Below, one piece after another: positions 1 to 64,000 of a stretch of DNA of 64,000 nucleotides. Positions within the stretch are counted from its first letter, which is position 1. Each line of letters opens with the position of its first letter. A program made the translations under genes and the position numbers. This stretch comes from Streptomyces sp. NBC_01197 (lineage in GTDB: Bacteria > Actinomycetota > Actinomycetes > Streptomycetales > Streptomycetaceae). The stretch lies in assembly GCF_036010505.1 (NCBI RefSeq), contig NZ_CP108569.1, forward strand, positions 1,674,001 through 1,738,000, read 5' to 3'. A model generated the notes under the pieces. That model searched no databases, had not been told where the DNA came from, and was given only the letters and a program-made list of their open reading frames with translations.

Positions 1-513
1 GGCCCCGGCCGTGCCGATCACAGTGATGCCCCGGTCGCGGGCGATCTGCAGCACCGCCGAACCGACTCCCCCGGACGCACCGCTGACCAGCAGCGTCTGC
101 CCGGGCCGCACCCCGGTCTCGCGGATGATGCGCAGCGCGGTCTCCACCACTGAGGGGTACCCGGCCGCCTCTTCGAACGTCAGCGTCTCGGGCATCCGAC
201 CCCAGGCCGACAGCACGGCGAACTCGGCGTAGGTGCTCGCCCCTTCGCCGAACACGTGGTCGCCGACCTCGACCCCTTCCACGCCCTCGCCGACCTCGTC
301 CACCACACCGGCGGCGTCCAGCCCGACCCCGGAGGGCAGTTCGGTCGGGTGGGCCCCCAGGACCTGTCCTTCCCGGACCCGCCAGTCGACGGGGTTCACA
401 CCCGCCGCCCGCACGGCGATGCGTATCCGGCCGGGGCCCGCGTGGGGCTCCTCGGCGTCTATGAGTTGCAGAACGTCCGGACCGCCGAATTCGGCGAAGA
501 TCACTTTCTTCAT
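1..513 (-). CDS. NADP-dependent oxidoreductase, MDR/quinone oxidoreductase type (partial)
   Basis: The first 171 residues of a medium-chain dehydrogenase/reductase; the C-terminal part runs off the left edge. The protein begins MKKVIFAEFGGPDVLQL, continues through a GroES-like fold (AAGVNPVDWRVREG, GLDAAGVVDEVGEGV) and enters the Rossmann fold at SGASGGVGSAVLQIA, the nucleotide-binding glycine motif. No zinc-ligand cysteine cluster is visible, which fits the zinc-independent quinone oxidoreductase branch. Family members reduce quinones or enones with NADPH in the cytoplasm. It is divergent from a TetR regulator, with a perfect palindrome 15 bases upstream of its start, so it is probably that regulator's target. 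The substrate cannot be told. Confidence 0.85.
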   Translation of the reverse strand, partial: MKKVIFAEFGGPDVLQLIDAEEPHAGPGRIRIAVRAAGVNPVDWRVREGQVLGAHPTELPSGVGLDAAGVVDEVGEGVEGVEVGDHVFGEGASTYAEFAVLSAWGRMPETLTFEEAAGYPSVVETALRIIRETGVRPGQTLLVSGASGGVGSAVLQIARDRGITVIGTAGA

Positions 514-527
514 GCGACCGAACGTAG

Positions 528-542
528 CACTAACCGTTAGTG
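528..542. promoter_or_regulatory. Probable TetR operator palindrome
   Basis: A perfect 7-base inverted repeat, CACTAAC then GTTAGTG, with one central base. It lies between the divergent oxidoreductase (start 513) and the TetR gene (start 584). Position, size and symmetry are those of a TetR operator repressing both promoters. Binding by this particular regulator is inferred. Confidence 0.65.
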
Positions 543-583
543 TTTAACAACAGCTCCGGTTTTGCACCTGATAGCATCAGTCC

Positions 584-1153
584 ATGACCGTGCCGCCCGG
601 CCGCCGTGAGCGCAAGAAGGCCGCGACCCGCCAGAAGATCGCCGACACCGCCCTGCGGCTCTTCCTGGAGCGCGGGTACGACGCGGTGGGCATCCGCGAT
701 GTGGCCGCCGAGGCCGACGTGGCCGTCACCACGCTCTTCTCCCACTTCGCCTCGAAAGAGGCCCTGGTGTTCGAGCGGGACGACGACTTCGAGCAGCGCC
801 TCACCCAGGCGGTCACCGGCCGGACGCCGCAGGAGCCGCTCATCCCCGCACTGCGCCGCGAGATCCAGGCCCAGGTGCGACACTGCACGGCCGACAGCGC
901 CGCGCCGATCTGGCACATGATCGACGAGTCCCCCGCCCTGCGGGAGTACGAGGAGTCGATGAGGCTGCGTCACGCGGAGTCGCTGGCAACAGTCATCGCC
1001 GCCGATCCCGGCCTGTCACAGACCACAACGGCCTGCCGGACGATCGCGAGGTTCGCCGTCGACGCCTATTCGCTGGCCCGCGAGGCGGCCGATCCGCAGG
1101 CCGCGGTGGACGAGATCTTCCGGATGATCGAGGCGGCCTGGGAGGTCACCTGA
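584..1153 (+). CDS. TetR family transcriptional regulator
   Basis: 189 residues, the usual TetR length. The N-terminal helix-turn-helix spans about residues 8-58 (TRQKIADTALRLFLERGYDAV, then VAVTTLFSHFASKEALVF, the canonical recognition-helix region). The rest is an alpha-helical ligand and dimer domain whose inducer cannot be read from sequence. The ATG has only a weak ribosome-binding site, so short-leader or leaderless translation is possible. It faces the oxidoreductase gene across a 70-base region containing one perfect palindrome, which suggests autorepression plus control of the oxidoreductase. Confidence 0.92.
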   Translation: MTVPPGRRERKKAATRQKIADTALRLFLERGYDAVGIRDVAAEADVAVTTLFSHFASKEALVFERDDDFEQRLTQAVTGRTPQEPLIPALRREIQAQVRHCTADSAAPIWHMIDESPALREYEESMRLRHAESLATVIAADPGLSQTTTACRTIARFAVDAYSLAREAADPQAAVDEIFRMIEAAWEVT

Positions 1154-1304
1154 CCGTCTCGACATGCCAGGTTGACCGCGACCCGACTGTTCTCTATTCG
1201 GCCGCCACCAGAAAAGCAGAACATAAAAAGACAGCACGGGACTGAGCGACGAATACGGCAGAGATAAGGGCCGGAATTCCCCTTCCCTGTATACGGCAGC
1301 ACTG

Positions 1305-1982
1305 TTAATCAGTGATGCTCGCAATGTTTACAGCATGTTGCGAATCCCTCACACGCCCCTGCTTCCGCAGCCGGTGCGCCGCAATGGCACGCTCGGCGTG
1401 CACCGCGGTCAGAGCGCGGGCCCGCTCCGCGTCGCCGCGCGCCACCGCGTCCACGATGGAGCCGTGCTCGGCCCAGGACACGACGGGAAGGGCCGGCTGG
1501 TCGACCGCGTACATCCAGCTGATCTTCTGCCGCAGCTGACCGAGCAGCGTGGCCAGCGCCGAGCTGCCCGATGCCTGCGCCAGCGTCTCGTGGAACCAGC
1601 CGCCGAGCGACCGCAGATCCTCGCCCTGGCCGCGCCCGGCCCGCTCCTGACCGAGCCTGACCAGGCCACGGAGCACCTTCAGATGAGCCTCGGTCCGCCG
1701 CTGGGCGGCGCGCGCCGCACCCATCGGCTCCAGGAGCATCCGTATCTCCAGCAGGTCGGCCGCCTCCTGTTCGGTCGGTTCGGCGACACAGGCGCCCGCA
1801 TGGCGGCGGGTGACCACGAACCCCTCGGACTCCAGGGTCCGCAGCGCCTCACGGACAGGGACGCGGGAAACTCCGTAGCGGCGCGCGAGCACCTCCTCGG
1901 TCAGCCGGCCGCCCCGCTCGTACACGCCCGAGATGATGTCGTCACGGATTGCCGTGCATACCGAATGTGCGGGAACGCGCAT
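1305..1982 (-). CDS. GntR family regulator, FadR/FCD subfamily
   Basis: 225 residues. A winged helix at about residues 8-70 (RRYGVSRVPVREALRTLESEGF is typical GntR) is followed by an all-helical FCD ligand domain from about 80 to 205, with EIRMLLEP and a spaced set of histidines (WFHETL, WAEHGSI, VHAERA) that in FCD proteins often bind a metal and a small carboxylate. The start is supported by GGAGG seven bases upstream of the ATG. No target gene is adjacent in the same orientation, so it may act at a distance. A 6-base inverted repeat at 2092-2109 (CTTTTG, CAAAAG) lies upstream and could be its own operator. Confidence 0.9.
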   Translation of the reverse strand: MRVPAHSVCTAIRDDIISGVYERGGRLTEEVLARRYGVSRVPVREALRTLESEGFVVTRRHAGACVAEPTEQEAADLLEIRMLLEPMGAARAAQRRTEAHLKVLRGLVRLGQERAGRGQGEDLRSLGGWFHETLAQASGSSALATLLGQLRQKISWMYAVDQPALPVVSWAEHGSIVDAVARGDAERARALTAVHAERAIAAHRLRKQGRVRDSQHAVNIASITD

Positions 1983-2329
1983 GACCGAACCTCCGCATCG
2001 ACGCCCGCATATCGCGGTCCGTACGCACCTGTGCGGCGACTCTATGGCAGGGCAGGTTAATTCCCGAAGGCCCCCGGTAAATCATGGATATCTTTTGGCC
2101 AGGCAAAAGCCGGACGTACGAACGCCGGGCGTGAGGAAGATATCCGTGCGAATGCGAACACCCGGAACCCGTGTGGCCCCGGCGCCAGGAGCGCCGGGGC
2201 CACACGGGACAGCCGGGTCGGACATCGACGCCGTGCGAGCGCAGGTACGCGACGGGGCCGATGTCCGAGCCGTGGCCGGGACCCCGCAGATCCGCTCCGG
2301 CCGCCCGGTGCCCCCGGGCGGCCGGGGCC
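1983..2329. other. Intergenic region between GntR gene and M16 operon
   Basis: No gene seen. It holds the promoter side of the GntR gene, including an inverted repeat CTTTTG-6-CAAAAG at 2092-2109 as a possible operator, and a long terminator hairpin of the M16 operon at 2168-2208. Confidence 0.5.
2168..2208 (-). terminator. Strong hairpin terminator of the M16 peptidase operon
   Basis: Perfect 18-base-pair stem (arms 2168-2185 and 2191-2208) around a 5-base loop CAGGA, about 120 bases past the stop of the downstream M16 gene. There is no clear U-tract, as is common for Streptomyces terminators. The symmetric stem could act in both directions. Confidence 0.75.
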
Positions 2330-3721
2330 TCAGCTGGCGACCACGGTCACTTCGCCGATGCCCAGCGCCCTGACCGGCTCCACGATCTGCGCGGCGTCCC
2401 CCACCAGGACCGTCACCAGCCGGTCGTCGGGGAACGCGGAGACCACGGCTGCGGTCGCCTCGACCGTGCCGGTCGCAGCGAGGCGCGCGTACAGCTGTGC
2501 CTGGAAGTCGTCCGGCAGGTGCTGCTCGACCTGGTCGGCGAGCGTGGCCGCGACCGCGGCGGCCGTCTCGTACTTCAGCGGGGCGACGCCCACCAGGTTC
2601 TGCACGGCGACGTCCCGCTCGGTGTCGGTCAGTCCGTCGGCGGCCAGCGTCCTGAGGACCTTCCAGAGGTCGTCGAGCGCGGGTCCTGTCGACTCGGTGT
2701 CCACCGAACCGCTGATGGCGAGCATGGCGGCGCCCGTGCCGTCCGGGGCGGAGCGGAGGACCTGGCTGAAGGCGCGCACGCCGTAGGTGTAGCCCTTCTC
2801 CTCTCGCAGGACGCGGTCCAGACGGGAGGTGAGCGTCCCGCCCAGGCAGTACGTGCCGAGGACCTGGGCGGGCCAGACACGGTCGTGCCGGTCGGCGCCG
2901 ATCCGGCCGATCAGCAACTGGGTCTGGACCGCTCCGGGGCGGTCCACGACGATCACGCGGCCGGTATCGTCCGCGGTGATCGGGGGGACCGGCCGGGGCG
3001 TGCCCGCGTTGCCCTTCCACTCGCCGAGGCTCTCGGCGAGCACCGCGTCCAGGTCGGTCCCCGCCAGATCGCCGACGACCACGGCGGTGGCGGTCGCCGG
3101 CCGGACGTACGCGTCGTAGAAGGCACGGACGGCGGCCGCGTCGATGCGCGCCACCGTCTCCTCGGTGCCCTGGCGCGGACGCGACATGCGCGCGGTGGCC
3201 GGGAAGAGCTCCTTGGAGAGCTGCTTGGCCGCCCGGCGGGCCGGATTGGCCAGCTCGTGCGGGATCTCGTCCAGCCGGTTGCCCACGATCCGCTCGACCT
3301 CGCTCGGGGCGAAGGCGGGCGCCCGCAGCGCGTCGGCGAGCAGGCCGAGCGCCTTGGGCAGCCGGGAGACCGGCACTTCGAGGGAGACCCGGACGCCGGG
3401 GTGGTCGGCGTGGGCGTCGAGGGTGGCGCCGCAGCGCTCCAGCTCGGCGGCGAACTCCTCGGCGCTGTGCTTGTCGGTGCCCTCGGAGAGGGCCCTCGCC
3501 ATGATCGTGGCGATGCCGTCGAGCCCCTCGGGCTCGGCGTCCAGCGGGGCGTCGAGGCTGATCTCGACAGCGACGACCTGCTGTCCGGGACGGTCGCAGC
3601 GCAGCACCGTCAGGCCGTTGGGCAGGGTGGAGCGCTCGGGGGCCGGGAAGGCCCAGGGCCTGGGAGCCCCCGCCTGGGGCTGCGGGTGGAAGGCCATCAT
3701 CACGGCCGCGGGGTCGGTCAC
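2330..3721 (-). CDS. M16 family peptidase-like protein, probable non-catalytic subunit
   Basis: 463 residues, two-lobed M16 (pitrilysin/processing-peptidase) fold. The opening TLPNGLTVLRCDRPGQQ is the family's first strand, but the HxxEH zinc motif is replaced (GIATIMARALSEGT at the equivalent place), so it should not cleave peptides alone. Its start overlaps the stop of the upstream catalytic M16 gene by 4 bases, implying translational coupling and a heterodimer like bacterial PqqF-type or mitochondrial alpha/beta pairs. The substrate is unknown; no signal peptide is visible, so it is probably cytoplasmic. Confidence 0.9.
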   Translation of the reverse strand: MTDPAAVMMAFHPQPQAGAPRPWAFPAPERSTLPNGLTVLRCDRPGQQVVAVEISLDAPLDAEPEGLDGIATIMARALSEGTDKHSAEEFAAELERCGATLDAHADHPGVRVSLEVPVSRLPKALGLLADALRAPAFAPSEVERIVGNRLDEIPHELANPARRAAKQLSKELFPATARMSRPRQGTEETVARIDAAAVRAFYDAYVRPATATAVVVGDLAGTDLDAVLAESLGEWKGNAGTPRPVPPITADDTGRVIVVDRPGAVQTQLLIGRIGADRHDRVWPAQVLGTYCLGGTLTSRLDRVLREEKGYTYGVRAFSQVLRSAPDGTGAAMLAISGSVDTESTGPALDDLWKVLRTLAADGLTDTERDVAVQNLVGVAPLKYETAAAVAATLADQVEQHLPDDFQAQLYARLAATGTVEATAAVVSAFPDDRLVTVLVGDAAQIVEPVRALGIGEVTVVAS

Positions 3722-5112
3722 TGGTCCGCCTCTGTGCTCTCGGTGGCTGCGGTGGTCGCGGTGGCCTCGTCGGACGCGCCCTCCGCACTGGTCTCTTCGG
3801 GCTCATCGGCGGTGACGGGCTCGTACACCAGCACAGCCCTGTTGTCGGGGCGCAGCCGGGCCTTGGCTACCTGCTGCACCTCGTCGGCCGTGATGTCCAG
3901 CACCCGGCCCACAGCGGTCAGCGCCAGCTGGGGGTCGCCGAACAGCACCGCGTACCTGCACAGTTCGTCGGCCCGGCCGGCGACCGTACCGAGCCGGTCG
4001 AGCCACTCGCGCTCCAGCTGGGCCTGCGCGCGCTCCATCTCCTCGGCCGTGGGGCCCTCGGCGGCGAAGCGGGCCAGCTCCTCGTCGACGGCCGCCTCGA
4101 TCTGCGGGACCTCGACACCGCCCGACGTCTTGACATCCAGCCAGCCGAGCGAGGGGGCGCCGGAGAGCCGCAGCAGGCCGAAGCCCGCGGCGACCGCCGT
4201 ACGGTCCCGGCGCACCAGCCTGTTGTGGAGCAGCGACGACTCGCCGCCGCCCAGGATGGTCAGCGCGATGTCCGCGGCGTCGCACGCGCGGGTGCCGTCC
4301 TCGGGGAGCCGGTAGGCAGCCATCAGGGCGCGCGAGGGCACCTCCTCGTACAGCTCCTCGCGTACCTCACCGCCGAGGGTGTCGGGCAGCGAGCCGTCCC
4401 GCGGCGGCTGCTTGCCGTCGTGGGAGGGGATGGTGCCGAAGTACTTCTCGACCCAGGCGAGCGTCTGCTCCGGGTCGATGTCACCGACGACCGACAGGAC
4501 GGCGTTGTTGGGCGCGTAGTTCGTACGGAAGAACGCGCGGGCGTCCTCCAGCGTCGCCGCGTCCAGGTCTGCCATGGAGCCGATCGGCGTGTGGTGGTAC
4601 GGGTGGCCCTCGGGGTACGAGAGGGCGGTCAGCTTCTCGAACGCCGTGCCGTACGGCACGTTGTCGTAGCGCTGGCGCCGCTCGTTCTTGACGACGTCCC
4701 GCTGGTTCTCCATGGACTCCTCGTCGAGCGCGGCGAGGAGGGAGCCCATCCGGTCGGCTTCGAGCCAGAGCGCCAACTCCAGCTGGTGCGTGGGCATCGT
4801 CTCGAAGTAGTTGGTGCGCTCGAAGCTGGTGGTGCCGTTGAGCGAGCCCCCGGCCCCCTGTACCAGCTCGAAGTGCCCGTTGCCCTCGACCTGTCCTGAG
4901 CCCTGGAACATCAGGTGCTCGAAGAGGTGGGCGAGTCCGGTACGCCCCTTGACCTCGTGGCGTGAACCGACGTCGTACCAGAGGCAGACCGCGGCGACCG
5001 GGGTCAGGTGGTCCTCGGAGAGCACCACCCGCAGGCCGTTGGCCAGCCGGTGCTCGGTCGCTGTCAGGCCGCCGGAACCGGCCTCGGCTGTGGCCGTGTG
5101 ACCCATGGGCAT
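3718..5112 (-). CDS. M16 family zinc metallopeptidase (catalytic subunit)
   Basis: 464 residues from ATG 5112, chosen because AAGGGA lies 5 bases upstream and homology begins just after (TEHRLANGLRVVLSEDH); a second ATG at 5106 is possible. The catalytic HLFEH motif sits near residues 62-66, with a downstream glutamate-rich helix (DEESMENQRDVVKNE) supplying the third zinc ligand. The R/Y pair of the second lobe is also recognisable. It is followed with a 4-base overlap by a non-catalytic M16 partner. The C-terminus ends in a low-complexity Thr/Glu/Ala tail. Faces parC across 181 bases. Confidence 0.92.
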   Translation of the reverse strand: MPMGHTATAEAGSGGLTATEHRLANGLRVVLSEDHLTPVAAVCLWYDVGSRHEVKGRTGLAHLFEHLMFQGSGQVEGNGHFELVQGAGGSLNGTTSFERTNYFETMPTHQLELALWLEADRMGSLLAALDEESMENQRDVVKNERRQRYDNVPYGTAFEKLTALSYPEGHPYHHTPIGSMADLDAATLEDARAFFRTNYAPNNAVLSVVGDIDPEQTLAWVEKYFGTIPSHDGKQPPRDGSLPDTLGGEVREELYEEVPSRALMAAYRLPEDGTRACDAADIALTILGGGESSLLHNRLVRRDRTAVAAGFGLLRLSGAPSLGWLDVKTSGGVEVPQIEAAVDEELARFAAEGPTAEEMERAQAQLEREWLDRLGTVAGRADELCRYAVLFGDPQLALTAVGRVLDITADEVQQVAKARLRPDNRAVLVYEPVTADEPEETSAEGASDEATATTAATESTEADQ

Positions 5113-5293
5113 GTACGTCCCTTCGATCGCGTGTGTTGACCGCGTTGAAATGCAGTCCTGCCACTGTATGCAAGCCCGCCGACAGCCGGGAGCCATCCCG
5201 GTGTGCACGGGTCGCGGTCGGTGTTGTCAGTGGGACAGTCCACAATGGTCGGCGTCAGTACCGGACCAGGCACGTGAAGGAGCCGCAGCAGCG

Positions 5294-7741
5294 ATGGCCC
5301 GCCGCAGCACGAAGACCCCGCCGCCGGAGGACTTCGAGGAGAAGATTCTCGACATCGACGTGGTCGATGAAATGCAGGGCTCCTTCCTGGAGTACGCGTA
5401 CTCGGTGATCTACTCACGGGCCCTGCCGGACGCCCGTGACGGTATGAAGCCGGTACACCGGCGCATTCTCTACCAGATGAACGAGATGGGGCTGCGGCCC
5501 GACCGCAGCTATGTGAAGTGCGCCCGGGTCGTCGGCGAGGTCATGGGCAAGCTGCACCCGCACGGCGACGCGTCGATCTACGACGCCCTGGTGCGGCTCT
5601 CGCAGCCCTTCTCCATGCGGCTCCCGCTGGTCGACGGGCACGGCAACTTCGGCTCGCTCGGCAATGACGACCCGCCGGCCGCGATGCGGTACACCGAGTG
5701 CCGGATGGCTGACGCCACGTCGCTGATGACCGAGTCGATCGACGAGAACACCGTCGACTTCGAGCCCAACTACGACGGCCAGGAGCGCGAGCCCGGGGTG
5801 CTCCCGGCCGCCTATCCGAACCTGCTGGTCAACGGCTCGTCCGGGATCGCGGTCGGGATGGCGACCAATATGCCCCCGCACAATCTGGGCGAGATCATCG
5901 CGGCGGCCCGCCATCTGATCAAGCACCCGGGCGCCGACCTCGACACCCTGATGCGCTTCGTGCCGGGCCCCGACCTGCCGACCGGCGGCCGGATCGTGGG
6001 TCTTGACGGGATCAAGGACGCCTACGAGCGCGGGCGCGGCACCTTCAAGATCCGCGCGACGGCCACGGTGGAGGACGTCACCCCGCGCCGCAAGGGCATC
6101 GTCGTGACCGAACTGCCCTTCGCAGTCGGCCCGGAGAAGGTGCGGGCCAAGATCAAGGACCTGGTGGCGTCGAAGAAGCTCCAGGGCATCGCCGATCTGA
6201 AGGACCTCACCGACCGGGCGCACGGACTGCGGCTGGTCATCGAGATCAAGAACGGCTTCGTGCCGGAGGCCGTCCTCGAACAGCTTTACAAGCTCACCCC
6301 GATGGAGGAGTCCTTCGGGATCAACAACGTGGCGCTGGTCGACGGACAGCCGCTGACGCTGGGCCTCAAGGAGCTCCTGGAGGTCTATCTCGACCACCGC
6401 TTCACGGTCGTCAGGCGGCGCAGCGAGTTCCGCAGGACCAAGCGGCAGGACCGGCTGCATCTGGTCCTCGGGCTGCTCGTGGCGCTGCTCGACATCGACG
6501 AGGTCATCCGCCTGATCCGGTCGAGCGACAACTCGGCGCAGGCCAAGGAGCGGCTGATCTCGCACTTCTCGCTGAGTGAGATCCAGACGCAGTACATCCT
6601 GGACACTCCGCTGCGACGGCTCACCAAGTTCGACCGGATCGAGCTGGAGAGCGAGCGCGACCGGCTGAACGAGGAGATCGAAGAGCTGACCCGGATCCTG
6701 GACTCCGACGCCGAGCTGCGGAAGCTGGTCTCGGGTGAACTGGCCGCGGTGGCGAAGAAGTTCTCCACCGAACGCCGCACGGTGCTGCTGGAGTCGGCGG
6801 GCACCCCGGTCGCCGCGGCCTCGCTGGAGGTCGCCGACGACCCGTGCCGGGTGCTGCTGTCGTCCACGGGGCTCCTGGCGCGTACGGCCACCGCAGAGGC
6901 GCTCAGTACGGAGGGGCAGAAGCGCGTCAAGCACGATGTGGTGGTCTCGGCCGTACCGGCGACCGCGCGGGGCGACATCGGTGTGGTGACGTCGGCCGGG
7001 CGGCTGCTGCGGCTGGCGGTGATCGACCTGCCGCAACTGCCGGACACCGCGGCCGCGCCCAGCCTCGCCGGCGGCGCGCAGATCGCGGAGTTCGTCTCGC
7101 TCGCCGACGGTGAGGAGGTCGTCTGCCTCACCACGGTCGACGAGTCGTCACCCGGTCTGGCGATCGGTACCGAACAGGGCATCGTCAAGCGGGTGGTGCC
7201 CGACTACCCGGCCCACAAGGACGAGTTGGAGGTCATCGGCCTCCGGGACGGTGACCGGATCGTCGGCGCGGCCGAACTGCGCACCGGCGATGAGGATCTG
7301 GTCTTCATCACGGACGACGCGCAGCTGCTGCGCTACCCGGCCGGGCAGGTGAGGCCGCAGGGGCGCCCTGCGGGCGGTATGGCAGGCATCAAGCTGGCCG
7401 AAGGGGCCAAGGTGATCTCGTTCACCGCGGTGGATCCGGCGGCCGGTGCGGTGGTCTTCACGGTCGCGGGCTCGCACGGCACGCTGGACGACTCGGTGCG
7501 TACGGCGAAGCTGACCCCGTTCGACCAGTACCCGCGCAAGGGCCGGGCTACCGGCGGGGTGCGCTGTCAGCGCTTCCTGAAGGGCGAGGACCTGCTGGTG
7601 CTCGCCTGGGCGGGAGAGACCCCCGCGCGGGCCGCCGCCGCGAACGGCGCCCCGGCCGTACTGCCGGAACCGGACCCGCGCCGCGACGGCTCGGGCCTGC
7701 CGCTCACCTCGGCGGTGGCGAAGCTCGCGGGGCCGGTGTAG
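5294..7741 (+). CDS. parC: DNA topoisomerase IV subunit A (type IIA topoisomerase)
   Basis: 815 residues. It makes the double-strand break during decatenation and relaxation together with ParE, which is encoded at 23831-25951. The start ATG follows GAAGGAG by 11 bases; a longer open frame upstream lacks similarity. The catalytic tyrosine is Y133 in AAMRYTECRM. The quinolone-determining loop reads HPHGDASIYD, with Ala93 where sensitive GyrA/ParC proteins have serine. The C-terminal third is a beta-pinwheel of repeated strands ending in YPRKGRATGGV, with no canonical GyrA box (QRRGGKG), which favours topo IV over gyrase. The gene order (near parE and hrdB, away from dnaA-gyrB-gyrA) supports this. 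Confidence 0.93.
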   Translation: MARRSTKTPPPEDFEEKILDIDVVDEMQGSFLEYAYSVIYSRALPDARDGMKPVHRRILYQMNEMGLRPDRSYVKCARVVGEVMGKLHPHGDASIYDALVRLSQPFSMRLPLVDGHGNFGSLGNDDPPAAMRYTECRMADATSLMTESIDENTVDFEPNYDGQEREPGVLPAAYPNLLVNGSSGIAVGMATNMPPHNLGEIIAAARHLIKHPGADLDTLMRFVPGPDLPTGGRIVGLDGIKDAYERGRGTFKIRATATVEDVTPRRKGIVVTELPFAVGPEKVRAKIKDLVASKKLQGIADLKDLTDRAHGLRLVIEIKNGFVPEAVLEQLYKLTPMEESFGINNVALVDGQPLTLGLKELLEVYLDHRFTVVRRRSEFRRTKRQDRLHLVLGLLVALLDIDEVIRLIRSSDNSAQAKERLISHFSLSEIQTQYILDTPLRRLTKFDRIELESERDRLNEEIEELTRILDSDAELRKLVSGELAAVAKKFSTERRTVLLESAGTPVAAASLEVADDPCRVLLSSTGLLARTATAEALSTEGQKRVKHDVVVSAVPATARGDIGVVTSAGRLLRLAVIDLPQLPDTAAAPSLAGGAQIAEFVSLADGEEVVCLTTVDESSPGLAIGTEQGIVKRVVPDYPAHKDELEVIGLRDGDRIVGAAELRTGDEDLVFITDDAQLLRYPAGQVRPQGRPAGGMAGIKLAEGAKVISFTAVDPAAGAVVFTVAGSHGTLDDSVRTAKLTPFDQYPRKGRATGGVRCQRFLKGEDLLVLAWAGETPARAAAANGAPAVLPEPDPRRDGSGLPLTSAVAKLAGPV

Positions 7742-7777
7742 CCCGGAGCGGTATGCCGCCGGGCGGCGGGCCGTTGT

Positions 7778-8902
7778 TCAGTACGGCAGCCCGGCCTCTT
7801 CGGTCCCGTCCGGTTCCCCGGGCCCTTCGGAGAGGCCGGGCACGTACCGCAGGACGCCCCACATCGATTCGGCGGGGACGTCCTGCGGTGCGTACTCCCG
7901 GCAGCCATCCAGCCGGTCGCGTACCGCTTCGGTGTCGATGCCGGAGCCGATGAGGACCAGCTCGGTGAGGGGTTCCTCGCCCTCGGCCCGGGGCGAGGGG
8001 TAGAAGCGCAGGAAGTTGCCCACCGCGTGCAGGGTGTACTTCTCCGGGTGGCCGGGGACTCCGAAGTGGACGAATCCCTTGATGCGGTAGAGCCCGTCGG
8101 GCCGTGCGTCCAGGAACTCCATGAGCCGCCGCGGGTTCATCGGTTCGGCCGAGACGAACCCGACGCTCTCGTAGAGCGCATGCAGATGGCCGCTGTGTTC
8201 ATGACCGCGGCCATCATGGCCGTCGTGATCACCGACGTCTGCGCGGCTGCATGCTTGGTCGTCGCGCAGGTCGTCGAAGGAGAGCTGCCCGACGCGTTCA
8301 CCGGCCGGTCTGCGGTCGATGAGCAGTCCGGGGTCGATCTGTCCATACGCGGTGCTGACCACCGGAACCCCGACGGCGTGCTCGCCGACCGCGGCGCGGA
8401 TGCGTGCGCGGCCGACCTCGTCCACCCGGTCGGCCTTGTTGAGGACGACCAGATCGGCGAGGGTCAGATGGCGGTCGGTCTCCGGGTGGCGGCTGCGGGT
8501 CGCGTCGAACTCGGCGGCGTCGACGACCTGGACGAGCCCCCCGTACACGATGTCCGGATTGCCGCTCGCCAGGATCATCCTGATGAGCTCCTGCGGCTCC
8601 GCGAGGCCGCTCGCCTCGATGACGATGACATCGATCCGCAGGCCGGGCAGGGAGAGCCGGCCCAGATACTCGTCGAGTTCGCTGGTGTCGACGGCGCAGC
8701 ACAGACAGCCGTCGCCGAGCGAGACCATCGAGTCGACCTGCCCGGCAACGGTCATCGCGTCGATCTCGATGGCACCGAAGTCGTTGACGACGGCGCCGAT
8801 CCGGGTGCCTCTGCTCTGCCGGAGCAGATGGTTGAGCAGCGTGGTCTTGCCGGATCCGAGGAATCCCGCGAGGACGACGACGGGCACGGGTTTCCTGGAC
8901 AT
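7778..8902 (-). CDS. G3E GTPase / CobW-family metallochaperone
   Basis: 374 residues from ATG 8902 (AGGA 9-10 bases upstream). The P-loop GFLGSGKTTLL is at residues 13-23, the metal-binding GCLCC motif near 70, the G3E signature in VIEASGLAEP, and the base-specific NKAD motif in VVLNKADRV. A C-terminal CobW_C domain follows. Between the two domains lies a histidine/aspartate-rich loop (GDHDGHDGRGHEHSGHLH) that likely binds or senses metal. Known relatives deliver zinc, cobalt or nickel to enzymes under limitation. No Zur-like site was seen upstream. Convergent with parC, with 36 bases between stop codons. Confidence 0.9.
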   Translation of the reverse strand: MSRKPVPVVVLAGFLGSGKTTLLNHLLRQSRGTRIGAVVNDFGAIEIDAMTVAGQVDSMVSLGDGCLCCAVDTSELDEYLGRLSLPGLRIDVIVIEASGLAEPQELIRMILASGNPDIVYGGLVQVVDAAEFDATRSRHPETDRHLTLADLVVLNKADRVDEVGRARIRAAVGEHAVGVPVVSTAYGQIDPGLLIDRRPAGERVGQLSFDDLRDDQACSRADVGDHDGHDGRGHEHSGHLHALYESVGFVSAEPMNPRRLMEFLDARPDGLYRIKGFVHFGVPGHPEKYTLHAVGNFLRFYPSPRAEGEEPLTELVLIGSGIDTEAVRDRLDGCREYAPQDVPAESMWGVLRYVPGLSEGPGEPDGTEEAGLPY

Positions 8903-9023
8903 GGGCACCGATCCTAATCGAGCCGCGCGCCCGCCGGGCCGGGCAGGGACCGCCCTCGCCGGCCCCTGCCTGACCCGTTCCGCCGGCACACCCGCCCGCC
9001 GGGCCCGGGCCGCACGGAGCAGG

Positions 9024-10163
9024 TCAGCCGATGGCCGGCACCGGCTGCGGCGGGGGCGGACCCACGTAGCGGGCCGCAGGGCGGATGATCTTGGAGTCCG
9101 CCGCCTGCTCCAGGATGTTGGCGCTCCAGCCGATCACCCGCGCCACACAGAAGGTCGGCGTGAACATCTCGCGCGGCAGCCCGCACTGCTCCATGACGAC
9201 CCCGGCGTAGAACTCGACGTTGGTGTGCAGTTCACGGCCGGGTTTGAGTTCGGCGAGCAGTGCCTCCACCCTCTCCTCGACCTGGACGGCGAAGTCGACG
9301 AGCGGTCCGCCGAACCCCATGGCGATCTCCCGCAGCATCCGCGAGCGCGGGTCCTCGGTGCGGTAGACGGGGTGCCCGAAACCCATGATCCGGTCGCCCG
9401 CCAGCACCCTCTCCCGTATCCACGGGTCGATACGGTCCGGTGTGCCGATGGCGTCGAGGGTGTCGAGCGCCCGGCTCGGCGCTCCGCCGTGGAGCGGCCC
9501 GGAGAGGGCGCCGACCGCACCGGTCAGGCAGGCGGCCACATCGGCGCCGGTGGATGCGATGACGCGGGCGGTGAAGGTGGAGGCGTTGAAGCCGTGGTCG
9601 ACGGTGGAGACCAGATACTGCTCGACGGCGCGCGCCCGGTCCGGGTCCGGCTCCGAACCGGTGATCATGTAAAGGTAGTTGGCCGCTGCGGGCAGGTCGT
9701 CACGCGGTTCGACGGGCTCCAGCCCCTGGCCGGTCCGGTACAGCGCGGCCAGCAGCGTCGGTACGACCGCGCAGGCGGTGAGGGTGTCGGCGACCCGCCG
9801 GTCCGTGCCGATGTCGTAGACCGGCCGGAAGCCGGACTCGGCGCCGAGCAGGGACAGCGCGGTCCGCAGCCCGGCGAGCGGACCGGATCCGGCGCGGGCG
9901 ATGGCGGGCAGTGCCTCCCGGACCCCGGCCGGAAGCCGGCGCAGCGCGGCGGTCCGGGCGGTGAAGGACTCGCACTGGGCGGCGTCGGGGAGTTCGCCGT
10001 TGACCATCAGGTACCAGACGTCCTCGAAGGTGCGGAGCTGGGCGAGGTCGACCGCCGAGTACTGCCGGTAGTGGTAGAAGCCCTCGCGGCCCCGCACGTC
10101 GCCCAGTTCGGTTTCCGTGACGACTACACCCGCGAGCCCTCGTGGGGCGGTGATGGTGGACAT
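9024..10163 (-). CDS. Citrate synthase family protein (citrate synthase 2 type)
   Basis: 379 residues. It condenses oxaloacetate with acetyl-CoA, or a related acyl-CoA, at the TCA entry. The ATG at 10163 has a perfect AAGGAG six bases upstream. Catalytic histidines are in GPLHGGAPS and GFGHPVYRTEDPR, and the acyl-CoA loop arginines are present. The third catalytic position reads HTNVEFYAG, with Glu where most citrate synthases have Asp, so activity or specificity may differ. It is divergent from a DNA-binding citrate synthase homologue, and the region between contains three TTGA/TCAA repeats, suggesting control by that neighbour. A 2-methylcitrate synthase role cannot be excluded. Confidence 0.88.
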   Translation of the reverse strand: MSTITAPRGLAGVVVTETELGDVRGREGFYHYRQYSAVDLAQLRTFEDVWYLMVNGELPDAAQCESFTARTAALRRLPAGVREALPAIARAGSGPLAGLRTALSLLGAESGFRPVYDIGTDRRVADTLTACAVVPTLLAALYRTGQGLEPVEPRDDLPAAANYLYMITGSEPDPDRARAVEQYLVSTVDHGFNASTFTARVIASTGADVAACLTGAVGALSGPLHGGAPSRALDTLDAIGTPDRIDPWIRERVLAGDRIMGFGHPVYRTEDPRSRMLREIAMGFGGPLVDFAVQVEERVEALLAELKPGRELHTNVEFYAGVVMEQCGLPREMFTPTFCVARVIGWSANILEQAADSKIIRPAARYVGPPPPQPVPAIG

Positions 10164-10252
10164 GACTGTCTCCTTGGTCCAAGCACGCCCCGACAGGTGC
10201 ACCCCGACAGGAGTGCCTTGTCAGGTGCGCCTCGTGACGCGTTCCCTCTTCA

Positions 10253-10305
10253 TTGATTCGACTGTCCATGATTGACTCAAGTCCTGTCAATGTTGATTGA
10301 ATCAA
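10253..10305. promoter_or_regulatory. Three spaced TTGA/TCAA-type repeats between divergent citrate synthase genes
   Basis: An AT-rich patch in an otherwise GC-rich region. It holds TTGATTCGA (10253-10261), TTGACTCAA (10272-10280) and the perfect palindrome TTGATT-G-AATCAA (10293-10305). Centres are about 19 and 23 bases apart, roughly two helical turns each. The last lies 20 bases before the start of the helix-turn-helix citrate synthase. This is the likely operator for divergent control of both genes; the binding protein is inferred to be the neighbouring fusion protein. Confidence 0.6.
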
Positions 10306-10324
10306 TATAGATACGGTGGACCAC

Positions 10325-11638
10325 ATGAGCGATCAACCAGCGGCGGCGGAACCCCGGCGGCTGACCACCAGGGAGGCGGCCGACCGGCTCGGGGTGAAGC
10401 CGGAGACCGTGTACGCGTATGTCAGCCGCGGCCAGCTCGGCAGCCGCCGGGCACCGGGCGGCCGGGGCAGCACCTTCGATGCCGCCGAAGTCGAGGCGCT
10501 GGCCGCACGCGGCACCCGGCGGGAGCCCCAGCCATCCGCCGACCTCGCCTTCCGCACCGGCGTGACGCTGATCGACCCGGACGCCGACCGGTACTACTAC
10601 CGGGGGGTGGATGCGACCGGACTCGCTGGGCGGTACTGCTACGAGGAGGTCGCCGAATGGCTGTGGACCGGCACGCTCCGCCCCGGGGTGCGGTTCACCG
10701 CTCCTCCCGAGGCGCTGGTGGCCGGGCGGCGGGCAGTCGGGGCGCTGCCCGCGCACAGCACCGCGATGGACCGGCTGCGGGCGGTGGCCGTCGCCGCGTC
10801 GGCGGCCGACCCGCTGCGTTTCGATCTATCGACGGACGCGGTACTGGGGACGGCACGCGCCCTGATCCCCACGCTGGTGGGCTCGCTGCCACTCGTGGAA
10901 GGCGCGGACCGGAACGGAACAGCCGGGGAAGCCAGTACGGACACGACAGACACTGCAGACCCAGCAGCCGGGGCAGACGGGGCAGGGCTGGCGCCCCGGT
11001 TCTGGCGCCGGCTCACCGCGCAAGCACCTGACGGCAGTTCACTGGCCGTACTGGAGGCCGCACTTGTGCTGCTCATCGACCACGACCTGGCGGCTTCCAC
11101 GCTGGCGACGCGGGTCGCGGCATCGGCACGCGCCCATCCGTACGCGGTCGTCTCTGCCGGGCTCGGCGCGCTGGAGGGCCCCCTGCACGGCGCGGCCAGC
11201 GGACTGGCCCACCGGATGCTGGCGGAGGTGCTGGAGCGGGGCGGGGCGGCCCCGGTCGTCGCCGACCATCTGCGGGCCGGGAGGCGGGTACCGGGTCTCG
11301 GGCACCGGCTCTACCGGGGCGAGGACCCCCGGGCCACGGCGCTCTTCGCGCTGCTCGACAGGGTCCCGGCGGCCGGTCCAGCGCTCGCCGCCGCCCACGA
11401 CGTGGTGACGACGACGGCACGCCATACCGAGCTGCACGCAAACGTCGATCTGGCGCTCGCCGTGCTCTCGGTGTCCTCGGGGATGCGCGCCGAGGCGGGG
11501 GAAGCGGTGTTCGCAGTGGCCAGGACGGCGGGCTGGATCGCCCATGCCCTCGAGGAGTACGCGGAACGGCCACTGCGGCTGCGCCCGAGCGGCCAGTACA
11601 ACGGCCCGCGCCCGCCAAAGGCGCTGCCCCTGCCGTGA
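10325..11638 (+). CDS. Citrate synthase-like protein fused to an N-terminal helix-turn-helix domain
   Basis: 437 residues from ATG 10325; a GTG three codons earlier is also possible, and no clear ribosome-binding site is seen. Residues about 12-60 form an excisionase/MerR-like helix-turn-helix (RRLTTREAADRLGVKPETVYAY, then RGQLGSRRAPGGRGSTF, the wing). The remainder is a citrate synthase fold that keeps the catalytic set: His in GPLHGAASG, His in PGLGHRLYRGEDPR, and Asp in HANVDLALAV. An Ala/Thr/Asp-rich insert (about residues 200-220) precedes the large-domain core. The architecture implies a transcription factor sensing oxaloacetate, acyl-CoA or citrate, or a bifunctional enzyme. The CitA-type kinase gene follows after 63 bases, perhaps in one transcript. 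Confidence 0.9.
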   Translation: MSDQPAAAEPRRLTTREAADRLGVKPETVYAYVSRGQLGSRRAPGGRGSTFDAAEVEALAARGTRREPQPSADLAFRTGVTLIDPDADRYYYRGVDATGLAGRYCYEEVAEWLWTGTLRPGVRFTAPPEALVAGRRAVGALPAHSTAMDRLRAVAVAASAADPLRFDLSTDAVLGTARALIPTLVGSLPLVEGADRNGTAGEASTDTTDTADPAAGADGAGLAPRFWRRLTAQAPDGSSLAVLEAALVLLIDHDLAASTLATRVAASARAHPYAVVSAGLGALEGPLHGAASGLAHRMLAEVLERGGAAPVVADHLRAGRRVPGLGHRLYRGEDPRATALFALLDRVPAAGPALAAAHDVVTTTARHTELHANVDLALAVLSVSSGMRAEAGEAVFAVARTAGWIAHALEEYAERPLRLRPSGQYNGPRPPKALPLP

Positions 11639-11701
11639 GCCGCCGCGAGGTAACGGTTGGGAACTTCCGGTAGCTCCTCCCGCCCTCTACCGTTCTGGCA
11701 C

Positions 11702-13336
11702 ATGAGCACCGCACACCCCTGGAAACGTCGCATCGGCCTGCCCCGCCGGGTGTTCTCGCAGGTGCTGCTGATGCAGCTGGCCATTGCCGGCGGAGTGCTC
11801 GTCCTGGCCACCGGCCTCTTCCTGCGTCCCCTCGGCGCGCAGCTGGACGACCAGGCGATGCGCCGGGCCCTCGCGATCGCCGAGACCACCGCTTCGCCCC
11901 GGCTCGCGGCGGAGCTCCTCGCCTCGCGGCCGACACCCGGCGGCCCCGTCCAGGCCGAGGCCGAACGCATCCGGCGTGCGACCCACGCCGAGTACATCGT
12001 GGTCATGGACGTGCACGGGACCCGGTGGTCCCACACCACCCGCTCCGAGATCGGGCGGCCCGTCTCGACAAGCGCCAAGGACCCCCTGGCCGGCCACGAG
12101 GTCATGCAGATCGACAGCGGCACCCTCGGCCGGTCCGCCCGGGGCAAGGTCCCGCTGCGCGACAGCCACCACCGGATCGTCGGCGCGGTGTCGGTCGGCA
12201 TCAGGTACGACAGCGTGCGCGCGAATCTGCTCTCGGCGATCCCGGGGCTTCTCGCGTACGCCGGCGGGGCGCTCGCCGCCGGGGCGCTGGCCGCGTATCT
12301 GATCTCCCGAAGACTCCAGCGGCGGATGCACGACCTTGCGTTCTCCGACATCTCGGGACTGCTCGCCGAGCGTGAGGCGATGCTGCACGGGATCCGCGAG
12401 GGCGTCGTCGCGCTGGACGGCGGCGGCAGGATTCGGCTCATGAACGACGAGGCTCAGCGACTGCTGGACCTCGGCCCCGAGATCATCGGGCTCCCCCTCA
12501 CCGAGGCCCTGGGCGAGGGGCGCACCACCGATGTGCTGGCGGGCCGGGTCACGGGCGAGGACCTGCTGGCGGTGCGCGGCCGCCGCGTCCTGGTCGCCAA
12601 CCGGATGCCCACCGACGACGGGGGCGCCGTGGCCACCCTCCGCGACCGGACCGAGCTGGAGCGGCTGGGCCGTGAACTCGACTCCACCCGCGGGCTGATC
12701 GACGCCCTGCGCGCCCAGGATCACGAGCACGCCAACCGGATGCACACACTCCTCGGCCTCCTCGAACTGGAGATGCACGACGAGGCCGCGGAGTTCATCA
12801 CCGAGGTGGTCGGGGTGCACCGCACCACCGCCGAACAGATCACCGAGAAGATCCACGATCCGCTGCTGGCGGCCCTGCTGGTCGGCAAGGCCACCGTGGC
12901 GGCGGAGCGTGGGGTCACCCTGCGCCTCACCCCGGAAACGCTGCTGCCCGACCGGCTGATCGACCCGCAGGGCCTGGTGACGATCGTGGGCAATCTGGTG
13001 GACAACGCCCTGGACGCGGTGTCCGGTTCAGCCGGCGCGCGGGTGGAGATCGAGCTGGTCACCGAGGGCCATACGGCCGTCCTGCGGGTCTGCGACACCG
13101 GCGCGGGGATACCGGAGGAGCAGCATGAACTGATCTTCACGGAGGGCTGGTCGACCAAGAAGCTCCCCGCACACGGGAAGCGCGGTCTGGGGCTGCCGCT
13201 GGTGCGCAGACTCGCCGAGCGGCAGGGCGGCAGCGCCGGGGTCGGGGCCGGTGCGGACGGTGGGGCCGAGTTCACCGTCGTACTCCCGGAAGCACTCACC
13301 GGGCAGCGGACGGCAGCACCGGGCGCTGCGGGCTGA
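11702..13336 (+). CDS. CitA/DcuS-type sensor histidine kinase
   Basis: 544 residues from ATG 11702. One membrane segment (about 17-38) leads into an extracytoplasmic sensor domain (about 40-178), then a second segment (about 182-204), a cytoplasmic PAS region and the kinase core. The phosphoacceptor region RAQDHEHANRMHTLLGLLE is the Spo0B-like type of citrate/fumarate sensors. ATP-binding boxes are NLVDNALDAV, DTGAGIPEE and KRGLGLPLVRRL. Relatives sense external di- and tricarboxylates. Its expected CitB-type partner lies 5 kb downstream at 18398-19120, separated by unrelated genes. Confidence 0.92.
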   Translation: MSTAHPWKRRIGLPRRVFSQVLLMQLAIAGGVLVLATGLFLRPLGAQLDDQAMRRALAIAETTASPRLAAELLASRPTPGGPVQAEAERIRRATHAEYIVVMDVHGTRWSHTTRSEIGRPVSTSAKDPLAGHEVMQIDSGTLGRSARGKVPLRDSHHRIVGAVSVGIRYDSVRANLLSAIPGLLAYAGGALAAGALAAYLISRRLQRRMHDLAFSDISGLLAEREAMLHGIREGVVALDGGGRIRLMNDEAQRLLDLGPEIIGLPLTEALGEGRTTDVLAGRVTGEDLLAVRGRRVLVANRMPTDDGGAVATLRDRTELERLGRELDSTRGLIDALRAQDHEHANRMHTLLGLLELEMHDEAAEFITEVVGVHRTTAEQITEKIHDPLLAALLVGKATVAAERGVTLRLTPETLLPDRLIDPQGLVTIVGNLVDNALDAVSGSAGARVEIELVTEGHTAVLRVCDTGAGIPEEQHELIFTEGWSTKKLPAHGKRGLGLPLVRRLAERQGGSAGVGAGADGGAEFTVVLPEALTGQRTAAPGAAG

Positions 13337-13349
13337 CGACCGGGGCCGA

Positions 13350-13862
13350 CTACGCCTCAGCCTCGGCCTTCACCCCGGACAGCGTCGCCTCGATGCCGTT
13401 GCGCAGCAGCGCCAGGCGGCCGCCGATGATCTCCTCCTCCTTCTCCGGATGCTTCTCGACGAAGTCCCGCAGCGGGCTGGAGGCCTCGCCGATCCGCATA
13501 CCGTGCCGCAGCCGGGTGCCGGCCCCTCCCGCGACCGGCTCCAGCGTGTACGTCCATATGGCCATCGGGTCGCCATCATGCCGGTCGTCGGCGTAGACGA
13601 CCTCCCACCGGAAGGTACGAGGCTCCTCGATCTCCGCGATACGGCTGACGGTGTGCCACTCCCCCAGCCCTTCATTGCGGTTGCGACCGGAGAAGCACGC
13701 GCCGACGGCCGGACCTTCGGCGCCGTCCAGCCACTCCACTTCCTGCAGTTCCGGGCTGTGCCGGGCCGAGGTAGCGATGTCCGAAACCAGCCCCCACACC
13801 TGCTCCGGCGCAGCTGCGATCTCGATCTGACACTCAAGCTGGGGACCATCGGCGAGACGCAT
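13350..13862 (-). CDS. SRPBCC (polyketide cyclase/dehydrase-like) family protein
   Basis: 170 residues, a single START/SRPBCC domain: the opening strand CQIEIAAAPEQVWGLVSDIATSARHSPELQEVEW is characteristic, and the long C-terminal helix (LALLRNGIEATLSGVKAEAE) closes the hydrophobic cavity. GGAGG lies seven bases before the ATG. Such proteins bind lipids or small hydrophobic ligands, or act as aromatase/cyclases; no biosynthetic cluster is near, so the ligand is unknown. Convergent with the kinase gene, with 13 bases between. Confidence 0.85.
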   Translation of the reverse strand: MRLADGPQLECQIEIAAAPEQVWGLVSDIATSARHSPELQEVEWLDGAEGPAVGACFSGRNRNEGLGEWHTVSRIAEIEEPRTFRWEVVYADDRHDGDPMAIWTYTLEPVAGGAGTRLRHGMRIGEASSPLRDFVEKHPEKEEEIIGGRLALLRNGIEATLSGVKAEAEA

Positions 13863-14293
13863 GCTTCAACCTCCGGGGAGCGTTCCGGGCCGCACACAGC
13901 CGAGGCTCTGGCTCGGATCCTGGACACAGGATCGCGGCGTCGGTCAGGGTAGTTGATGGTGCTCGCGGTGGTCTCAACGACCTGGTGGCGATGGCGCCTT
14001 GAGCGCCGTACCGGCTGTGCCGTGGTTCTCCTGCCGTCGAGGTGCCGCACCCCGGGCCGAGACGCTCACGTCTCGTGGAAGCGTCCCGGCCCGGTCCTGG
14101 CGGAGTCAGCTTTAGAAGCCGTCGTGGAGGGCGCGCGCATCGTCCATGTCGACGGGTCCGACGACCGGCAGCTCGCGCCGGCCCGCTGTGAAGACGTCAC
14201 GGCAGGGCAGGGCCATGGTGGGGTTCTCCGGGTTGCCTCCGGTCATGAGCCGGAATCGAGAACGCGGAAGGACACAGAAGGCAGAGTGAACGT
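13863..14293. other. Intergenic region upstream of the broken PucR gene
   Basis: No convincing gene. It holds the SRPBCC promoter, a hairpin at 14052-14094, and on the minus strand a 44-codon open frame (14112-14246, beginning MTGGNPENPTMALPC) with normal codon bias but no family I recognise. This last could be the remnant of a gene that once faced the PucR regulator. Confidence 0.35.
14052..14094. terminator. Hairpin, terminator-like
   Basis: 14-base arms at 14052-14065 and 14081-14094 with one mismatch around a 15-base loop. It lies between the SRPBCC promoter and the PucR remnant. No complete gene obviously ends here, so it may be a leftover from a deleted gene. Confidence 0.4.
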
Positions 14294-15153
14294 GTGAACG
14301 TCGCGGGCCCGCTCGACCCGCCGAAGCTGCTGCTCGAACTGCTCACCGGGGACACCGACGCCCTCGGACATGAGCTGCGCTGGGTGTACGCGACGGATCT
14401 GCTGGAGCCCGAGCCGTTCCTGACCGGCGGCGAACTGGTCCTGACAAGCGAGGGCTGGTACCGGGAGCCCGCCGACTGCGCCCTGTTCGCTGCTTCCCTG
14501 GCGGCGGGCGGAGCGGTCGCCGTCATCGCCGGTGACCTGTTGCTCGGCGAGGTGCCGCCCGCGCTGGTCGAGAGCGCGCTCGGACCACGATCCGGAGGCC
14601 CTTACCGTCGTCGCCGGCGACAGCGCGGTCTGACCGTCCTCGCCTCGCTCGGCGACACGGTCGGCGACGACCTGAAGCTGGCAGAGGTGCTGCGCGAGCG
14701 CTTCACCGCGCTCGCGGGCGCCGCCCAGGGGCCCCGGATCTCGTTCGGCCTCAGCAGCACCGTCGCCACGCCGGACGGCATTCCCCGCCCTGGAAGAGGC
14801 GCGGCACGCAGGACACCTGGCCGGACTCGGATCCAAACAGCTCTGCGTGGTCACCGCCCGCGACCTCGACTCGCACCTCCTCCTGCTCGCCGGAGTGCCG
14901 GTCGAGATCAGACGGGCCTTCCGCGGACGGCTTCTCGGGCCCTGGAGGAGTACGACCGCACCCACGGCGCGGAGTTCCTGCGCACCCACACAACGGCGCC
15001 TGGCGCACCACAGCCGCCTGACTCCACATCCACGTCAGCACCCTGCACTACCGCATCGGCCGCATCGGACAGCTCACCGGCCGCGACCTCTCCCGCGCCC
15101 GCGACCGCGTCGACCTGCACCTCGCCTGCTCCATCACCGGCACCGCCCGCTGA
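14294..15153 (+). pseudogene. PucR-family regulator, truncated and frameshifted
   Basis: The first about 100 residues are an intact PucR N-terminal domain (LRWVYATDLLEPEPFLTGGE, VLTSEGWY). The frame then breaks several times. ISFGLSSTV and LEEARHAGHLAG-type GGDEF-like pieces occur in different frames. The C-terminal PucR helix-turn-helix (VSTLHYRIGRIGQLTGRDLS) is in another frame and ends at TGA 15151-15153. The total is about 860 bases against the about 1.5 kb expected, so the middle is also deleted. PucR proteins control purine or related nitrogen catabolism. The neighbouring ABC transporter may have been its target before decay. Confidence 0.8.
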
Positions 15154-15321
15154 CGGCCCGTCGCCCCATGGGCAGGAGCGCTGCGGGGGCCTGCTGACGC
15201 AATCCAGCACAACGATCACGACAGACAGGCCACCCTCCGCTCACTCACCGCCCACGAGCACTGATCCCTTGGAACCGGTCATCCATGTGGGCTCAGCGGA
15301 CCTCAGTGGGTTTTAGCCGGC

Positions 15322-16365
15322 TCAGTGGGCCTTCTTCGCGAACTCCGTCGTGTACGTCTTGGACAGGTCCACCGTGGCGTTCTTGAGGTTGGGGTTGAAC
15401 GCCTTGAGCACCTTCTCGACCGTCTCGGGGCCGTTGGCGGGCATCACACCGTCCTTGGTGAACATCGGCAGTGTCGCCTTGATCGACTGCGCGTAGAGGC
15501 CCTTGCCGCCCTGGGCGTAGTCCGCCGGCATCTTCGCCGCGATCTCCTCGGGTGAGTGCGACGACATCCATTTCAGGGTCTTCACGAACGCGTTGGCGAG
15601 CTTCTGCACCGCCGGCTTGTGGCCGTCGACCCAGTCGGCGTTCATGTAGAGGCTGGACGAGGGGTAGGGGCCGCCGAGCGCCGCCTGCGAGCCCTCGGGG
15701 GTGCGCATGTCGACGAGTACCTTGCCGAGCTTCTGGTCGATGATGTTCGCGACCGTCGGGTCGGTCGTCATACCGCCCTGGATCGAGCCCTGTTTGAGCG
15801 CGGCGATGAACGTCTGCCCCGCGCCCACGGCGACAGGTGTGAAGTCGCTGCTCTTTCCGCCCGCGCGGACCGCCAGGTACTTGGTGAGGAAGTCGGTGGA
15901 CGAACCGAGGCCGGTGACACCCAGCTTCTTGCCCTTGAAGTCCTTGGGTCCGGTGAGGGATCCGGCGGCCTTGTTGGATACCACCTCGACCTCGCCGGGC
16001 GCATGCGAGAACTGCACCACCGACTCCACGTGCTTGCCCTTGGTCTGGAGATCGAGCGTGTGGTCGTAGAAACCGACGGTGCCCTGGACGTCCCCGGAGA
16101 CCAGCGCTGTCTCGGCCTGGACACCCGCGGGCTCGGTCAGCAGCGAGACGTCGAGGCCCTCGTCCTTGAAGTATCCGAGCCGCTGGGTGAGCATCGCAGG
16201 CAGATAGATGACCTTGTCCAGGCCGCCCACCATGATCTTGATCTTGCCGGCGTCCTTGCCCTCACTCGGGGAGCCGCCGCCGCAGCCGGTGAGCGCGGTC
16301 AGCGCGAGCACACCTGTCACCGCGACTGCCGAAACTCTGCTGATGCTGCGCATGTTCATCTTCAT
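15322..16365 (-). CDS. ABC transporter substrate-binding lipoprotein, SsuA/NMT1-like
   Basis: 347 residues from ATG 16365 (AGGGA just upstream). A lipoprotein signal peptide ends in LTALTGC, the lipobox cysteine near residue 27. The NMT1/THI5-type periplasmic-binding fold follows: KIMVGGLDKVIYLPAMLTQ, GYFKDEGLDVSLL, and TGLGSSTDFLTKYL. Relatives bind sulfonates, taurine, nitrate or pyrimidine precursors; nothing here decides between them. Its permease and ATPase genes lie upstream on the same strand (18229 to 16522), with 156 bases to this gene that include a tandem repeat. Confidence 0.9.
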   Translation of the reverse strand: MKMNMRSISRVSAVAVTGVLALTALTGCGGGSPSEGKDAGKIKIMVGGLDKVIYLPAMLTQRLGYFKDEGLDVSLLTEPAGVQAETALVSGDVQGTVGFYDHTLDLQTKGKHVESVVQFSHAPGEVEVVSNKAAGSLTGPKDFKGKKLGVTGLGSSTDFLTKYLAVRAGGKSSDFTPVAVGAGQTFIAALKQGSIQGGMTTDPTVANIIDQKLGKVLVDMRTPEGSQAALGGPYPSSSLYMNADWVDGHKPAVQKLANAFVKTLKWMSSHSPEEIAAKMPADYAQGGKGLYAQSIKATLPMFTKDGVMPANGPETVEKVLKAFNPNLKNATVDLSKTYTTEFAKKAH

Positions 16366-16404
16366 CACGTCCCTGTGATTCGTACGGAATTGCTTGGCGC
16401 GAGA

Positions 16405-16449
16405 TCGCTCTGTATGGAGTTGCTCTGTATGGAATCGCTCTGTAACGGA
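16405..16449. repeat. Three tandem 15-base repeats upstream of the binding-protein gene
   Basis: Units TCGCTCTGTATGGAG, TTGCTCTGTATGGAA and TCGCTCTGTAACGGA lie end to end, 40 bases before the lipoprotein start and after the permease stop. They could be an operator array or a chance slippage expansion. The repeats keep the reading frame open, which makes the binding-protein gene look longer than it is. Confidence 0.7.
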
Positions 16450-16521
16450 TGACCGGGAGATCCAGGGCCGGGTGCTGTTCCGGAGGTGCCGGGTCCGCAA
16501 GCAGCCGGTGGCGCCGCGCCC

Positions 16522-17424
16522 TCAGCGCTCGCTCCCGGCCTCCACCGGCCGCCACCTGAACAGCCGCCGTTCGGCGAAGGTGAGCAGGCCTTCGGTGATC
16601 AGGGCGACGATCGCGAGGATCACCATCGCCGCGTACACACCGGCGGCGTTGAAGGTTCCCTGGGAGGCGGACACCAGCAGTCCGAGGCCCTTGGTCGCGC
16701 CGATGTACTCACCGACGATCGCGCCGATGAGGGCGAAGCCGAAGCTGACATGAAGGCTGGTGAAGATCCAGGAGGTGGCGGAGGGAATGACCACCTGGAA
16801 GGTGACACGCCGGTTGCTCGCGCCGAGGATCCTGGCGTTGGCGACCAGGTTGCGGTCGACCTCCCTGGCGCCCTGGAAGGCGTTGAAGAAGACGGGGAAG
16901 AAGACCAGCACGACGGCGGAGGCGACCTTCGAGGCCGGCCCGAGCCCGAACCAGATGAGGAAGACCGGCGCCAGCACGATACGCGGAATGGCGTTGAGGA
17001 CCTTGATGTACGGGCCGAGCACATCGGAGAGGAACCGGATGCGGCCGAGGGTGATGCCCAGGACCACACCGGAGACGACACCGATCACCCAGCCGAACAG
17101 CGCCTCGTACATCGTGTACCAGATCTGTTCCCAGAGAGATCCCTGGGCAGTGCCGTGCAGCGCCCACTCCCGTATCTGGTCCCAGATCTTCGACGGCATC
17201 GAGAAGTTGAAGGGGTCGATCACCTTGGCGCGGGCCAGTATCTCCCAGAGGGCGACCACCGCGATGAGCAGCAGCGCACGGCTCACGTACACCACCGCAC
17301 GGCGGTTGCGTGCGGCCCGCTGACGCTCCTCGGTCCGGCCGGTCCTCTTGTCGGGGGTGACCGCCGGGCCGACGGACGACAGGGTGGTGGTGGCGCCCGG
17401 CACGGGCTCCGTCTCAGGCGGCAT
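16522..17424 (-). CDS. ABC transporter permease, SsuC/TauC-like
   Basis: 300 residues from ATG 17424, preferred over a GTG at 17442 because GAGGTG lies six bases upstream; it overlaps the ATPase stop by 11 bases. About six membrane segments are seen, with the BPD_transp_1 coupling loop EVDRNLVANARILGASNRR contacting the ATPase. The N-terminal 45 residues are a charged cytoplasmic tail. Second gene of the ATPase-permease-binding protein operon. Confidence 0.92.
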   Translation of the reverse strand: MPPETEPVPGATTTLSSVGPAVTPDKRTGRTEERQRAARNRRAVVYVSRALLLIAVVALWEILARAKVIDPFNFSMPSKIWDQIREWALHGTAQGSLWEQIWYTMYEALFGWVIGVVSGVVLGITLGRIRFLSDVLGPYIKVLNAIPRIVLAPVFLIWFGLGPASKVASAVVLVFFPVFFNAFQGAREVDRNLVANARILGASNRRVTFQVVIPSATSWIFTSLHVSFGFALIGAIVGEYIGATKGLGLLVSASQGTFNAAGVYAAMVILAIVALITEGLLTFAERRLFRWRPVEAGSER

Positions 17425-18229
17425 CAGCGGCACCTCGCTCACGGGTGATACGGACTTCCTCGCCCAGCGAGGCCCAGATCTCGCGGTAGATCTCGATGAA
17501 CCGTGGTTCGAGCCGCACGGCCTCGACCTTGCGGGGCCTGGGCAGGTCGATCTCGAAGACCTGTTTGACGGTCGCCGGGCCGGCCGTCATCACCACCACC
17601 CGGTCGGCGAGGGCGATGGACTCCTCCAGGTCGTGTGTGACGAAGACGACCGAAGTGCCCGTGCCCGCGCAGAGTTCGAGGAGTTCGTCGGACATCAGCG
17701 CCCTGGTTTGGACGTCGAGCGCGGAGAACGGCTCGTCCATCAGCAGGATCTCGGGGTCGTTGACAAAGGTCGCGGCGAGCGCGACCCGCTTGCGCTGGCC
17801 CCCGGAGAGCTGGTGCGGGTAGCGGTCCTCGAACGAGGCGAGGCCGACGCGGGCCAGCCACTCCCGGGCCTTCTCCTTGGCCTCGGCCTTCGGAGCGCCG
17901 CGGAAGCGCGGGCCCGCCATCACATTGGACAGGACAGTCCGCCAGGGGAAGCAGGCGTCCTGCTGGAAGACGAATCCGACCTTGTCGCCGATGCCACGGA
18001 CCGGCTCACCGGCCACCAGCACCTCGCCCTCGGTGGGCTCCTCCAGGCCGCTGACCAGGGTCAGCGTGGTCGACTTGCCGCAGCCCGTGGGGCCGACGAC
18101 CGCGACGAACTCACCGCGCCCCACGGTGAGATCCAAGTCCCGCACCGCGGTGTGCGGCACCCCCGACGGGGTCCGGAACACTTTGCTGGCGCCCCGCAGC
18201 TCAATGGCGGGGCTCGTGTCTGTGCTCAT
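17414..18229 (-). CDS. ABC transporter ATP-binding protein, SsuB/TauB-like
   Basis: 271 residues from ATG 18229. Walker A GPTGCGKSTTL, Q-loop FQQD, signature LSGGQRKRVALA, Walker B ILLMDEPFSALD and the switch histidine in VFVTHD are all present, so the ATPase should be active. FQQDACFPWRTV is typical of the nitrate/sulfonate/taurine class. First gene of the operon, divergent from the CitB-type regulator gene across 168 bases; the ribosome-binding site is weak. Confidence 0.93.
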   Translation of the reverse strand: MSTDTSPAIELRGASKVFRTPSGVPHTAVRDLDLTVGRGEFVAVVGPTGCGKSTTLTLVSGLEEPTEGEVLVAGEPVRGIGDKVGFVFQQDACFPWRTVLSNVMAGPRFRGAPKAEAKEKAREWLARVGLASFEDRYPHQLSGGQRKRVALAATFVNDPEILLMDEPFSALDVQTRALMSDELLELCAGTGTSVVFVTHDLEESIALADRVVVMTAGPATVKQVFEIDLPRPRKVEAVRLEPRFIEIYREIWASLGEEVRITRERGAADAA

Positions 18230-18397
18230 GAACCGGGACGGTAGATGTGGCACACAGCACAGCGGCAGCCTTGTGGGCGCAAGGCAGTCTTCTGCCTGCA
18301 AGAGACTGTTGTGCTCGTTTTGCGCGCGCTACAACTACGTGGTTAACAAGAACGTCTCAGACCGGTAATGACACCGGTAATGACAGAGAGCAGCCCG

Positions 18398-19120
18398 ATG
18401 ATTGATGTCCTGGTGGTCGATGACGACTTCCGTGTCGCTGAGATCAACGCTGCGTACGTGGGGAAGGTTCCCGGATTCCGCGTCGCGGCCCATGCGCACA
18501 GCGCCGCCCAGGCCATGGCAGCGCTGGAACGCGAACGCATCGATCTGGTCCTGCTCGACCACTACCTCCCGGACGAGACGGGGCTCTCACTGGTCCGGCG
18601 GATGCGGGAACTGGGCCACCACACCGACGTGATCATGGTGACAGCGGCCGGTGATGTGGCGACCGTGCAGGCCGCCATGCGCCATGGCGCCCTGCACTAC
18701 CTGGTCAAGCCGTTCACCTTCTCGGTCCTACGTTCCCGGCTTGAGGGCTACGCGGCGCTGCGGCGCACCGTGAGCCGCGTCGGGGGCAGCGGGCAGTGTG
18801 CCGGACAGGAACAGGTCGACCGGATCTTCGGCGCGCTGCGGACCACCGGGCCCGCCGCGTCCTCGGGACTGCCGAGCGGGCACTCCGTACCGACATCCGA
18901 CCTGATCCGCGAGGTCCTGACGGGCGCCAGGCAACCGCTGTCGGCGCACCAGGTCGCCGCGCGGACGGGGCTGAGCCGCTCCACGGCGCAGCGCTACCTG
19001 CGTCAGCTGGAGCAGACGGGGCGGCTCAGACTGACCCTCAAGTACGGAGACACGGGCCGGCCCGAGCATCGCTACGCCTGGGCCGCACCGGTATCAGACG
19101 GCCCCGGCACCGGTGAGTGA
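18398..19120 (+). CDS. CitB/DcuR-type response regulator
   Basis: 240 residues from ATG 18398, chosen because the receiver begins there (MIDVLVVDDD) and GAGAG lies seven bases upstream; in-frame ATGs at 18380 and 18368 are alternatives. The receiver has the acidic pair DDD, phospho-Asp in LVLLDHYLPDE, and the Thr/Lys switch (VTAAG, LVKPF). The C-terminal helix-turn-helix LSAHQVAARTGLSRSTAQRYL is the form found in partners of CitA/DcuS kinases. It therefore probably pairs with the kinase at 11702-13336. Its 3' end overlaps the convergent symporter gene by 27 bases, a likely target of its regulation. Confidence 0.9.
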   Translation: MIDVLVVDDDFRVAEINAAYVGKVPGFRVAAHAHSAAQAMAALERERIDLVLLDHYLPDETGLSLVRRMRELGHHTDVIMVTAAGDVATVQAAMRHGALHYLVKPFTFSVLRSRLEGYAALRRTVSRVGGSGQCAGQEQVDRIFGALRTTGPAASSGLPSGHSVPTSDLIREVLTGARQPLSAHQVAARTGLSRSTAQRYLRQLEQTGRLRLTLKYGDTGRPEHRYAWAAPVSDGPGTGE

Positions 19121-20689
19121 CCGCACTTCCGCCTCGGCGTGCCGGGCGGCGTCCGGCGGTTCGGGCGAGGTGACCGTACCGAGCCATCCCGCGAGGAAAC
19201 CGAGGGGGATGGAGAGCAGGCCAGGATTCTCCAGGGGGAAGAACTGGAAGTCCATGCCGGGGAAGAGCGAGGTGGGGCTCCCGGAGACGACCGGCGAGAG
19301 GACCACCAGGACGACCGCGGGGATGAGTCCCCCATACACCGACCAGACCGCGCCGCGCGTGGTGAAGTTCCGCCAGAACAGCGAGAAGAGCAGCACCGGG
19401 AGATTGGCCGACGCCGCGACGGCGAAGGCCAGCCCGACCAGGAACGCGACGTTCAGATCCTTAGCCAGCAGGCTGAGTCCGATGGCCACGGCGCCGATTC
19501 CGGCCGCCGCGACCCGGGCGACGGCCACCTCGCTCCGCTGCTTGGCACTGCCGCGTCTGAGGGTCGCGTAGAGGTCGTGGGCGACGGAGGCCGACGAGGC
19601 CAGCGTGATCCCTGCGACGACGGCGAGGATGGTGGCGAAGGCGACGGCGGCGACCACGGCGAAGAGGACCGTCCCTCCGGTGGAGCCCGCTCCACCGCCG
19701 ACCTCCAGAGCGAGCAGCGGTACCGCGGTGTTCCCCGCCGGGTTCGACGCCCGTACCTGGTCGGAGCCGACGAGCGCGGCCGCACCGAAGCCGAGCACGA
19801 TCGTCATCAGGTAGAAGCCGCCGATGAGCCCGATCGACCAGACGACGGAGCGGCGGGCTGCGCGGGCAGTGGGCACGGTGTAGAAGCGCGACAGGATGTG
19901 CGGCAGCCCGGCCGTTCCGAGTACCAGGGCCAGACCGAGGCTGATGAAGTCGATGCGGGAGGTCCAGTCACCGCCGTACTTGAGTCCGGGGGCCAGGAAC
20001 TTCATGCCGTGGCCGCTGCGGTGCGCGGCGGAGTTGAGCAGCTGGTTGAAGTCTCCGTGGAAGCGCACCAGGACGAGAACCGTGAGCAGGATCGATCCTG
20101 TCATCAGCAGGACGGCTTTCACGATCTGGATCCAGGTGGTGGCCCGCATCCCGCCGAGCGTCACATAGATCACCATCAGCGCCCCGACGCCGATCACGGC
20201 CCAGGTCTGAGCTGCGCCGCTGTTCCCGCCCAGGAGGAGCGATACGAGGCTCCCCGCGCCGACCATCTGCGCCACCAGATAGAGCACCGACACCGTGACG
20301 GACGACGAGCCCACCGCGATCCGCACCGGGTGTTCACTCATCCGGGCCGCCACGACATCGGCCAGCGTGAACCGGCCGCAGTTACGCACCAGTTCGGCCA
20401 CCAGAAGCAGAACGACCAGCCAGGCGACGAGGAAGCCGACCGAGTAGAGCATGCCGTCGTAACCGAAGAGCGCGATCAGCCCGGAGATACCGAGGAAGGA
20501 CGCCGCCGACATGTAGTCGCCGGCGATGGCGAAACCGTTCTCCATCGGGGAGAAGAGGCGCCCGCCGACGTAGAACTCCTCTGCCGAACCGTGCCGGTTA
20601 CGGCTCACCCAGGTCGTGATCGCGAGAGTTGCCGCGACAAAGACGCTGAACAGCAGCAGTGCCAGGGTCTGGTGCTCCGTGGTGATCAC
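19094..20689 (-). CDS. Sodium:solute symporter, ActP/acetate permease-like (SSS family)
   Basis: 531 residues from GTG 20689, eight bases past the DUF485 gene stop. About 13 membrane segments. SSS-family marks include EEFYVGGRLFSPMENGFAIAGD near the N-terminus and the G/S-rich sodium-site helices. The pairing with an upstream DUF485 gene is the arrangement of acetate or short-chain carboxylate permeases (ActP with YjcH). Together with the citrate synthases and CitAB-like pair nearby, this points to uptake of acetate or a related carboxylate. The substrate is inferred from family and context. Confidence 0.9.
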   Translation of the reverse strand: MITTEHQTLALLLFSVFVAATLAITTWVSRNRHGSAEEFYVGGRLFSPMENGFAIAGDYMSAASFLGISGLIALFGYDGMLYSVGFLVAWLVVLLLVAELVRNCGRFTLADVVAARMSEHPVRIAVGSSSVTVSVLYLVAQMVGAGSLVSLLLGGNSGAAQTWAVIGVGALMVIYVTLGGMRATTWIQIVKAVLLMTGSILLTVLVLVRFHGDFNQLLNSAAHRSGHGMKFLAPGLKYGGDWTSRIDFISLGLALVLGTAGLPHILSRFYTVPTARAARRSVVWSIGLIGGFYLMTIVLGFGAAALVGSDQVRASNPAGNTAVPLLALEVGGGAGSTGGTVLFAVVAAVAFATILAVVAGITLASSASVAHDLYATLRRGSAKQRSEVAVARVAAAGIGAVAIGLSLLAKDLNVAFLVGLAFAVAASANLPVLLFSLFWRNFTTRGAVWSVYGGLIPAVVLVVLSPVVSGSPTSLFPGMDFQFFPLENPGLLSIPLGFLAGWLGTVTSPEPPDAARHAEAEVRSLTGAGAV

Positions 20690-20697
20690 GTGGCTGC

Positions 20698-21168
20698 TCA
20701 ACGGCTGATCCCTCGTGTCAATTCCTGTGTGTCCCAGCGGAGATCGAGTGCCGCCCGGTCGCGGCGCAGCCGCGCGTGACGGGTGTAGGCCCAGGTGAGC
20801 ATGAAGGTGGAGAGGAACTGCCCGAGCCCCGCCAGCATCGCCACATTCACCGCTCCGGCCACCGGGCGCGCCATGAGACCGGGTGCGGCCGTGGCCATGA
20901 CGACATACGCGAGGTACCAGGCGAAGAACGCGCACACCGCGGGGGCGACGAACCTCCGGTAGCGGCTGCGCACTTCCTGGAAGGCGGCGCTGCTCTGCAC
21001 TTCCAGATAGATGTCGGCCGCGCTGCGTCCCCGCCCCGGGGCGGCCTGCGCCGGTACGGCCGCGGGAACACCGGTGCCGTCCAACTCGCCCCAGCCAGAG
21101 GCCAACGCGTCGTACCAGGGGTCGTCCAACCGCACCTCAGCGGCGTCGAGCCCGTCGTCCTTCTCCAC
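20698..21168 (-). CDS. DUF485 membrane protein, symporter partner
   Basis: 156 residues from GTG 21168 (GAGAGGG six bases upstream). A hydrophilic N-terminal 75 residues precedes the DUF485 domain, marked by SSAAFQEVRSRYRRFVAP and two membrane helices (FFAWYLAYVVMATAAP; GAVNVAMLAGLGQFLSTFML). In many bacteria this small protein is encoded just before ActP-type symporters, as here, and presumably assists them. The long N-terminal extension is more than the minimal family domain. Confidence 0.88.
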   Translation of the reverse strand: MEKDDGLDAAEVRLDDPWYDALASGWGELDGTGVPAAVPAQAAPGRGRSAADIYLEVQSSAAFQEVRSRYRRFVAPAVCAFFAWYLAYVVMATAAPGLMARPVAGAVNVAMLAGLGQFLSTFMLTWAYTRHARLRRDRAALDLRWDTQELTRGISR

Positions 21169-21289
21169 CGAACACCCTCTCCCTGTGCGTGGCCGCTTCA
21201 GCCGCGTGCCCAAGGATGGGTATTTCGGAGGGCATCTGGACCCTTATCGTCCCCTCTTCACCCCTTTGGGTGATGGACCGGGCGACGGA

Positions 21290-21964
21290 CTAGGTGATGG
21301 ACGGGCCCGGCGGCAGGGCAAGACCGTGCCGGTAGGCATAGCGCACGGCCTGCGCCCGGTCCCGTATCCCGGTCTTGGCGAAGAGATTGTTGATATGCGT
21401 CTTCACGGTGGCAGGCGAGATGTGCAGTGAGCGGGAGATCTCCGAATTGGAGAGCCCTTCGGCGATAAGGGCCAGGGTCTCGGCCTCCCGGGGGGTGAGG
21501 CCGTCGGGCAGCTCCACGGCGGTCCGCGGGGCCGGCGAGGGCGGTGCGGTGACCCGCTCCACGAGCAGCCGCTGCACACTCGGCGACAGCCCGGCCTGTC
21601 CGGCCATGACGTCCTCGATGGCGCGGACGATCTCTTCGCCGCCCGCGTCCTTGGTGAGGTACCCGCGCGCCCCGGCCTGCAGCGCGGGAAAGAGCGAGTC
21701 GTCGTCGGAGAACGTGGTGAGCACCACGACCTGAGTGGACGGATACTGCTCGCGGATACGACGGGTCGCCTCCACCCCGCCGCAGCGGGGCATCCGCAGA
21801 TCCATCAGGACCACGTCGGGGTCGTGTTCACCTACGAGCGCGACGGCCTCCTCCCCATCCCTCGCCGCTCCGACGACCTCGACCCCGGGCAGCAGCCCCA
21901 GCAGCATCACGATGCCCTCACGCACGACGGACTGGTCGTCGGCCACCACAACGCGGGCCGTCAT
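21290..21964 (-). CDS. NarL/LuxR-family response regulator
   Basis: 224 residues. The receiver shows VVVADDQSVVREGI, phospho-Asp in DVVLMDLRMPR and the switch Lys in YLTKDAG. The C-terminal LuxR-type helix-turn-helix spans about 155-210 (LTPREAETLALIAEGLSNSE, then ISPATVKTHINNLFAKTG). Its ATG overlaps the kinase stop in an ATGA junction, so the pair is translationally coupled. Targets are unknown; the upstream membrane protein gene in the same operon may be related to the signal. Confidence 0.93.
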   Translation of the reverse strand: MTARVVVADDQSVVREGIVMLLGLLPGVEVVGAARDGEEAVALVGEHDPDVVLMDLRMPRCGGVEATRRIREQYPSTQVVVLTTFSDDDSLFPALQAGARGYLTKDAGGEEIVRAIEDVMAGQAGLSPSVQRLLVERVTAPPSPAPRTAVELPDGLTPREAETLALIAEGLSNSEISRSLHISPATVKTHINNLFAKTGIRDRAQAVRYAYRHGLALPPGPSIT

Positions 21965-23109
21965 GCCGGCACCCTCAGCCGTACCAAGAAGCCCTCCTCG
22001 TCGGGTCCAGCCTCCAGCGTCCCGCCGAGCAGCTCGGCACGCTCCCGCATTCCGACCAAACCGTATCCCGAGCCACTGACAGCGAGCTCATCGACCGCTT
22101 TCCCGGAGCCCGAGTCCCGTACTTCCAGGGTGATTTCGTCCGGCAGATACTCCAGCCGCAGCCGGACCTCGGCGCCCGGAGCGTGCTTGCGCACATTTGT
22201 CATCGCCTCCTGCGCCACCCGCCGCACGGTCTGCGAGGCTTCGGCCGGCAGCTGTCTGCGGCACCCCGTCACAGCGAGCCGCGAGTTGCCCGCCACCTCC
22301 TCCAGGAACTCCTCCACCGGCGTCATCTCACCACGCAGTGCCGATAGCGCCTGCCGGGTCTCGACGAGCCCCTCACGGGCCATCCCGCGCGCCGCCACCA
22401 CCCGCTCCAGGATCTGATCCCGCCCCGCGTCCCGCTCGATCAGCAACCTGGCCGCCTCCAGATGCACCATCTGCGCGGAAAGACTGTGGGCGAGAACATC
22501 GTGGATCTCCCGGGCGATACGGGAGCGCTCGGCCAGCGCCGCGGACTCCGCCTCGGCCGCCAGGGCCGCGCGCTCCTGCACCAGCAGCCGCTGAGCGCTG
22601 CCTCTGGCCTCCGCGTCGAGCCGCATCACGTAGCCGACAAGAGCCAGCCCAACGGTGGTCGCGGCGATCGTCAGCCGCCGGTCGTCGCTGAGCAGGGCGT
22701 AGGCACCGAGGGCGGCAGCCGTGCAGGGCAGGGCCGCCGCGAGCGGCAGCCGCTCCATCGCGGTGACGGCGCAGCCGCACCAGAGGACAGCGGCAGGAGC
22801 GGAGAACCCCGCCTGCTGCGCCAGGAGGGCGACGCCCAGCAGAACCGCCAGCAGCGCCACAGACGGCCACAAGCGGTGCTCCAGGCTGGTCCGGAAGAAG
22901 GCCCAGGCCGCCGCCACGCAGACAGCGACCCCGGACACAGCGGCGGCCAGCACCCCGGCGTCGTCGCCCGCCTTCGCGAAGGTGCTCCACAGGAGTGCGC
23001 CCAGAGCGATGCACCGCACGGCCCAGGTGAGCGAGCGCCGGGTACTGGTCAGGTCGACCCGGGAAAGGGCCTCCCGGGAGGGCCAGCTCGTCCAGGCGCC
23101 CGGCGTCAT
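21961..23109 (-). CDS. Sensor histidine kinase, HisKA_3 (NarX/DesK-like) type
   Basis: 382 residues from ATG 23109 (AAGGAGG eight bases upstream). Several N-terminal membrane segments (about 30-165) form an intramembrane-type sensor with almost no extracellular loop. The dimerisation box ERSRIAREIHDVLAHSLSAQ carries the phosphoacceptor His. The HATPase has EAMTNVRKHAPGA, VRDSGSGKA and GYGLVGMRERAEL. Middle gene of a three-gene operon with 4-base overlaps at both ends. Confidence 0.93.
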   Translation of the reverse strand: MTPGAWTSWPSREALSRVDLTSTRRSLTWAVRCIALGALLWSTFAKAGDDAGVLAAAVSGVAVCVAAAWAFFRTSLEHRLWPSVALLAVLLGVALLAQQAGFSAPAAVLWCGCAVTAMERLPLAAALPCTAAALGAYALLSDDRRLTIAATTVGLALVGYVMRLDAEARGSAQRLLVQERAALAAEAESAALAERSRIAREIHDVLAHSLSAQMVHLEAARLLIERDAGRDQILERVVAARGMAREGLVETRQALSALRGEMTPVEEFLEEVAGNSRLAVTGCRRQLPAEASQTVRRVAQEAMTNVRKHAPGAEVRLRLEYLPDEITLEVRDSGSGKAVDELAVSGSGYGLVGMRERAELLGGTLEAGPDEEGFLVRLRVPA

Positions 23110-23627
23110 ACGCGTTCCCTCCTTGCCCCTCCAGCTGTTGCTGCGGCAGGGACGCCGTACGACGGGTGTATTCGCCCGGCCCGCCATGCGAGCACCCCTG
23201 CCCGTACCAGCAGGGAGGACGCCAGCGCGAGCAGCATCGCCCCGGTCCCGAGGCTCACTCCGGCCAGCGCGCCAAGACCCGCCACCCCGAACCTGAGGAT
23301 CAGTCCCACTATCCAGACGGCCGCCGTGGCCTTGGTACCCCTGGTCCAGACCGATCCGTCCGGCTCACTCCACACCTTGGTGGTCCAGGCCCAGCCCGCG
23401 CCCATCACAAGGCCGGTCAGCAGTTCGGCCCCGATCACCAGGACGGACAGAGTGGGGTGATGCGCGTCGAGCAGACCGTGCTGGCGCAGGGCGACGAAGA
23501 CCAGGATGGCGGGCAGCAGCCACCAGCGCCTGTCGTGATTGACCTGCTGCGGGCGGAACTGCCGCACGAGCACCAGGGCGATGACTGCGACAGCCACCGC
23601 GACGTCGGTGAGCGTGGACGCTGACAT
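23106..23627 (-). CDS. Membrane protein of unknown function (DUF1453-like)
   Basis: 173 residues, five or so membrane segments, with GGAGG five bases before the ATG. The layout (short N-terminus, VLVRQFRPQQV motif after the first segment, then four more helices) resembles DUF1453/CcdC-like small membrane proteins. First gene of the kinase/regulator operon, so it may take part in sensing or be autoregulated. The function is not known. Confidence 0.75.
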   Translation of the reverse strand: MSASTLTDVAVAVAVIALVLVRQFRPQQVNHDRRWWLLPAILVFVALRQHGLLDAHHPTLSVLVIGAELLTGLVMGAGWAWTTKVWSEPDGSVWTRGTKATAAVWIVGLILRFGVAGLGALAGVSLGTGAMLLALASSLLVRAGVLAWRAGRIHPSYGVPAAATAGGARRERV

Positions 23628-23791
23628 GGGGGCCTCCGGCGAGCGGGGAAGGTTGACGTCTTCGACGCTACGGAAACGCGCGGGTCAGCAGATCGGAGCA
23701 GAGGTGGACTCCGGGTGGAGTTTGCGGCTCCACCCACGGGTGGAGACCCCGTGGGTGGAGCAGAGCCGGTCGGCGACTCCAAGCAGCCGGT

Positions 23792-23833
23792 GACTCAGCG
23801 CCGGCCGGTGGCTCAGCGCCGGCCGGTGGCTCA
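23792..23833. repeat. Tandem 18-base repeat at the parE 3' end
   Basis: Two nearly identical 18-base units (23792-23809 and 23810-23827) and the start of a third that contains the parE stop. Each unit contains the self-complementary CCGGCCGG, so the transcript can fold; it may serve as the parE terminator. A related, shorter copy precedes it. Confidence 0.6.
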
Positions 23834-25951
23834 GGCGTCGATCCGCGAGCGGTCCAGCGTCGCGGCCGAGCTGGTGATGAACTCCTTGCGGGGCGCGACC
23901 TCGTTGCCCATCAGCAGGTCGAAGACCTCCTCCGACGATTCCAGGTCGCCGATGTTGATCCGCCGCAGAGTACGGAACCGCGGGTCCATGGTGGTCTCCG
24001 CCAGCTGATCGGCGTCCATCTCGCCCAGCCCCTTGTAGCGCTGAATCGAGTCCTTGAAGCGGACGTTCTTGCGCTGGAATTCCAGCAGCTTCTGCCGCAG
24101 CTCGTTGTCGGAGTACGTGTAGACGTACTTGTCCTGGCCCTTCTTGGGCTGGACCAGCTCGATGCGGTGCAGCGGCGGTACAGCGGCGAAGACCCGGCCC
24201 GCCTCCACCATCGGCCGCATGTACCGCTGGAAGAGCGTGAGCAGGAGGATGCGGATGTGCGCGCCGTCCACATCGGCATCGACCAGCAGCACGATCTTGC
24301 CGTACCGCGCCGCGTCGATGTCGAAGGTCCGTCCGGAGCCCGCTCCTATGACCTGGATGATGGCGCCGCACTCGGCGTTCTTCAGCATGTCCGAGACCGA
24401 CGCTTTCTGGACATTAAGGATCTTGCCCCGGATGGGCAGCAGCGCCTGGAACTCCGAATTCCGGGCGAGCTTGGCCGTACCGAGCGCGGAGTCCCCCTCT
24501 ACGATGAAGAGCTCGCTGCGCCCCACGTCGTCACTGCGGCAGTCGGCGAGCTTGGCCGGCAGCGACGAGGACTCCAGGGCGGTCTTACGGCGCTGGGCGT
24601 CCTTGTGCTGGCGGGCCGCGATCCGGGTACGGGCCGCGGCGACGGCCTTCTCCAGCACCGCCCGGGCCTGCGCCTTGGAATCGCGCTTGGTGGAGGTCAG
24701 GAAGGCCTTGAGCTCCTTGGCGACGACGTTGGACACGATCCGGTTGGCCGCAGACGTGCCGAGCACCTCCTTGGTCTGGCCCTCGAACTGCGGCTCGGCG
24801 AGGCGCACGGTGACCACGGCGGTCAGCCCTTCCAGCGCGTCGTCCTTCACCACGTCGTCCTCGGCGACCCGCAGGAGCTTCGCCGAGCGCAGCACCTCAT
24901 TGACCGTCCTGGTCAGTGAGCGCTCGAAGCCCGACACGTGCGTGCCGCCCTTTGGCGTCGCGATGATGTTGACGAAGGACTTGACCGTGGTGTCGTAGCC
25001 GGTACCCCAGCGGAGCGCGATGTCCACGCCGAGATCACGGGTGACCTCGGTCGGGGTCATGTGGCCGCGGTCGTCCAGGACCGGGACGGTCTCCTTGAAG
25101 GTGCCCTGCCCGGACAGTCGCTGCACATCGCAGACGGCCTTGTCCTGGGCGAGGTACTCACAGAATTCGCTGATGCCCCCGTCGAAGCGGAACGTCTCCT
25201 CGGTCTTGCCCGCGCCGTCGAGGCCGCGCTCGTCGCGCACCACGAGAGTCAGCCCGGGTACCAGGAACGCCGTCTGGCGGGCCCGCTGGTACAGGTGGTC
25301 CAGGGACAGCTTGGCGTCCTTGAGGAAGATCTGGCGGTCCGCCCAGTACCGGACACGGGTACCCGTCCTGGCCTTGGGTACGCGCTTGCCCTTGAGCAGC
25401 CCGTTGGCCGGGTCGAAGGGGCTGTCGGGGCCCGTCTCGGTGAAGATGCCGGGGACGCCGCGGCGGAAGCTGATGGAGTGGGTGGCGCTGTTCCGGTCGA
25501 CCTCGACGTCCAGCCGGGCGGAGAGGGCGTTGACGACGGAGGCGCCGACGCCGTGCAGCCCACCGGAGGCCGCGTACGAACCGCCGCCGAACTTTCCGCC
25601 CGCGTGCAGCTTGGTCATCACGACCTCGATGCCCGAGAGCCCGGTCTTGGGCTCGACGTCGACCGGGATCCCACGGCCGTTGTCCCGGACCTCGACGGAG
25701 CCGTCCTCGTGGAGGATCACATCGATGTGGTCGCAGTAGCCGCCGAGAGCCTCGTCGACGGAGTTGTCGATGATCTCCCAGAGGCAGTGCATCAGACCGC
25801 GGCTGTCGGTGGACCCGATGTACATCCCGGGCCGCTTCCGGACCGCTTCGAGCCCTTCGAGTACGAGCAGGTGCCGCGCGGTGTAGTTGGAGCCGTCACG
25901 GTCTGCACCGCTCAGCAGCGCAGTGGAAGGCACGGACGTATCGGCGGTCAC
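23831..25951 (-). CDS. parE: DNA topoisomerase IV subunit B (ATPase subunit)
   Basis: 706 residues from GTG 25951 (GAGGAG eight bases upstream). It hydrolyses ATP to drive strand passage with ParC (5294-7741). The GHKL ATPase has EIIDNSVDEAL, DNGRGIPVDV and GGLHGVGASVVNALS. The transducer domain carries the QTK-like lysine (EGQTKEVLG). The TOPRIM domain shows EGDSALG and DADVDGAHI. Compared with GyrB it lacks the large insertion and is about 700 residues, right for ParE. Position next to the small zinc-ribbon gene and hrdB is conserved in Streptomyces as far as I recall. Confidence 0.94.
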   Translation of the reverse strand: MTADTSVPSTALLSGADRDGSNYTARHLLVLEGLEAVRKRPGMYIGSTDSRGLMHCLWEIIDNSVDEALGGYCDHIDVILHEDGSVEVRDNGRGIPVDVEPKTGLSGIEVVMTKLHAGGKFGGGSYAASGGLHGVGASVVNALSARLDVEVDRNSATHSISFRRGVPGIFTETGPDSPFDPANGLLKGKRVPKARTGTRVRYWADRQIFLKDAKLSLDHLYQRARQTAFLVPGLTLVVRDERGLDGAGKTEETFRFDGGISEFCEYLAQDKAVCDVQRLSGQGTFKETVPVLDDRGHMTPTEVTRDLGVDIALRWGTGYDTTVKSFVNIIATPKGGTHVSGFERSLTRTVNEVLRSAKLLRVAEDDVVKDDALEGLTAVVTVRLAEPQFEGQTKEVLGTSAANRIVSNVVAKELKAFLTSTKRDSKAQARAVLEKAVAAARTRIAARQHKDAQRRKTALESSSLPAKLADCRSDDVGRSELFIVEGDSALGTAKLARNSEFQALLPIRGKILNVQKASVSDMLKNAECGAIIQVIGAGSGRTFDIDAARYGKIVLLVDADVDGAHIRILLLTLFQRYMRPMVEAGRVFAAVPPLHRIELVQPKKGQDKYVYTYSDNELRQKLLEFQRKNVRFKDSIQRYKGLGEMDADQLAETTMDPRFRTLRRINIGDLESSEEVFDLLMGNEVAPRKEFITSSAATLDRSRIDA

Positions 25952-26384
25952 GCGGTTCGCTCCTCGCTGAATTTATTTTGGGGCCCATTGGGTAAGGCCA
26001 GGGCGTCGGTCGCCTGTCAGAGCCTACCGAGCCCTGGTAGAGCCGTTGTTACGCCACCCTAGAAGAGACAGGGCGCCAAACCCGCACCGTACACCTGTTC
26101 GATAGCTCGATGGAGTGAAGCACACATCACGTTCCCTTCCAGGCATGAACCATTTAGGCTCCGGGCACGTCCTCATCAACAACCGGCAGCCAGTCGGGAG
26201 GATCAACCGAAGACAAGCAATGCGAAACCGTAAAGCCACCGCAATACGGCTTATTCGCCGCCAACCGGCAGCAGACAGCCACCTTGACAAAAAGTTTCAA
26301 GGAAAAGCCACGAGCGGGAACGTTTTGGGCCTGGTTGGATGTTGACCCTGGTACGACAGCTCGTCGAGCTAGAGAAGAGGCGAC
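25952..26384. other. Intergenic region upstream of parE and the zinc-ribbon gene
   Basis: A divergent promoter region, clearly less GC-rich than its surroundings. A TTGACA hexamer at 26284-26289 could be a -35 element for the rightward gene, but no convincing -10 lies at the right distance. A short basic open frame at 26115-26345 lacks a ribosome-binding site and codon bias. No RNA gene recognised. Confidence 0.4.
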
Positions 26385-26615
26385 GTGACTACTGTTCTGA
26401 CCCCCGCGAGCCCGCTGACGGCCGCTGACCGCTGCGACCGATGCGGCGCCCAGGCATACCTGCGCGTTGTCCTCACCAGCGGCGGCGAACTGCTCTTCTG
26501 CGCCCACCACGGTCGCAAGTTCGAGCCAGAACTCAAGAAGATCGCCGCGGACATCCAGGATGAGACGGATCGCCTGACGGCCGTCCCGAGCCATTCCGAA
26601 GAAGAGGACCGCTGA
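26385..26615 (+). CDS. Small zinc-ribbon-like protein (DUF7455 type)
   Basis: 76 residues from GTG 26385 with AAGAGG upstream. CDRCGAQAYLRVVL and LLFCAHHGRKF give a Cys-x2-Cys and Cys-x2-His set that should bind one zinc. The C-terminal helix is highly charged. Small actinobacterial proteins of this type sit next to hrdB/parE-like genes; no function is known. Followed 45 bases later by a hairpin terminator, so it is a single-gene transcript. Confidence 0.85.
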   Translation: MTTVLTPASPLTAADRCDRCGAQAYLRVVLTSGGELLFCAHHGRKFEPELKKIAADIQDETDRLTAVPSHSEEEDR

Positions 26616-26660
26616 CACCTCGCACCCACGACGAGCCAAGGACCGGTATCAGCCCGGTCG

Positions 26661-26701
26661 ACGGGCGGCCCCGCCTGCAACCCACAGGAGCGGCCGCCCG
26701 T
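26661..26701 (+). terminator. Terminator of the zinc-ribbon gene
   Basis: Perfect 10-base arms (26661-26670 and 26692-26701) around a loop that itself can pair CCTG with CAGG, then TTCTC. It lies 45 bases after the small gene's stop. Confidence 0.7.
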
Positions 26702-26845
26702 TCTCATGCCCGGACCCGGGAGGCGCCGACGCCGAGGGCTCAGCTGGGCCCTGATGCGTCATGTGCGGCGCCGGAGCCCTTCAACGGTGCAACCCCGGCA
26801 CCTGAGCGGCCCGCACGCAGCCACGGTCACCGCCAGGGCCTTCCT

Positions 26846-27673
26846 TCAGCTGTGCGACGCCACGGCCTGAGTCATCGCGGACATCCGCGTATAGACACCG
26901 GGGCTCTGCGCCCGCCCGCAGCCCGCTCCCCACGAGACCAGACCGATGAGTCGTCCCCGAGCGACCAGCGGCCCTCCGCTGTCGCCCTGACACGCATCAT
27001 GACCACCCTGGGGCTCACCGGCGCACAGCATGGTCCCCGGCTGGAAAGTACCGCTCGACGCCCCAGGGTAAGCGGACGCGCACTGCGCGTCCGGCAGTAC
27101 GGAGACCCGGGTGGCGTGCAGCCCCGACGGGTAGTTCCCCGTGCCGGCCGTGTCTCCCCAGCCGTAGACGGTCGCATCCGTGCCGGGTTCCTCGGCCGGG
27201 TCGTGCGGCTCGGCGATTCCCATCGCATACGAGGGCGGCAGCGCTTGGGAAAGCCGCAGCACGGCTAGATCTGCCGCATTGCTGACCCGGTCGTACCGTG
27301 GGTCGGTCCAGGTCGACCGCACACGGATCTCGCGGCCGGCCGATGTACGCAGGTCGCTGCGGCCCGCGACGACCGACAGATCATGCACTTGGCCCAGCGG
27401 GGCCCCGAGGACTTCCTGACTCAGACAGTGGGCCGCCGTCACGACCGCCCGCGGCGACACCACCACTCCCCCGCAGAACTGGCCCGCACGACCTCCTCCG
27501 AAGCGCTCACGGCTGGATACCGCGACCACCCAGGGACTGTCGGTCACGGACACCCCCTGGCCGCCGATCACTGCCACCGCAGCAGCGGACGCGGGACCTG
27601 GCACGCCCAGCAGCAGTGCTGTCACGGTCAGCGCCAGCACGCCGGTCAGCGCTCGGACGATAGGACGACACAT
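26846..27673 (-). CDS. Secreted trypsin-like serine protease (S1 family)
   Basis: 275 residues. A Sec signal peptide (about 1-30, ending ASA) is followed by a short propeptide and a mature start at VIGGQGV. The triad is His in VTAAHCLS, Asp in ADLAVLRL and Ser in CQGDSGGPLV. The D-A-C at the specificity pocket (GHDACQGDSGG) indicates trypsin-like cleavage after Arg/Lys. Paired cysteines fit chymotrypsin-fold disulfides. It lies downstream of hrdB on the same strand but is separated by a strong terminator, so it is independently expressed. Confidence 0.92.
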   Translation of the reverse strand: MCRPIVRALTGVLALTVTALLLGVPGPASAAAVAVIGGQGVSVTDSPWVVAVSSRERFGGGRAGQFCGGVVVSPRAVVTAAHCLSQEVLGAPLGQVHDLSVVAGRSDLRTSAGREIRVRSTWTDPRYDRVSNAADLAVLRLSQALPPSYAMGIAEPHDPAEEPGTDATVYGWGDTAGTGNYPSGLHATRVSVLPDAQCASAYPGASSGTFQPGTMLCAGEPQGGHDACQGDSGGPLVARGRLIGLVSWGAGCGRAQSPGVYTRMSAMTQAVASHS

Positions 27674-27753
27674 ACGACTTCCTGACTCTCCAGTGAACTT
27701 GTCTCACTCAGAGTGAATCAGTCTCGTGGCGCATACACCCACACCGGAAACGA

Positions 27754-27799
27754 GAAGCGGGTCCGTATCTCTCGTTACGGAGAGACACGGACCCGCTTC
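27754..27799. terminator. Strong hairpin terminator of hrdB
   Basis: 20-base arms (27754-27773 and 27780-27799) with a single G-T-type mismatch and a 6-base loop, starting 35 bases past the hrdB stop. It insulates the sigma gene from the protease gene. Confidence 0.8.
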
Positions 27800-27833
27800 G
27801 GTGCGTCCTGTGGCGGACTGACGAACCGGCGGA

Positions 27834-29381
27834 CTAGTCGAGGTAGTCGCGCAGTACCTGTGAACGCGACGGGTGGCGCAGCTTTGACATGGTCTTCGAC
27901 TCGATCTGGCGAATGCGCTCACGCGTCACGCCGTAGACCTTGCCGATCTCGTCCAGCGTCTTCGGCTGACCGTCGGTGAGACCGAAGCGCATGGAGACCA
28001 CGCCGGCCTCCCGCTCGGACAGCGTGTCCAGGACCGAGTGCAGCTGTTCCTGGAGGAGCGTGAAGCTGACCGCGTCGGCCGGGACGACCGCCTCGGAGTC
28101 CTCGATGAGGTCACCGAACTCGCTGTCGCCGTCCTCGCCCAGCGGAGTGTGCAGGGAGATCGGCTCACGGCCGTACTTCTGGACCTCGATGACCTTCTCA
28201 GGGGTCATGTCGAGCTCCTTCGCCAGCTCCTCCGGGGTGGGCTCACGGCCCAGGTCCTGGAGCATCTGGCGCTGGACGCGCGCGAGCTTGTTGATGACCT
28301 CGACCATGTGCACCGGGATACGGATGGTGCGGGCCTGGTCGGCCATGGCCCGGGTGATCGCCTGCCGGATCCACCAGGTGGCGTACGTGGAGAACTTGTA
28401 GCCCTTGGTGTAGTCGAACTTCTCGACCGCGCGGATCAGACCGAGGTTGCCCTCCTGGATCAGGTCCAGGAAGAGCATGCCGCGGCCCGTGTAGCGCTTG
28501 GCGAGCGAGACGACCAGACGGAGGTTGGCCTCGAGCAGGTGGTTCTTGGCCCGGCGGCCGTCCTCCGCGATGATCTCCAGCTCACGCTTGAGCTTCGGCG
28601 CGAGCTTGTCGGCGTTGGCCAGCTTGTCCTCGGCGAAGAGGCCGGCCTCGATGCGCTTGGCGAGCTCCACCTCCTGCTCCGCGTTGAGGAGCGGGACCTT
28701 GCCGATCTGCTTCAGATAGTCCTTGACGGGGTCCGCAGTGGCACCGGCGACGGCGACCTGCTGCGCGGGCGCGTCGTCCTCGTCGTCGTCGGAGAGGACG
28801 AAGCCCTTGGCCTCGCCGCCCTCTTCCTCCTCCTCGCCGGCCTTGGCGACCGGGGCCTCCTCGGCGGCCTCGTCGCCGTCGTGGAGCTCGTCGGCATCCT
28901 TCTTGGAGGCGGTCTTCTTGGCCGCGGTCTTCTTGACTGCCGTCTTCTTCGCGGCGGTCTTCTTGGCAGCCGTCTTCTTGGCAGCGGCCTTCTTCGCGGG
29001 CTCGGCGTCGTCAGCCACAGCGTCCACACTGTCGGCAGAAGGAGCGGCAGTGGCCGCCACAGTCCTCGCCGCGGTCGTCTTGACCGCGACGGTCCTGGTG
29101 GCGGTCCGCTTCACCGGGCTCTTCGCTGCGACGCTCTTGCGGGGGCGCTTCGGCGACTCCGCGGCACTGACCATCAGAGTCACACCCTCTTCCTCGAGGA
29201 TCTGGTTGAGGCTGCGCAGAACGTTCTTCCACTGGGTGGCCGGAATCTGGTCAGCCTCGAAGGCCCGGCGTACATCGTCGCCGGCGATCTGCCCATCAGC
29301 CTTTCCCCGCTCGATGAGCGCCATGACAGACTCGGACTCGGCGATCTCCGGCGGGAGAGTACGGGATGTGCTGGCCGACAC
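27834..29381 (-). CDS. hrdB: Principal RNA polymerase sigma factor HrdB (RpoD)
   Basis: 515 residues from GTG 29381, chosen because GAGAGG lies six bases upstream and the product then begins as known HrdB does ([15 protein letters not shown]). Order: a helical N-terminal region; a lysine-rich AAKKT repeat (about 130-161); an acidic stretch (about 162-203); then region 1.2 ([16 protein letters not shown]), 2 ([29 protein letters not shown]), 3 and 4 ([20 protein letters not shown]). It directs most housekeeping transcription. The frame stays open 156 bases upstream, but that part has no similarity to sigma factors. Confidence 0.97.
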
Positions 29382-29712
29382 GAACAACCTCTCGAAACGA
29401 TGGAAACGGCTTCCGGCTCCGCCCTTGAGGGGCCTGGAACCGACGACCGCCGGCTGGGGATGTACCGACGGCGCGGGCTGAGCTTCGGAGCTGTACAGCG
29501 CCGCCAACGACGCCTGCATTCCCTCTTCGGCTACCACCTCTTAGGTCATCGCGCTGCCTCAAAGAGTGTTACGCCCAATCCGCGTGGCCCGAGTCACACC
29601 TTATTCGCGACATACGGCTCCCCAAGGGACGCTTACCCATAATTACGCCGCCGGACCCCCCTGGGATCCGGCGACACCGGTTCGGCCCCCGCACCCCGGC
29701 CGCGCCGCGCGA
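29382..29712. other. hrdB leader and promoter region
   Basis: 331 bases between whiH and hrdB. It has no separate gene, but an open frame in phase with hrdB extends to 29537, consistent with a long 5' leader. A weak hairpin (29649-29655 with 29667-29673) follows whiH. I could not place promoter hexamers with confidence. Confidence 0.4.
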
Positions 29713-30597
29713 TCAGTGCACGCGCGGCGCGGGAACGACGCGCTCCACCTCCGGGTGGACGGTCAGCAGTTGACGCATGGCCGCCTCCGCGGCCTGCGGG
29801 TCGTTCGCGGCGAGCGCGTCGGCGATACGTGCGTGGTGGACGAGAGAGATCTCGGTGGGACGGTCACACCCCGTGACGGGGCCACCCGATACCTGGAGGG
29901 CGCCCGAGACGATGCCCGAGAGGTGCTCCAGCATGCGATTGCCCGCGAGCTGGATCAGCAGGGCGTGGAACTCGGCATCGGCACGGGAAAAGGTGACCCC
30001 GTCACCCTGAGCCAGAGCGTGGCTCATGATTTCGACCATGTCCGCGAGACGCTGCTGCATGTCCTCACGCCCATGCCCGGCAGCCAGGCGCGCGGCCAGC
30101 GGCTCGATCGTCCAGCGCAGCTCGCTCAGCTCCCGTCGCTGGTCGTCACGCTGCGGCCCGAATGCCCGCCATTCGATGATGTCCGGGTCCAGCAGATTCC
30201 AGTCGCTGACCGGGCGGACCCGGGTACCGACATTGGGACGGGCGCTGACCAGGCCCTTGGCCTCAAGGACGCGCAAGGACTCCCGCACGACCGTGCGGGA
30301 CACCTCGAAGCGCTGTCCGATCTCCTCGGGAACCAGCGGACGGTCGGCACCGAGGTCGCCGGAGACAATCATCTGGCCGAGCTGCTGAACCAGCTGACCG
30401 TGCAGACCGCGGCCGCGACTGCCCGTCGCCCGTCGGCCCGCCCTGCCCATCTCGGCGTCGCCGCCCCAGGAAGGGGCTCCGGCACGGCCGGCGCCGGGCG
30501 CCTCTGCGTACGGATAGCGGTCGAGTTCACCCGAGCCTGCGAGGCCGGACTCGGCAGAGCGGGCGGTGGTCATCATGGAGTGCGCAAGGGTAGTCAC
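29713..30597 (-). CDS. whiH: Sporulation regulator WhiH (GntR family, FCD type)
   Basis: 294 residues from GTG 30597 (AAAGGA just upstream). The N-terminal 80 residues are family-specific (MMTTARSAESGLAGSGELDR); then comes the GntR winged helix (EEIGQRFEVSRTVVRESLRVLE) and an FCD domain with metal-site histidines (DAEFHALLI, VHHARIADAL). The sequence agrees closely with remembered Streptomyces WhiH, and it precedes hrdB as in S. coelicolor. WhiH is needed for sporulation septation in aerial hyphae and is itself controlled by the sporulation sigma WhiG. No WhiG promoter was assigned here. Confidence 0.93.
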   Translation of the reverse strand: MTTLAHSMMTTARSAESGLAGSGELDRYPYAEAPGAGRAGAPSWGGDAEMGRAGRRATGSRGRGLHGQLVQQLGQMIVSGDLGADRPLVPEEIGQRFEVSRTVVRESLRVLEAKGLVSARPNVGTRVRPVSDWNLLDPDIIEWRAFGPQRDDQRRELSELRWTIEPLAARLAAGHGREDMQQRLADMVEIMSHALAQGDGVTFSRADAEFHALLIQLAGNRMLEHLSGIVSGALQVSGGPVTGCDRPTEISLVHHARIADALAANDPQAAEAAMRQLLTVHPEVERVVPAPRVH

Positions 30598-30757
30598 GCA
30601 TCCTTTGTCGGCGCGCCTCGGGCCCCCCTTGAGGTCTTTGGTGAAAAGCACACGAAAGGGTGATCATCGGCCTCCCTGCAATTGACGCCTTATCGGAAAG
30701 AACCCGGGCATTCCCCTAGGAGTTGCGTGCAAGGCGCCATCAAGCGGGCCTGGACGG

Positions 30758-32662
30758 TCACCAACGGGCCCTGCCCCGAAGGCCGGTGAACAGATACGCG
30801 CACAGGAGGGCCGCGAGCGACAGCGCGAGGGCCACGCCGACGGGCTGCGACAGGAGGCGGAGAGCCGCGATCAGCCAGCGGTCCGTCTCGTGGGGCCACA
30901 CCCACGCGAGTTCGCGGAGCCTGGCGGGGAGCCCCGCGACCGAGCGGGCGGCTGGTGCCGCCAGGGCCGCCTGCACCAGCGGCACGACGGCGACCGGTAC
31001 CGACAGCACGGCGGCCAGCCCCGCGGTCGTACTCCTGAAGACGCCCGCACCCAGCAGCCCCGCCCATGCGCAGCCGACCGTCAGACCCGACCAACCCACG
31101 ACCAGCGAAGGCCAGTTCTGTGGGATACCACCCAAGACGCCGCCGTACACCAGCCGGAGGGCCCCTGCGTCGACCACGGCCGTGAGCAGGGCCAGCAGGA
31201 GGGCCGTCGCACCCGATACTGCGAGTTTGGCGACCAGCAGGCCGAACCGCCCAGAGACACCACCGCGGCCCACAGCCAGCGCCGGGTACCGGAATTCGTC
31301 GCCGAACGCGAGAGCGCCCAGCAGTCCCGCCGCGAAGGCCGCGGGCGGCAGCGGAAGCAGATCGGGCCACGCCATCAGCAGATGGGAGAGCGGCGTCTGC
31401 CCGGTCCTGGCGAGTGCGACGGACAGCGCGATGGAGAGGGGGAGGATGACGCTCACGACGAGAAGAGCCGTCCGGACGCCGAAGACTCGCCGCAGCTCGT
31501 AACGGAGCGGCCTGCACGGCCCCCTGGCCGGGAGCGGAGTGATCACCGGCTGCTGCTCGGAGAGTTCGGATCGCGCCGCGATCAGCGACTGGAGCTCCGG
31601 GAGTGCGGACCGGGCCGCGAGTACGGGGGCGTCGGCAGCGGGACCCGCGGAGCCGAAGGGCCCGCGATCGGATCCACCGTAGGGGGGTCCATCGGGGCCG
31701 GGCGCTTCGGAGTGGAAGGTTCGGGACTCGGAGGGTTCGGGCTCGGAGCCGGACGTGCCGGGAGTCAGAGCGCCGGCCTCACCCGTCGGGCCCATGTCGC
31801 CGGTCTCGTCGGCGAGCTGGTGGATCAGGACGCCGTTCCGAAACGCCGCCTCACCGACCTCGGCGCAACTGCTGCCGTAGACGGAGAGCCTGCTGCCGCC
31901 CTCCATCACAACTTCCACCGAGCGGTGCCCCTCGCGGGCCTCACGGCCGAGCAGTCCGGCAAGGCGTGCCGGGTGAGGTGTACGTACGGCGACCCGGGGG
32001 CGGAGCCGGGTGCGGGCGAACTCTGCGCCCTCCTGGTCCGCCGCCAGCCGTCCGGCGTCGATGGTGACGACATGATCGGCCGTGCGGGCCGCCGCCTTGG
32101 GGTCGCTCGTGGTGTACAGAACAGTGCCGCCCTGGGCCGCGTGGTCGCGGAGCACGCCGAAGAGCCAACTGCTGTCGCGTGGCGAGAGTCCTTCGGTGGG
32201 TTCGTCCAGGACAAGCGTCTGCGGGTCGGCGAGCAGGGCGACCGCGAGGCCGAGCCTGCGGTCCATCCCGTGAGAGAGCGAGCCGAGCCGCTGATCCGCG
32301 AGGCTGACGAGATCCACGCCTTCGAGCAGTTCGTCGGCGCGCGAGGCCGGCATCCCCGTCACAGCACAGAGCATGCGCAGCTGTCCGCGCACGGTACGCG
32401 TGGGGTTCCCGGGCACATCACCGAGCAGGGTTCCCACTTCGGCGGCCGGGCGGGCGATCCGGTGCAGCGGAAGACCCCGGAAGTAGGTGACGCCACGCCC
32501 GTGGTCCAGTTCGAGCATCAGCCGCAGGGCGGTGGTCTTACCGGCGCCCTGGGCGCCGAGTAGTGCCGTGATCTGCCCGGGTTCGGCCTCGAAGGTCAGA
32601 TCGTCCACCGCGGGTGGCAGATCCCGGCGGGGGTGGCTGGTGAGTCCGACGGCCTGGAGCAT
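30758..32662 (-). CDS. ABC transporter, ATPase and ABC-2-type permease in one chain
   Basis: 634 residues. The N-terminal ATPase (about 1-235) has an unusual Walker A GAQGAGKT (usually GPNGAGKT), a weak signature SLSHGMDRR in place of LSGGQ, and a standard Walker B TLVLDEPTEG. A linker of about 130 residues, rich in Gly, Pro, Ser and Glu, follows. From about 390 on there are six or so hydrophobic segments of an ABC-2-like permease. GGGAG lies six bases before the ATG. Such half-size fusions usually export drugs or lipids. Next to whiH on the same strand, with a 160-base gap. Substrate unknown. Confidence 0.85.
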   Translation of the reverse strand: MLQAVGLTSHPRRDLPPAVDDLTFEAEPGQITALLGAQGAGKTTALRLMLELDHGRGVTYFRGLPLHRIARPAAEVGTLLGDVPGNPTRTVRGQLRMLCAVTGMPASRADELLEGVDLVSLADQRLGSLSHGMDRRLGLAVALLADPQTLVLDEPTEGLSPRDSSWLFGVLRDHAAQGGTVLYTTSDPKAAARTADHVVTIDAGRLAADQEGAEFARTRLRPRVAVRTPHPARLAGLLGREAREGHRSVEVVMEGGSRLSVYGSSCAEVGEAAFRNGVLIHQLADETGDMGPTGEAGALTPGTSGSEPEPSESRTFHSEAPGPDGPPYGGSDRGPFGSAGPAADAPVLAARSALPELQSLIAARSELSEQQPVITPLPARGPCRPLRYELRRVFGVRTALLVVSVILPLSIALSVALARTGQTPLSHLLMAWPDLLPLPPAAFAAGLLGALAFGDEFRYPALAVGRGGVSGRFGLLVAKLAVSGATALLLALLTAVVDAGALRLVYGGVLGGIPQNWPSLVVGWSGLTVGCAWAGLLGAGVFRSTTAGLAAVLSVPVAVVPLVQAALAAPAARSVAGLPARLRELAWVWPHETDRWLIAALRLLSQPVGVALALSLAALLCAYLFTGLRGRARW

Positions 32663-32763
32663 CGCTTTCTCCCGCGGGTAGCAGGGCCGCCGGGCGGCAT
32701 GGGCGGCTACCGAAGCAAGATAACGCGACTTTTCGGACTTTTGGTGCAGCGTGGCAGTAGTTC

Positions 32764-33534
32764 TCAGACCTCGGGGCGGAGCATCGGGGGGTTGAGCAGC
32801 GTCGCACCTCCCGCTCTGAACAATTGCGCGGGGCGACCGCCCTGGCGGGTCGTGGTGCCGCCCGAGGGAACGAGGAAGCCCGGTGTACCGGTGACCTTGC
32901 GGTGGAAATTACGGGGATCGAGGACCACGCCCCACACCGCCTCGTACACCCGGCGGAGCTCGCCGACCGTGAACTCCTGAGGGCAGAAGGCGGTGGCCAG
33001 CGAGGAGTACTCGATCTTCGACCGGGCTCTCTCCACACCGTCCGCGAGAATCCGCGCGTGATCGAAGGCAAGGAGCTCGGGTGGCTCGGCAGCCCTGACG
33101 ACGGCTCCCTGCTGACCCAGCAGGACCTCGACGGGAGCCCACCGGGCACTGTGGGCGTCGCCACCGGCGCGGGGCGCGGGCAAGTCGGGCGCGAGTGCCA
33201 GATGGGCCACACTGACGACCCTCATGCGAGGGTCGCGCTTCGGGTCGCCGTAGGTGCCCAGCTGTTCGAGGTGTGCGCCGTTGCCCGGAGCGGGGACCGG
33301 GGCCGAGGGATCGAGGGCGCACAGCCCGGTCTCCTCAGCCAGCTCCCGAGCAGCGGCTGCGCCGAGGTCCTCGTCCGTTTTGACGAAACCGCCGGGCAGC
33401 GCCCACCGGCCCTGGTAGGGCGCCTCCCCGCGGCGCACAGCCAGTGCGCACAGCGCATGACTGCGCACCGTGAGCACGACCAGATCGACGGTGACAGCGA
33501 AAGGCGGAAAGGCCGACGGGTCGTAGGGCGACAT
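32764..33534 (-). CDS. Nudix hydrolase with NrtR-like winged-helix C-terminus
   Basis: 256 residues from ATG 33534 ([19 protein letters not shown]). The Nudix box is complete: [24 protein letters not shown]. The C-terminal 80 residues ([35 protein letters not shown]) form the winged helix of the NrtR family, which regulates NAD metabolism by binding ADP-ribose. Because the Nudix catalytic glutamates are kept, it may hydrolyse ADP-ribose or related compounds as well as bind DNA. TCGTC-5-GACGA just upstream of the start could be its site. No NAD biosynthesis gene is adjacent. Confidence 0.87.
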
Positions 33535-33629
33535 GCCATGATCATAGTCGTCTCTCTGACGATAAACACGCCCTTCGGTATCCACAGTGTTCTCCAATTC
33601 ACCCGTACTCCGGCGCTCCTCAAGCCCGT

Positions 33630-35666
33630 TCACAGCCCCAGCTGGAGTCCGGCGGCAGCTTCCTCGACCATCCCGAGGCCCAGCCTGCTGATACGCACGG
33701 AGAAGGGCTCTCCAGCCACCGACAGCCCTGACATCTGGATCGCCCCGAGTGGGGCGCTGCCCATCGGCCGGAGTGCGACCGTTGCTGCCGGAACATCGGG
33801 ACGGATCCCCGCGAGAGTCGTGAGCAGCTGGATCCCGGCGGCAGCGGAGACAGCCGCCGGACGGCAGGCCGCCGGATGCGGGAGTGGGACGCTGTCCTCC
33901 GTCCGCTGCACGCCGGCATACATCTCGGGAAGCCGGTGGCCGAAGGTATCGGCCGCAGCGAGCACTCCGCCCAGCAACGAACACGCCTCTTTCTCGAATC
34001 CCGAGGCGGCCAGCCCAGCTACCGCGACAGCCGTCTCATGCACGCGCACGGCGCCACCCCGGTGCCCGAACGGATTGTGGCCCCGCTCTCTGGCACCGAG
34101 GCTGCGGAGCCCCCAGCCGGAATCCATCGCCGGACCGCCCAGGAGTCTGGCCACCTGCTCCGTCCGCACCTTGTCCAGCAGCCCCTCGGCGAAGCTGCCA
34201 CCGCCAAGCAGACCGGTGTCAAGAAGATGAGCCGTCCCGGCACCCAGATGCGGAACCAGTTGGCCGTCGGGGGTACGTGCGGCCGCGGGCCTGCCACCCG
34301 TTCGGTCCTCGATCCAGAACGTCTGCCGGAACCGGCTGCGGAGCGTGCCGGCCCACTCGCGCCAGCCGTCCGCGCCTGGACGGCCGCACTCGTCGAGCAG
34401 CTCGGCCGCGAGCACCGCGGCGCGGTGGGCATGCGCCTGCGTCTCCGCGCGCTGCAAACCTCCGGCTCCGGGCTCGCCGAGCAGACACTCCTCATCCGCC
34501 GCCGCGCGGAGCCACGCGAGACAGCGCTCTGCCGCGGGGAGCAGCCCTGCCACCTCCCGCTCGGGCAGCCCCCAGCGTCGGGCCTCCGCCAGCAGCACAG
34601 GAAAGAGCAGCGTCGCCTCCATCCCTGTACAGCTGGGCGGCAGATGAGGGCCGGCGTCCCTGAGTGGCCCCGGGATACGCCCAGCACCGGGCCCGGCTCC
34701 CCCGAGCTGTGTGCGGGCGAGTCTGCGCAGCGTGGCGGCGGCAAGACGGGTACCGAGGGGAAGCGTCATCCGGGCGGTCCAGAGGATCTCCGCGGGCGCG
34801 AACCCACAGCGCCATGGCACGCCCGCCACCGGGTAGATGTCGACGGGGTGGCCCGGATCTCGGACCAGCATCGCCCGCAGATCCTCCAGACTGGTGCGCA
34901 TCAGTTTTTGCGCCCGGGGATCGTCGCCGTCCGCGCTCGCCGGGGACAGCACACCTCCGAGCAGCGGGCCCGCCGGGCGGGACGGCGCGTCCGCGCGGAT
35001 CCGGAGTTCGATGTTCCTGGAACCTCCCGGCGGCAGTTCGAGCTTCCATCTGAGCAGCCCTGTGGCGGCCAGCGAATCCTCCGGCGGAGGGTCTGCCGTG
35101 ACAACGGCATGGCGCCCCTCTCCCGACCAGCGCAGACCGGCTCCGTGGACACTGGCCGGCAGTTCCGCCCCCGGAGATCCGGCCGCGACGGCTCCCAGGA
35201 ACGCCAGGTCCGTACCGAGCCCGATCTCCACCGGCACCCGCAGAGTCCGGTCCGAGGCACTGCGCAGTGTGATCCGCTCCGTGCCATCGGCGGAGCGCAG
35301 GCGCTCCACGATCAGCTCGGGATCGGGCCCGACGGCGCCGGGCAGACGCACCACAGCGACGAACCGGGCTCGCCCTGCTCCGATCAACCCGCCCCGGACT
35401 GCGACCGGTTCACGCCCGGACACCCGAACATGACAGCGGGAGAGGAGGCGTCGCCCCGACTGGTAGTAGCCGTCGAAGCCCTGGCCGGTCAATTGCCCGT
35501 GAGCAGGCGAAATGGCCAGTCCGGGGAGGCCCACGCAGATCAACGCGTTGTGTACGGAGGGCAGTTCACTTCGCCGGCGTGGACCTGCGGGCATGACCGC
35601 GGGAGCGGGCCCTGCCGAATGGTCTCCGGCTGCCCCGCGGGTTCCTGAAGGGACGCTGAGAGCCAT
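33630..35666 (-). CDS. Glycogen-debranching-type protein (GDE N-terminal domain plus six-hairpin domain)
   Basis: 678 residues, AGGAGG six bases before the ATG. The N-terminal beta domain ([17 protein letters not shown], then [17 protein letters not shown]) is that of amylo-alpha-1,6-glucosidase-like proteins. The C-terminal (alpha/alpha)6 part has [19 protein letters not shown] and [27 protein letters not shown], with late motifs of the family (PEMYAG). Related proteins act on alpha-1,6 links in glycogen or oligosaccharides. The region around the usual acid residues is less conserved, so catalysis is uncertain. No signal peptide. Confidence 0.82.
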
Positions 35667-35789
35667 CTTCCGCCTCCTGAGCGCTACGGCCGGTTGCGGC
35701 GGAGCTCCCGGCGCGGACCGCCGCGCACCGCCATCGGGATGAACGGCGCCGGACGTGGCCGGGTCACGGCCGTACCTGTGTCCCGCCCC

Positions 35790-37085
35790 TCATCGCCCAG
35801 TCCGCGATCCGCGCTGACCGGTGCGGCGGCGCGACCGACCGCGCCCGGCGGGCGGCCCCGGCCGGTCGGTTCCCGGGAGGGTGTCCTGGCGGGCACCCGG
35901 CGGTTTGGGAGAAGTACGCCGGCCGCTGAGCGCGGGCGGCTTACCCGATGCCACCCGGCTGCTCCGCTCCCGGCGCAGGCAGTGCCGGAGTGCCTCGGGG
36001 TCGAGCCCTTCATTGCACGCCTGGTGAAGCAGTCGGGCAAAAATGTACTCGGGGTCGAGGGCCAGAGCTCGCCCCAGGGCCACCCGGGCACCCGGTTCGT
36101 CACCCGTCGACCAGGCCACCCAACCCGCGAGGGTCAGTGGGGCCGCGGCGTATTCGGCGTACGGGCCGACACAGCGGCGTGCCAGGGCCCGCCACAGCCG
36201 CACGACCGACGCGGCGGACGGTCCTTCCATCCACTCGGCGGCACGGTCGCGGGTCGTTCGGTCCTGGAGCCCGAGAAGGACCAGAGCGGCCTCATCGTCG
36301 GTGATGAGCGCATCGTCCGCCGTATCGGCCTCTGCCCAGCCCGGCGGCTGCGGCGTCCGCCCGATGCGGCGGACGAGTCGCCGGGCAGTGTCCAGCGTCT
36401 CCTGTCCGACCTGTTCACGGTCGGCACCGGCCAGGATCCTCGGCACCAGAGCACCAGCCGCCTCGTCCAGGGCACGTTCCTGTGCCGCCGTGCGGGGCGG
36501 CTGCCACGGGGTGAGCCTGGCCTCCATCTCCTGGAGTGATCCTCGCACCTGGATTCCCGCGTACGCCGCGGCCGCGGCCATCACCGAAGTGCCGGGCAGG
36601 GCCATGGCGTTCCCGTCGGAAGGGCAGCACCGAGTGTCGGGGCAGCAGTAGGAGAAGAACCTGCCGTCGGAGATACAGAGGGCTTCGGGAACAGGCACGT
36701 CTCGGGCACCGCAGGCCGTACGCAGATGCTGCGCGAACGGACGAAGCCGCTCCATGACGTCCGCCGGGGTCTCCCCCGGGCCCGGGTCCTGACAGAGGAA
36801 GACGATGATGCCCTCCGGCCGCCTGCCTCGGCTCTCGCTACCGGTGACCAGCCCGTCGGCGAGCTGGTCGGCGACCGGCTGCCATTCCTGCGGCGAACGT
36901 GGGATACCGAGCCTGAGGCGTCCGCCGAAACGGCCACGGACTCCGTGCAGAGCGACCATTACAACCGAGTTGGTCGGATGAAAGCCCAGCAGATAGGGCA
37001 GCGCGTCGGCGAGTTCGGCAGGGCCGCGCAGCGTGACCTGTTCCTGGACGGGCGAAGGACCGTTGGTTTCGTCGTGCTTGTTCAT
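35790..37085 (-). CDS. DUF4192 family protein
   Basis: 431 residues from ATG 37085 (MNKHDETNGPSP). The DUF4192 core covers about 15-370: RGPAELADALPYLLGFHPTNSVVMVAL, then IIVFLCQDPG, and FFSYCCPDTRCCPSDG, a cysteine-rich patch typical of the family. The C-terminal 60 residues are basic and Pro/Arg-rich. The family is common in actinobacteria with no known function. Upstream, the frame is open into a truncated epimerase, so a fusion product of about 600 residues starting at 37592 is possible. A palindrome of two DnaA-box-like halves lies 37-61 bases upstream. Confidence 0.85.
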   Translation of the reverse strand: MNKHDETNGPSPVQEQVTLRGPAELADALPYLLGFHPTNSVVMVALHGVRGRFGGRLRLGIPRSPQEWQPVADQLADGLVTGSESRGRRPEGIIVFLCQDPGPGETPADVMERLRPFAQHLRTACGARDVPVPEALCISDGRFFSYCCPDTRCCPSDGNAMALPGTSVMAAAAAYAGIQVRGSLQEMEARLTPWQPPRTAAQERALDEAAGALVPRILAGADREQVGQETLDTARRLVRRIGRTPQPPGWAEADTADDALITDDEAALVLLGLQDRTTRDRAAEWMEGPSAASVVRLWRALARRCVGPYAEYAAAPLTLAGWVAWSTGDEPGARVALGRALALDPEYIFARLLHQACNEGLDPEALRHCLRRERSSRVASGKPPALSGRRTSPKPPGARQDTLPGTDRPGPPAGRGRSRRRTGQRGSRTGR

Positions 37086-37122
37086 GGCTCGAAGATCCCG
37101 CGATCCGTCCGAGTCCGCGACC

Positions 37123-37146
37123 CCTGTGGATAACGTTATCCACAGG
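37123..37146. promoter_or_regulatory. 24-base perfect palindrome made of two inverted DnaA-box-like sequences
   Basis: Left half CCTGTGGATAAC, right half GTTATCCACAGG. Each half contains TTATCCACA, identical to the high-affinity E. coli DnaA box; the usual Streptomyces box is TTGTCCACA. It sits just upstream of the DUF4192 gene, where a promoter would be. It may bind DnaA or an unrelated dimeric regulator. Confidence 0.7.
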
Positions 37147-37196
37147 CCGACTGGATCCAGCAGTGCTGTGACCGAACGGCCTCGACTGCACACCGA

Positions 37197-37592
37197 CCCT
37201 TCGGTCGGCACCGGATCGGCCTCGGTGGAGGCGCGCCCCGGCACCCAGGGCGTACCCGAGACCGTGACGATCGGGCGGTCGCTCCCGATGAGTTCCTGCC
37301 CCAGCGCAGCGAGAGCGGCCCCCTCCTCGGCGATGGCCTGCGCGAGCGCATCCGGACTGCTGTAGTCGCGTCCGAACGCCAGACTGATCACGCCGTCGCA
37401 CTGCGCTGCGCCGGCCGGCAGGACGTCGAGGTCCGCCAGATCTCCTCGCAGCGCCTTGGCGCCGGCGCCCCCAAGGGCCTGTGCGGAGCCATCCGAGCGA
37501 GCCAGTGCGAGAACGGTGTGGCCGTTGCCGAGCAGTTCGGCGACGACGGCGGAGCCGATGGTGCCGGTACCGCCGGTGACGAAGACGCGCAT
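37197..37592 (-). pseudogene. NAD-dependent epimerase/dehydratase, 3'-truncated
   Basis: 132 recognisable residues from an ATG with a good GGGAGGG site. MRVFVTGGTGTIGSAVVAEL is the extended-SDR Rossmann start, continuing to IGSDRPIVTVSGTPWVPGR. The catalytic YxxxK part and the rest are missing. Beyond 37197 the frame runs through what should be intergenic DNA into the DUF4192 gene without a stop. It is probably a deletion remnant; the active site is lost. It faces a broken TetR gene, the usual partner arrangement. Confidence 0.8.
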
Positions 37593-37606
37593 GAGCCCTC
37601 CCTGCC

Positions 37607-37670
37607 GTGACGGGACCAATGCCCCGTCACTGACCTTGCACGGCGACGGGACAGGTGTCCCATCACCTGT
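37607..37670. promoter_or_regulatory. Inverted repeats between the decayed epimerase and TetR genes
   Basis: GTGACGGG-8-CCCGTCAC (37607-37614, 37623-37630), GGGACA-GG-TGTCCC (37648-37661) and ACAGGTG-6-CACCTGT (37651-37657, 37664-37670). They look like the operator of the former TetR regulator and have survived the decay of both genes. Confidence 0.5.
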
Positions 37671-37699
37671 TCTGTTCTCACGCTGGAGGCAACTGGCAA

Positions 37700-38040
37700 C
37701 CGGGGCGCCCCAACGACTCGTCGTTGCGGCCGTCGACCTGTTCTCCGAGCGGAGGTACGCAGCCGTGCCGTTCTCCGAGCGGAGGTACGCAGCCGTGGCA
37801 GCCAGCGCCGCACTTCAGGAGCGGGACGCCCTCAAGAGCGTCGGTCTCGCGGCCGCCCTGACCGCCGCGCTCATCGCCCGCGAGGCTCCTGACCCGGCTG
37901 CGCATCTCGCGAGCGAGCTGGGAGTCCGCGCGTTCAAAAACGGCTACGCCCAGTTGTCCGAAAGCAATCGGGAGGCTCTCCACCTCGGAACTGCTGTTGC
38001 AGAATTCCCGGTTGCCCACGGCAAAGAACATGCCGATCTC
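37700..38040 (+). pseudogene. TetR family regulator remnant
   Basis: In one frame, QRLVVAAVDLFSERRYAAV is the first two helices of a TetR DNA-binding domain. The recognition helix and most of the centre are missing. After a duplicated 30-base segment the frame resumes with a TetR-like C-terminus (AAHLASELGVRAFKNGYAQ, ALHLGTAVAEFPVAH). No proper start codon is evident. The boundaries given are approximate. It is divergent from the truncated epimerase; both look like products of one decay process. Confidence 0.65.
37741..37800. repeat. 30-base tandem duplication inside the TetR remnant
   Basis: Copies at 37741-37770 and 37771-37800 differ at only two of 30 positions, both near the end. Each encodes FSERRYAAV, so the frame is kept. 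The near identity indicates a recent event. Confidence 0.85.
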
Positions 38041-38241
38041 CTGGAGTTCCCAGACTCACCTCCAGAAGCGCGTCCGATACAGCGGATGGCACGGCCCTCG
38101 TTCACGACGGCGATGTCGAAGGGCCACGGGGCCTCCCACGCTCGCTCCATCAGCCGCCGCAGTGATGCCGCTGAGCGAATCGAGGTAAGGGCACGGGCAA
38201 TGGCGGTTCGACGCGGTATCCGCGTCCCGGACCGCCCGGGC

Positions 38242-39195
38242 TCAGCCCAGCGTTTCCATCAGAGCGGTGACATAGGCGTCCAGCCGCTCCTCCACGGCTC
38301 GCGTCGTCAGGTCTGTCCTCCCTGCCTCCCGCCATGGCTGCGACACCAGCTGCACTTCTTCTGAGAACGCCAGTCCGTCCCGCATCCGCCAGTACAGCCG
38401 CTCGCTCGCGGCGGCGGCCAGTACCCCGCCGGCCTCCTCGTACGACTCGGCGAACCGCAGACCCCACGCCGGGCCGTGCAGCAGCGCGAGATTGGTGGAG
38501 CAGTGCGCCACATCGAGATCCGCGGGGCCCCGGGAGGTCTGTGCCCAGTCGACGACGCCGGTGATCCGGACATCTGCCGGCGTCGGGGACGGAACTTCGA
38601 ACAGCACGTTGCCGGGCTGGAAGTCCCGGTGCAGGAACCGCCCCTCATAGGGAGGCGCGGGCTGGCGGATCACGTCGATCGCCGCGGCCCATACCGTCGC
38701 GTCGGCGCCCTTCGGAACGACGACGGTGTCGGCTGTAGTCCACGCCACATACTTTCCGGGCCGCGCGGCGGGTCGCAACGCGTGGATCGCCACGAGTTGA
38801 CGGGCCAGCACAGGGACGCGCGACTCCAGCCCCTCATCGTCGAGGACCGTCCGACCCGCCAGATGTGTCATCAGGAGCGAGGGAGACTCGCAATGCGCGG
38901 CGGTCGGATCAACCGCGACCAGTCGAGGAGCCGGTACGCCCGTTCCTGTGAGCAGGGTCAGGGCGCAGGCCTCCCTGTTCAGCCAGTCCTCGGCGTGCTC
39001 CACGTTGACGAAGGTCCGCAGCACCAGGTCACGGGTGGTTCCATCCCGCGTGCCGACGATCAGCCTCCACATTTCTGCGGTGATGCCGCCGCGCAGCACC
39101 TCGGTTCTGACGACCCGTTCGCCGGCCTTCAGATGCCCGCCCACCCAAGCCAGGATCAACGGTCGGACGGCCCTCGCCTCATCGTGGTTGAACAC
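38242..39195 (-). CDS. Aminoglycoside phosphotransferase (APH)/choline kinase-fold protein
   Basis: 317 residues from GTG 39195 with GGGGTGG upstream. The C-lobe catalytic loop FLHRDFQPGNVLF and metal-binding VVDWAQ are intact, and the N-lobe glycine region (LRGGITAEMWRLI) is recognisable, so it should transfer phosphate from ATP to a hydroxyl of a small molecule. Most genomic members of this family are metabolic kinases rather than resistance enzymes. No partner gene is close enough to suggest the substrate. Confidence 0.88.
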   Translation of the reverse strand: MFNHDEARAVRPLILAWVGGHLKAGERVVRTEVLRGGITAEMWRLIVGTRDGTTRDLVLRTFVNVEHAEDWLNREACALTLLTGTGVPAPRLVAVDPTAAHCESPSLLMTHLAGRTVLDDEGLESRVPVLARQLVAIHALRPAARPGKYVAWTTADTVVVPKGADATVWAAAIDVIRQPAPPYEGRFLHRDFQPGNVLFEVPSPTPADVRITGVVDWAQTSRGPADLDVAHCSTNLALLHGPAWGLRFAESYEEAGGVLAAAASERLYWRMRDGLAFSEEVQLVSQPWREAGRTDLTTRAVEERLDAYVTALMETLG

Positions 39196-39207
39196 CGTGC
39201 CACCCCA

Positions 39208-39357
39208 TCATCCGGACGTCAGCGCGCGCAAAGGCGCTTGTCGGAGGCGGGTGAGGCCGGCGGTCACGGCGTCGAGGCCCCAGAGCATGTGGAGTGCGAA
39301 GTTGGTGAGGCCGCGCAGCTGGCTGGTGTCGACGACGGCCTGGTCCCGACAGATGAT
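39208..39357 (-). other. Short coding remnant of unknown origin
   Basis: 49 open codons with normal codon bias (VVDTSQLRGLTNFALHMLWG, then DAVTAGLTRLRQAP) closed by TGA at 39208-39210 and bounded upstream by a TAG. There is no start codon context. It looks like the tail of a deleted gene between the kinase and RecQ genes; I do not recognise the family. Confidence 0.35.
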
Positions 39358-39452
39358 CTACGCACCGGGGTGGACAGCCACGCCGCCGACGGCTCCGCTT
39401 CGCGTGCCGGGAGCACATCGAAGCCGGCCTGCGGCGGAGCAGCAGAGTCCGG

Positions 39453-41654
39453 CTATCCGGCCACAGCCAGCACGAGCGGGAGCACTTGGCCGGCACCGGC
39501 CTGGCGCATGAGGCGTGCTCCTACCGCCAGGGTCCAGCCGGAGTCGGTGTAGTCATCGACGAGCAGGACGGGGCCTGGAGTGGCGGCCAAGGCGGCGGTG
39601 AGTTCGTCGGGCACGGCAAATGAGGCGGCCAGGGCGCGGAGCCGCTGGGCGGAGTTGCTGCGGTGGGCCGCATACTCATCCGCCTGCGGGGTGTAGGCCA
39701 GGCTGCCCAGCAGAGGGAGCCTGCCCACGCTGGCCACGCCCTCAGCCAGCGAGGTGACCAGTTGCGGGCGGGTACGCGACGGCATGGCGACGACCCCCAC
39801 CGGCCGCGCCACCGCGTCGGCGGTACCGCTGGCCCAGCCGCCCGGTGAGCGAGCCCAGTCGGCCAGCACCGTCACTACGGCGTTCAGCACGTCGTCCGGG
39901 ACGGACCCGTCCGCCGCCTGTGCCGACAGGATCGGCCGCAGACGGTTACCCCAACCGATGTCCGACAGCCTGCCCAACGCTCGCCCGGTGACCGCCTGCT
40001 GGCCTGCGGGGATACGGCCTTTGAGGTCCATGCCGACCGCGGCGAGCCCCGTCGGCCACATCTTGCGGGGCTCAACCTCGGCCCCGGGGCGGTCCAGTTC
40101 ACCTGTCGCCACCGTGATGGCTGCGGGAGACACGGCCGCCTCCAGCCAGGGTCCGGCACAGTTGTCACAGCGTCCGCACGGAACCGCCTTCTCGTCGTCC
40201 AGCTGCCGCTGCAAGAACTCCATCCGACACTCAGTCGTCGCCACGTAATCCCGCATCGCCTGCTGCTCCGCCGCCCGCTGCTTCGCGACCCAGGCGTACC
40301 GCTCCGCGTCGTACGCCCACGGCTGCCCCGTCGCGGTCCAGCCCCCCTTCACGCGCTTGACCGCCCCGTCCACGTCCAGGACTTTCAGCATCGTCTCCAG
40401 GCGCGATCGCCGTAGATCCACCAGCGGCTCCAGCGCGGGCAGCGACACCGGACGGCCTGCCTCCCCCAGTACGTCCAGCGTCCGCCGCACCTGCTCCTCG
40501 GGCGGGAAGCCCACCGAAGCGAAGTACGCCCAGATCGCCTCGTCCTCCTTGCCCGGAAGGAGCAGCACGTCGGCATGATCCACACCACGCCCGGCACGCC
40601 CCACCTGCTGGTAGTAGGCAATCGGAGACGAAGGCGACCCGAGGTGCACCACGAAGCCGAGGTCGGGCTTGTCGAAACCCATACCGAGCGCGGACGTGGC
40701 GACCAGGGCCTTCACCCGGTTGGCCAGCAGATCCTCCTCCGCCTGCAACCGGTCGGCGTTCTCCGTCTTCCCCGTATAGGAAGCCACCGCATACCCGCGC
40801 TGCCGCAGAAACGCCGCGACCTCCTCAGCCGCCGCCACCGTCAGGGTGTAGATGATCCCCGAACCCTGCAGGTCCCCCAGCCGCTCCCCCAGCCACGCCA
40901 GCCGGTGCGCCGCACTGGGCAACTCCAGCACTCCGAGCCGGAGGCTCTCCCGGTCCAGCGGCCCCCGCAGAACCAGAGCGTCCCCGCCCCCCGTGCCCAA
41001 TTGCTCAGCCACATCCGCGGTCACCCGCGCGTTCGCCGTCGCCGTCGTGGCCAGCACCGGCACCCCCGCCGGCAACTCCGCCAGCATCGTGCGCAGCCGA
41101 CGGTAGTCAGGCCGGAAATCATGACCCCAGTCAGAAATACAGTGCGCCTCATCGACCACCAGCAGACCAGTCGTCGCCGCGAGCTTCGGGAGCACCTGGT
41201 CACGGAAATCCACGGAATTGAGACGTTCCGGACTCACGAGGAGAACGTCGGTCTCACCGCGCTCCACCTCTCCGTAGATCGTCTCCCATTCCTCCGGGTT
41301 CGCGGAGTTGATGGTGCGCGCCTGAATCCCCGCCCGCGCCGCCGATTCCACCTGGTTACGCATCAACGCGAGCAATGGCGAAATGATCACCGTCGGGCCG
41401 GCCCCACGCCGCCGCAACAGAGCAGTAGCCACGAAATAGACCGCCGACTTACCCCAGCCGGTGCGCTGCACCACCAGCGCACGACGGCGCTCCTGCACCA
41501 GAGCCGCCACCGCCTGCCACTGGTCCTCCCGCAACCGCGCCGAACCCCCCGGGGCACCCACCAGCTCAGCGAGAACGGCATCGGCTTCAGTGCGCAACTC
41601 CAGGGTGTCCATCCCTCCATGCAACCCGATGGCACTGACAATCAGCGAATCCAC
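39453..41654 (-). CDS. RecQ-family DNA helicase with C-terminal phosphoribosyltransferase-like domain
   Basis: 733 residues from GTG 41654; the ATG at 41612 is an alternative, and neither has a good ribosome-binding site. Superfamily 2 motifs: I RTGWGKSAVYF, II VVDEAHCISDWGHDFR (RecQ form), III ATTATAN, VI QQVGRAGRG. A RecQ zinc site is formed by TTECRMEF and CGRCDNC. There is no HRDC domain. Instead the last about 45 residues contain PVLLVDDYTDSGWTLAVGA, the PRPP-binding loop of a type I phosphoribosyltransferase, as in ComF-like proteins. It should unwind branched DNA in recombination repair. The role of the tail is unknown. Confidence 0.88.
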   Translation of the reverse strand: MDSLIVSAIGLHGGMDTLELRTEADAVLAELVGAPGGSARLREDQWQAVAALVQERRRALVVQRTGWGKSAVYFVATALLRRRGAGPTVIISPLLALMRNQVESAARAGIQARTINSANPEEWETIYGEVERGETDVLLVSPERLNSVDFRDQVLPKLAATTGLLVVDEAHCISDWGHDFRPDYRRLRTMLAELPAGVPVLATTATANARVTADVAEQLGTGGGDALVLRGPLDRESLRLGVLELPSAAHRLAWLGERLGDLQGSGIIYTLTVAAAEEVAAFLRQRGYAVASYTGKTENADRLQAEEDLLANRVKALVATSALGMGFDKPDLGFVVHLGSPSSPIAYYQQVGRAGRGVDHADVLLLPGKEDEAIWAYFASVGFPPEEQVRRTLDVLGEAGRPVSLPALEPLVDLRRSRLETMLKVLDVDGAVKRVKGGWTATGQPWAYDAERYAWVAKQRAAEQQAMRDYVATTECRMEFLQRQLDDEKAVPCGRCDNCAGPWLEAAVSPAAITVATGELDRPGAEVEPRKMWPTGLAAVGMDLKGRIPAGQQAVTGRALGRLSDIGWGNRLRPILSAQAADGSVPDDVLNAVVTVLADWARSPGGWASGTADAVARPVGVVAMPSRTRPQLVTSLAEGVASVGRLPLLGSLAYTPQADEYAAHRSNSAQRLRALAASFAVPDELTAALAATPGPVLLVDDYTDSGWTLAVGARLMRQAGAGQVLPLVLAVAG

Positions 41655-41993
41655 CCACTGTTGCAGAAGGCCTGCGAAGAGCCGGCGAGTGGGCGGCCAC
41701 TCGCCTCGACGACCCGGTCGCTGCGCCGGTCCGGAGCGAAGGGGAGTGTTTCCGCTGGTCCTCGCCGTTCAGAGGTGACAACAGGAGTCGCTCGGGGCCC
41801 CGGTGGGCAGGGATATGGGCGCCGTACCCGCAGATTCCCGACAGACGCATGAATTGTTCGTTGCCGCCCGCCCGTACGGCAGGAAGAATTGGGACTGCTC
41901 CCCGCACGGCCCGACTGTGTTCGGAAGGGCTGTGTCCCGGCGCGCCTCACCCGGCCCTGCCCACACCACGGGCGCGTATGCGAAGGGAGGACC
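41655..41993. other. Intergenic region between divergent RecQ and hypothetical genes
   Basis: No gene seen. A short hairpin with perfect 9-base arms (41684-41692 and 41697-41705, GCGG loop) lies near the RecQ start and may affect its mRNA leader. The remainder holds two promoters that I could not delimit. Confidence 0.4.
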
Positions 41994-42626
41994 GTGACTT
42001 TCGGATTCGCTCCGTCCGCCGCCCTTACAGCCTCTTCGACGTCCATATCCGCCGACTCGGGAAACCGGATCGGGCGGCTGCTCGAACCCGCCGAGTGGGC
42101 CGCCGCGGGCATACCCCTGCTCCGCAGCCCCCGTGACGTCGTGGGCGGGCTGCACTCCAGACATCGCCCCATCCCTTCGACCGCCGTCGTGGCCGTGCTC
42201 GATCATGAGGAACGGCTCGTCGCGAGCGCCTCGTTCACACGCCGTTCCACTCCCGCGGACGGCTGGGACTTCCGCAACGCACTCCTCGACCATCTGCGCC
42301 GGGTCATCCCGCACGACCTCCGCCGCCGCACGCCGGTCCGCACCGCCGTACTGCTCTACTGCCGCGAGGGGGACGAGCGGTGGACCGAGGAGGACGGTGC
42401 CTGGATGTGGGGGCTGCGCGACGCCTGCACGCTGCACGGGCTGCGCTGCGGTGCGTACATCACGCTCACCCGGGGCGGCTGGCAGGTGCTGGGCGAAGGC
42501 CGCGGCGGCCGGCGGCCGAACTCACTCTCCCGCCCGGCCCCTGTCGGCGGCAGCGGTGCCGACTCGCCCCCGGCCCCGCTCCGTTCGGGTGCACAGAACG
42601 CGCTCCGCAGGGTCGCGGCGCGCTGA
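41994..42626 (+). CDS. Conserved hypothetical protein
   Basis: 210 residues from GTG 41994 with GGGAGG three bases upstream. A globular central part (about 65-165; VVAVLDHEERLVASASF, GWDFRNALLDHLRRVIPHDL, MWGLRDACTLHGLRCGAYITLTRGGW) is flanked by a Ser/Ala-rich start and a disordered basic end. The alternating strand-helix pattern faintly resembles a RadC/JAB-like fold but lacks its zinc motif. I cannot name a family. A shared terminator follows. Confidence 0.7.
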   Translation: MTFGFAPSAALTASSTSISADSGNRIGRLLEPAEWAAAGIPLLRSPRDVVGGLHSRHRPIPSTAVVAVLDHEERLVASASFTRRSTPADGWDFRNALLDHLRRVIPHDLRRRTPVRTAVLLYCREGDERWTEEDGAWMWGLRDACTLHGLRCGAYITLTRGGWQVLGEGRGGRRPNSLSRPAPVGGSGADSPPAPLRSGAQNALRRVAAR

Positions 42627-42730
42627 ACGGGGCGAGGCGACCAGCCAACGGCCGCCGCACCACCCCCCGTTGTGGACATTGCGGACCGTTCCGCACCGCG
42701 TACGCCCGCGGGCCGACCGTACCGGACGGG

Positions 42731-42773
42731 CCTCCGCCCGGCCTGCTCCTTGCGGGAGCCGGCCGGGCGGAGG
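42731..42773. terminator. Bidirectional hairpin terminator between convergent genes
   Basis: Arms 42731-42749 and 42755-42773 pair with one mismatch around a short loop, roughly midway between the stops at 42626 (+) and 42785 (-). Confidence 0.7.
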
Positions 42774-42784
42774 GGACGTACGGT

Positions 42785-43447
42785 TCAGACGCCTGCGCCG
42801 AGTACGGCGTTGACACGCTGCGGGTCACCACAGACGATCAGCAGCGCCCCCGCGTACTTCCTGGCCGCAGGCAGCACCTGGGCCACGGATTCATCGGTTC
42901 CGCCGTTGACCGCGACCACCACGACCGGACGGGCCTTCGCCCGGCGCACGGCGTCGGCGCTCGCGTAGAAGACGTCCTCGCGGGCATCGTGCTGCGCCCA
43001 GTAGGCGGCTTCGCCGAAGGACAACTCGTGCGCCGCCCACGGGTGCTGCTCGCCGGTGGTGAGCACCAGGACGTCACCCGGTGCACGACCGGTGTCGAGC
43101 AGCAGGTCGACCGCTTCTTCCGCCGCGTCCAGCGCACCGTCCGCCGAAGCGGGGATCAGCTGGACCTGCGGCGCGGAAGTGTCTCCCGCAGGGGTCTCAG
43201 GGCGGGCCTCCGGACGGTTGCCCGGCCGGTTGTCCGAACGCTGGGAAGAGGATGTCCGCTGCACGGGAGGCGCGGTGGGCGCAGGCCTGGCAGCAGGACG
43301 GGGCCCCGGACGAGCGGGGCGTGGCACGGCCGCGGGACGCGGGCCGGGTACAGGACGAGGGGTCGACGCAGTACGGCCGGCGGCCGGAACAACGCGGGGA
43401 CCCTGGGCACTCTCGTGAATCTGAGACTCCTCGGGGATGAGAGGCAT
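42785..43447 (-). CDS. Hypothetical protein with helicase C-terminal-like domain
   Basis: 220 residues from ATG 43447; a GTG at 43486 would add 13 residues. The first about 95 residues are Pro/Arg/Ala-rich and probably disordered. The last about 115 (GDVLVLTTGEQHPWAAHELS, DDVFYASADAVRRAKARPVVVVAVNGG by pieces) resemble the C-terminal segment of UvrD-like helicases, where the lysine/arginine after DVFY lies in the coupling motif. The ATPase part is absent. Possibly a derived DNA-binding or regulatory relic. RNase HII gene lies upstream on the same strand. Confidence 0.65.
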   Translation of the reverse strand: MPLIPEESQIHESAQGPRVVPAAGRTASTPRPVPGPRPAAVPRPARPGPRPAARPAPTAPPVQRTSSSQRSDNRPGNRPEARPETPAGDTSAPQVQLIPASADGALDAAEEAVDLLLDTGRAPGDVLVLTTGEQHPWAAHELSFGEAAYWAQHDAREDVFYASADAVRRAKARPVVVVAVNGGTDESVAQVLPAARKYAGALLIVCGDPQRVNAVLGAGV

Positions 43448-43543
43448 GAATGGATGTCTATCAAATGGCGGCGCACGAGGCACCACCGGGTGGGCACATC
43501 AGTGCGATCCGGACAGAGTTTCCTCCGCCGGTCCACTGAAAGT

Positions 43544-44254
43544 TCAGAAGTCGAAGCCGAGTTGGCCCCCGCTTTCCAGCGCGACGGCCTCCGCGGTGAG
43601 ACGGGTCTTCTTCAGGTGCCGCCACTGGGGCAGCCCGTCCAGATAGGACCAGGAGAGCCGGTGGTACGGAGTGGGCCCCCGCTCCTCCAGCGCCGCTTTG
43701 TGCACAGGCGAGGGATAGCCCGCGTTGGCTTCGAAGGCGAAGCCCGCGCACACATCCGACTCCGCGGCGAGCTCGGCCATCATCGCGTCCCTGCGCACCT
43801 TGGCGATCACCGAGGCGGCCGCCACGGCAACACAGGACTGGTCGCCCTTGATCACCGTACGGACCCGCCAGGGAAGGCCGAGATAGTCGTGCTTGCCGTC
43901 GAGGATCACCACGTCCGGGCGGACAGGAAGCACTTCGAGCGCCCGCACCGCGGCGAGCCGCAGCGCTGCCGTCATCCCCAGATCGTCGATCTCCAGCGGA
44001 GAGGCGTGCCCGAGCGCGAAGGCAGTGACCCACGACTCCAGAAGCCTGGCCAGCTCCGTGCGGCGCTTGGGGGTGATCAGCTTGGAGTCGGTGAGTCCGG
44101 CCGGCGGTCGACGCAGTCCGGTGACTGCGGCGCAGACAGTGACAGGGCCGGCCCAGGCCCCGCGTCCGACCTCGTCGACGCCTGCGACGGTCTTGGCACC
44201 CATAGTTGCGCGCAGTGAGCGCTCTACGGTGTGCGTAGGTGGTTCGTACGGCAT
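43544..44254 (-). CDS. rnhB: Ribonuclease HII
   Basis: 236 residues. Cleaves RNA in RNA-DNA hybrids and single ribonucleotides in DNA. The metal site is complete: Asp-Glu in [15 protein letters not shown], Asp in [13 protein letters not shown] and Asp in [20 protein letters not shown] following. The C-terminal [24 protein letters not shown] is the family signature. An internal ATG at 44203 ([13 protein letters not shown]) could also be the start; the first ATG has a weak ribosome-binding site. Confidence 0.95.
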
Positions 44255-44635
44255 GGCGCCAGCAAGGGTACGCCGCCGGACACCTCCAGCGACACCCCGG
44301 TACCGCCCACCAATTCAGCGACCGTCTCGACGCAGCAGCGGCATCATGACTTCGTCGACCATCCAGGCGGCATCACGGTCAAAAAGTTTGCGTCCGCGCA
44401 CAGTTGATCGATAAATCATTAGCTCGGAATCAGACCGCAGATCCGATCACCCACAGCACCCGGACAGCCGTCACCGCCCCAAAATTCCGCGAATGTCGCA
44501 GCGATCGGCCCACTGCAGGCCGGGTGGAAAGCTCTATGACCTACTGGATAATCAGCAGTCGACGAAACGATCCCACAGCAGAATCTTCACATTTGTGAAT
44601 CGTGGCACGCAGGCAAATCTCGGCGGGGAGATCAC
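44255..44635. other. AT-richer intergenic region with a TTCACA-TT-TGTGAA palindrome
   Basis: 381 bases between rnhB and the ADP-ribosylglycohydrolase stop, noticeably lower in GC than the flanks. A perfect palindrome TTCACA-TT-TGTGAA lies at 44586-44599. A 64-codon open frame on the plus strand (44404-44598) has no ribosome-binding site and poor codon bias. No RNA family recognised, though the low GC could mark an untranslated RNA or recently acquired DNA. Confidence 0.45.
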
Positions 44636-45565
44636 TCACGACGGGCACGATGGTGTCCACTCGGGCAGACCTTCGGTCTGTTCCAGCCACCCCGCGGGTG
44701 GCATACCGCCGGTACCGGCAGCCACGACACCACCGGCGATCGCGCAGGTCGTGTCGACGTCGCCACCGACCTGGGCCGTCATCCAGAACGTCCGCTCGAA
44801 ATCGCCGAGCCCCCGAGCGGCCGACCACAGCGCGAACGGCACCGTGTCGTGTGCGCTGGTCCGCCGCCCGCATCCCAGCACCGCGGCGACCGTACCCGCG
44901 TCGTCGTAGTCCAGCATGTCCTTGGCCCGACGCAGCCCCGCTCCCACTGCGCTGCGCGGAACGAGTGCGATCACTCCGTCCAGCAGGGCAGCTGCGGACG
45001 GAGGTCCCGCGGGATCGGCGGCCAGCGCGGCGGCAGCGGCCACCGCCATGCTCCCCACCACCGCCTCACGGTGCTGATGCGTCGTGTACGCGGAGATCTC
45101 AGCCTGATGCGTGGCCTGCTCCGGGTCGTGCGCATACCAGGCGCCGAGCGGTGCGATCCGCATCGCGGCGCCGTTTCCCCACGAACCCTGACCGTTGAAA
45201 AGGGCGCTGGCCAGTTCCCGCCAGTCGCCGCCCTCCCTGACCAGTCGCAGCATCCGGTTGACCGCCGGGCCGTACCCGCGGTCGAAGTCATGGTGCGCGG
45301 CGAAGGAGGCGGCGAGTACGTCCTGGTCGATCCGGCCGTGCGAGGCCAGCACCGACAGCACCGAACAGGCCATCTCGGTGTCGTCGGTCCACTGCCAGAG
45401 ACCCGCGGGCAGCTCGCGCCTGGCCAGCAGCGGATAGTTGTCGGGGACGAAGAACTGGGAGCCGAGGGCATCTCCGACGGAGAGCCCGCGCAGGCTGGCC
45501 CGAGCGCGTCCGAATGCATCGGGAAGAGATCCGGAAACGGAGTGAAATGCGGAGTCAGCGGTCAT
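44636..45565 (-). CDS. ADP-ribosylglycohydrolase family protein (DraG-like)
   Basis: 309 residues. GLSVGDALGSQFFVPDN and WQWTDDTEMACSVLSVLASHG carry the first pair of metal-binding acids; VGGDVDTTCAIAGGVVAAGTG gives the distal DxDT motif, so the dinuclear magnesium site looks complete. Such enzymes remove ADP-ribose from arginine or other groups on proteins or nucleic acids. Its ATG overlaps the last codon of the upstream phosphatase frame as read, so the two are one operon. Confidence 0.92.
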   Translation of the reverse strand: MTADSAFHSVSGSLPDAFGRARASLRGLSVGDALGSQFFVPDNYPLLARRELPAGLWQWTDDTEMACSVLSVLASHGRIDQDVLAASFAAHHDFDRGYGPAVNRMLRLVREGGDWRELASALFNGQGSWGNGAAMRIAPLGAWYAHDPEQATHQAEISAYTTHQHREAVVGSMAVAAAAALAADPAGPPSAAALLDGVIALVPRSAVGAGLRRAKDMLDYDDAGTVAAVLGCGRRTSAHDTVPFALWSAARGLGDFERTFWMTAQVGGDVDTTCAIAGGVVAAGTGGMPPAGWLEQTEGLPEWTPSCPS

Positions 45566-46236
45566 CTCACCCCCACTCTAACCGGTGAGGCCGTACGGTT
45601 CCGGAACGCGCCAGTGGTCGAACGGCCGGTCCAGCGTGTACTTGCCGTCCTCGCCCAGCACCAGCGTCCGCGACTCCCCGTTCCCGGGTTGGACAGCGCC
45701 TCGAACTCGGCGACGGTCCAGTGGAACCAGCGCATGCAGAAGAGCCGCATGGTCAGACCGTGCGTGACCAGCAGGACGTTCGGCGGATGGTCGGGCGCCT
45801 CGAAGCTCCGGTGGAGGCTCTCCAGGAACGATCCGACGCGGTCGTAGACATCGGCCCCGGACTCCCCCTGTGCGAACCGGTAGAAGAAGTGGCCGTAGGC
45901 ATCCCGGTACGCCTTCTGCAGACGCACGTCGTCGCGGTCCTGCCAGTTCCCCCAGTCCTGCTCGCGCAGCCGGGGCTCCTCCCTGACCCGTACCTGTTCC
46001 GGATCGAGGCCGAAGGCCCGGAAGGTCTCGTGTGTACGGCGGTAGGGCGAGACGTAGGTGCTCACCTGCTCCCGGCCGAAGAGTTCCCGCAGCCGCGCCC
46101 CGGTCGCCTCCGCCTGGCTCCAGCCGTTCGGACTGAGCTTCAGGGCGTGGTCGGGTTCGCGTTCGTACACCGTGTCATCAGCGTTTCCCTCCGACTCCCC
46201 GTGCCGGACAAGAACGATGCGCTGTGGTCGAGCCAT
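45562..46236 (-). CDS. Histidine phosphatase (phosphoglycerate mutase-like) with a C-terminal frameshift
   Basis: The first about 183 residues are a normal RHG-motif phosphatase: VLVRHGESEGNADD with catalytic His, VSPYRRTHETF, and the second His in LLVTHGLTMRLF. After EFEALSNPG the frame changes: the printed reading gives a Trp/Arg/Ser-rich tail with poor codon bias ending at 45562. The next frame reads NGESRTLVLGEDGKYTLDRP and ends at TAG 45578-45580. One base appears lost near 45682-45688. This is either a sequencing slip in a C/G run or a real mutation; the catalytic part is intact either way. Substrate unknown. Confidence 0.85.
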   Translation of the reverse strand: MARPQRIVLVRHGESEGNADDTVYEREPDHALKLSPNGWSQAEATGARLRELFGREQVSTYVSPYRRTHETFRAFGLDPEQVRVREEPRLREQDWGNWQDRDDVRLQKAYRDAYGHFFYRFAQGESGADVYDRVGSFLESLHRSFEAPDHPPNVLLVTHGLTMRLFCMRWFHWTVAEFEALSNPGTGSRGRWCWARTASTRWTGRSTTGAFRNRTASPVRVGVR

Positions 46237-46302
46237 GCCAAAACACTAGATCGGATCGCCGCCGAATGCGCCGACGCTCATCATGCGGTCAGCCGACGCC
46301 CC

Positions 46303-46908
46303 TCATACGGTCCAGGACGGTTCCAGCTGTACGACGTCGCCCGCCAGCGCCACCACGTCCGCGTCGGTCTGGGCACGCAGCGACAGCCGCTCGATACGCT
46401 CCGGCCGGTATTTCCCGCGCTCGGCCGCGGACTGCCACATCGAAAGCACGAGGAACTCGTCCCCCGGCGCCTCCCCGAACATCCCCCGCAGCATTCCGGG
46501 CGATCCCGCCATCGCAGGGTTCCAGACCTTCTCCTGCATCAGTGCGAAGTGCTCGGCGCGCTCCGAGTGCACACGGGAGTGCGCGACCCGGACCACGTCC
46601 GCGTCCCCGAAGCGGGGTTCGAACCCCGTTCTCACATCGAAGCGGTAATCGAAGAGCTTCGCCTGCATGTCCGTGAACGTGCCCGCCTGTGCGGCAGCGA
46701 GCCGGTCGTGTGCCCGGGCCATGAACGAGTCGTAGAAGGGCCGGCTCTCCCAGAAGGCGAACACATGCGCCACACTCGGCCGCCCGCGGCTCCAGCCGCC
46801 CCCCTGCCCCCGGAAGCCCGGCTCACCCAGCAGCCCCGCCCATCTCCGCTGCCCCTGTTCGAACCCTCGGGGATCTGTCACCGTGCAGCGAATCCACTTG
46901 ACCAGCAC
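46303..46908 (-). CDS. DUF4937-like / YdbC-type protein
   Basis: 201 residues from GTG 46908, chosen because homology starts at once (VLVKWIRCTVTDPRGFEQGQ). The first half (to FAFWESRPFYDSFMA) and the second half (VHSERAEHFALMQEKVWNPAM, LSMWQSAAERGKYR) look like two ferredoxin-like, antibiotic-monooxygenase-type repeats. Function not known. There is a poor ribosome-binding site, and earlier in-frame ATGs exist but precede the conserved region. Confidence 0.75.
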   Translation of the reverse strand: MLVKWIRCTVTDPRGFEQGQRRWAGLLGEPGFRGQGGGWSRGRPSVAHVFAFWESRPFYDSFMARAHDRLAAAQAGTFTDMQAKLFDYRFDVRTGFEPRFGDADVVRVAHSRVHSERAEHFALMQEKVWNPAMAGSPGMLRGMFGEAPGDEFLVLSMWQSAAERGKYRPERIERLSLRAQTDADVVALAGDVVQLEPSWTV

Positions 46909-47248
46909 CGCGCCATCGTACGGGCAGGAGAGGGACGTCGGGCCGGGTCCGGCGCAGCACATCCGGATCAGCTGCCGCAAACATCCGGGCCATTTCCAAT
47001 ACCGATCACATAGTTGGGAAAACCGGTCAACCAGAGGCGGCCACAAGGATCTGGTTCACCTGCCCCCCACCTCGCCTCCGGAGCGGAGTGCATGCGCACC
47101 AACGGCCCTGAGTGCGGGATCCGGAGTACGGGAAGAGGGCGCCGACCAGTGGTCGGCGCCCTCTCCGGCGCGGTTCAGAGCTCTCGGCCGTCGGTGCTCA
47201 GAGACACATCACTGCTCAGAGGCACATCAGCCGCTGTCGCAGCCCGTG
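46909..47248. other. Intergenic region downstream of nrdJ
   Basis: Holds the nrdJ terminator (47134-47164) and the promoter of the DUF4937-like gene. It also has a short direct repeat: GCTCAGAGRCACATCA at 47196-47211 and 47214-47229, between the nrdJ stop and its terminator. No further gene seen. Confidence 0.4.
47134..47164 (-). terminator. nrdJ terminator hairpin
   Basis: Perfect 15-base complementary arms (47134-47148 and 47150-47164) separated by one base; sterically the loop must be about seven bases. It lies 85 bases past the nrdJ stop. Confidence 0.75.
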
Positions 47249-50134
47249 TCAGCTGCAGCCGCTGGTCGAGCCGCACCCCTCGCAGAGGTAGCAGCTGCCC
47301 GCACGCCGCATCTTCGTACCGCAGGAGAAGCAGAGCGGCGCATCGGCGTTCAGGCCGAGCGTGATCTCCATCAGCTCGGTCGAGTTGTGCGCCTGCTTCG
47401 GAGCGGGCACCTCGGCAGCGGCCTCCGGCTGCGGCGGAGCCGCCTTCGGAGCCTCCACATGGCGCGGTGCTGACTGGGACAGGCCCTCCACATCCACATC
47501 GTCGTCGCCCGGCTCGTACGACCCGGTGTCCAGGTGACGCTGACGCTCCGATGCCGAGTGGATACCCAGCGCCGAACGCGTCTCGAAGGGCAGGAAGTCG
47601 AGCGCCAGACGGCGGAAGATGTAGTCGACGATCGACTGCGCCATCCGTACGTCGGGGTCGTCCGTCATACCGGCCGGCTCGAAGCGCATGTTGGTGAACT
47701 TCGAGACGTACGTCTCCAGCGGAACGCCGTACTGCATACCGACCGAGACCGCAATCGAGAAGGCGTCCATCATGCCCGCGAGGGTCGACCCCTGCTTGGA
47801 CATCTTCAGGAAGACCTCACCGAGACCGTCGTCCGGGTAGGAGTTGGCGGTCATGTACCCCTCGGCACCGCCCACCGTGAAGGAGGTGGTGATGCCCGGG
47901 CGGCCCTTCGGCAGGCGCTTGCGGACCGGGCGGTACTCGATGACCTTCTCGGTCTTCGGCTCCGTCTTCTCCTCGGCGTCCCCTGCGGACTTGGACTTGG
48001 CCGAGAGCGGCTGCCCGACCTTGGAGTTCTCGACGTAGACGGCGAGGGCCTTGGTACCGAGCTTCCAACCCTGGAGGTAGATCTCCTCTACGTCCTCGAC
48101 CGTGCTGGACGCCGGCATGTTGACCGTCTTCGAGATGGCGCCGGAGAGGAACGGCTGGGCGGCCGCCATCATCCGTACGTGACCCATGGGCGCGATGGAA
48201 CGCTCACCCATGGCGCAGTCGAAGACCGAGTAGTGCTCCAGCTTGAGGCCGGGGGCGTCGACGACATTGCCGTGGTCCGCGATGTGGGCGACGATCGCCT
48301 CGACCTGCTCCGGCTGGTACCCGAGACGCTTGAGGGCCTTGGGGACCGTGTTGTTCACGATCTGCATCGAGCCGCCGCCGACGAGCTTCTTGAACTTGAC
48401 CAGGGCCAGGTCCGGCTCGACGCCCGTGGTGTCGCAGTCCATCATCAGGCCGATGGTGCCGGTCGGCGCGAGCACCGACGCCTGCGCATTGCGGAAACCG
48501 TTCTTCTCACCGAGGCGCAGGACGTCCTGCCAGGCCTCCGTGGCCGCGGCCCAGACCGGGCTGTCCAGGTCGTCGGTGCGCGTGGCCGACGCGTTGGCGT
48601 CCGCGTGCTGCTTCATGACCCGCTTGTGGGCGTCCGCGTTGCGGGCGTAGCCGTCGTACGGGCCGACGACCGCGGCGAGCTCGGCGGAGCGCTTGTAGGA
48701 GGTGCCGGTCATCAGCGAGGTGATGGAGCCGGCCAGTGCGCGGCCGCCGTCGCTGTCGTACGCGTGGCCGGTCGCCATGAGCAGCGCGCCGAGGTTGGCG
48801 TACCCGATGCCCAGCTGACGGAAGGCGCGGGTCGTCTCGCCGATCTTCTCCGTGGGGAAGTCGGCGAAGCAGATCGAGATGTCCATCGCGGTGATGACCA
48901 GCTCGACGACCTTGGCGAAGCGCTCGGCGTCGAACGACTGGTTGCCCTGGTCGTCGTCGCGCAGGAACTTCATGAGGTTGAGCGAGGCGAGGTTGCACGA
49001 CGAGTTGTCCAGGTGCATGTACTCGCTGCACGGGTTGGACGCGGTGATCCGTCCCGTCTCGGGCGAGGTGTGCCACCGGTTGATGATGTCGTCGTACTGG
49101 ATCCCGGGGTCGGCACAGACATGCGCGGCCTCGGCCATCTTGCGGAAGAGCGCCTTGGCGTCGACCTTCTCGATGACTTCGCCGGTCATGCGCGAGCGCA
49201 GACCGAATTGGGAGCCGGTCTCCACCGCGTGCATGAACTCGTCGTTCACACGGACCGAGTTGTTGGCGTTCTGGTACTGGACGGACGTGATGTCGTCGCC
49301 GCCCAGGTCCATGTCGAAGCCCGCGTCGCGCAGGGCGCGGATCTTCTCCTCCTCCTTCACCTTGGTCTCGATGAAGGCCTCGACGTCCGGGTGGTCGACA
49401 TCGAGGACGACCATCTTGGCCGCACGGCGGGTGGCGCCACCGGACTTGATCGTTCCCGCGGAGGCGTCGGCCCCGCGCATGAAGGAGACCGGGCCGGACG
49501 CGTTGCCGCCGGAGGAGAGCAGCTCCTTGGAGGAGCGGATACGGGAGAGGTTGAGGCCGGCGCCCGAGCCGCCCTTGAAGATCATCCCCTCTTCCTTGTA
49601 CCAGTCGAGGATGGACTCCATGGAGTCGTCGACCGAGAGGATGAAACAGGCGCTGACCTGCTGCGGCTGGGCCGTACCGACGTTGAACCAGACCGGCGAG
49701 TTGAAGCTGAAGACCTGGTGCAGCAGGGCGTACGTGAGCTCATGGTCGAAGAGCTCGGCGTCCTCACGGGAGGCGAAGTAACCGTTCTCCTCGCCGGCCT
49801 TGCGGTACGTCTTCACCACACGGTCGATGAGCTGCTTCAGGCTGTTCTCACGGTTGTCCGCGCCGACAGCGCCGCGGAAGTACTTGCTGGTGACGATGTT
49901 GACCGCGTTCACCGACCAGAAGTCGGGGAACTCGACGCCACGCTGCTCGAAGTTGACCGAGCCGTCGCGCCAGTTGGTCATGACGACATCACGGCGTTCC
50001 CAGACGACCTCGTCGTACGGATGCACGCCGGGAGTGGTGTGGATGCGCTCGCTGCGCAGCCCCTGCCGATTAGCAGCCGCCTTGGTTCCCTTCGCGCGGG
50101 AACCTCGTGCCGGGCCGCTCGCCGTCTCTGTCAT
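47249..50134 (-). CDS. nrdJ: Vitamin B12-dependent (class II) ribonucleotide reductase
   Basis: 961 residues from ATG 50134 (GGGAGG four bases upstream), the length of Streptomyces NrdJ. It reduces ribonucleotides using adenosylcobalamin and needs no separate radical subunit. Seen: QQVSACFILSVDDSM (first redox cysteine), NPCSEYMHLDNSSCNLASLN (radical cysteine and catalytic Asn/Glu), and MDCDTTGVEPD. The C-terminal CFSCGTKMRRAGSCYLCEGCG is a zinc-ribbon-like redox tail. It follows nrdR by 125 bases, the conserved nrdRJ operon. Confidence 0.96.
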   Translation of the reverse strand: MTETASGPARGSRAKGTKAAANRQGLRSERIHTTPGVHPYDEVVWERRDVVMTNWRDGSVNFEQRGVEFPDFWSVNAVNIVTSKYFRGAVGADNRENSLKQLIDRVVKTYRKAGEENGYFASREDAELFDHELTYALLHQVFSFNSPVWFNVGTAQPQQVSACFILSVDDSMESILDWYKEEGMIFKGGSGAGLNLSRIRSSKELLSSGGNASGPVSFMRGADASAGTIKSGGATRRAAKMVVLDVDHPDVEAFIETKVKEEEKIRALRDAGFDMDLGGDDITSVQYQNANNSVRVNDEFMHAVETGSQFGLRSRMTGEVIEKVDAKALFRKMAEAAHVCADPGIQYDDIINRWHTSPETGRITASNPCSEYMHLDNSSCNLASLNLMKFLRDDDQGNQSFDAERFAKVVELVITAMDISICFADFPTEKIGETTRAFRQLGIGYANLGALLMATGHAYDSDGGRALAGSITSLMTGTSYKRSAELAAVVGPYDGYARNADAHKRVMKQHADANASATRTDDLDSPVWAAATEAWQDVLRLGEKNGFRNAQASVLAPTGTIGLMMDCDTTGVEPDLALVKFKKLVGGGSMQIVNNTVPKALKRLGYQPEQVEAIVAHIADHGNVVDAPGLKLEHYSVFDCAMGERSIAPMGHVRMMAAAQPFLSGAISKTVNMPASSTVEDVEEIYLQGWKLGTKALAVYVENSKVGQPLSAKSKSAGDAEEKTEPKTEKVIEYRPVRKRLPKGRPGITTSFTVGGAEGYMTANSYPDDGLGEVFLKMSKQGSTLAGMMDAFSIAVSVGMQYGVPLETYVSKFTNMRFEPAGMTDDPDVRMAQSIVDYIFRRLALDFLPFETRSALGIHSASERQRHLDTGSYEPGDDDVDVEGLSQSAPRHVEAPKAAPPQPEAAAEVPAPKQAHNSTELMEITLGLNADAPLCFSCGTKMRRAGSCYLCEGCGSTSGCS

Positions 50135-50259
50135 GCCGCCTCCCATATGCGGGCTAAAACGCCCAAAAGTGCCCAGTTCTTCCCATGGCACTATGTCTGT
50201 CTGACACCTGCGGCACAGGAAGCACCGCAGGCAGGTCTGTGTCCGCCGGCCCCGGAGGG

Positions 50260-50772
50260 TCAGTCGGTGGCAGTGGCGGGCACGGGGGCCGCGGGGGCCC
50301 CTCCGCACTCGCATTCCACTGCGAGGGGCTGCGCGTCGCGGAGTTCCGCGACGGCGGCCTCGAAGTCATCGAGCGAGTTGAAAGCCCGGTAGACGGACGC
50401 GAAGCGCAGATACGCGACAAGGTCGAGTTCCTGCAACGGGCCGAGTATCGCCAGCCCGACGTCGTGAGTGGTCAGCTCGGCGCCCCCGGTGGCGCGCAGC
50501 GCCTCCTCGACCTGCTGGCCGAGTTTGGCGAGAGCGTCCTCGGTGACCGGCCGCCCCTGGCACGCCTTCCGCACGCCCGAGATGACCTTCGTACGGCTGA
50601 ACGGTTCGGTCACCCCGCTGCGCTTGATCACCATCAGCGAGGCCGTCTCCACCGTCGTGAAACGGCGAGAGCAGTCGGGGCACTGGCGGCGCCTGCGGAT
50701 CGAGGTGCCGTCGTCCGTCGTACGGCTGTCGACAACGCGGCTGTCAGGGTGCCTGCAGAAGGGGCAGTGCAT
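50260..50772 (-). CDS. nrdR: Transcriptional repressor NrdR
   Basis: 170 residues from ATG 50772 with GGAGG ten bases upstream. The N-terminal zinc ribbon ([34 protein letters not shown]: four cysteines) binds DNA, and the ATP-cone (about 48-140; [20 protein letters not shown]) senses ATP/dATP. It represses ribonucleotide reductase genes. Here it precedes nrdJ, and its promoter region has two box-like sites 31 bases apart. The C-terminal 25 residues are low-complexity Ala/Pro. Confidence 0.96.
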
Positions 50773-50883
50773 GGTTTCCGAGCCTCCTTCGCAGTACGAC
50801 CGAATAGCCTCGCCCGGGCCCGTAAAGACCCTCTCGAAGCAGCACCAAGCATAGGCGATGGCCCGGGCCGCGAGGGACCAGGG

Positions 50884-50931
50884 ACCACAACTTCTGGGCG
50901 GCGGTTTGAATCCAACCACTAGATCTGGGGT
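50884..50931. promoter_or_regulatory. nrdR: Tandem NrdR boxes upstream of nrdR-nrdJ
   Basis: ACCACAACTTCTGGG (50884-50898) and ACCACTAGATCTGGG (50915-50929) match at 11 of 15 positions and start exactly 31 bases apart, three helical turns. This is the paired spacing known for NrdR operators. They lie 112-160 bases before nrdR. Autoregulation of the operon is therefore expected. Confidence 0.75.
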
Positions 50932-51242
50932 TCAGCACTGGTTTTGCGGCAGAGCGTGTCGCACTCGGCCGCCGAGCCCGCCCGGCTCGGAAGAGGGTAC
51001 GGGAAGCGTGTCGGCGGCCGGACCGGGGGCCACCCCGCAATCACCGGCACGCGACAGTCGGCGACAGCCGAATGATGGGCACCGACAGACCGCGGGCTCG
51101 CCGCGACAGTCCGCAGCCGACGCCCCGCGGCACGGGGCGCAGTCGGCGGAGGGTACCGTAATCGACCGAATTGCCATTCGGCCTCGATCGTGCTCATACA
51201 CCCGACACTGCGCTCATGTGAAGGATATTTTATTTTTTCACT

Positions 51243-51256
51243 CGAACGTGTGTTTG
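51243..51256. promoter_or_regulatory. lexA: SOS (LexA) box upstream of lexA
   Basis: CGAAC-GTGT-GTTTG, one base off the Gram-positive consensus CGAAC-4-GTTCG, lying 69 bases before the lexA start and just after an AT-rich stretch suited to a -10 element (about 51228-51240). It implies LexA autorepression. Confidence 0.85.
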
Positions 51257-51324
51257 GCGCAACCTTTCGAAAGCCACTACCGTTGTCCAACCAGGGAGAG
51301 AACATCTCGAGAGGGGCCGACGAC

Positions 51325-52119
51325 GTGACCACGACCGCAGACACCGCCACCATCACCGCCCAGGACCGTTCGCAGAACCGACTCGAGCCGGTGCATGCCA
51401 TGGATGACGCAGCAACGGGCTCCGAGGGCCAGCTGCCCCCGCGCCCAGCACGCTCGCTGCCCGGACGGCCTCCCGGTATCCGGGCGGACAGCTCCGGGCT
51501 CACGGACCGGCAGCGGCGGGTGATCGAGGTGATCAGGGACTCCGTGCAGCGCCGCGGATACCCGCCCTCCATGCGCGAGATCGGTCAGGCGGTGGGGCTG
51601 TCCAGCACCTCGTCGGTCGCCCACCAGCTGATGGCTCTGGAGCGCAAGGGGTTCCTGCGCCGCGACCCGCACCGCCCCCGGGCGTACGAGGTCAGGGGCT
51701 CCGACCAGCCAAGCACCCAGACCACAGACACCACGGGCAAGCCCGCCGCGTCGTACGTCCCGCTGGTCGGCCGGATCGCCGCCGGTGGGCCCATCCTGGC
51801 CGAGGAGTCGGTCGAGGACGTCTTCCCGCTCCCCCGGCAGCTCGTCGGCGACGGCGAGCTCTTCGTCCTCAAGGTCGTCGGTGACTCGATGATCGAGGCC
51901 GCGATCTGTGACGGCGACTGGGTCACGGTGCGGCGCCAGCCCGTCGCGGAGAACGGCGACATCGTGGCAGCCATGCTGGAGGGCGAGGCCACGGTCAAGC
52001 GCTTCAAGCGCGAGGACGGGCATGTGTGGTTGCTGCCGCACAACGCCGCCTACCAGCCGATCCCCGGTGACGAAGCCACGATCCTCGGCAAGGTAGTGGC
52101 TGTACTCCGACGCGTGTGA
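51325..52119 (+). CDS. lexA: LexA repressor
   Basis: 264 residues from GTG 51325 with AGAGGGG upstream. The N-terminal about 60 residues are a variable extension. The winged helix follows ([38 protein letters not shown]). The C-terminal peptidase has the cleavage site Ala-Gly in [12 protein letters not shown], Ser in [11 protein letters not shown] and Lys in EGEATVKRF. It represses DNA-repair genes until RecA filaments trigger self-cleavage. It is divergent from nrdR, so DNA synthesis and SOS control share a 552-base region. Confidence 0.97.
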
Positions 52120-52289
52120 GTACCGCGTCGGCCCTGAACAGGGCTCCGGAACTCACTGCGCCGGTTCCGGGGTCCTGCTTTTCCTTGCGTTTTCCGCGCC
52201 CTGATCTCGGCGCGTTTCTCCATGTTTCTTCCGCGTCGCGCTCTGTGCCACCGCTTCTCGCTGCGGCGGCACAGGAGGGCAGCCCAGGC

Positions 52290-54260
52290 TTACTGACCGG
52301 TCTCCTTGGCCACAGCGTCGATCGCTGCCAGTGACCGGCGGATCTGGTTCCGGTCCGTGGTGAACCAGAAATCGGGCAGCGAAGCCCTCAGATAGCTTCC
52401 GTAGCGCGCGGTGGCCAGCCTCGGGTCCAGCACCGCGACAACACCGCGGTCCCCCATGGCCCTGACCAGTCGGCCGGCGCCCTGCGCCATCAGCAGAGCG
52501 GCATGCGTCGCGGCAACGGCCATGAACCCATTGCCGCCGCCCTCCTCGACCGCTTTCTGCCGAGCGCTCATCAGCGGGTCGTCCGGGCGGGGGAAGGGGA
52601 TCCGGTCCATCACCACCAGCTGACAGCTGGGTCCCGGGACATCGACCCCTTGCCAGAGGGACAGCGTCCCGAAGAGGCAGGTCTCGGGATCGGCCGCGAA
52701 ATTCTTGATCAACTCACCGAGCGTCTCCTCGCCCTGGAGCAGCACACGCCTGTCCTGCCTGCTGCGCAGCTCCTCGGCGGCTGCCTGGGCGGCCCGCATG
52801 GAGGAGAACAGACCGAGGGTGCGCCCGCCCGACGCCTCCACCAGATCGGCGAGCTCGTCCAGCATGTCGGTACGCGATCCCTCCCGGCCCGGGGCCGAGA
52901 GGTGTTTGGCGACGTACAGGATGCCTTGCTTGGCGTAGTCGAAGGGCGAGCCGACATCGAGGCCCTTCCATTGCGGGACGTCCTCTCCCTCGGTCCCCTC
53001 CGGTGAGAGGCCGAGTGAGGCGCCGACCCCGTTGAAGTCACCGCCGAATTTGAGCGTCGCGGAGGTGAGAACGACTGAACGGTCGGCGAAGAGCTTCTCC
53101 CGGAGGAGCCCTGAGACCGAGAGCGGCGCGACACGCAGGGAAGCGCCGAAACGGTCATGGCGCTCATACCAGACGACGTCGTACTCGGATCCGAGGGTGA
53201 TCCGCTCGGCGACATCGTGGATGGACTCGACGGACGCCAGAGCCTGTTTCCGTACGACGTCCTCGTCCTGCACGGATTTGTCCCGGGTGGCACCGATGGC
53301 AGAGATGACGGTCCGGGCCGCGTCGCGCAGGGACATCAGCGCATATCCGAGGTCCTCGGGGATCTCTTCGAGCCGGCCCGGGAGCGCCAGCTCCATGACC
53401 CGTTCGAAGGTCTCGGAAGCGGTCTGGAGGGCGTCTGCCGCTTTCTCGTTGACGAGCTTCGCCGCACGCCGCACCGCCCTGTTGACCTGGCCCGGAGTGA
53501 GCTCGCCCGTGGCCACACCGGTGACCCGGGAGACCAGCTCATGAGCCTCGTCCACGATCAGCACCTCGTGCTGCGGGAGGACCGGTGCGCCCTCGATCGC
53601 GTCGATGGCGAGCAGGGCGTGGTTGGTCACGACGACGTCAGCGAGTTTGGCCCGCTCACGGGCGGCCTCGGCAAAGCACTCGGCCCCGTAGGCGCATTTG
53701 CTTGCCCCCAGACACTCCCGGGAGGAGACGGAGATCTGGCCCCATGCGCGGTCGGAGACGCCCGGAGTGAGATCGTCACGGTCACCCGTCTCCGTCTCGT
53801 CCGCCCAGTCCCGCATACGCAGCAGGTCCTGGCCGAGCTTGCTGCTGGGGACGGCGGTCTCGAACTGGTCGAACAGCCCGTCCTCCTCTTCCTGCGGTAC
53901 GCCTTCATGGAGCCGGTGCAGACAGAGGTAGTTGGACCGCCCCTTCAGCATGGCGAACTGAGGGCGCCGCCGCAGCAGGGGCTGCAGGGCCTCGACCGTA
54001 CGCGGGAGGTCTCGCTCCACTAGCTGCCGCTGGAGTGCGAGCGTCGCGGTGGCCACCACGACGCGCTCCCCGTGAGCCAGCGCGGGGACGAGATACCCCA
54101 GCGACTTTCCGGTACCGGTGCCGGCCTGGACCAGCAGGTGGGCGTTGTCGTCGACGGCTTCGGCAACAGCCTCGGCCATGGTGACCTGGCCGGGCCGCTC
54201 CGTACCGCCCACAGCGGTGACGGCGGCGTGCAGGAGCTCGGGGAGGGAGGGCTTCGTCAT
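52290..54260 (-). CDS. DinG/XPD-family ATP-dependent DNA helicase
   Basis: 656 residues from ATG 54260; an upstream in-frame start at 54293 is less likely. Motif I GTGTGKSLGYLVPA, the DEAH box LIVDEAHELVSR, and VI QGAGRLVR (within LLMAQGAGRLVRAMGD). Between I and II are four cysteines (YLCLH, then RECLGASKCAYGAECF) for an iron-sulfur cluster. It probably resolves R-loops or repair intermediates, and its location beside lexA fits a DNA-damage role, although no LexA box was seen before it. Confidence 0.92.
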   Translation of the reverse strand: MTKPSLPELLHAAVTAVGGTERPGQVTMAEAVAEAVDDNAHLLVQAGTGTGKSLGYLVPALAHGERVVVATATLALQRQLVERDLPRTVEALQPLLRRRPQFAMLKGRSNYLCLHRLHEGVPQEEEDGLFDQFETAVPSSKLGQDLLRMRDWADETETGDRDDLTPGVSDRAWGQISVSSRECLGASKCAYGAECFAEAARERAKLADVVVTNHALLAIDAIEGAPVLPQHEVLIVDEAHELVSRVTGVATGELTPGQVNRAVRRAAKLVNEKAADALQTASETFERVMELALPGRLEEIPEDLGYALMSLRDAARTVISAIGATRDKSVQDEDVVRKQALASVESIHDVAERITLGSEYDVVWYERHDRFGASLRVAPLSVSGLLREKLFADRSVVLTSATLKFGGDFNGVGASLGLSPEGTEGEDVPQWKGLDVGSPFDYAKQGILYVAKHLSAPGREGSRTDMLDELADLVEASGGRTLGLFSSMRAAQAAAEELRSRQDRRVLLQGEETLGELIKNFAADPETCLFGTLSLWQGVDVPGPSCQLVVMDRIPFPRPDDPLMSARQKAVEEGGGNGFMAVAATHAALLMAQGAGRLVRAMGDRGVVAVLDPRLATARYGSYLRASLPDFWFTTDRNQIRRSLAAIDAVAKETGQ

Positions 54261-54299
54261 AGCGGGGACCACCCTACGGGGCAGCACTGACAATCGGGG

Positions 54300-56105
54300 T
54301 CACACCTCGTGCAGAGGGTTGGCGACCGTCCCGTGCACGGCGGCGTGCGGGCGGTTCGGGCGGTCGCGGTAGCCGTCGAGGTGGAGCCGGTTGCGGTTCA
54401 GGCAGAGCCGCTCGATCCGCGGGGTGAGCAGGTCGAACGCCTCGTAGCGCTCCTTGAGCTCGGGGAACCGGGCTTGGTGGTGCAGGATCTCGGCGCGTAC
54501 CAGCCGCCAGAAATCCGCCTCCGGAACTCCTAGTTGATCTTCACAGAGTGGGGCGAGGTACCGGAACACCCCGACGAAGAGGCCGGAGTGGATGAACTGC
54601 GTCAGGAAGGCCGGCTCCTCGGTCAGCAGCACGTCCCGCACGTCGGCGGGCATCGAGTCGTGCTCCGGCAGGGGCTCCGCGCTGATGTTGACGTCGTCGA
54701 CGAAGTCCTTGATCGCGAGCCGCACCGGGACATCGTGGTCGTCGAATACGACAATGGCGTTCTCGCCGTGCGGGGAGAAGACCGTTCCGTAGCGGTAGAG
54801 GAAGCGCAGCAGCGGGGGGAGCAGCGCGGCGAAGAGCCGCTCGAGCCAGGCGGCGGGCGCGAGTCCCGACCGGGCGACGAGCTCCGCGGTGAAGGAGCGG
54901 CCCTGAATGTCGGTGTGGAGCAGGGAGGCGAGCGTACGGGCGCCTTCGCCGGCGGCCAGCTGCACACCGAGCGGTTCGCGCCAGATGGCGCCGAGGAGTT
55001 CCCGGTACTGGTAGGGAACTTCCGGCAGGTGGTCGTACAGAGGATGCTCGACCGCGACGGAAGCGACTTCGCCCAGCAGGATGACGCCGCACTCGTCGCG
55101 CAGGAACGCATCGCTGTCGCGCAGCCCCTGGACCCACGCTGTCACGGCCGGAGCGGCGAGTGTCCGCTCGGTGGGGAGGCCGCGCCAGACCAGGGTGTTG
55201 AGGATCGACAGCGGCAGCTTCACCGTGTGCCGCTCGGGGTGTTCGACGTTGAGGAAGGTCCGGATGGACTGCTGCGGCAGGCGCGGATCGCCATCAGCGT
55301 GGAGCGGGACGATCTGGTGGTGGGCGATGGCCGGTGCGTAGAGCGGCAGGATCACTTCGTCCCACTGCCAGGGGTGCACGGGGAGGTAGAGAAACCCCTC
55401 CGGGTCCAGCCCACGGGCCCTTAACTCGGCGGCGAAGGACTCCCGGACGGCGGTGTCGAGTTCGCGCCGGTAGAGCCGGTCGGGCGTCGATAGGCCGGTG
55501 ACACCCCGGTACTGGGCGAGGTCCGTGCTGACCGCGATCCATGGCAGCCGGGCGGGCCGGCGGGACTCGGGTGTCCAGCGGGCGGCGTCGGCCGCCGAGA
55601 ATCCGATCCGGCCCTTGTTGAGTACGAGCCAGGGGTGGCCGGTCTGATGGCCTTCCAGCCGCGCGTAGTCGAGTTCGGCGAGTTCGGCGGCGAGGAGCGC
55701 GGTGTGATCCATACGGGCATCGGCAGCGAGGGTGGTGGTGAGCTCGCGGACCAGGTGCCCCAGAGTCGCGCCGTCCAGGGCGAGCAGCCTGCGGGCCAGG
55801 AGGAGGAAGCGGAGCGGGTCGCTGAAGGGTTCGCCCTGGAGCGCGATGGTGTCCTGGTCGATGTGCCAGTGCCCGTACGCACCGCGCCGGGCCCGGAAGG
55901 TCAGCGGCAGGTCGTCATCCAGCGTGAGCGTGTGGCGGCCGCCGGTCCGTGCCACCGGCTCGATGATCTCTTCGTAGGCGAAGGCGCCGAGCATCTTGGC
56001 GAGAAGACGGCGAGCCGCACGGTCCCAGTCCTCGGGGTTCAGCTCGGCGGGGGCGAGCAGCGTCGGTTCTGCTTCGGAGTCGAAGCCAGCAGACGGATTC
56101 AGCAC
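54300..56105 (-). CDS. NRPS-independent siderophore (NIS) synthetase, IucA/IucC family, second
   Basis: 601 residues from GTG 56105 (GAGGAG five bases upstream). IucA/IucC motifs: GHQTGHPWLVLNKGRIGFS, YLPVHPWQWDEV, HTVKLPLSILNTLVWRG, and FSPHGENAIVVFDD. The C-terminal FhuF-like part is present. Such enzymes adenylate a citrate or succinate-type carboxylate and join it to an amine. Codon 228 is TTA (55422-55424), the rare leucine codon read by the bldA tRNA, and the only in-frame TTA I found in the window's genes. Last gene of the operon, 243 bases after the acyltransferase gene. Confidence 0.93.
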   Translation of the reverse strand: MLNPSAGFDSEAEPTLLAPAELNPEDWDRAARRLLAKMLGAFAYEEIIEPVARTGGRHTLTLDDDLPLTFRARRGAYGHWHIDQDTIALQGEPFSDPLRFLLLARRLLALDGATLGHLVRELTTTLAADARMDHTALLAAELAELDYARLEGHQTGHPWLVLNKGRIGFSAADAARWTPESRRPARLPWIAVSTDLAQYRGVTGLSTPDRLYRRELDTAVRESFAAELRARGLDPEGFLYLPVHPWQWDEVILPLYAPAIAHHQIVPLHADGDPRLPQQSIRTFLNVEHPERHTVKLPLSILNTLVWRGLPTERTLAAPAVTAWVQGLRDSDAFLRDECGVILLGEVASVAVEHPLYDHLPEVPYQYRELLGAIWREPLGVQLAAGEGARTLASLLHTDIQGRSFTAELVARSGLAPAAWLERLFAALLPPLLRFLYRYGTVFSPHGENAIVVFDDHDVPVRLAIKDFVDDVNISAEPLPEHDSMPADVRDVLLTEEPAFLTQFIHSGLFVGVFRYLAPLCEDQLGVPEADFWRLVRAEILHHQARFPELKERYEAFDLLTPRIERLCLNRNRLHLDGYRDRPNRPHAAVHGTVANPLHEV

Positions 56106-56348
56106 GGGGACTCCTCGGGGTGGAACCGATTCGGGACGGGCGGTGTATCAAAAGCAACAGTTCGTCAGGGCGGGGATGTACAGCACGGGGCGTAAGGGCA
56201 GGGGAGGCACCGACAACGGAGGCACCGGCAGGGGATGCGCCGGTAGGGGACGCACATGAACGGGGGCGCAGAGGTGGGAGGTTCAGGAGTCGGGGGTGTA
56301 CAGGCGGCCTCACAGAGGTGGTCACCACTGTGCGGGGATGGGAGGTGT
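56106..56348. other. Gap inside the siderophore operon with imperfect short repeats
   Basis: 243 bases, long for an operon junction. It contains several imperfect copies of GGCACCGRCA / GRYGCGCCGG-type blocks (about 56196-56255). It may hold a second promoter for the last synthetase or a processing site; no gene seen. Confidence 0.4.
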
Positions 56349-57131
56349 TCACATCAGGTCGCGGTAGGCACGGTCGCGGACCATCAGTGCCGCGCGTTTG
56401 TCGGGAAGGTCCACTTCGGCCGAGTAGCGGAATCCCGCACGGAGGAAGGCCGACACGGAGGGGGTGTTGCGCAGGTCCGGCTCGGCGACGACGCGGGTGC
56501 ACTGGGGTCGGTTGTCCAGTACGAGGTCGGAGACGGCACGCAGCAGGGTGGTACCGGTGCCGTGCCCCCGGTCGGCGACACCGCCGATCAGAAGGTGCAG
56601 ACCGGTGTCGTGGGGGTGTGCCGGATAGTGCCGGGCCAGTGGATCGAGGTCGGCGCGGTACATCTCCCAGTAGCTCATGGGGGTGCCCTGGAGCACTCCG
56701 AGGCAGGGGATACTCCGGCCGTCGCCGCCCAGTTGGGGGCGCAGATGAGCGCGTGTGACGGATTCGGGGCCCGAGAGCTCCCAGAAGGCGGCGACGGCTG
56801 GGTCGTTCATCCAGTGGCTGACGAGGGAGAGGTCGCGTTCGATGTCCACGGGTACGAGTTGGAAGACACCGGCCGGGGTGGCGACCGGCTGCCAGGTGCT
56901 GGGGCTGTCCAGCAGGTCGCCACCGGCGGAGCCGGGAGAGGCGGGCCACCGAGCGTGTGCCAGGTCTCCGGTGTGCAGCAGTGACAGCAGGTCCTCGGAC
57001 AACCGCAGGTCCAGGGTGTCCTCGGACTCCTCGTCGGTCCGTGGGACAGGTCCTGTCCCGCCATGGGCGCTCGCATCCGTGGAGGGCACAGCCACTCTCC
57101 TCATACTCTGCTCAGCTATCGGTCGGGTCAT
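56349..57131 (-). CDS. GNAT acyltransferase, siderophore type (RhbD/AlcB/IucB-like)
   Basis: 260 residues. Its ATG overlaps the preceding synthetase stop (ATGA). After an about 85-residue Ser/Asp-rich start, the AlcB-like domain reads FQLVPVDIERDLSLVSHWMNDPAVAAFWELSG, a signature of siderophore N-acyltransferases. It ends with GNAT acetyl-CoA motifs (GVADRGHGTGTTLLRAVSD, RVVAEPDLRNTPSVSAFLRAGF). Relatives acylate an N-hydroxylated diamine. Here no monooxygenase is encoded alongside, so the true acceptor is unclear. Confidence 0.9.
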   Translation of the reverse strand: MTRPIAEQSMRRVAVPSTDASAHGGTGPVPRTDEESEDTLDLRLSEDLLSLLHTGDLAHARWPASPGSAGGDLLDSPSTWQPVATPAGVFQLVPVDIERDLSLVSHWMNDPAVAAFWELSGPESVTRAHLRPQLGGDGRSIPCLGVLQGTPMSYWEMYRADLDPLARHYPAHPHDTGLHLLIGGVADRGHGTGTTLLRAVSDLVLDNRPQCTRVVAEPDLRNTPSVSAFLRAGFRYSAEVDLPDKRAALMVRDRAYRDLM

Positions 57132-59086
57132 GCCTCAGTGGAGTGAAGGGGGTTGGTAAGACGGACGTAGACGGACTGGGTGTCGACCGGGCCGACGAGC
57201 TCGTCGAGGCCGTGGAGTCGGGTCAGGAGGTTGGCCTTGGTACGCAGGACGGGGGTGTCGAGGAGTTGAGCAGGCAAAGGGGAGCCGAGGGCGGTGGCTC
57301 GGGTGAGGAACTGCCGGAAGGCGGCGAGCAGCAGCCGTTCGTCGGCAAGTCGCTGGGCGCCGAAGGCGCCGATCAGTCCGAAGACATTGTTGATGGCGAG
57401 GTAGTAGGCGAAGCGTTCATCGGTGACGTCGTCTGCGACGAAGGTGTCGCTGACGGCTCCGACCCCGGGGAGTCGCTTCTCCAGTGCGGCACGGTGGGAC
57501 TCCCGGAAGTAGTAGCCCTGGTTGTCTCGGTATCGGCCGCCGATTGGCCAGCCGCCCGGGCCGAGGATGACGATGGTGTTCTGCTGATGCGCTTCGAGGG
57601 CGATGCCCGCGGTGCCGTCCAACCACAGCACCGGGCGTACGACATGGTCGAGATAGCGCAGGAACCACTCGGTGGCGACAGCTCCGGTGGGCCGCCCGGT
57701 CCTGGCCGCGAGTGCGGTCACGATGTCGGCGAGACGCGAACGCATGGCACCGCCGCCGGGGCGTGGGCGGATCGCGGTGAGCCCGGCGACGCAGACGGCG
57801 TCGTCGGCGGCACTGAACGGATTGTGGCGGAGGACGACGTCGAAGCCCGGAAGCGGTTCACCGGCAGGCGTGTTCACGGCCAGCCAGGCCGGATCACGGA
57901 CGATGTCGAAGCCGGGGTGGGCTGCTTGCCATGCACCGCCGAGGCCGCTCCGCAGGACCCGGTGGACCTCCACGCCGCGGTGGAGTTCCTTGCGGAGGTT
58001 CTCCCGGCGGGAGTTGGTGATGCGGAGCCCGAGGGACAGCTTGAGCATCGCTGCGCCGCCCGGCCGGTGGACGGTGCGTACGGAGGAGGTGGGATACCAG
58101 GGGTCGCCGTGCGGACCGAGGTCGTGCAGCAGCCCCGCCTCGAGAAGGGCGGCCACCGCGGGGCGGTGGGCCAGGTCCCGGGCCTGCCAGGGATGGACCG
58201 GCAGAAGGGCTGTGTTGTCGGGGTGCTTGACGGCACCCGCGAAGCGGGCGGTGAGCTGGTCGGCGGGCAGCGTGCGTCCCTTCTCCGTCCACGCCGAGTC
58301 CTGCGCGAGTACGGAGCGGTCGACGGCCATCCAGTGCAGAGCGAACTCGCCACGCAACTCCGGCGAGTACAGCCGGAGTTCGGCGGCCGAGAGACTCTCG
58401 CGGCTCTTCGGTGTGGGGTGCAGCGGGTGACCGAGCAGGAGGGACTGTTCTGCGGTCAGGAAGGGATCCGCCCCACCGGTCGGCTCCGGCCTGCGACGGC
58501 GCTCCGTGATGAAGGCGGCGGTCCGGTGTACCGAATCGGCGACCCTGCCGACCAGCTCGGTGCTGTCGCTCTGACCCGCCTCCCTGCCGAGGAGGGCGGC
58601 GACGGTGACGGCGTCGGCGCGGGGCGCGCCGATCGATCCGCCTTCGAGCACCGGTTTGCCGAACCTGTGCAGGCCGGTGGCCGACCAGTACAGGACGGGG
58701 ACGAGCAGCGCGATACCGCTGGCGTTCAGAGGGATGCGCAGTGTGGGCCCGTTGGGCGCGGACAGGTCGGTCTCCCGGACCCAGCAGCGCAGCAAGTTCT
58801 CGACGGCCGCAGCCTCGGCGGCCGTGTGAGGTTCCGGTGCGTCGATGGGGTCTTCGAAGAGGCCGGGTACCGGACGCCCCCCGGGGGTACGGTCCGCCGT
58901 CATCTGGCGCGGCACCATCTCGGGGCCGGCCGAGAGCGAACCGCTCGATACCGGGCCGACGGTGAGGGAATCGGCCCGCAGCTGCTGGGCCGGGAGCGAG
59001 TGGGCCGGGAGCGGACCTGCGGTACGGCTGCTGGGGGCGGCGGAGTCACCGGTCTCGGGGACATCGGGGTCAGGCATGGGGTTCAC
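57128..59086 (-). CDS. NRPS-independent siderophore (NIS) synthetase, IucA/IucC family, first
   Basis: 652 residues from GTG 59086, chosen because AAGGAAG lies seven bases upstream; an ATG at 59077 is nearby, and the frame upstream overlaps the aminotransferase. The first about 85 residues are Pro/Ser-rich and not part of the family. Motifs: LLLGHPLHPTPKSR (carboxylate site), LLPVHPWQARDL, MLKLSLGLRITNSRREN, and ALEAHQQNTIVIL. The ATP-grasp-like NIS core looks complete. Together with the second synthetase it should couple two amine units to citrate, as RhbC and RhbF do. Confidence 0.92.
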   Translation of the reverse strand: MNPMPDPDVPETGDSAAPSSRTAGPLPAHSLPAQQLRADSLTVGPVSSGSLSAGPEMVPRQMTADRTPGGRPVPGLFEDPIDAPEPHTAAEAAAVENLLRCWVRETDLSAPNGPTLRIPLNASGIALLVPVLYWSATGLHRFGKPVLEGGSIGAPRADAVTVAALLGREAGQSDSTELVGRVADSVHRTAAFITERRRRPEPTGGADPFLTAEQSLLLGHPLHPTPKSRESLSAAELRLYSPELRGEFALHWMAVDRSVLAQDSAWTEKGRTLPADQLTARFAGAVKHPDNTALLPVHPWQARDLAHRPAVAALLEAGLLHDLGPHGDPWYPTSSVRTVHRPGGAAMLKLSLGLRITNSRRENLRKELHRGVEVHRVLRSGLGGAWQAAHPGFDIVRDPAWLAVNTPAGEPLPGFDVVLRHNPFSAADDAVCVAGLTAIRPRPGGGAMRSRLADIVTALAARTGRPTGAVATEWFLRYLDHVVRPVLWLDGTAGIALEAHQQNTIVILGPGGWPIGGRYRDNQGYYFRESHRAALEKRLPGVGAVSDTFVADDVTDERFAYYLAINNVFGLIGAFGAQRLADERLLLAAFRQFLTRATALGSPLPAQLLDTPVLRTKANLLTRLHGLDELVGPVDTQSVYVRLTNPLHSTEA

Positions 59087-59132
59087 GGGGGTGCTTCCTT
59101 GCGCGGCCGGCGGGATTGGTGGGGAGGTGGCT

Positions 59133-60548
59133 TCAGTGCGGGCGCCGGGTCTCATGACGGCTGTGGACGGCACGTTCGGCAGCGGACAGGGCGTCGACCA
59201 GCCGGTCCAGAACCGCCTCCGCCTGTTCGTCGGTGAGGGTGAGGGGAGGCAGCAGACGCACGACGCTCGCGTGGCGGCCGCCGAGTCCGACGATGAGCCC
59301 CCTGGCCAGACACTCCCGCTGTACGGCGGCCGCGAGCCGGGGATCCGCCGGCGAGGGACCGACGGCACCCGTCTCCCGGCTATCCGGAGCAACTGCGGCT
59401 TGGGTGGCGTCGGCGGCTTCCGGGTCGACGAGTTCCAGGCCGATCATCAGGCCCCGGCCTCGTACGTCGCCGATGGCCGGGTGGTCGGCGGCCAGGCCCC
59501 GCAGCCTGCCGATCACGCGTGCGCCCAGGTCGGCCGCCCTCTCGGCGAGCCGGTTCTCACGGACATGCGCGAGGGTGGCAGCGCCCGCGGCCATGGCGAG
59601 CTGATTGCCGCGGAAGGTACCCATGTGAGCTCCGGGCTCCCAGCAGTCCAGATCCGACCGGTAGACGATGACAGCGAGCGGGAGGGAACCCCCAATGGCC
59701 TTGGACATCACCATCACGTCGGGAACGATCCGGCTGTGCTCGACCGCCCAGAAGGCACCGGTGCGGCCGACGCCGGACTGCACCTCGTCCGCGATGAGCG
59801 GAATGGACCGGTCGGCGGTGATCTTCCGCATACGGCGCATCCAGCTGTCCGGTCCGGGGATCACCCCGCCCTCGCCCTGCACCGGTTCGAGGATCATCGC
59901 GGCCGGGAGAGCCACCCCGCTCCTGGGGTCGTCGAGAAGGGACTCGGTCCAGTTGCCGGACAGCTCCCGGCCCCGGGCGCCGCCGACCCCGAACGGGCAG
60001 CGGTAGTCCTGCGGATACGGCAGCCGCGTCACCCGTACGTCGGGAGCGCCGCCGGACAGTGCCAGCGCCCCGGCCGTCATGCCGTGGCAGGCGCCGGTGA
60101 ACGCGAGGATTCCGCTGCGGCCGGTGGCGGTGCGGACGAGTTTGAGGGCTGCTTCGACCGCGTCCGTACCAGCAGGACCGCAGAACTGCACCCGTGCCTG
60201 GTCCGCGAATCCGGGCGGCAGGGTCTCGAACAGCTCGGTGACGAACGCGTCCTTGACCGATGTGGCGAGATCCAGGACCTGCAGGGGGGCTCCCGAATCG
60301 ATCGCCTTCCTGATCGCCTCGAGGACCACCGGGTGGTTGTGTCCGAGCGCCAGAGTCCCCGCCCCCGACAGGCAGTCGAGATACCGCCGTCCGTCCGCAC
60401 CCTCGATGGTCAGCCCGCGTGCGCGTACCGGCACGATCGGCAGCGACCGCGCGTAGGTACGGGCTGCGGATTCACGCATCGACTGGCGGCGCAGGATCCC
60501 CTCGTGCGCTGTCGTCGCCGCCGACGGTGCGGTTTCGGTCACGGCCAC
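59133..60548 (-). CDS. Diaminobutyrate-2-oxoglutarate aminotransferase-like enzyme (RhbA/Dat type)
   Basis: 471 residues from GTG 60548, chosen because GGGAGG lies about ten bases upstream; the family starts soon after (ILRRQSMRESAARTYARSLP). Class III aminotransferase: GPAGTDAVEAALKL, MILEPVQGEGGVIP, LIADEVQSGVGRTG, and the PLP lysine in VMVMSKAIGGSLPLAV. It should turn aspartate semialdehyde into L-2,4-diaminobutyrate, as in rhizobactin- and acinetobactin-type pathways. First gene of the siderophore operon. No ectoine genes nearby. Confidence 0.9.
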   Translation of the reverse strand: MAVTETAPSAATTAHEGILRRQSMRESAARTYARSLPIVPVRARGLTIEGADGRRYLDCLSGAGTLALGHNHPVVLEAIRKAIDSGAPLQVLDLATSVKDAFVTELFETLPPGFADQARVQFCGPAGTDAVEAALKLVRTATGRSGILAFTGACHGMTAGALALSGGAPDVRVTRLPYPQDYRCPFGVGGARGRELSGNWTESLLDDPRSGVALPAAMILEPVQGEGGVIPGPDSWMRRMRKITADRSIPLIADEVQSGVGRTGAFWAVEHSRIVPDVMVMSKAIGGSLPLAVIVYRSDLDCWEPGAHMGTFRGNQLAMAAGAATLAHVRENRLAERAADLGARVIGRLRGLAADHPAIGDVRGRGLMIGLELVDPEAADATQAAVAPDSRETGAVGPSPADPRLAAAVQRECLARGLIVGLGGRHASVVRLLPPLTLTDEQAEAVLDRLVDALSAAERAVHSRHETRRPH

Positions 60549-60719
60549 TGCTGTTGGTCCTCCCGCTGTACGGATCGGCCGCCGCGCCCCTCGTCCCACG
60601 ACCGTCGCCACCGGCGCTGAACGCAGCCCAAGGGCCCCCATCCGTACCAACGACGAAGTCCCCCCGGGAGCACGGGTAAGTCGGAAGATCCTTGCGGGGT
60701 CGGAACCACGGCCCTGCGT

Positions 60720-60746
60720 TATGCCGTCCACATCGGCACCGGCATA
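60720..60746. promoter_or_regulatory. Inverted repeat in the siderophore/protease divergent region
   Basis: TATGCCG-13-CGGCATA, perfect arms, with an inner TGCCG-7-CGGCA. It lies between the aminotransferase start (60548) and the lipoprotein start (60846) in a 297-base region. I saw no actinobacterial iron box (TTAGGTTAGGCT-like). The repeat is the only candidate operator. Confidence 0.4.
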
Positions 60747-60845
60747 GTGGGGCCCGCACTTTGGTTCCGGTCAGTTCCACGTTTCCGCAGTTCCGCACCA
60801 CAGTGCCGAAATCCGTTGTTCCGGAGTCCCAGGGGGAATCACCAC

Positions 60846-62066
60846 ATGCGACCGCTACGCCCGACTTCCACCGAACGCCACGGGAGGCGCGCGTCCCGGC
60901 GAACGCTCCCCGTCATGGCCGCTGTTGGCCTCACGGCGGCACTCGCCCTCACCGCGACCGCCTGCGGTCCCGGCGACGACAACGCCAGTGACAAGCCGGC
61001 CGCCACCACCTCGTCGTCCTCCGACGGCAAGGTCGTCATACCGGACAACGTCAGGGGCGCGCTGAAGAAGCACGGCATCGACCTGGACAAGTGGAAGCAC
61101 GGCGCGTGGAAGAACTGGAGCAAGGACAAGTGGCTGCGTGAGGCGCAGGACTTCGTCAACCCGGTCATCTCCGGGCTCTGGGACCCGTCCAGGATGCGGC
61201 ACGCGACCAAGCCCCCGGAGAAGCCGGTCGACAACGACATCTCCGGTGACAAGGGGGTGACCGACCCGACTCCGGCGCCGGTGACCGCGCAGGGCGTCAA
61301 CGCCCCGTACCACCAGAGCATTCCAGAGGCGGGCAAGGTCTTCTTCGACAGTCCTGAAGGGTCGATGGTCTGCTCGGCGACGGTCGTCGAGGACCCCGCA
61401 CACCCCGGGAAGTCCAACCTGGTATGGACCGCGGGCCACTGTGTGCATGCCGGAAAGAAGGGCGGCTGGTACCGGAACATCGCCTTTGTCCCCTCGTACA
61501 ACAACAGCGGGATGTCCGTCGCCCAGTTGCAGAACGCCAAGAAGGACGAGGTCGCTCCGTACGGCGTCTTCTGGGCGGACTGGGCCCAGACTTCCGAGCA
61601 GTGGATCAACGACGGCGGCCCCACCGGCGGGCAGGGCGCCCCGTACGACTTCGCGGTCCTGCACGTCACTCCTGAGAAGGGCAGCACCAAGTCCCTGGAG
61701 GAGACGGTCGGAGGCGCGCTTCCGGTGAACTTCAACGCGCCCGCGGTGCCGGAGATCCCGAGCCTGACGGCGACGGGCTACCCCGCGGCGCCCCCGTTCG
61801 ACGGCCAGAAGCTGTTCCAGTGCTCCGACCGTCCGGGCCGTCTCTCGCTCTCCGCGGCCGACCCGACGATGTACCGCGTCGGCTGCACCATGACCGGCGG
61901 ATCCTCCGGCGGCGGCTGGATAGCCAAGGGCGCCGACGGCAAGCCCGCGCTCGTGTCGAACACCTCCATCGGCCCGGTGACCGCAGGCTGGCTGGCCGGT
62001 CCGCGCCTCGGCAAGGTGGCCAAGGGCGTATACGACTCGGTCAGCAAGAAGTACGCGGGCCAGTAG
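60846..62066 (+). CDS. Secreted serine-protease-like lipoprotein, copy 1
   Basis: 406 residues from ATG 60846 (GGGGGA nine bases upstream). Twin-arginine-like basic start, hydrophobic core and lipobox LTATAC with Cys40. A charged spacer containing a W-K-rich segment (KWKHGAWKNWSKDKWLREAQD) precedes a trypsin-like domain: His in LVWTAGHCVHAG, Asp in PYDFAVLHV and Ser in MTGGSSGGGW. The family is extracellular S1-like, but the GGSSGGG active-site loop differs from GDSGGP, as in the V8/glutamyl group. Its near-twin follows 76 bases later. Substrate unknown. Confidence 0.88.
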   Translation: MRPLRPTSTERHGRRASRRTLPVMAAVGLTAALALTATACGPGDDNASDKPAATTSSSSDGKVVIPDNVRGALKKHGIDLDKWKHGAWKNWSKDKWLREAQDFVNPVISGLWDPSRMRHATKPPEKPVDNDISGDKGVTDPTPAPVTAQGVNAPYHQSIPEAGKVFFDSPEGSMVCSATVVEDPAHPGKSNLVWTAGHCVHAGKKGGWYRNIAFVPSYNNSGMSVAQLQNAKKDEVAPYGVFWADWAQTSEQWINDGGPTGGQGAPYDFAVLHVTPEKGSTKSLEETVGGALPVNFNAPAVPEIPSLTATGYPAAPPFDGQKLFQCSDRPGRLSLSAADPTMYRVGCTMTGGSSGGGWIAKGADGKPALVSNTSIGPVTAGWLAGPRLGKVAKGVYDSVSKKYAGQ

Positions 62067-62142
62067 GCGCAGTTCCTGCCCCTCAAAGAGCTGTCCCGCG
62101 GACAGCGCCAACGATCATGCTCCATTCAGGGGGAACAGTTCC

Positions 62143-63312
62143 ATGCGATCCATCCGTCCGATACTGACCGCCACCGGAGTGGCCGCTGCCCTGGCGCTGA
62201 CGGCCACCGCGTGTGGCGGCGGTGACGACAAGGCTGCCGCTCCGGCCGCCGACAAGTCCACGGTATCCGCGGCGTCCGGCGCCGACGCGGCGGCCGGTGT
62301 GTCCGACGCCCTCAAGCGCCACGGTGTCGACCTGGCGAAGTGGAAGAGCGGCCAGTGGAAGAACTGGGACAAGGACAAGTGGCTCCGTGATGCCAAGGAC
62401 TTCGCCAATCCGGTGATCAAGGGGCTGTGGAAGCCCGACCGGATGAAGACGGCCAGGGATCCGCAGAAGACCATGGCTTACGGCGACAGTTCGGGCGGCC
62501 AGAACGTGACCGACCCGGAGCTCGCTCCGGTGAAGGCCCAGGAGGAGAAGCACCCGTACCACCGGTACGCGGCGCCTGTCGGGAAAGTCTTCTTCGACTC
62601 CCCCGAGGGCTCCATGGTCTGCTCGGGCACGGTCGTCAAGGACCCGAAGCACCCGGGCAAGTCCAATCTGGTGTGGACCGCGGGCCACTGCGTCCACGCG
62701 GGCGGCAAGGGCGGCTGGTACCGGAACATCATGTTCGTGCCGTCGTACAACGACCAGGGCAAGTCGATCGCCCAGCTGCGGAACGCACCGTCGCAGGAAG
62801 TCGCCCCGTACGGCAAATACTGGGCCGACTGGGCCATGACGTCCAACGCGTGGATCAAGGACGGTGGCCCCACCGGCGGGCAGGGCGCCCCATACGACTA
62901 CGCCCTGCTCCATGTGAAGCCGGAGAACGGGGGCAAGTCCCTCGAAGAGACCGTCGGCAACGCGCTGACCGTCGACTTCAACGCTCCCGCTGCCAAGAGT
63001 ATCTCCGCGATGGGCGCCTGGGGTTACCCGGCCGCCCCGCCGTTCAACGGTCAGCTGATGAACAAGTGCGTCGACCGGCCGGGACAACTGTCCGTCAGTC
63101 CCGGCACGCCGGCGATGTGGCGCATCGGCTGCACCATGACCGGTGGTTCGTCCGGTGGCGGCTGGTTCATCGCGGGCCCGGACGGCAAGTCGGAGCTGGT
63201 CTCCAACACCTCGATCGGCCCGGTCACCTCGGGCTGGCTGGCGGGGCCTCAGCTCGGCCAGGGTGCGCAGCAGCTCTACCAGGCGATGAGCGACCGGTAC
63301 GCGAACCAGTAG
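62143..63312 (+). CDS. Secreted serine-protease-like lipoprotein, copy 2
   Basis: 389 residues, a close paralogue of the preceding gene (same KWLRDAKDFANPVIKGLW segment, VWTAGHCVHAGGKGGWYRNI, PYDYALLHVKP, MTGGSSGGGWF). Signal peptide with lipobox Cys24 in ALTATAC. The spacer after the cysteine differs most, while the catalytic half is strongly conserved, pointing to tandem duplication with divergence of the anchor region. Followed by a 24-base-pair hairpin that ends the transcript. Confidence 0.88.
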   Translation: MRSIRPILTATGVAAALALTATACGGGDDKAAAPAADKSTVSAASGADAAAGVSDALKRHGVDLAKWKSGQWKNWDKDKWLRDAKDFANPVIKGLWKPDRMKTARDPQKTMAYGDSSGGQNVTDPELAPVKAQEEKHPYHRYAAPVGKVFFDSPEGSMVCSGTVVKDPKHPGKSNLVWTAGHCVHAGGKGGWYRNIMFVPSYNDQGKSIAQLRNAPSQEVAPYGKYWADWAMTSNAWIKDGGPTGGQGAPYDYALLHVKPENGGKSLEETVGNALTVDFNAPAAKSISAMGAWGYPAAPPFNGQLMNKCVDRPGQLSVSPGTPAMWRIGCTMTGGSSGGGWFIAGPDGKSELVSNTSIGPVTSGWLAGPQLGQGAQQLYQAMSDRYANQ

Positions 63313-63338
63313 TAAGGCAGGCTGGTTTGGTTTCACCG

Positions 63339-63392
63339 GCAACGGCCGAGGCCGGTCCTCTCAGTGGAGAGAGGACCGGCCTCGGCCGTTGC
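63339..63392. terminator. Very long perfect hairpin terminator
   Basis: 24-base-pair perfect stem (63339-63362 and 63369-63392) with a 6-base loop AGTGGA, between the convergent protease-like gene and hflX. It serves both directions. Confidence 0.85.
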
Positions 63393-63430
63393 ACCGGAAG
63401 CACCTCCCGGTGGCTGTCGTGCTGTCGGCG

Positions 63431-64000
63431 TCAGGGCGCCACGAGTACGTACGGCGCCAGATCGGCGGCCAGTTCCTCGTGCACCAGCGCCTTGAGGAGG
63501 GTGCCCTCCGGGGTGTGCTCCTCGGAGATCACTTCCCCGTCGGAGTGCGCACGGGCGACGAGCTGTCCGTGCGTGTACGGAACGAGCACCTCCACCGACA
63601 CCTGTGGCCGGGGCAGTTGCTCGTCGATCAGCGCGAGCAGTTCGACGATGCCCTGCCCCGAGCGGGCCGACACCGCGATGGCGCGCCGCTCGATGCGCAG
63701 CAGCCGCTGCAGGACGAGCGAATCGGCCGCGTCCGCCTTGTTGACCACCACGATCTCCGGGACGTCGGTGGCACCGACCTCCCGGATCACCTCACGTACG
63801 GCGGCGAGCTGCTCCTCCGGAGCCGGGTGCGAGCCGTCCACGACGTGCAGGATCAGGTCGGACTCGCCGACCTCCTCCATGGTGGACCGGAACGCCTCGA
63901 CCAGGTGGTGCGGCAGATGCCGGACGAAACCAACGGTGTCCGCCAGCGTGTAGAGCCGCCCGCTCGGTGTCTCGGCCTTGCGCACGGTCGGGTCCAGGGT
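63431..64000 (-). CDS. hflX: GTPase HflX (C-terminal part)
   Basis: The gene enters from beyond the right edge; about 190 C-terminal residues are seen. TLDPTVRKAETPSGR is switch I with the key threonine, LADTVGFVRHLPHHLVEAF the G3 box and HflX-specific helix, VVVNKADAA the G4 box, SARSGQGI the G5 box. The C-terminal domain (VEVLVPYTHGQLVARAHSDG) is standard. HflX binds the large ribosomal subunit and rescues or splits stalled or hibernating ribosomes. Confidence 0.95.
   Translation of the reverse strand, partial: TLDPTVRKAETPSGRLYTLADTVGFVRHLPHHLVEAFRSTMEEVGESDLILHVVDGSHPAPEEQLAAVREVIREVGATDVPEIVVVNKADAADSLVLQRLLRIERRAIAVSARSGQGIVELLALIDEQLPRPQVSVEVLVPYTHGQLVARAHSDGEVISEEHTPEGTLLKALVHEELAADLAPYVLVAP

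Follow-up and report, generated by a model that had tools for sequence, protein, structure and literature searches.

A siderophore operon widespread in Streptomyces is probably one half of a split schizokinen/rhizobactin-type pathway

Our analyses suggest that a four-gene operon of Streptomyces sp. NBC_01197 is half of a split hydroxamate-citrate siderophore pathway of the schizokinen/rhizobactin type, the remaining steps of which would be supplied in trans by a decarboxylase–monooxygenase gene pair situated 4.2 Mb away (we put the probability of this reading at roughly 65%). The operon consists of four co-directional minus-strand genes, here called A, C, D, and F, that extend from position 54300 to ~60.6 kb of the window, that is, of the whole 64,000-nucleotide stretch of DNA that was analyzed (Table 1).

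Table 1 Features of the siderophore operon and its surroundings, in window positions.
Feature	Positions	Strand	Basis
dinG/yoaA-like helicase; downstream syntenic landmark, outside the pathway	52290..54260	-	
F: NIS synthetase, DesD/AlcC/IucC-like	54300..56105	-	IucA_IucC + FhuF
D: GNAT acyltransferase, siderophore-type	56349..57104 (frame open from 57131)	-	Acetyltransf_8
C: NIS synthetase, IucA-like	57128..59077 (start approximate)	-	IucA_IucC + FhuF
A: diaminobutyrate--2-oxoglutarate aminotransferase, Dat/RhbA-like	59133..60629 (start approximate)	-	Aminotran_3, Dat family; tblastn conservation
Conserved putative leader/promoter block upstream of A	60632..60752 (ends approximate)	-	
Lipoprotein resembling a trypsin-like serine protease; divergent upstream landmark, outside the pathway	60915..62066	+	motifs by eye
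Paralogue of the 60915..62066 lipoprotein (67% identity over 338 residues), outside the pathway	62179..63312	+	

The product of A, which provides the diaminobutyrate aminotransferase expected of a rhizobactin/schizokinen-type NIS pathway, scored 467.8 bits against TIGR00709 (cutoff 401.6) and 634.3 bits, below the cutoff of 671, against the narrower model NF005393. Its reading frame is open from 60731, and for most Streptomyces loci the homologous part starts at ~60.57 kb in tblastn comparisons, close to the position of 60548 given by the first-pass annotation. The best solved match of C was the aerobactin synthetase IucA (E 9.1e-52, over residues 197-752 of the long-frame query), and those of F were DesD, AlcC, DfoC, and IucC; by these matches C would be a type A and F a type C synthetase, the two kinds that such a pathway employs. 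D, whose best solved match was MbtK, corresponds at the family level only to the hydroxylamine acyltransferase of the pathway. The first-pass annotation had equated the four genes with rhbA-C-D-F, and the family matches bear this out, the order being that of a cluster in S. meliloti GR4 minus B and E. It had also noted that exporter and uptake genes are missing beside the operon, which stands; there is no decarboxylase, monooxygenase, or transporter gene within the four-gene operon itself. SCO5799-5801, which it named as the equivalent Streptomyces locus, are listed in published tables for S. coelicolor as an aminotransferase, a siderophore biosynthesis gene, and a hypothetical gene, respectively; they would represent a three-gene A-C-D form that does without F. 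In the open-access papers that we found on the S. coelicolor locus, it is at most termed a putative siderophore locus.

The absence of rhbB and rhbE, as claimed earlier, holds for the operon but not for the genome. Outside the window, at C1:5937603-5940367 and beside pepN, lies a coupled pair of genes, B and E, that encode the second decarboxylase and the second Lys/Orn-type monooxygenase of the genome, apart from a complete desABCD locus at ~C1:5012195-5017236. The genome search for rhbB/rhbE or desAB homologues proposed in the first-pass annotation returned candidates for the former and the complete des locus. Because a pair distinct from des is present, neither of the products between which that annotation had wavered, a non-hydroxamate built on diaminobutyrate or one made with borrowed DesA/DesB, needs to be invoked, though each keeps a small probability. 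The annotation had named decarboxylase and monooxygenase genes elsewhere, clearly dedicated to the operon, as what would overturn its reading, and the B–E pair is largely such a find, with its dedication presumed. RhbB was the best NCBIfam model for B, yet with a score of 286 bits against a cutoff of 900 bits. Among solved structures B matched 2qma, a diaminobutyrate decarboxylase entry, best (247 bits, versus 208 bits for the desferrioxamine decarboxylase 5o5c), whereas the strain's own DesA, used as a control, gave the reverse ranking (346 bits for 2qma, 563 bits for 5o5c) and outscored B even on 2qma (346 versus 247 bits). E belongs to the flavin N-monooxygenase family, and its best structures include a desferrioxamine monooxygenase and a putrescine N-hydroxylase.

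Pathways of this kind proceed from diaminobutyrate through diaminopropane to a hydroxamate that is joined to citrate. In the scheme that we favor, A would make 2,4-diaminobutyrate, which the pepN-linked B would decarboxylate to 1,3-diaminopropane and the pepN-linked E would then N-hydroxylate; D would N-acylate the resulting hydroxylamine, and C and F would join the first and second arms, respectively, to citrate. Judged from sequence, the product in NBC_01197 would be schizokinen or a close analogue. LC-MS work has reported schizokinen from S. anulatus RLA103, S. mutomycini SL02, and Streptomyces sp. SL03, in passages that do not tie it to the operon. S. anulatus NRRL B-2873 carries a separate A-B-C-E-F cluster, from which the schizokinen of these reports might come.

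The six genes do not form a single cluster in NBC_01197. That arrangement, which is usual and non-essential for such pathways, is found in the sister genera: in Embleya scabrispora, E. hyalina, and Yinghuangia seranimata, A-B-C-D-E-F is contiguous and followed by dinG. A Sporichthyaceae MAG has B-C-D-E-F-dinG, and C-D-E-F-dinG occurs in four loci (two of Kitasatospora, one of S. novaecaesareae, and one of Streptomyces sp. NRRL S-350). By contrast, of the genus loci in which both C and dinG could be seen, 0/71 have B or E at the dinG site, a count that leaves aside two further Streptomyces-named records, which do hold E. In Streptomyces sp. TRM64462, A, B, E, C, D, and F lie in one stretch, and its B and E are close relatives of the pepN-linked family.

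Phylogenetic trees suggest how this arrangement may have come about. For F, the sequences of the Streptomyces dinG operon fall together with those of the dinG-linked full operons and of Actinopolymorpha (support 95), and Streptomyces C groups with Kitasatospora C (support 99); for the C of Embleya and Yinghuangia, the tree resolved no sister position to Streptomyces C. Derivation of the pair by relocation of the old dinG-site genes was rejected (p-AU 6e-8 for B and 1e-6 for E), as was a grouping of B with the strain's own DesA (p-AU 6e-88). These trees suggest that Streptomyces lost the ancestral B and E and uses a pair of different origin: the dinG site would once have carried all six genes as one operon, B and E would have disappeared from it in the Streptomyces lineage, and the B–E pair would now cover the lost steps in trans. 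The pair's nearest relatives outside Streptomyces are in B-E-F clusters of Pseudonocardiaceae, which may make another hydroxamate. In the rhb-type cluster of S. meliloti, the decarboxylase has a score nearer to that of DesA than B and falls with the DesA of NBC_01197 in the trees (support 98, flagged as a meeting of long branches), and the monooxygenase is likewise DesB-like. Since the decarboxylases of S. meliloti and of the f19 clusters are DesA-like, the position of B in the tree is no proof that diaminobutyrate is its substrate.

Within the genus, C is present in 140/150 genomes and all four operon genes in 46/71 loci. F is absent from 22/71 loci, which raises the possibility that the product differs across the genus, and B is still present in 15 of those 22 genomes. 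That F has moved elsewhere is unsupported: of the 22 strains, all of which were checked, 16 had only DesD-level matches (33-37%), four had a ~50% match inside a paralogous cluster, and two had nothing. The B–E pair is kept in F-less strains, where the only known second synthetase for a symmetric product is the DesD-level one. It is possible, if clearly less probable than not, that B–E serves the operon to make some other citrate hydroxamate, with a diamine of different length, a longer acyl group, or, in F-less strains, a mono-amide. For B, D, and E the substrates are predicted, and the lineage of B and E found in the Pseudonocardiaceae clusters also leaves room for such a product; NBC_01197 itself, however, has both A and F, as fits the symmetric schizokinen set. 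More tentatively still, the lasting core of the pathway across the genus may be C, D, B, and E rather than F, in which case many strains would make a citrate mono-hydroxamate or hand a half-molecule to another synthetase, yielding an undescribed small chelator outside DmdR iron-box control.

The presence of the operon was associated with that of any B/E (Fisher test, p 4e-6) and C with that of B (p 4e-11), with hand-typed counts and kin genomes treated as independent; the C-versus-B table counts as B-less five genomes whose contig ends beside E (G097, G099, G028, G032, and G139) and one whose region is unreadable (G010). On the dinG tree the losses fall in about three groups that give only two or three independent pairs, an independent-pairs test was not significant, and two or three lineages underlie the joint loss of operon and pair.

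Using what we take to be the iron-box consensus, we detected no DmdR box in the window, whether up to 3 or up to 2 mismatches were allowed, and none at the operon or the B–E pair in a genome scan with up to 2 mismatches; box-like sites lay before desA, before a gene 2 kb beyond it, and in two other places. Control of the operon by the known iron box is thus not supported. Nor is a common upstream motif, no 9-mer being shared by more than ~14% of both sets of upstream regions (the best PWM gave z 2.5, with an assumed effective sample size). For the leader upstream of A, no Rfam family reached its threshold; its consensus fold beat 60 column shuffles (z -5.8), and covariation was not shown, as the pairs hardly vary across 45 sequences. 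The flanking lipoproteins were rejected as siderophore receptors, as they read like serine proteases.

The distance between the loci and the missing shared motif would also suit a pair with an unrelated role and an operon that makes a non-hydroxamate directly on diaminobutyrate, as would a second pair of the B–E kind (be2), around which no NIS genes are visible in six genomes, and genome G014, which keeps E without the operon. We consider this unlikely: the best solved matches of D are siderophore acyltransferases, B and E stand at the dinG site in the sister genera, and a decarboxylase match lies within ~3 kb of C on the same contig in 32/44 non-genus genomes with a C match (a hand count that includes the f19 clusters with their DesA-like decarboxylases).

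Slightly more doubtful is that DesA and DesB furnish N-hydroxycadaverine to D, C, and F for what we presume would be an arthrobactin-like product. The complete desABCD locus would permit this, and the trees do not set E clearly apart from DesB (a grouping of the two is at most weakly rejected, p-AU 0.067). C and E are kept and B is absent in G051 and G131, the latter of which also keeps D and has a DesA-level match. However, A belongs to the diaminobutyrate and not to the lysine pathway, most genus genomes have the non-des pair, and C, D, B, and E persist in G094, where no DesD-level protein was found. That the operon is a decaying relic without a product is very improbable given how widely C and the four-gene set are retained, even though the operon is lost in 7/149 decidable genus genomes, one of which has an A-like remnant, and is partial in 25/71 loci. 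(Note that, of the 10 C-less genomes, seven have a site that is empty or nearly so, G028 and G050 keep F at a contig break, and G139 is undecidable.)

The split pathway that we propose resembles several known systems. A cluster on plasmid pRmeGR4c of S. meliloti GR4 (unannotated there), which we take to be rhizobactin 1021-type rhbABCDEF, holds all six families with the shared genes in the same order; it is one cluster, whereas B and E of NBC_01197 are 4.2 Mb away, and its decarboxylase and monooxygenase are nearer to DesA/DesB than to the B–E pair. (GR4 was compared because a pSymA stretch of S. meliloti 1021 gave no match.) The schizokinen set comprises a diaminobutyrate aminotransferase, a decarboxylase, a monooxygenase, an acetyltransferase, and two NIS synthetases; the likeness would lie in this expected gene set. 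Aerobactin iucABCD has IucA-like and IucC-like synthetases in common with the operon and shares the logic of a GNAT and a hydroxylase, but uses lysine and has no aminotransferase or decarboxylase. Desferrioxamine desABCD shares the decarboxylase, monooxygenase, GNAT, and type C synthetase families, but lacks an IucA-like synthetase and a diaminobutyrate aminotransferase, and has an iron box before desA.

If our reading is correct, mining for clusters would catch just one half of the pathway, which would explain why this locus has remained an orphan. The analysis names two candidates for the missing genes and offers a history for the separation of B and E from the operon. It would mean that a pathway can outlive the breakup of its gene cluster when replacements come from another lineage, here at an NIS locus carried by most of the Streptomyces sampled.

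The four minus-strand genes A, C, D and F of the window lie between divergent lipoprotein genes and a dinG/yoaA-like helicase gene (the dinG site). The first-pass annotation of these four genes was borne out; the type A label for C and the type C label for F follow from the top solved matches. The tandem lipoproteins, which share 67% identity over 338 residues, had no match in Pfam or NCBIfam searches, and both carry trypsin-like catalytic motifs as judged by eye.

Features of the operon, its surroundings and the remote gene pair
Feature	Position	Strand	Remarks
A		-	Dat-family aminotransferase (family match)
C		-	NIS synthetase; top solved match IucA, E 9.1e-52
D		-	GNAT, Acetyltransf_8; top solved match MbtK
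F		-	NIS synthetase; top solved matches DesD, AlcC, DfoC, IucC
dinG/yoaA-like helicase	window 52290-54260	-	
Putative leader block before A	window 60632-60752	-	~120 nt, conserved among Streptomyces
Divergent lipoprotein genes	window 60915-63312	+	tandem, 60915-62066 and 62179-63312
B-E gene pair	L019:8604-9968 and L019:9965-11368		4-base overlap

The same annotation noted that a decarboxylase (B) and a monooxygenase (E) are lacking from the operon; a genome-wide family search revealed a B-E pair distinct from the des genes elsewhere in the strain's own genome. There the monooxygenase family matched at eight places, strongly only at desB and at C1:5938994 on the chromosome, and the decarboxylase family matched at five, including desA and one adjoining the second monooxygenase. 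The pair is flanked by pepN and by a 2',3'-cyclic phosphodiesterase-like gene, 4.2 Mb from the operon, and a complete desABCD set occupies a separate locus (L018). B matched 2qma, a diaminobutyrate decarboxylase entry, better than 5o5c, a desferrioxamine decarboxylase (247 versus 208 bits), whereas for the strain's own DesA, used as a control, the ranking was reversed (346 and 563 bits). Among NCBIfam models B fits RhbB best, scoring 286 bits where the cutoff is 900; DesA reaches 447 on this model, which leaves diaminobutyrate a candidate substrate of B.

In a genus sample of 150 genomes, own included, C was present in 140 and B above the DesA level in 132, a count that includes genomes whose sole B sits in a separate paralogous cluster (G035, G043, G044, G114) or is a fragment (G081). 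We inspected 58 B loci with short flanks, a few of them belonging to the paralogous kind or to a second type of B-E pair, and counted matches above 50% identity: 57 showed E, 45 showed pepN or the phosphodiesterase, and none showed A, C, D or F. Neither B nor E was found at any of 71 dinG/C loci (75 taken, 4 excluded for want of a visible dinG or C), whose gene content was ACDF in 46, ACD in 14, CD in 7, CDF in 3 and C in 1. The second decarboxylase-monooxygenase pair (62-65% identical) occurs in six genomes (L091-L095, L185), with no NIS genes in view beside it at these loci.

Named genomes were scanned with the monooxygenase of the cluster in genome G156, and the best 80 of 576 relatives were kept and all mapped. 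Among these, Embleya scabrispora, E. hyalina and Yinghuangia seranimata, Streptomycetaceae by the label of the tree tool, have A-B-C-D-E-F followed by dinG; a Sporichthyaceae MAG has B-C-D-E-F-dinG; and two Kitasatospora, S. novaecaesareae NRRL B-1267 and Streptomyces sp. NRRL S-350 have C-D-E-F-dinG. These gene orders indicate that the dinG site once held B and E. The two NRRL strains are, by name, exceptions to the zero count at Streptomyces dinG loci, but NRRL B-1267 falls with Kitasatospora in trees, from which NRRL S-350 is absent. Of 345 genomes sampled across the class, 44 from other genera had a C match, 32 of them (hand count) with a decarboxylase match within ~3 kb; in the remaining 12 the decarboxylase was on another contig, was missing or had no stated position. 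In the f19 clusters examined this decarboxylase is DesA-like, and Rhodococcus pyridinivorans plasmid pSID is annotated with decarboxylase, NIS, GNAT, monooxygenase and NIS genes. Protofrankia coriariae (L182, L317) has an A-C-E-F cluster with no B detected there, and the pathway may be split in this species too.

Trees were quick maximum-likelihood reconstructions with short searches, and groups were picked after earlier trees had been viewed. C of the Streptomyces dinG operon groups with Kitasatospora C (starred value of 99), the placement of Embleya and Yinghuangia C being unresolved, and F groups with that of dinG-linked full operons and Actinopolymorpha (starred 95). By contrast, B and E of the pepN-linked pair fall with Pseudonocardiaceae B-E-F clusters, the NIS-less second Streptomyces pair and some contiguous clusters. 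Grouping of B with the strain's own DesA was rejected (p-AU 6e-88), and that of E with DesB was not clearly rejected (p-AU 0.067). Relocation from the dinG site was rejected as well: grouping with the same-family dinG-site gene failed the test for B (p-AU 6e-8) and E (1e-6). From these groupings and tests we read the sequences as pointing to xenologous replacement rather than relocation, in which the original B and E would have been lost and a pair of other ancestry used. The S. meliloti rhb-type decarboxylase joins the strain's own DesA, with a long-branch warning, so tree position is no guide to substrate. Close relatives of the pepN-linked pair were seen in B-E-F clusters L179, L331, L349, L352, L361, L362 and L375, mostly from Pseudonocardiaceae.

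Co-loss of operon and pair is consistent with joint function but is not proof of it. The operon site is empty or nearly so in seven genomes (G014, G027, G032, G092, with an A-like remnant, G130, G132 and G142); B and E are both missing from five of them, G014 retains only E, and G032 retains E, with B beyond the contig end. By hand count, with G139 undecidable, 4 of the 142 operon-bearing genomes showed neither B nor E of non-des type at the counting level used: G008, G050 and G079, which are fragmented or incomplete assemblies, and G121, which holds both in a paralogous cluster. Decay of the operon is partly accompanied by loss of B: in G131 (C and D only) and G051 (C only) B is missing and E is kept, and the pepN-linked pair was not seen in G121 (C and D); against joint decay, G094 (C and D only) keeps both. 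The losses are confined to about three lineages, and a tree-based co-loss test was not significant.

No DmdR box (iron box) was found within the window, in 57 upstream regions of A or in 39 of B. A genome scan gave four places and none at B-E: one 73 bases upstream of desA, one before a gene 2 kb further on, and two away from the des genes (C1:1319078, C1:6382689). The anchor motif of the putative leader block occurs, with at most two errors, in 55 of the 57 A-upstream regions, and the 55 align well. On the sense strand the block's consensus fold outperforms column shuffles, the opposite strand being far weaker, and the pairs hardly vary; an Rfam scan gave no family at gathering score and a single weak match, well under that score, at another place in the stretch scanned. 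Some operon-less genomes, most clearly G032, retain all or part of the block, which was not found in the Kitasatospora, Embleya, Yinghuangia, G156 and B-E loci searched.

F, present in the window strain, is absent from 22 of the 71 loci, which makes one product genus-wide doubtful. A search of all 22 genomes gave only DesD-level matches in 16, a paralogue-type match of about 50% in four (G035, G043, G044, G121) and none in G051 and G094; pepN-type B is present in 15, and B and E were observed directly beside pepN in G094 and G049 (L293, L294). Separate contiguous A-B-C-E-F clusters of some Streptomyces (L080-L085, L087, L090, L338), one of them in S. anulatus NRRL B-2873 (L338), had no match to D; of those scanned, L080 and L083 encode both an ornithine/DAP-decarboxylase-like and a glutamine-synthetase-like enzyme and L087 the former, and the product of these clusters probably differs.

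Papers describe SCO5799-5801 members as a putative siderophore or siderophore-type locus, or include them in gene lists; from gene numbers and tables there, the S. coelicolor locus may be of the A-C-D form. Schizokinen was reported by LC-MS from S. anulatus RLA103, 'specified by BGC 1.15' (PMC11865988), and tentatively from S. mutomycini SL02 and Streptomyces sp. SL03 (BGC2.11 and BGC1.9; PMC13136089), the accessible text of both papers not giving the genes behind these assignments; another S. anulatus strain, NRRL B-2873, has the separate L338 cluster. The split arrangement appeared in no title or abstract opening among the listed matches in open-licence literature. By inference, then, the chemistry would be of a known kind, and it is the split arrangement, seen across the genus sample, that is unusual.
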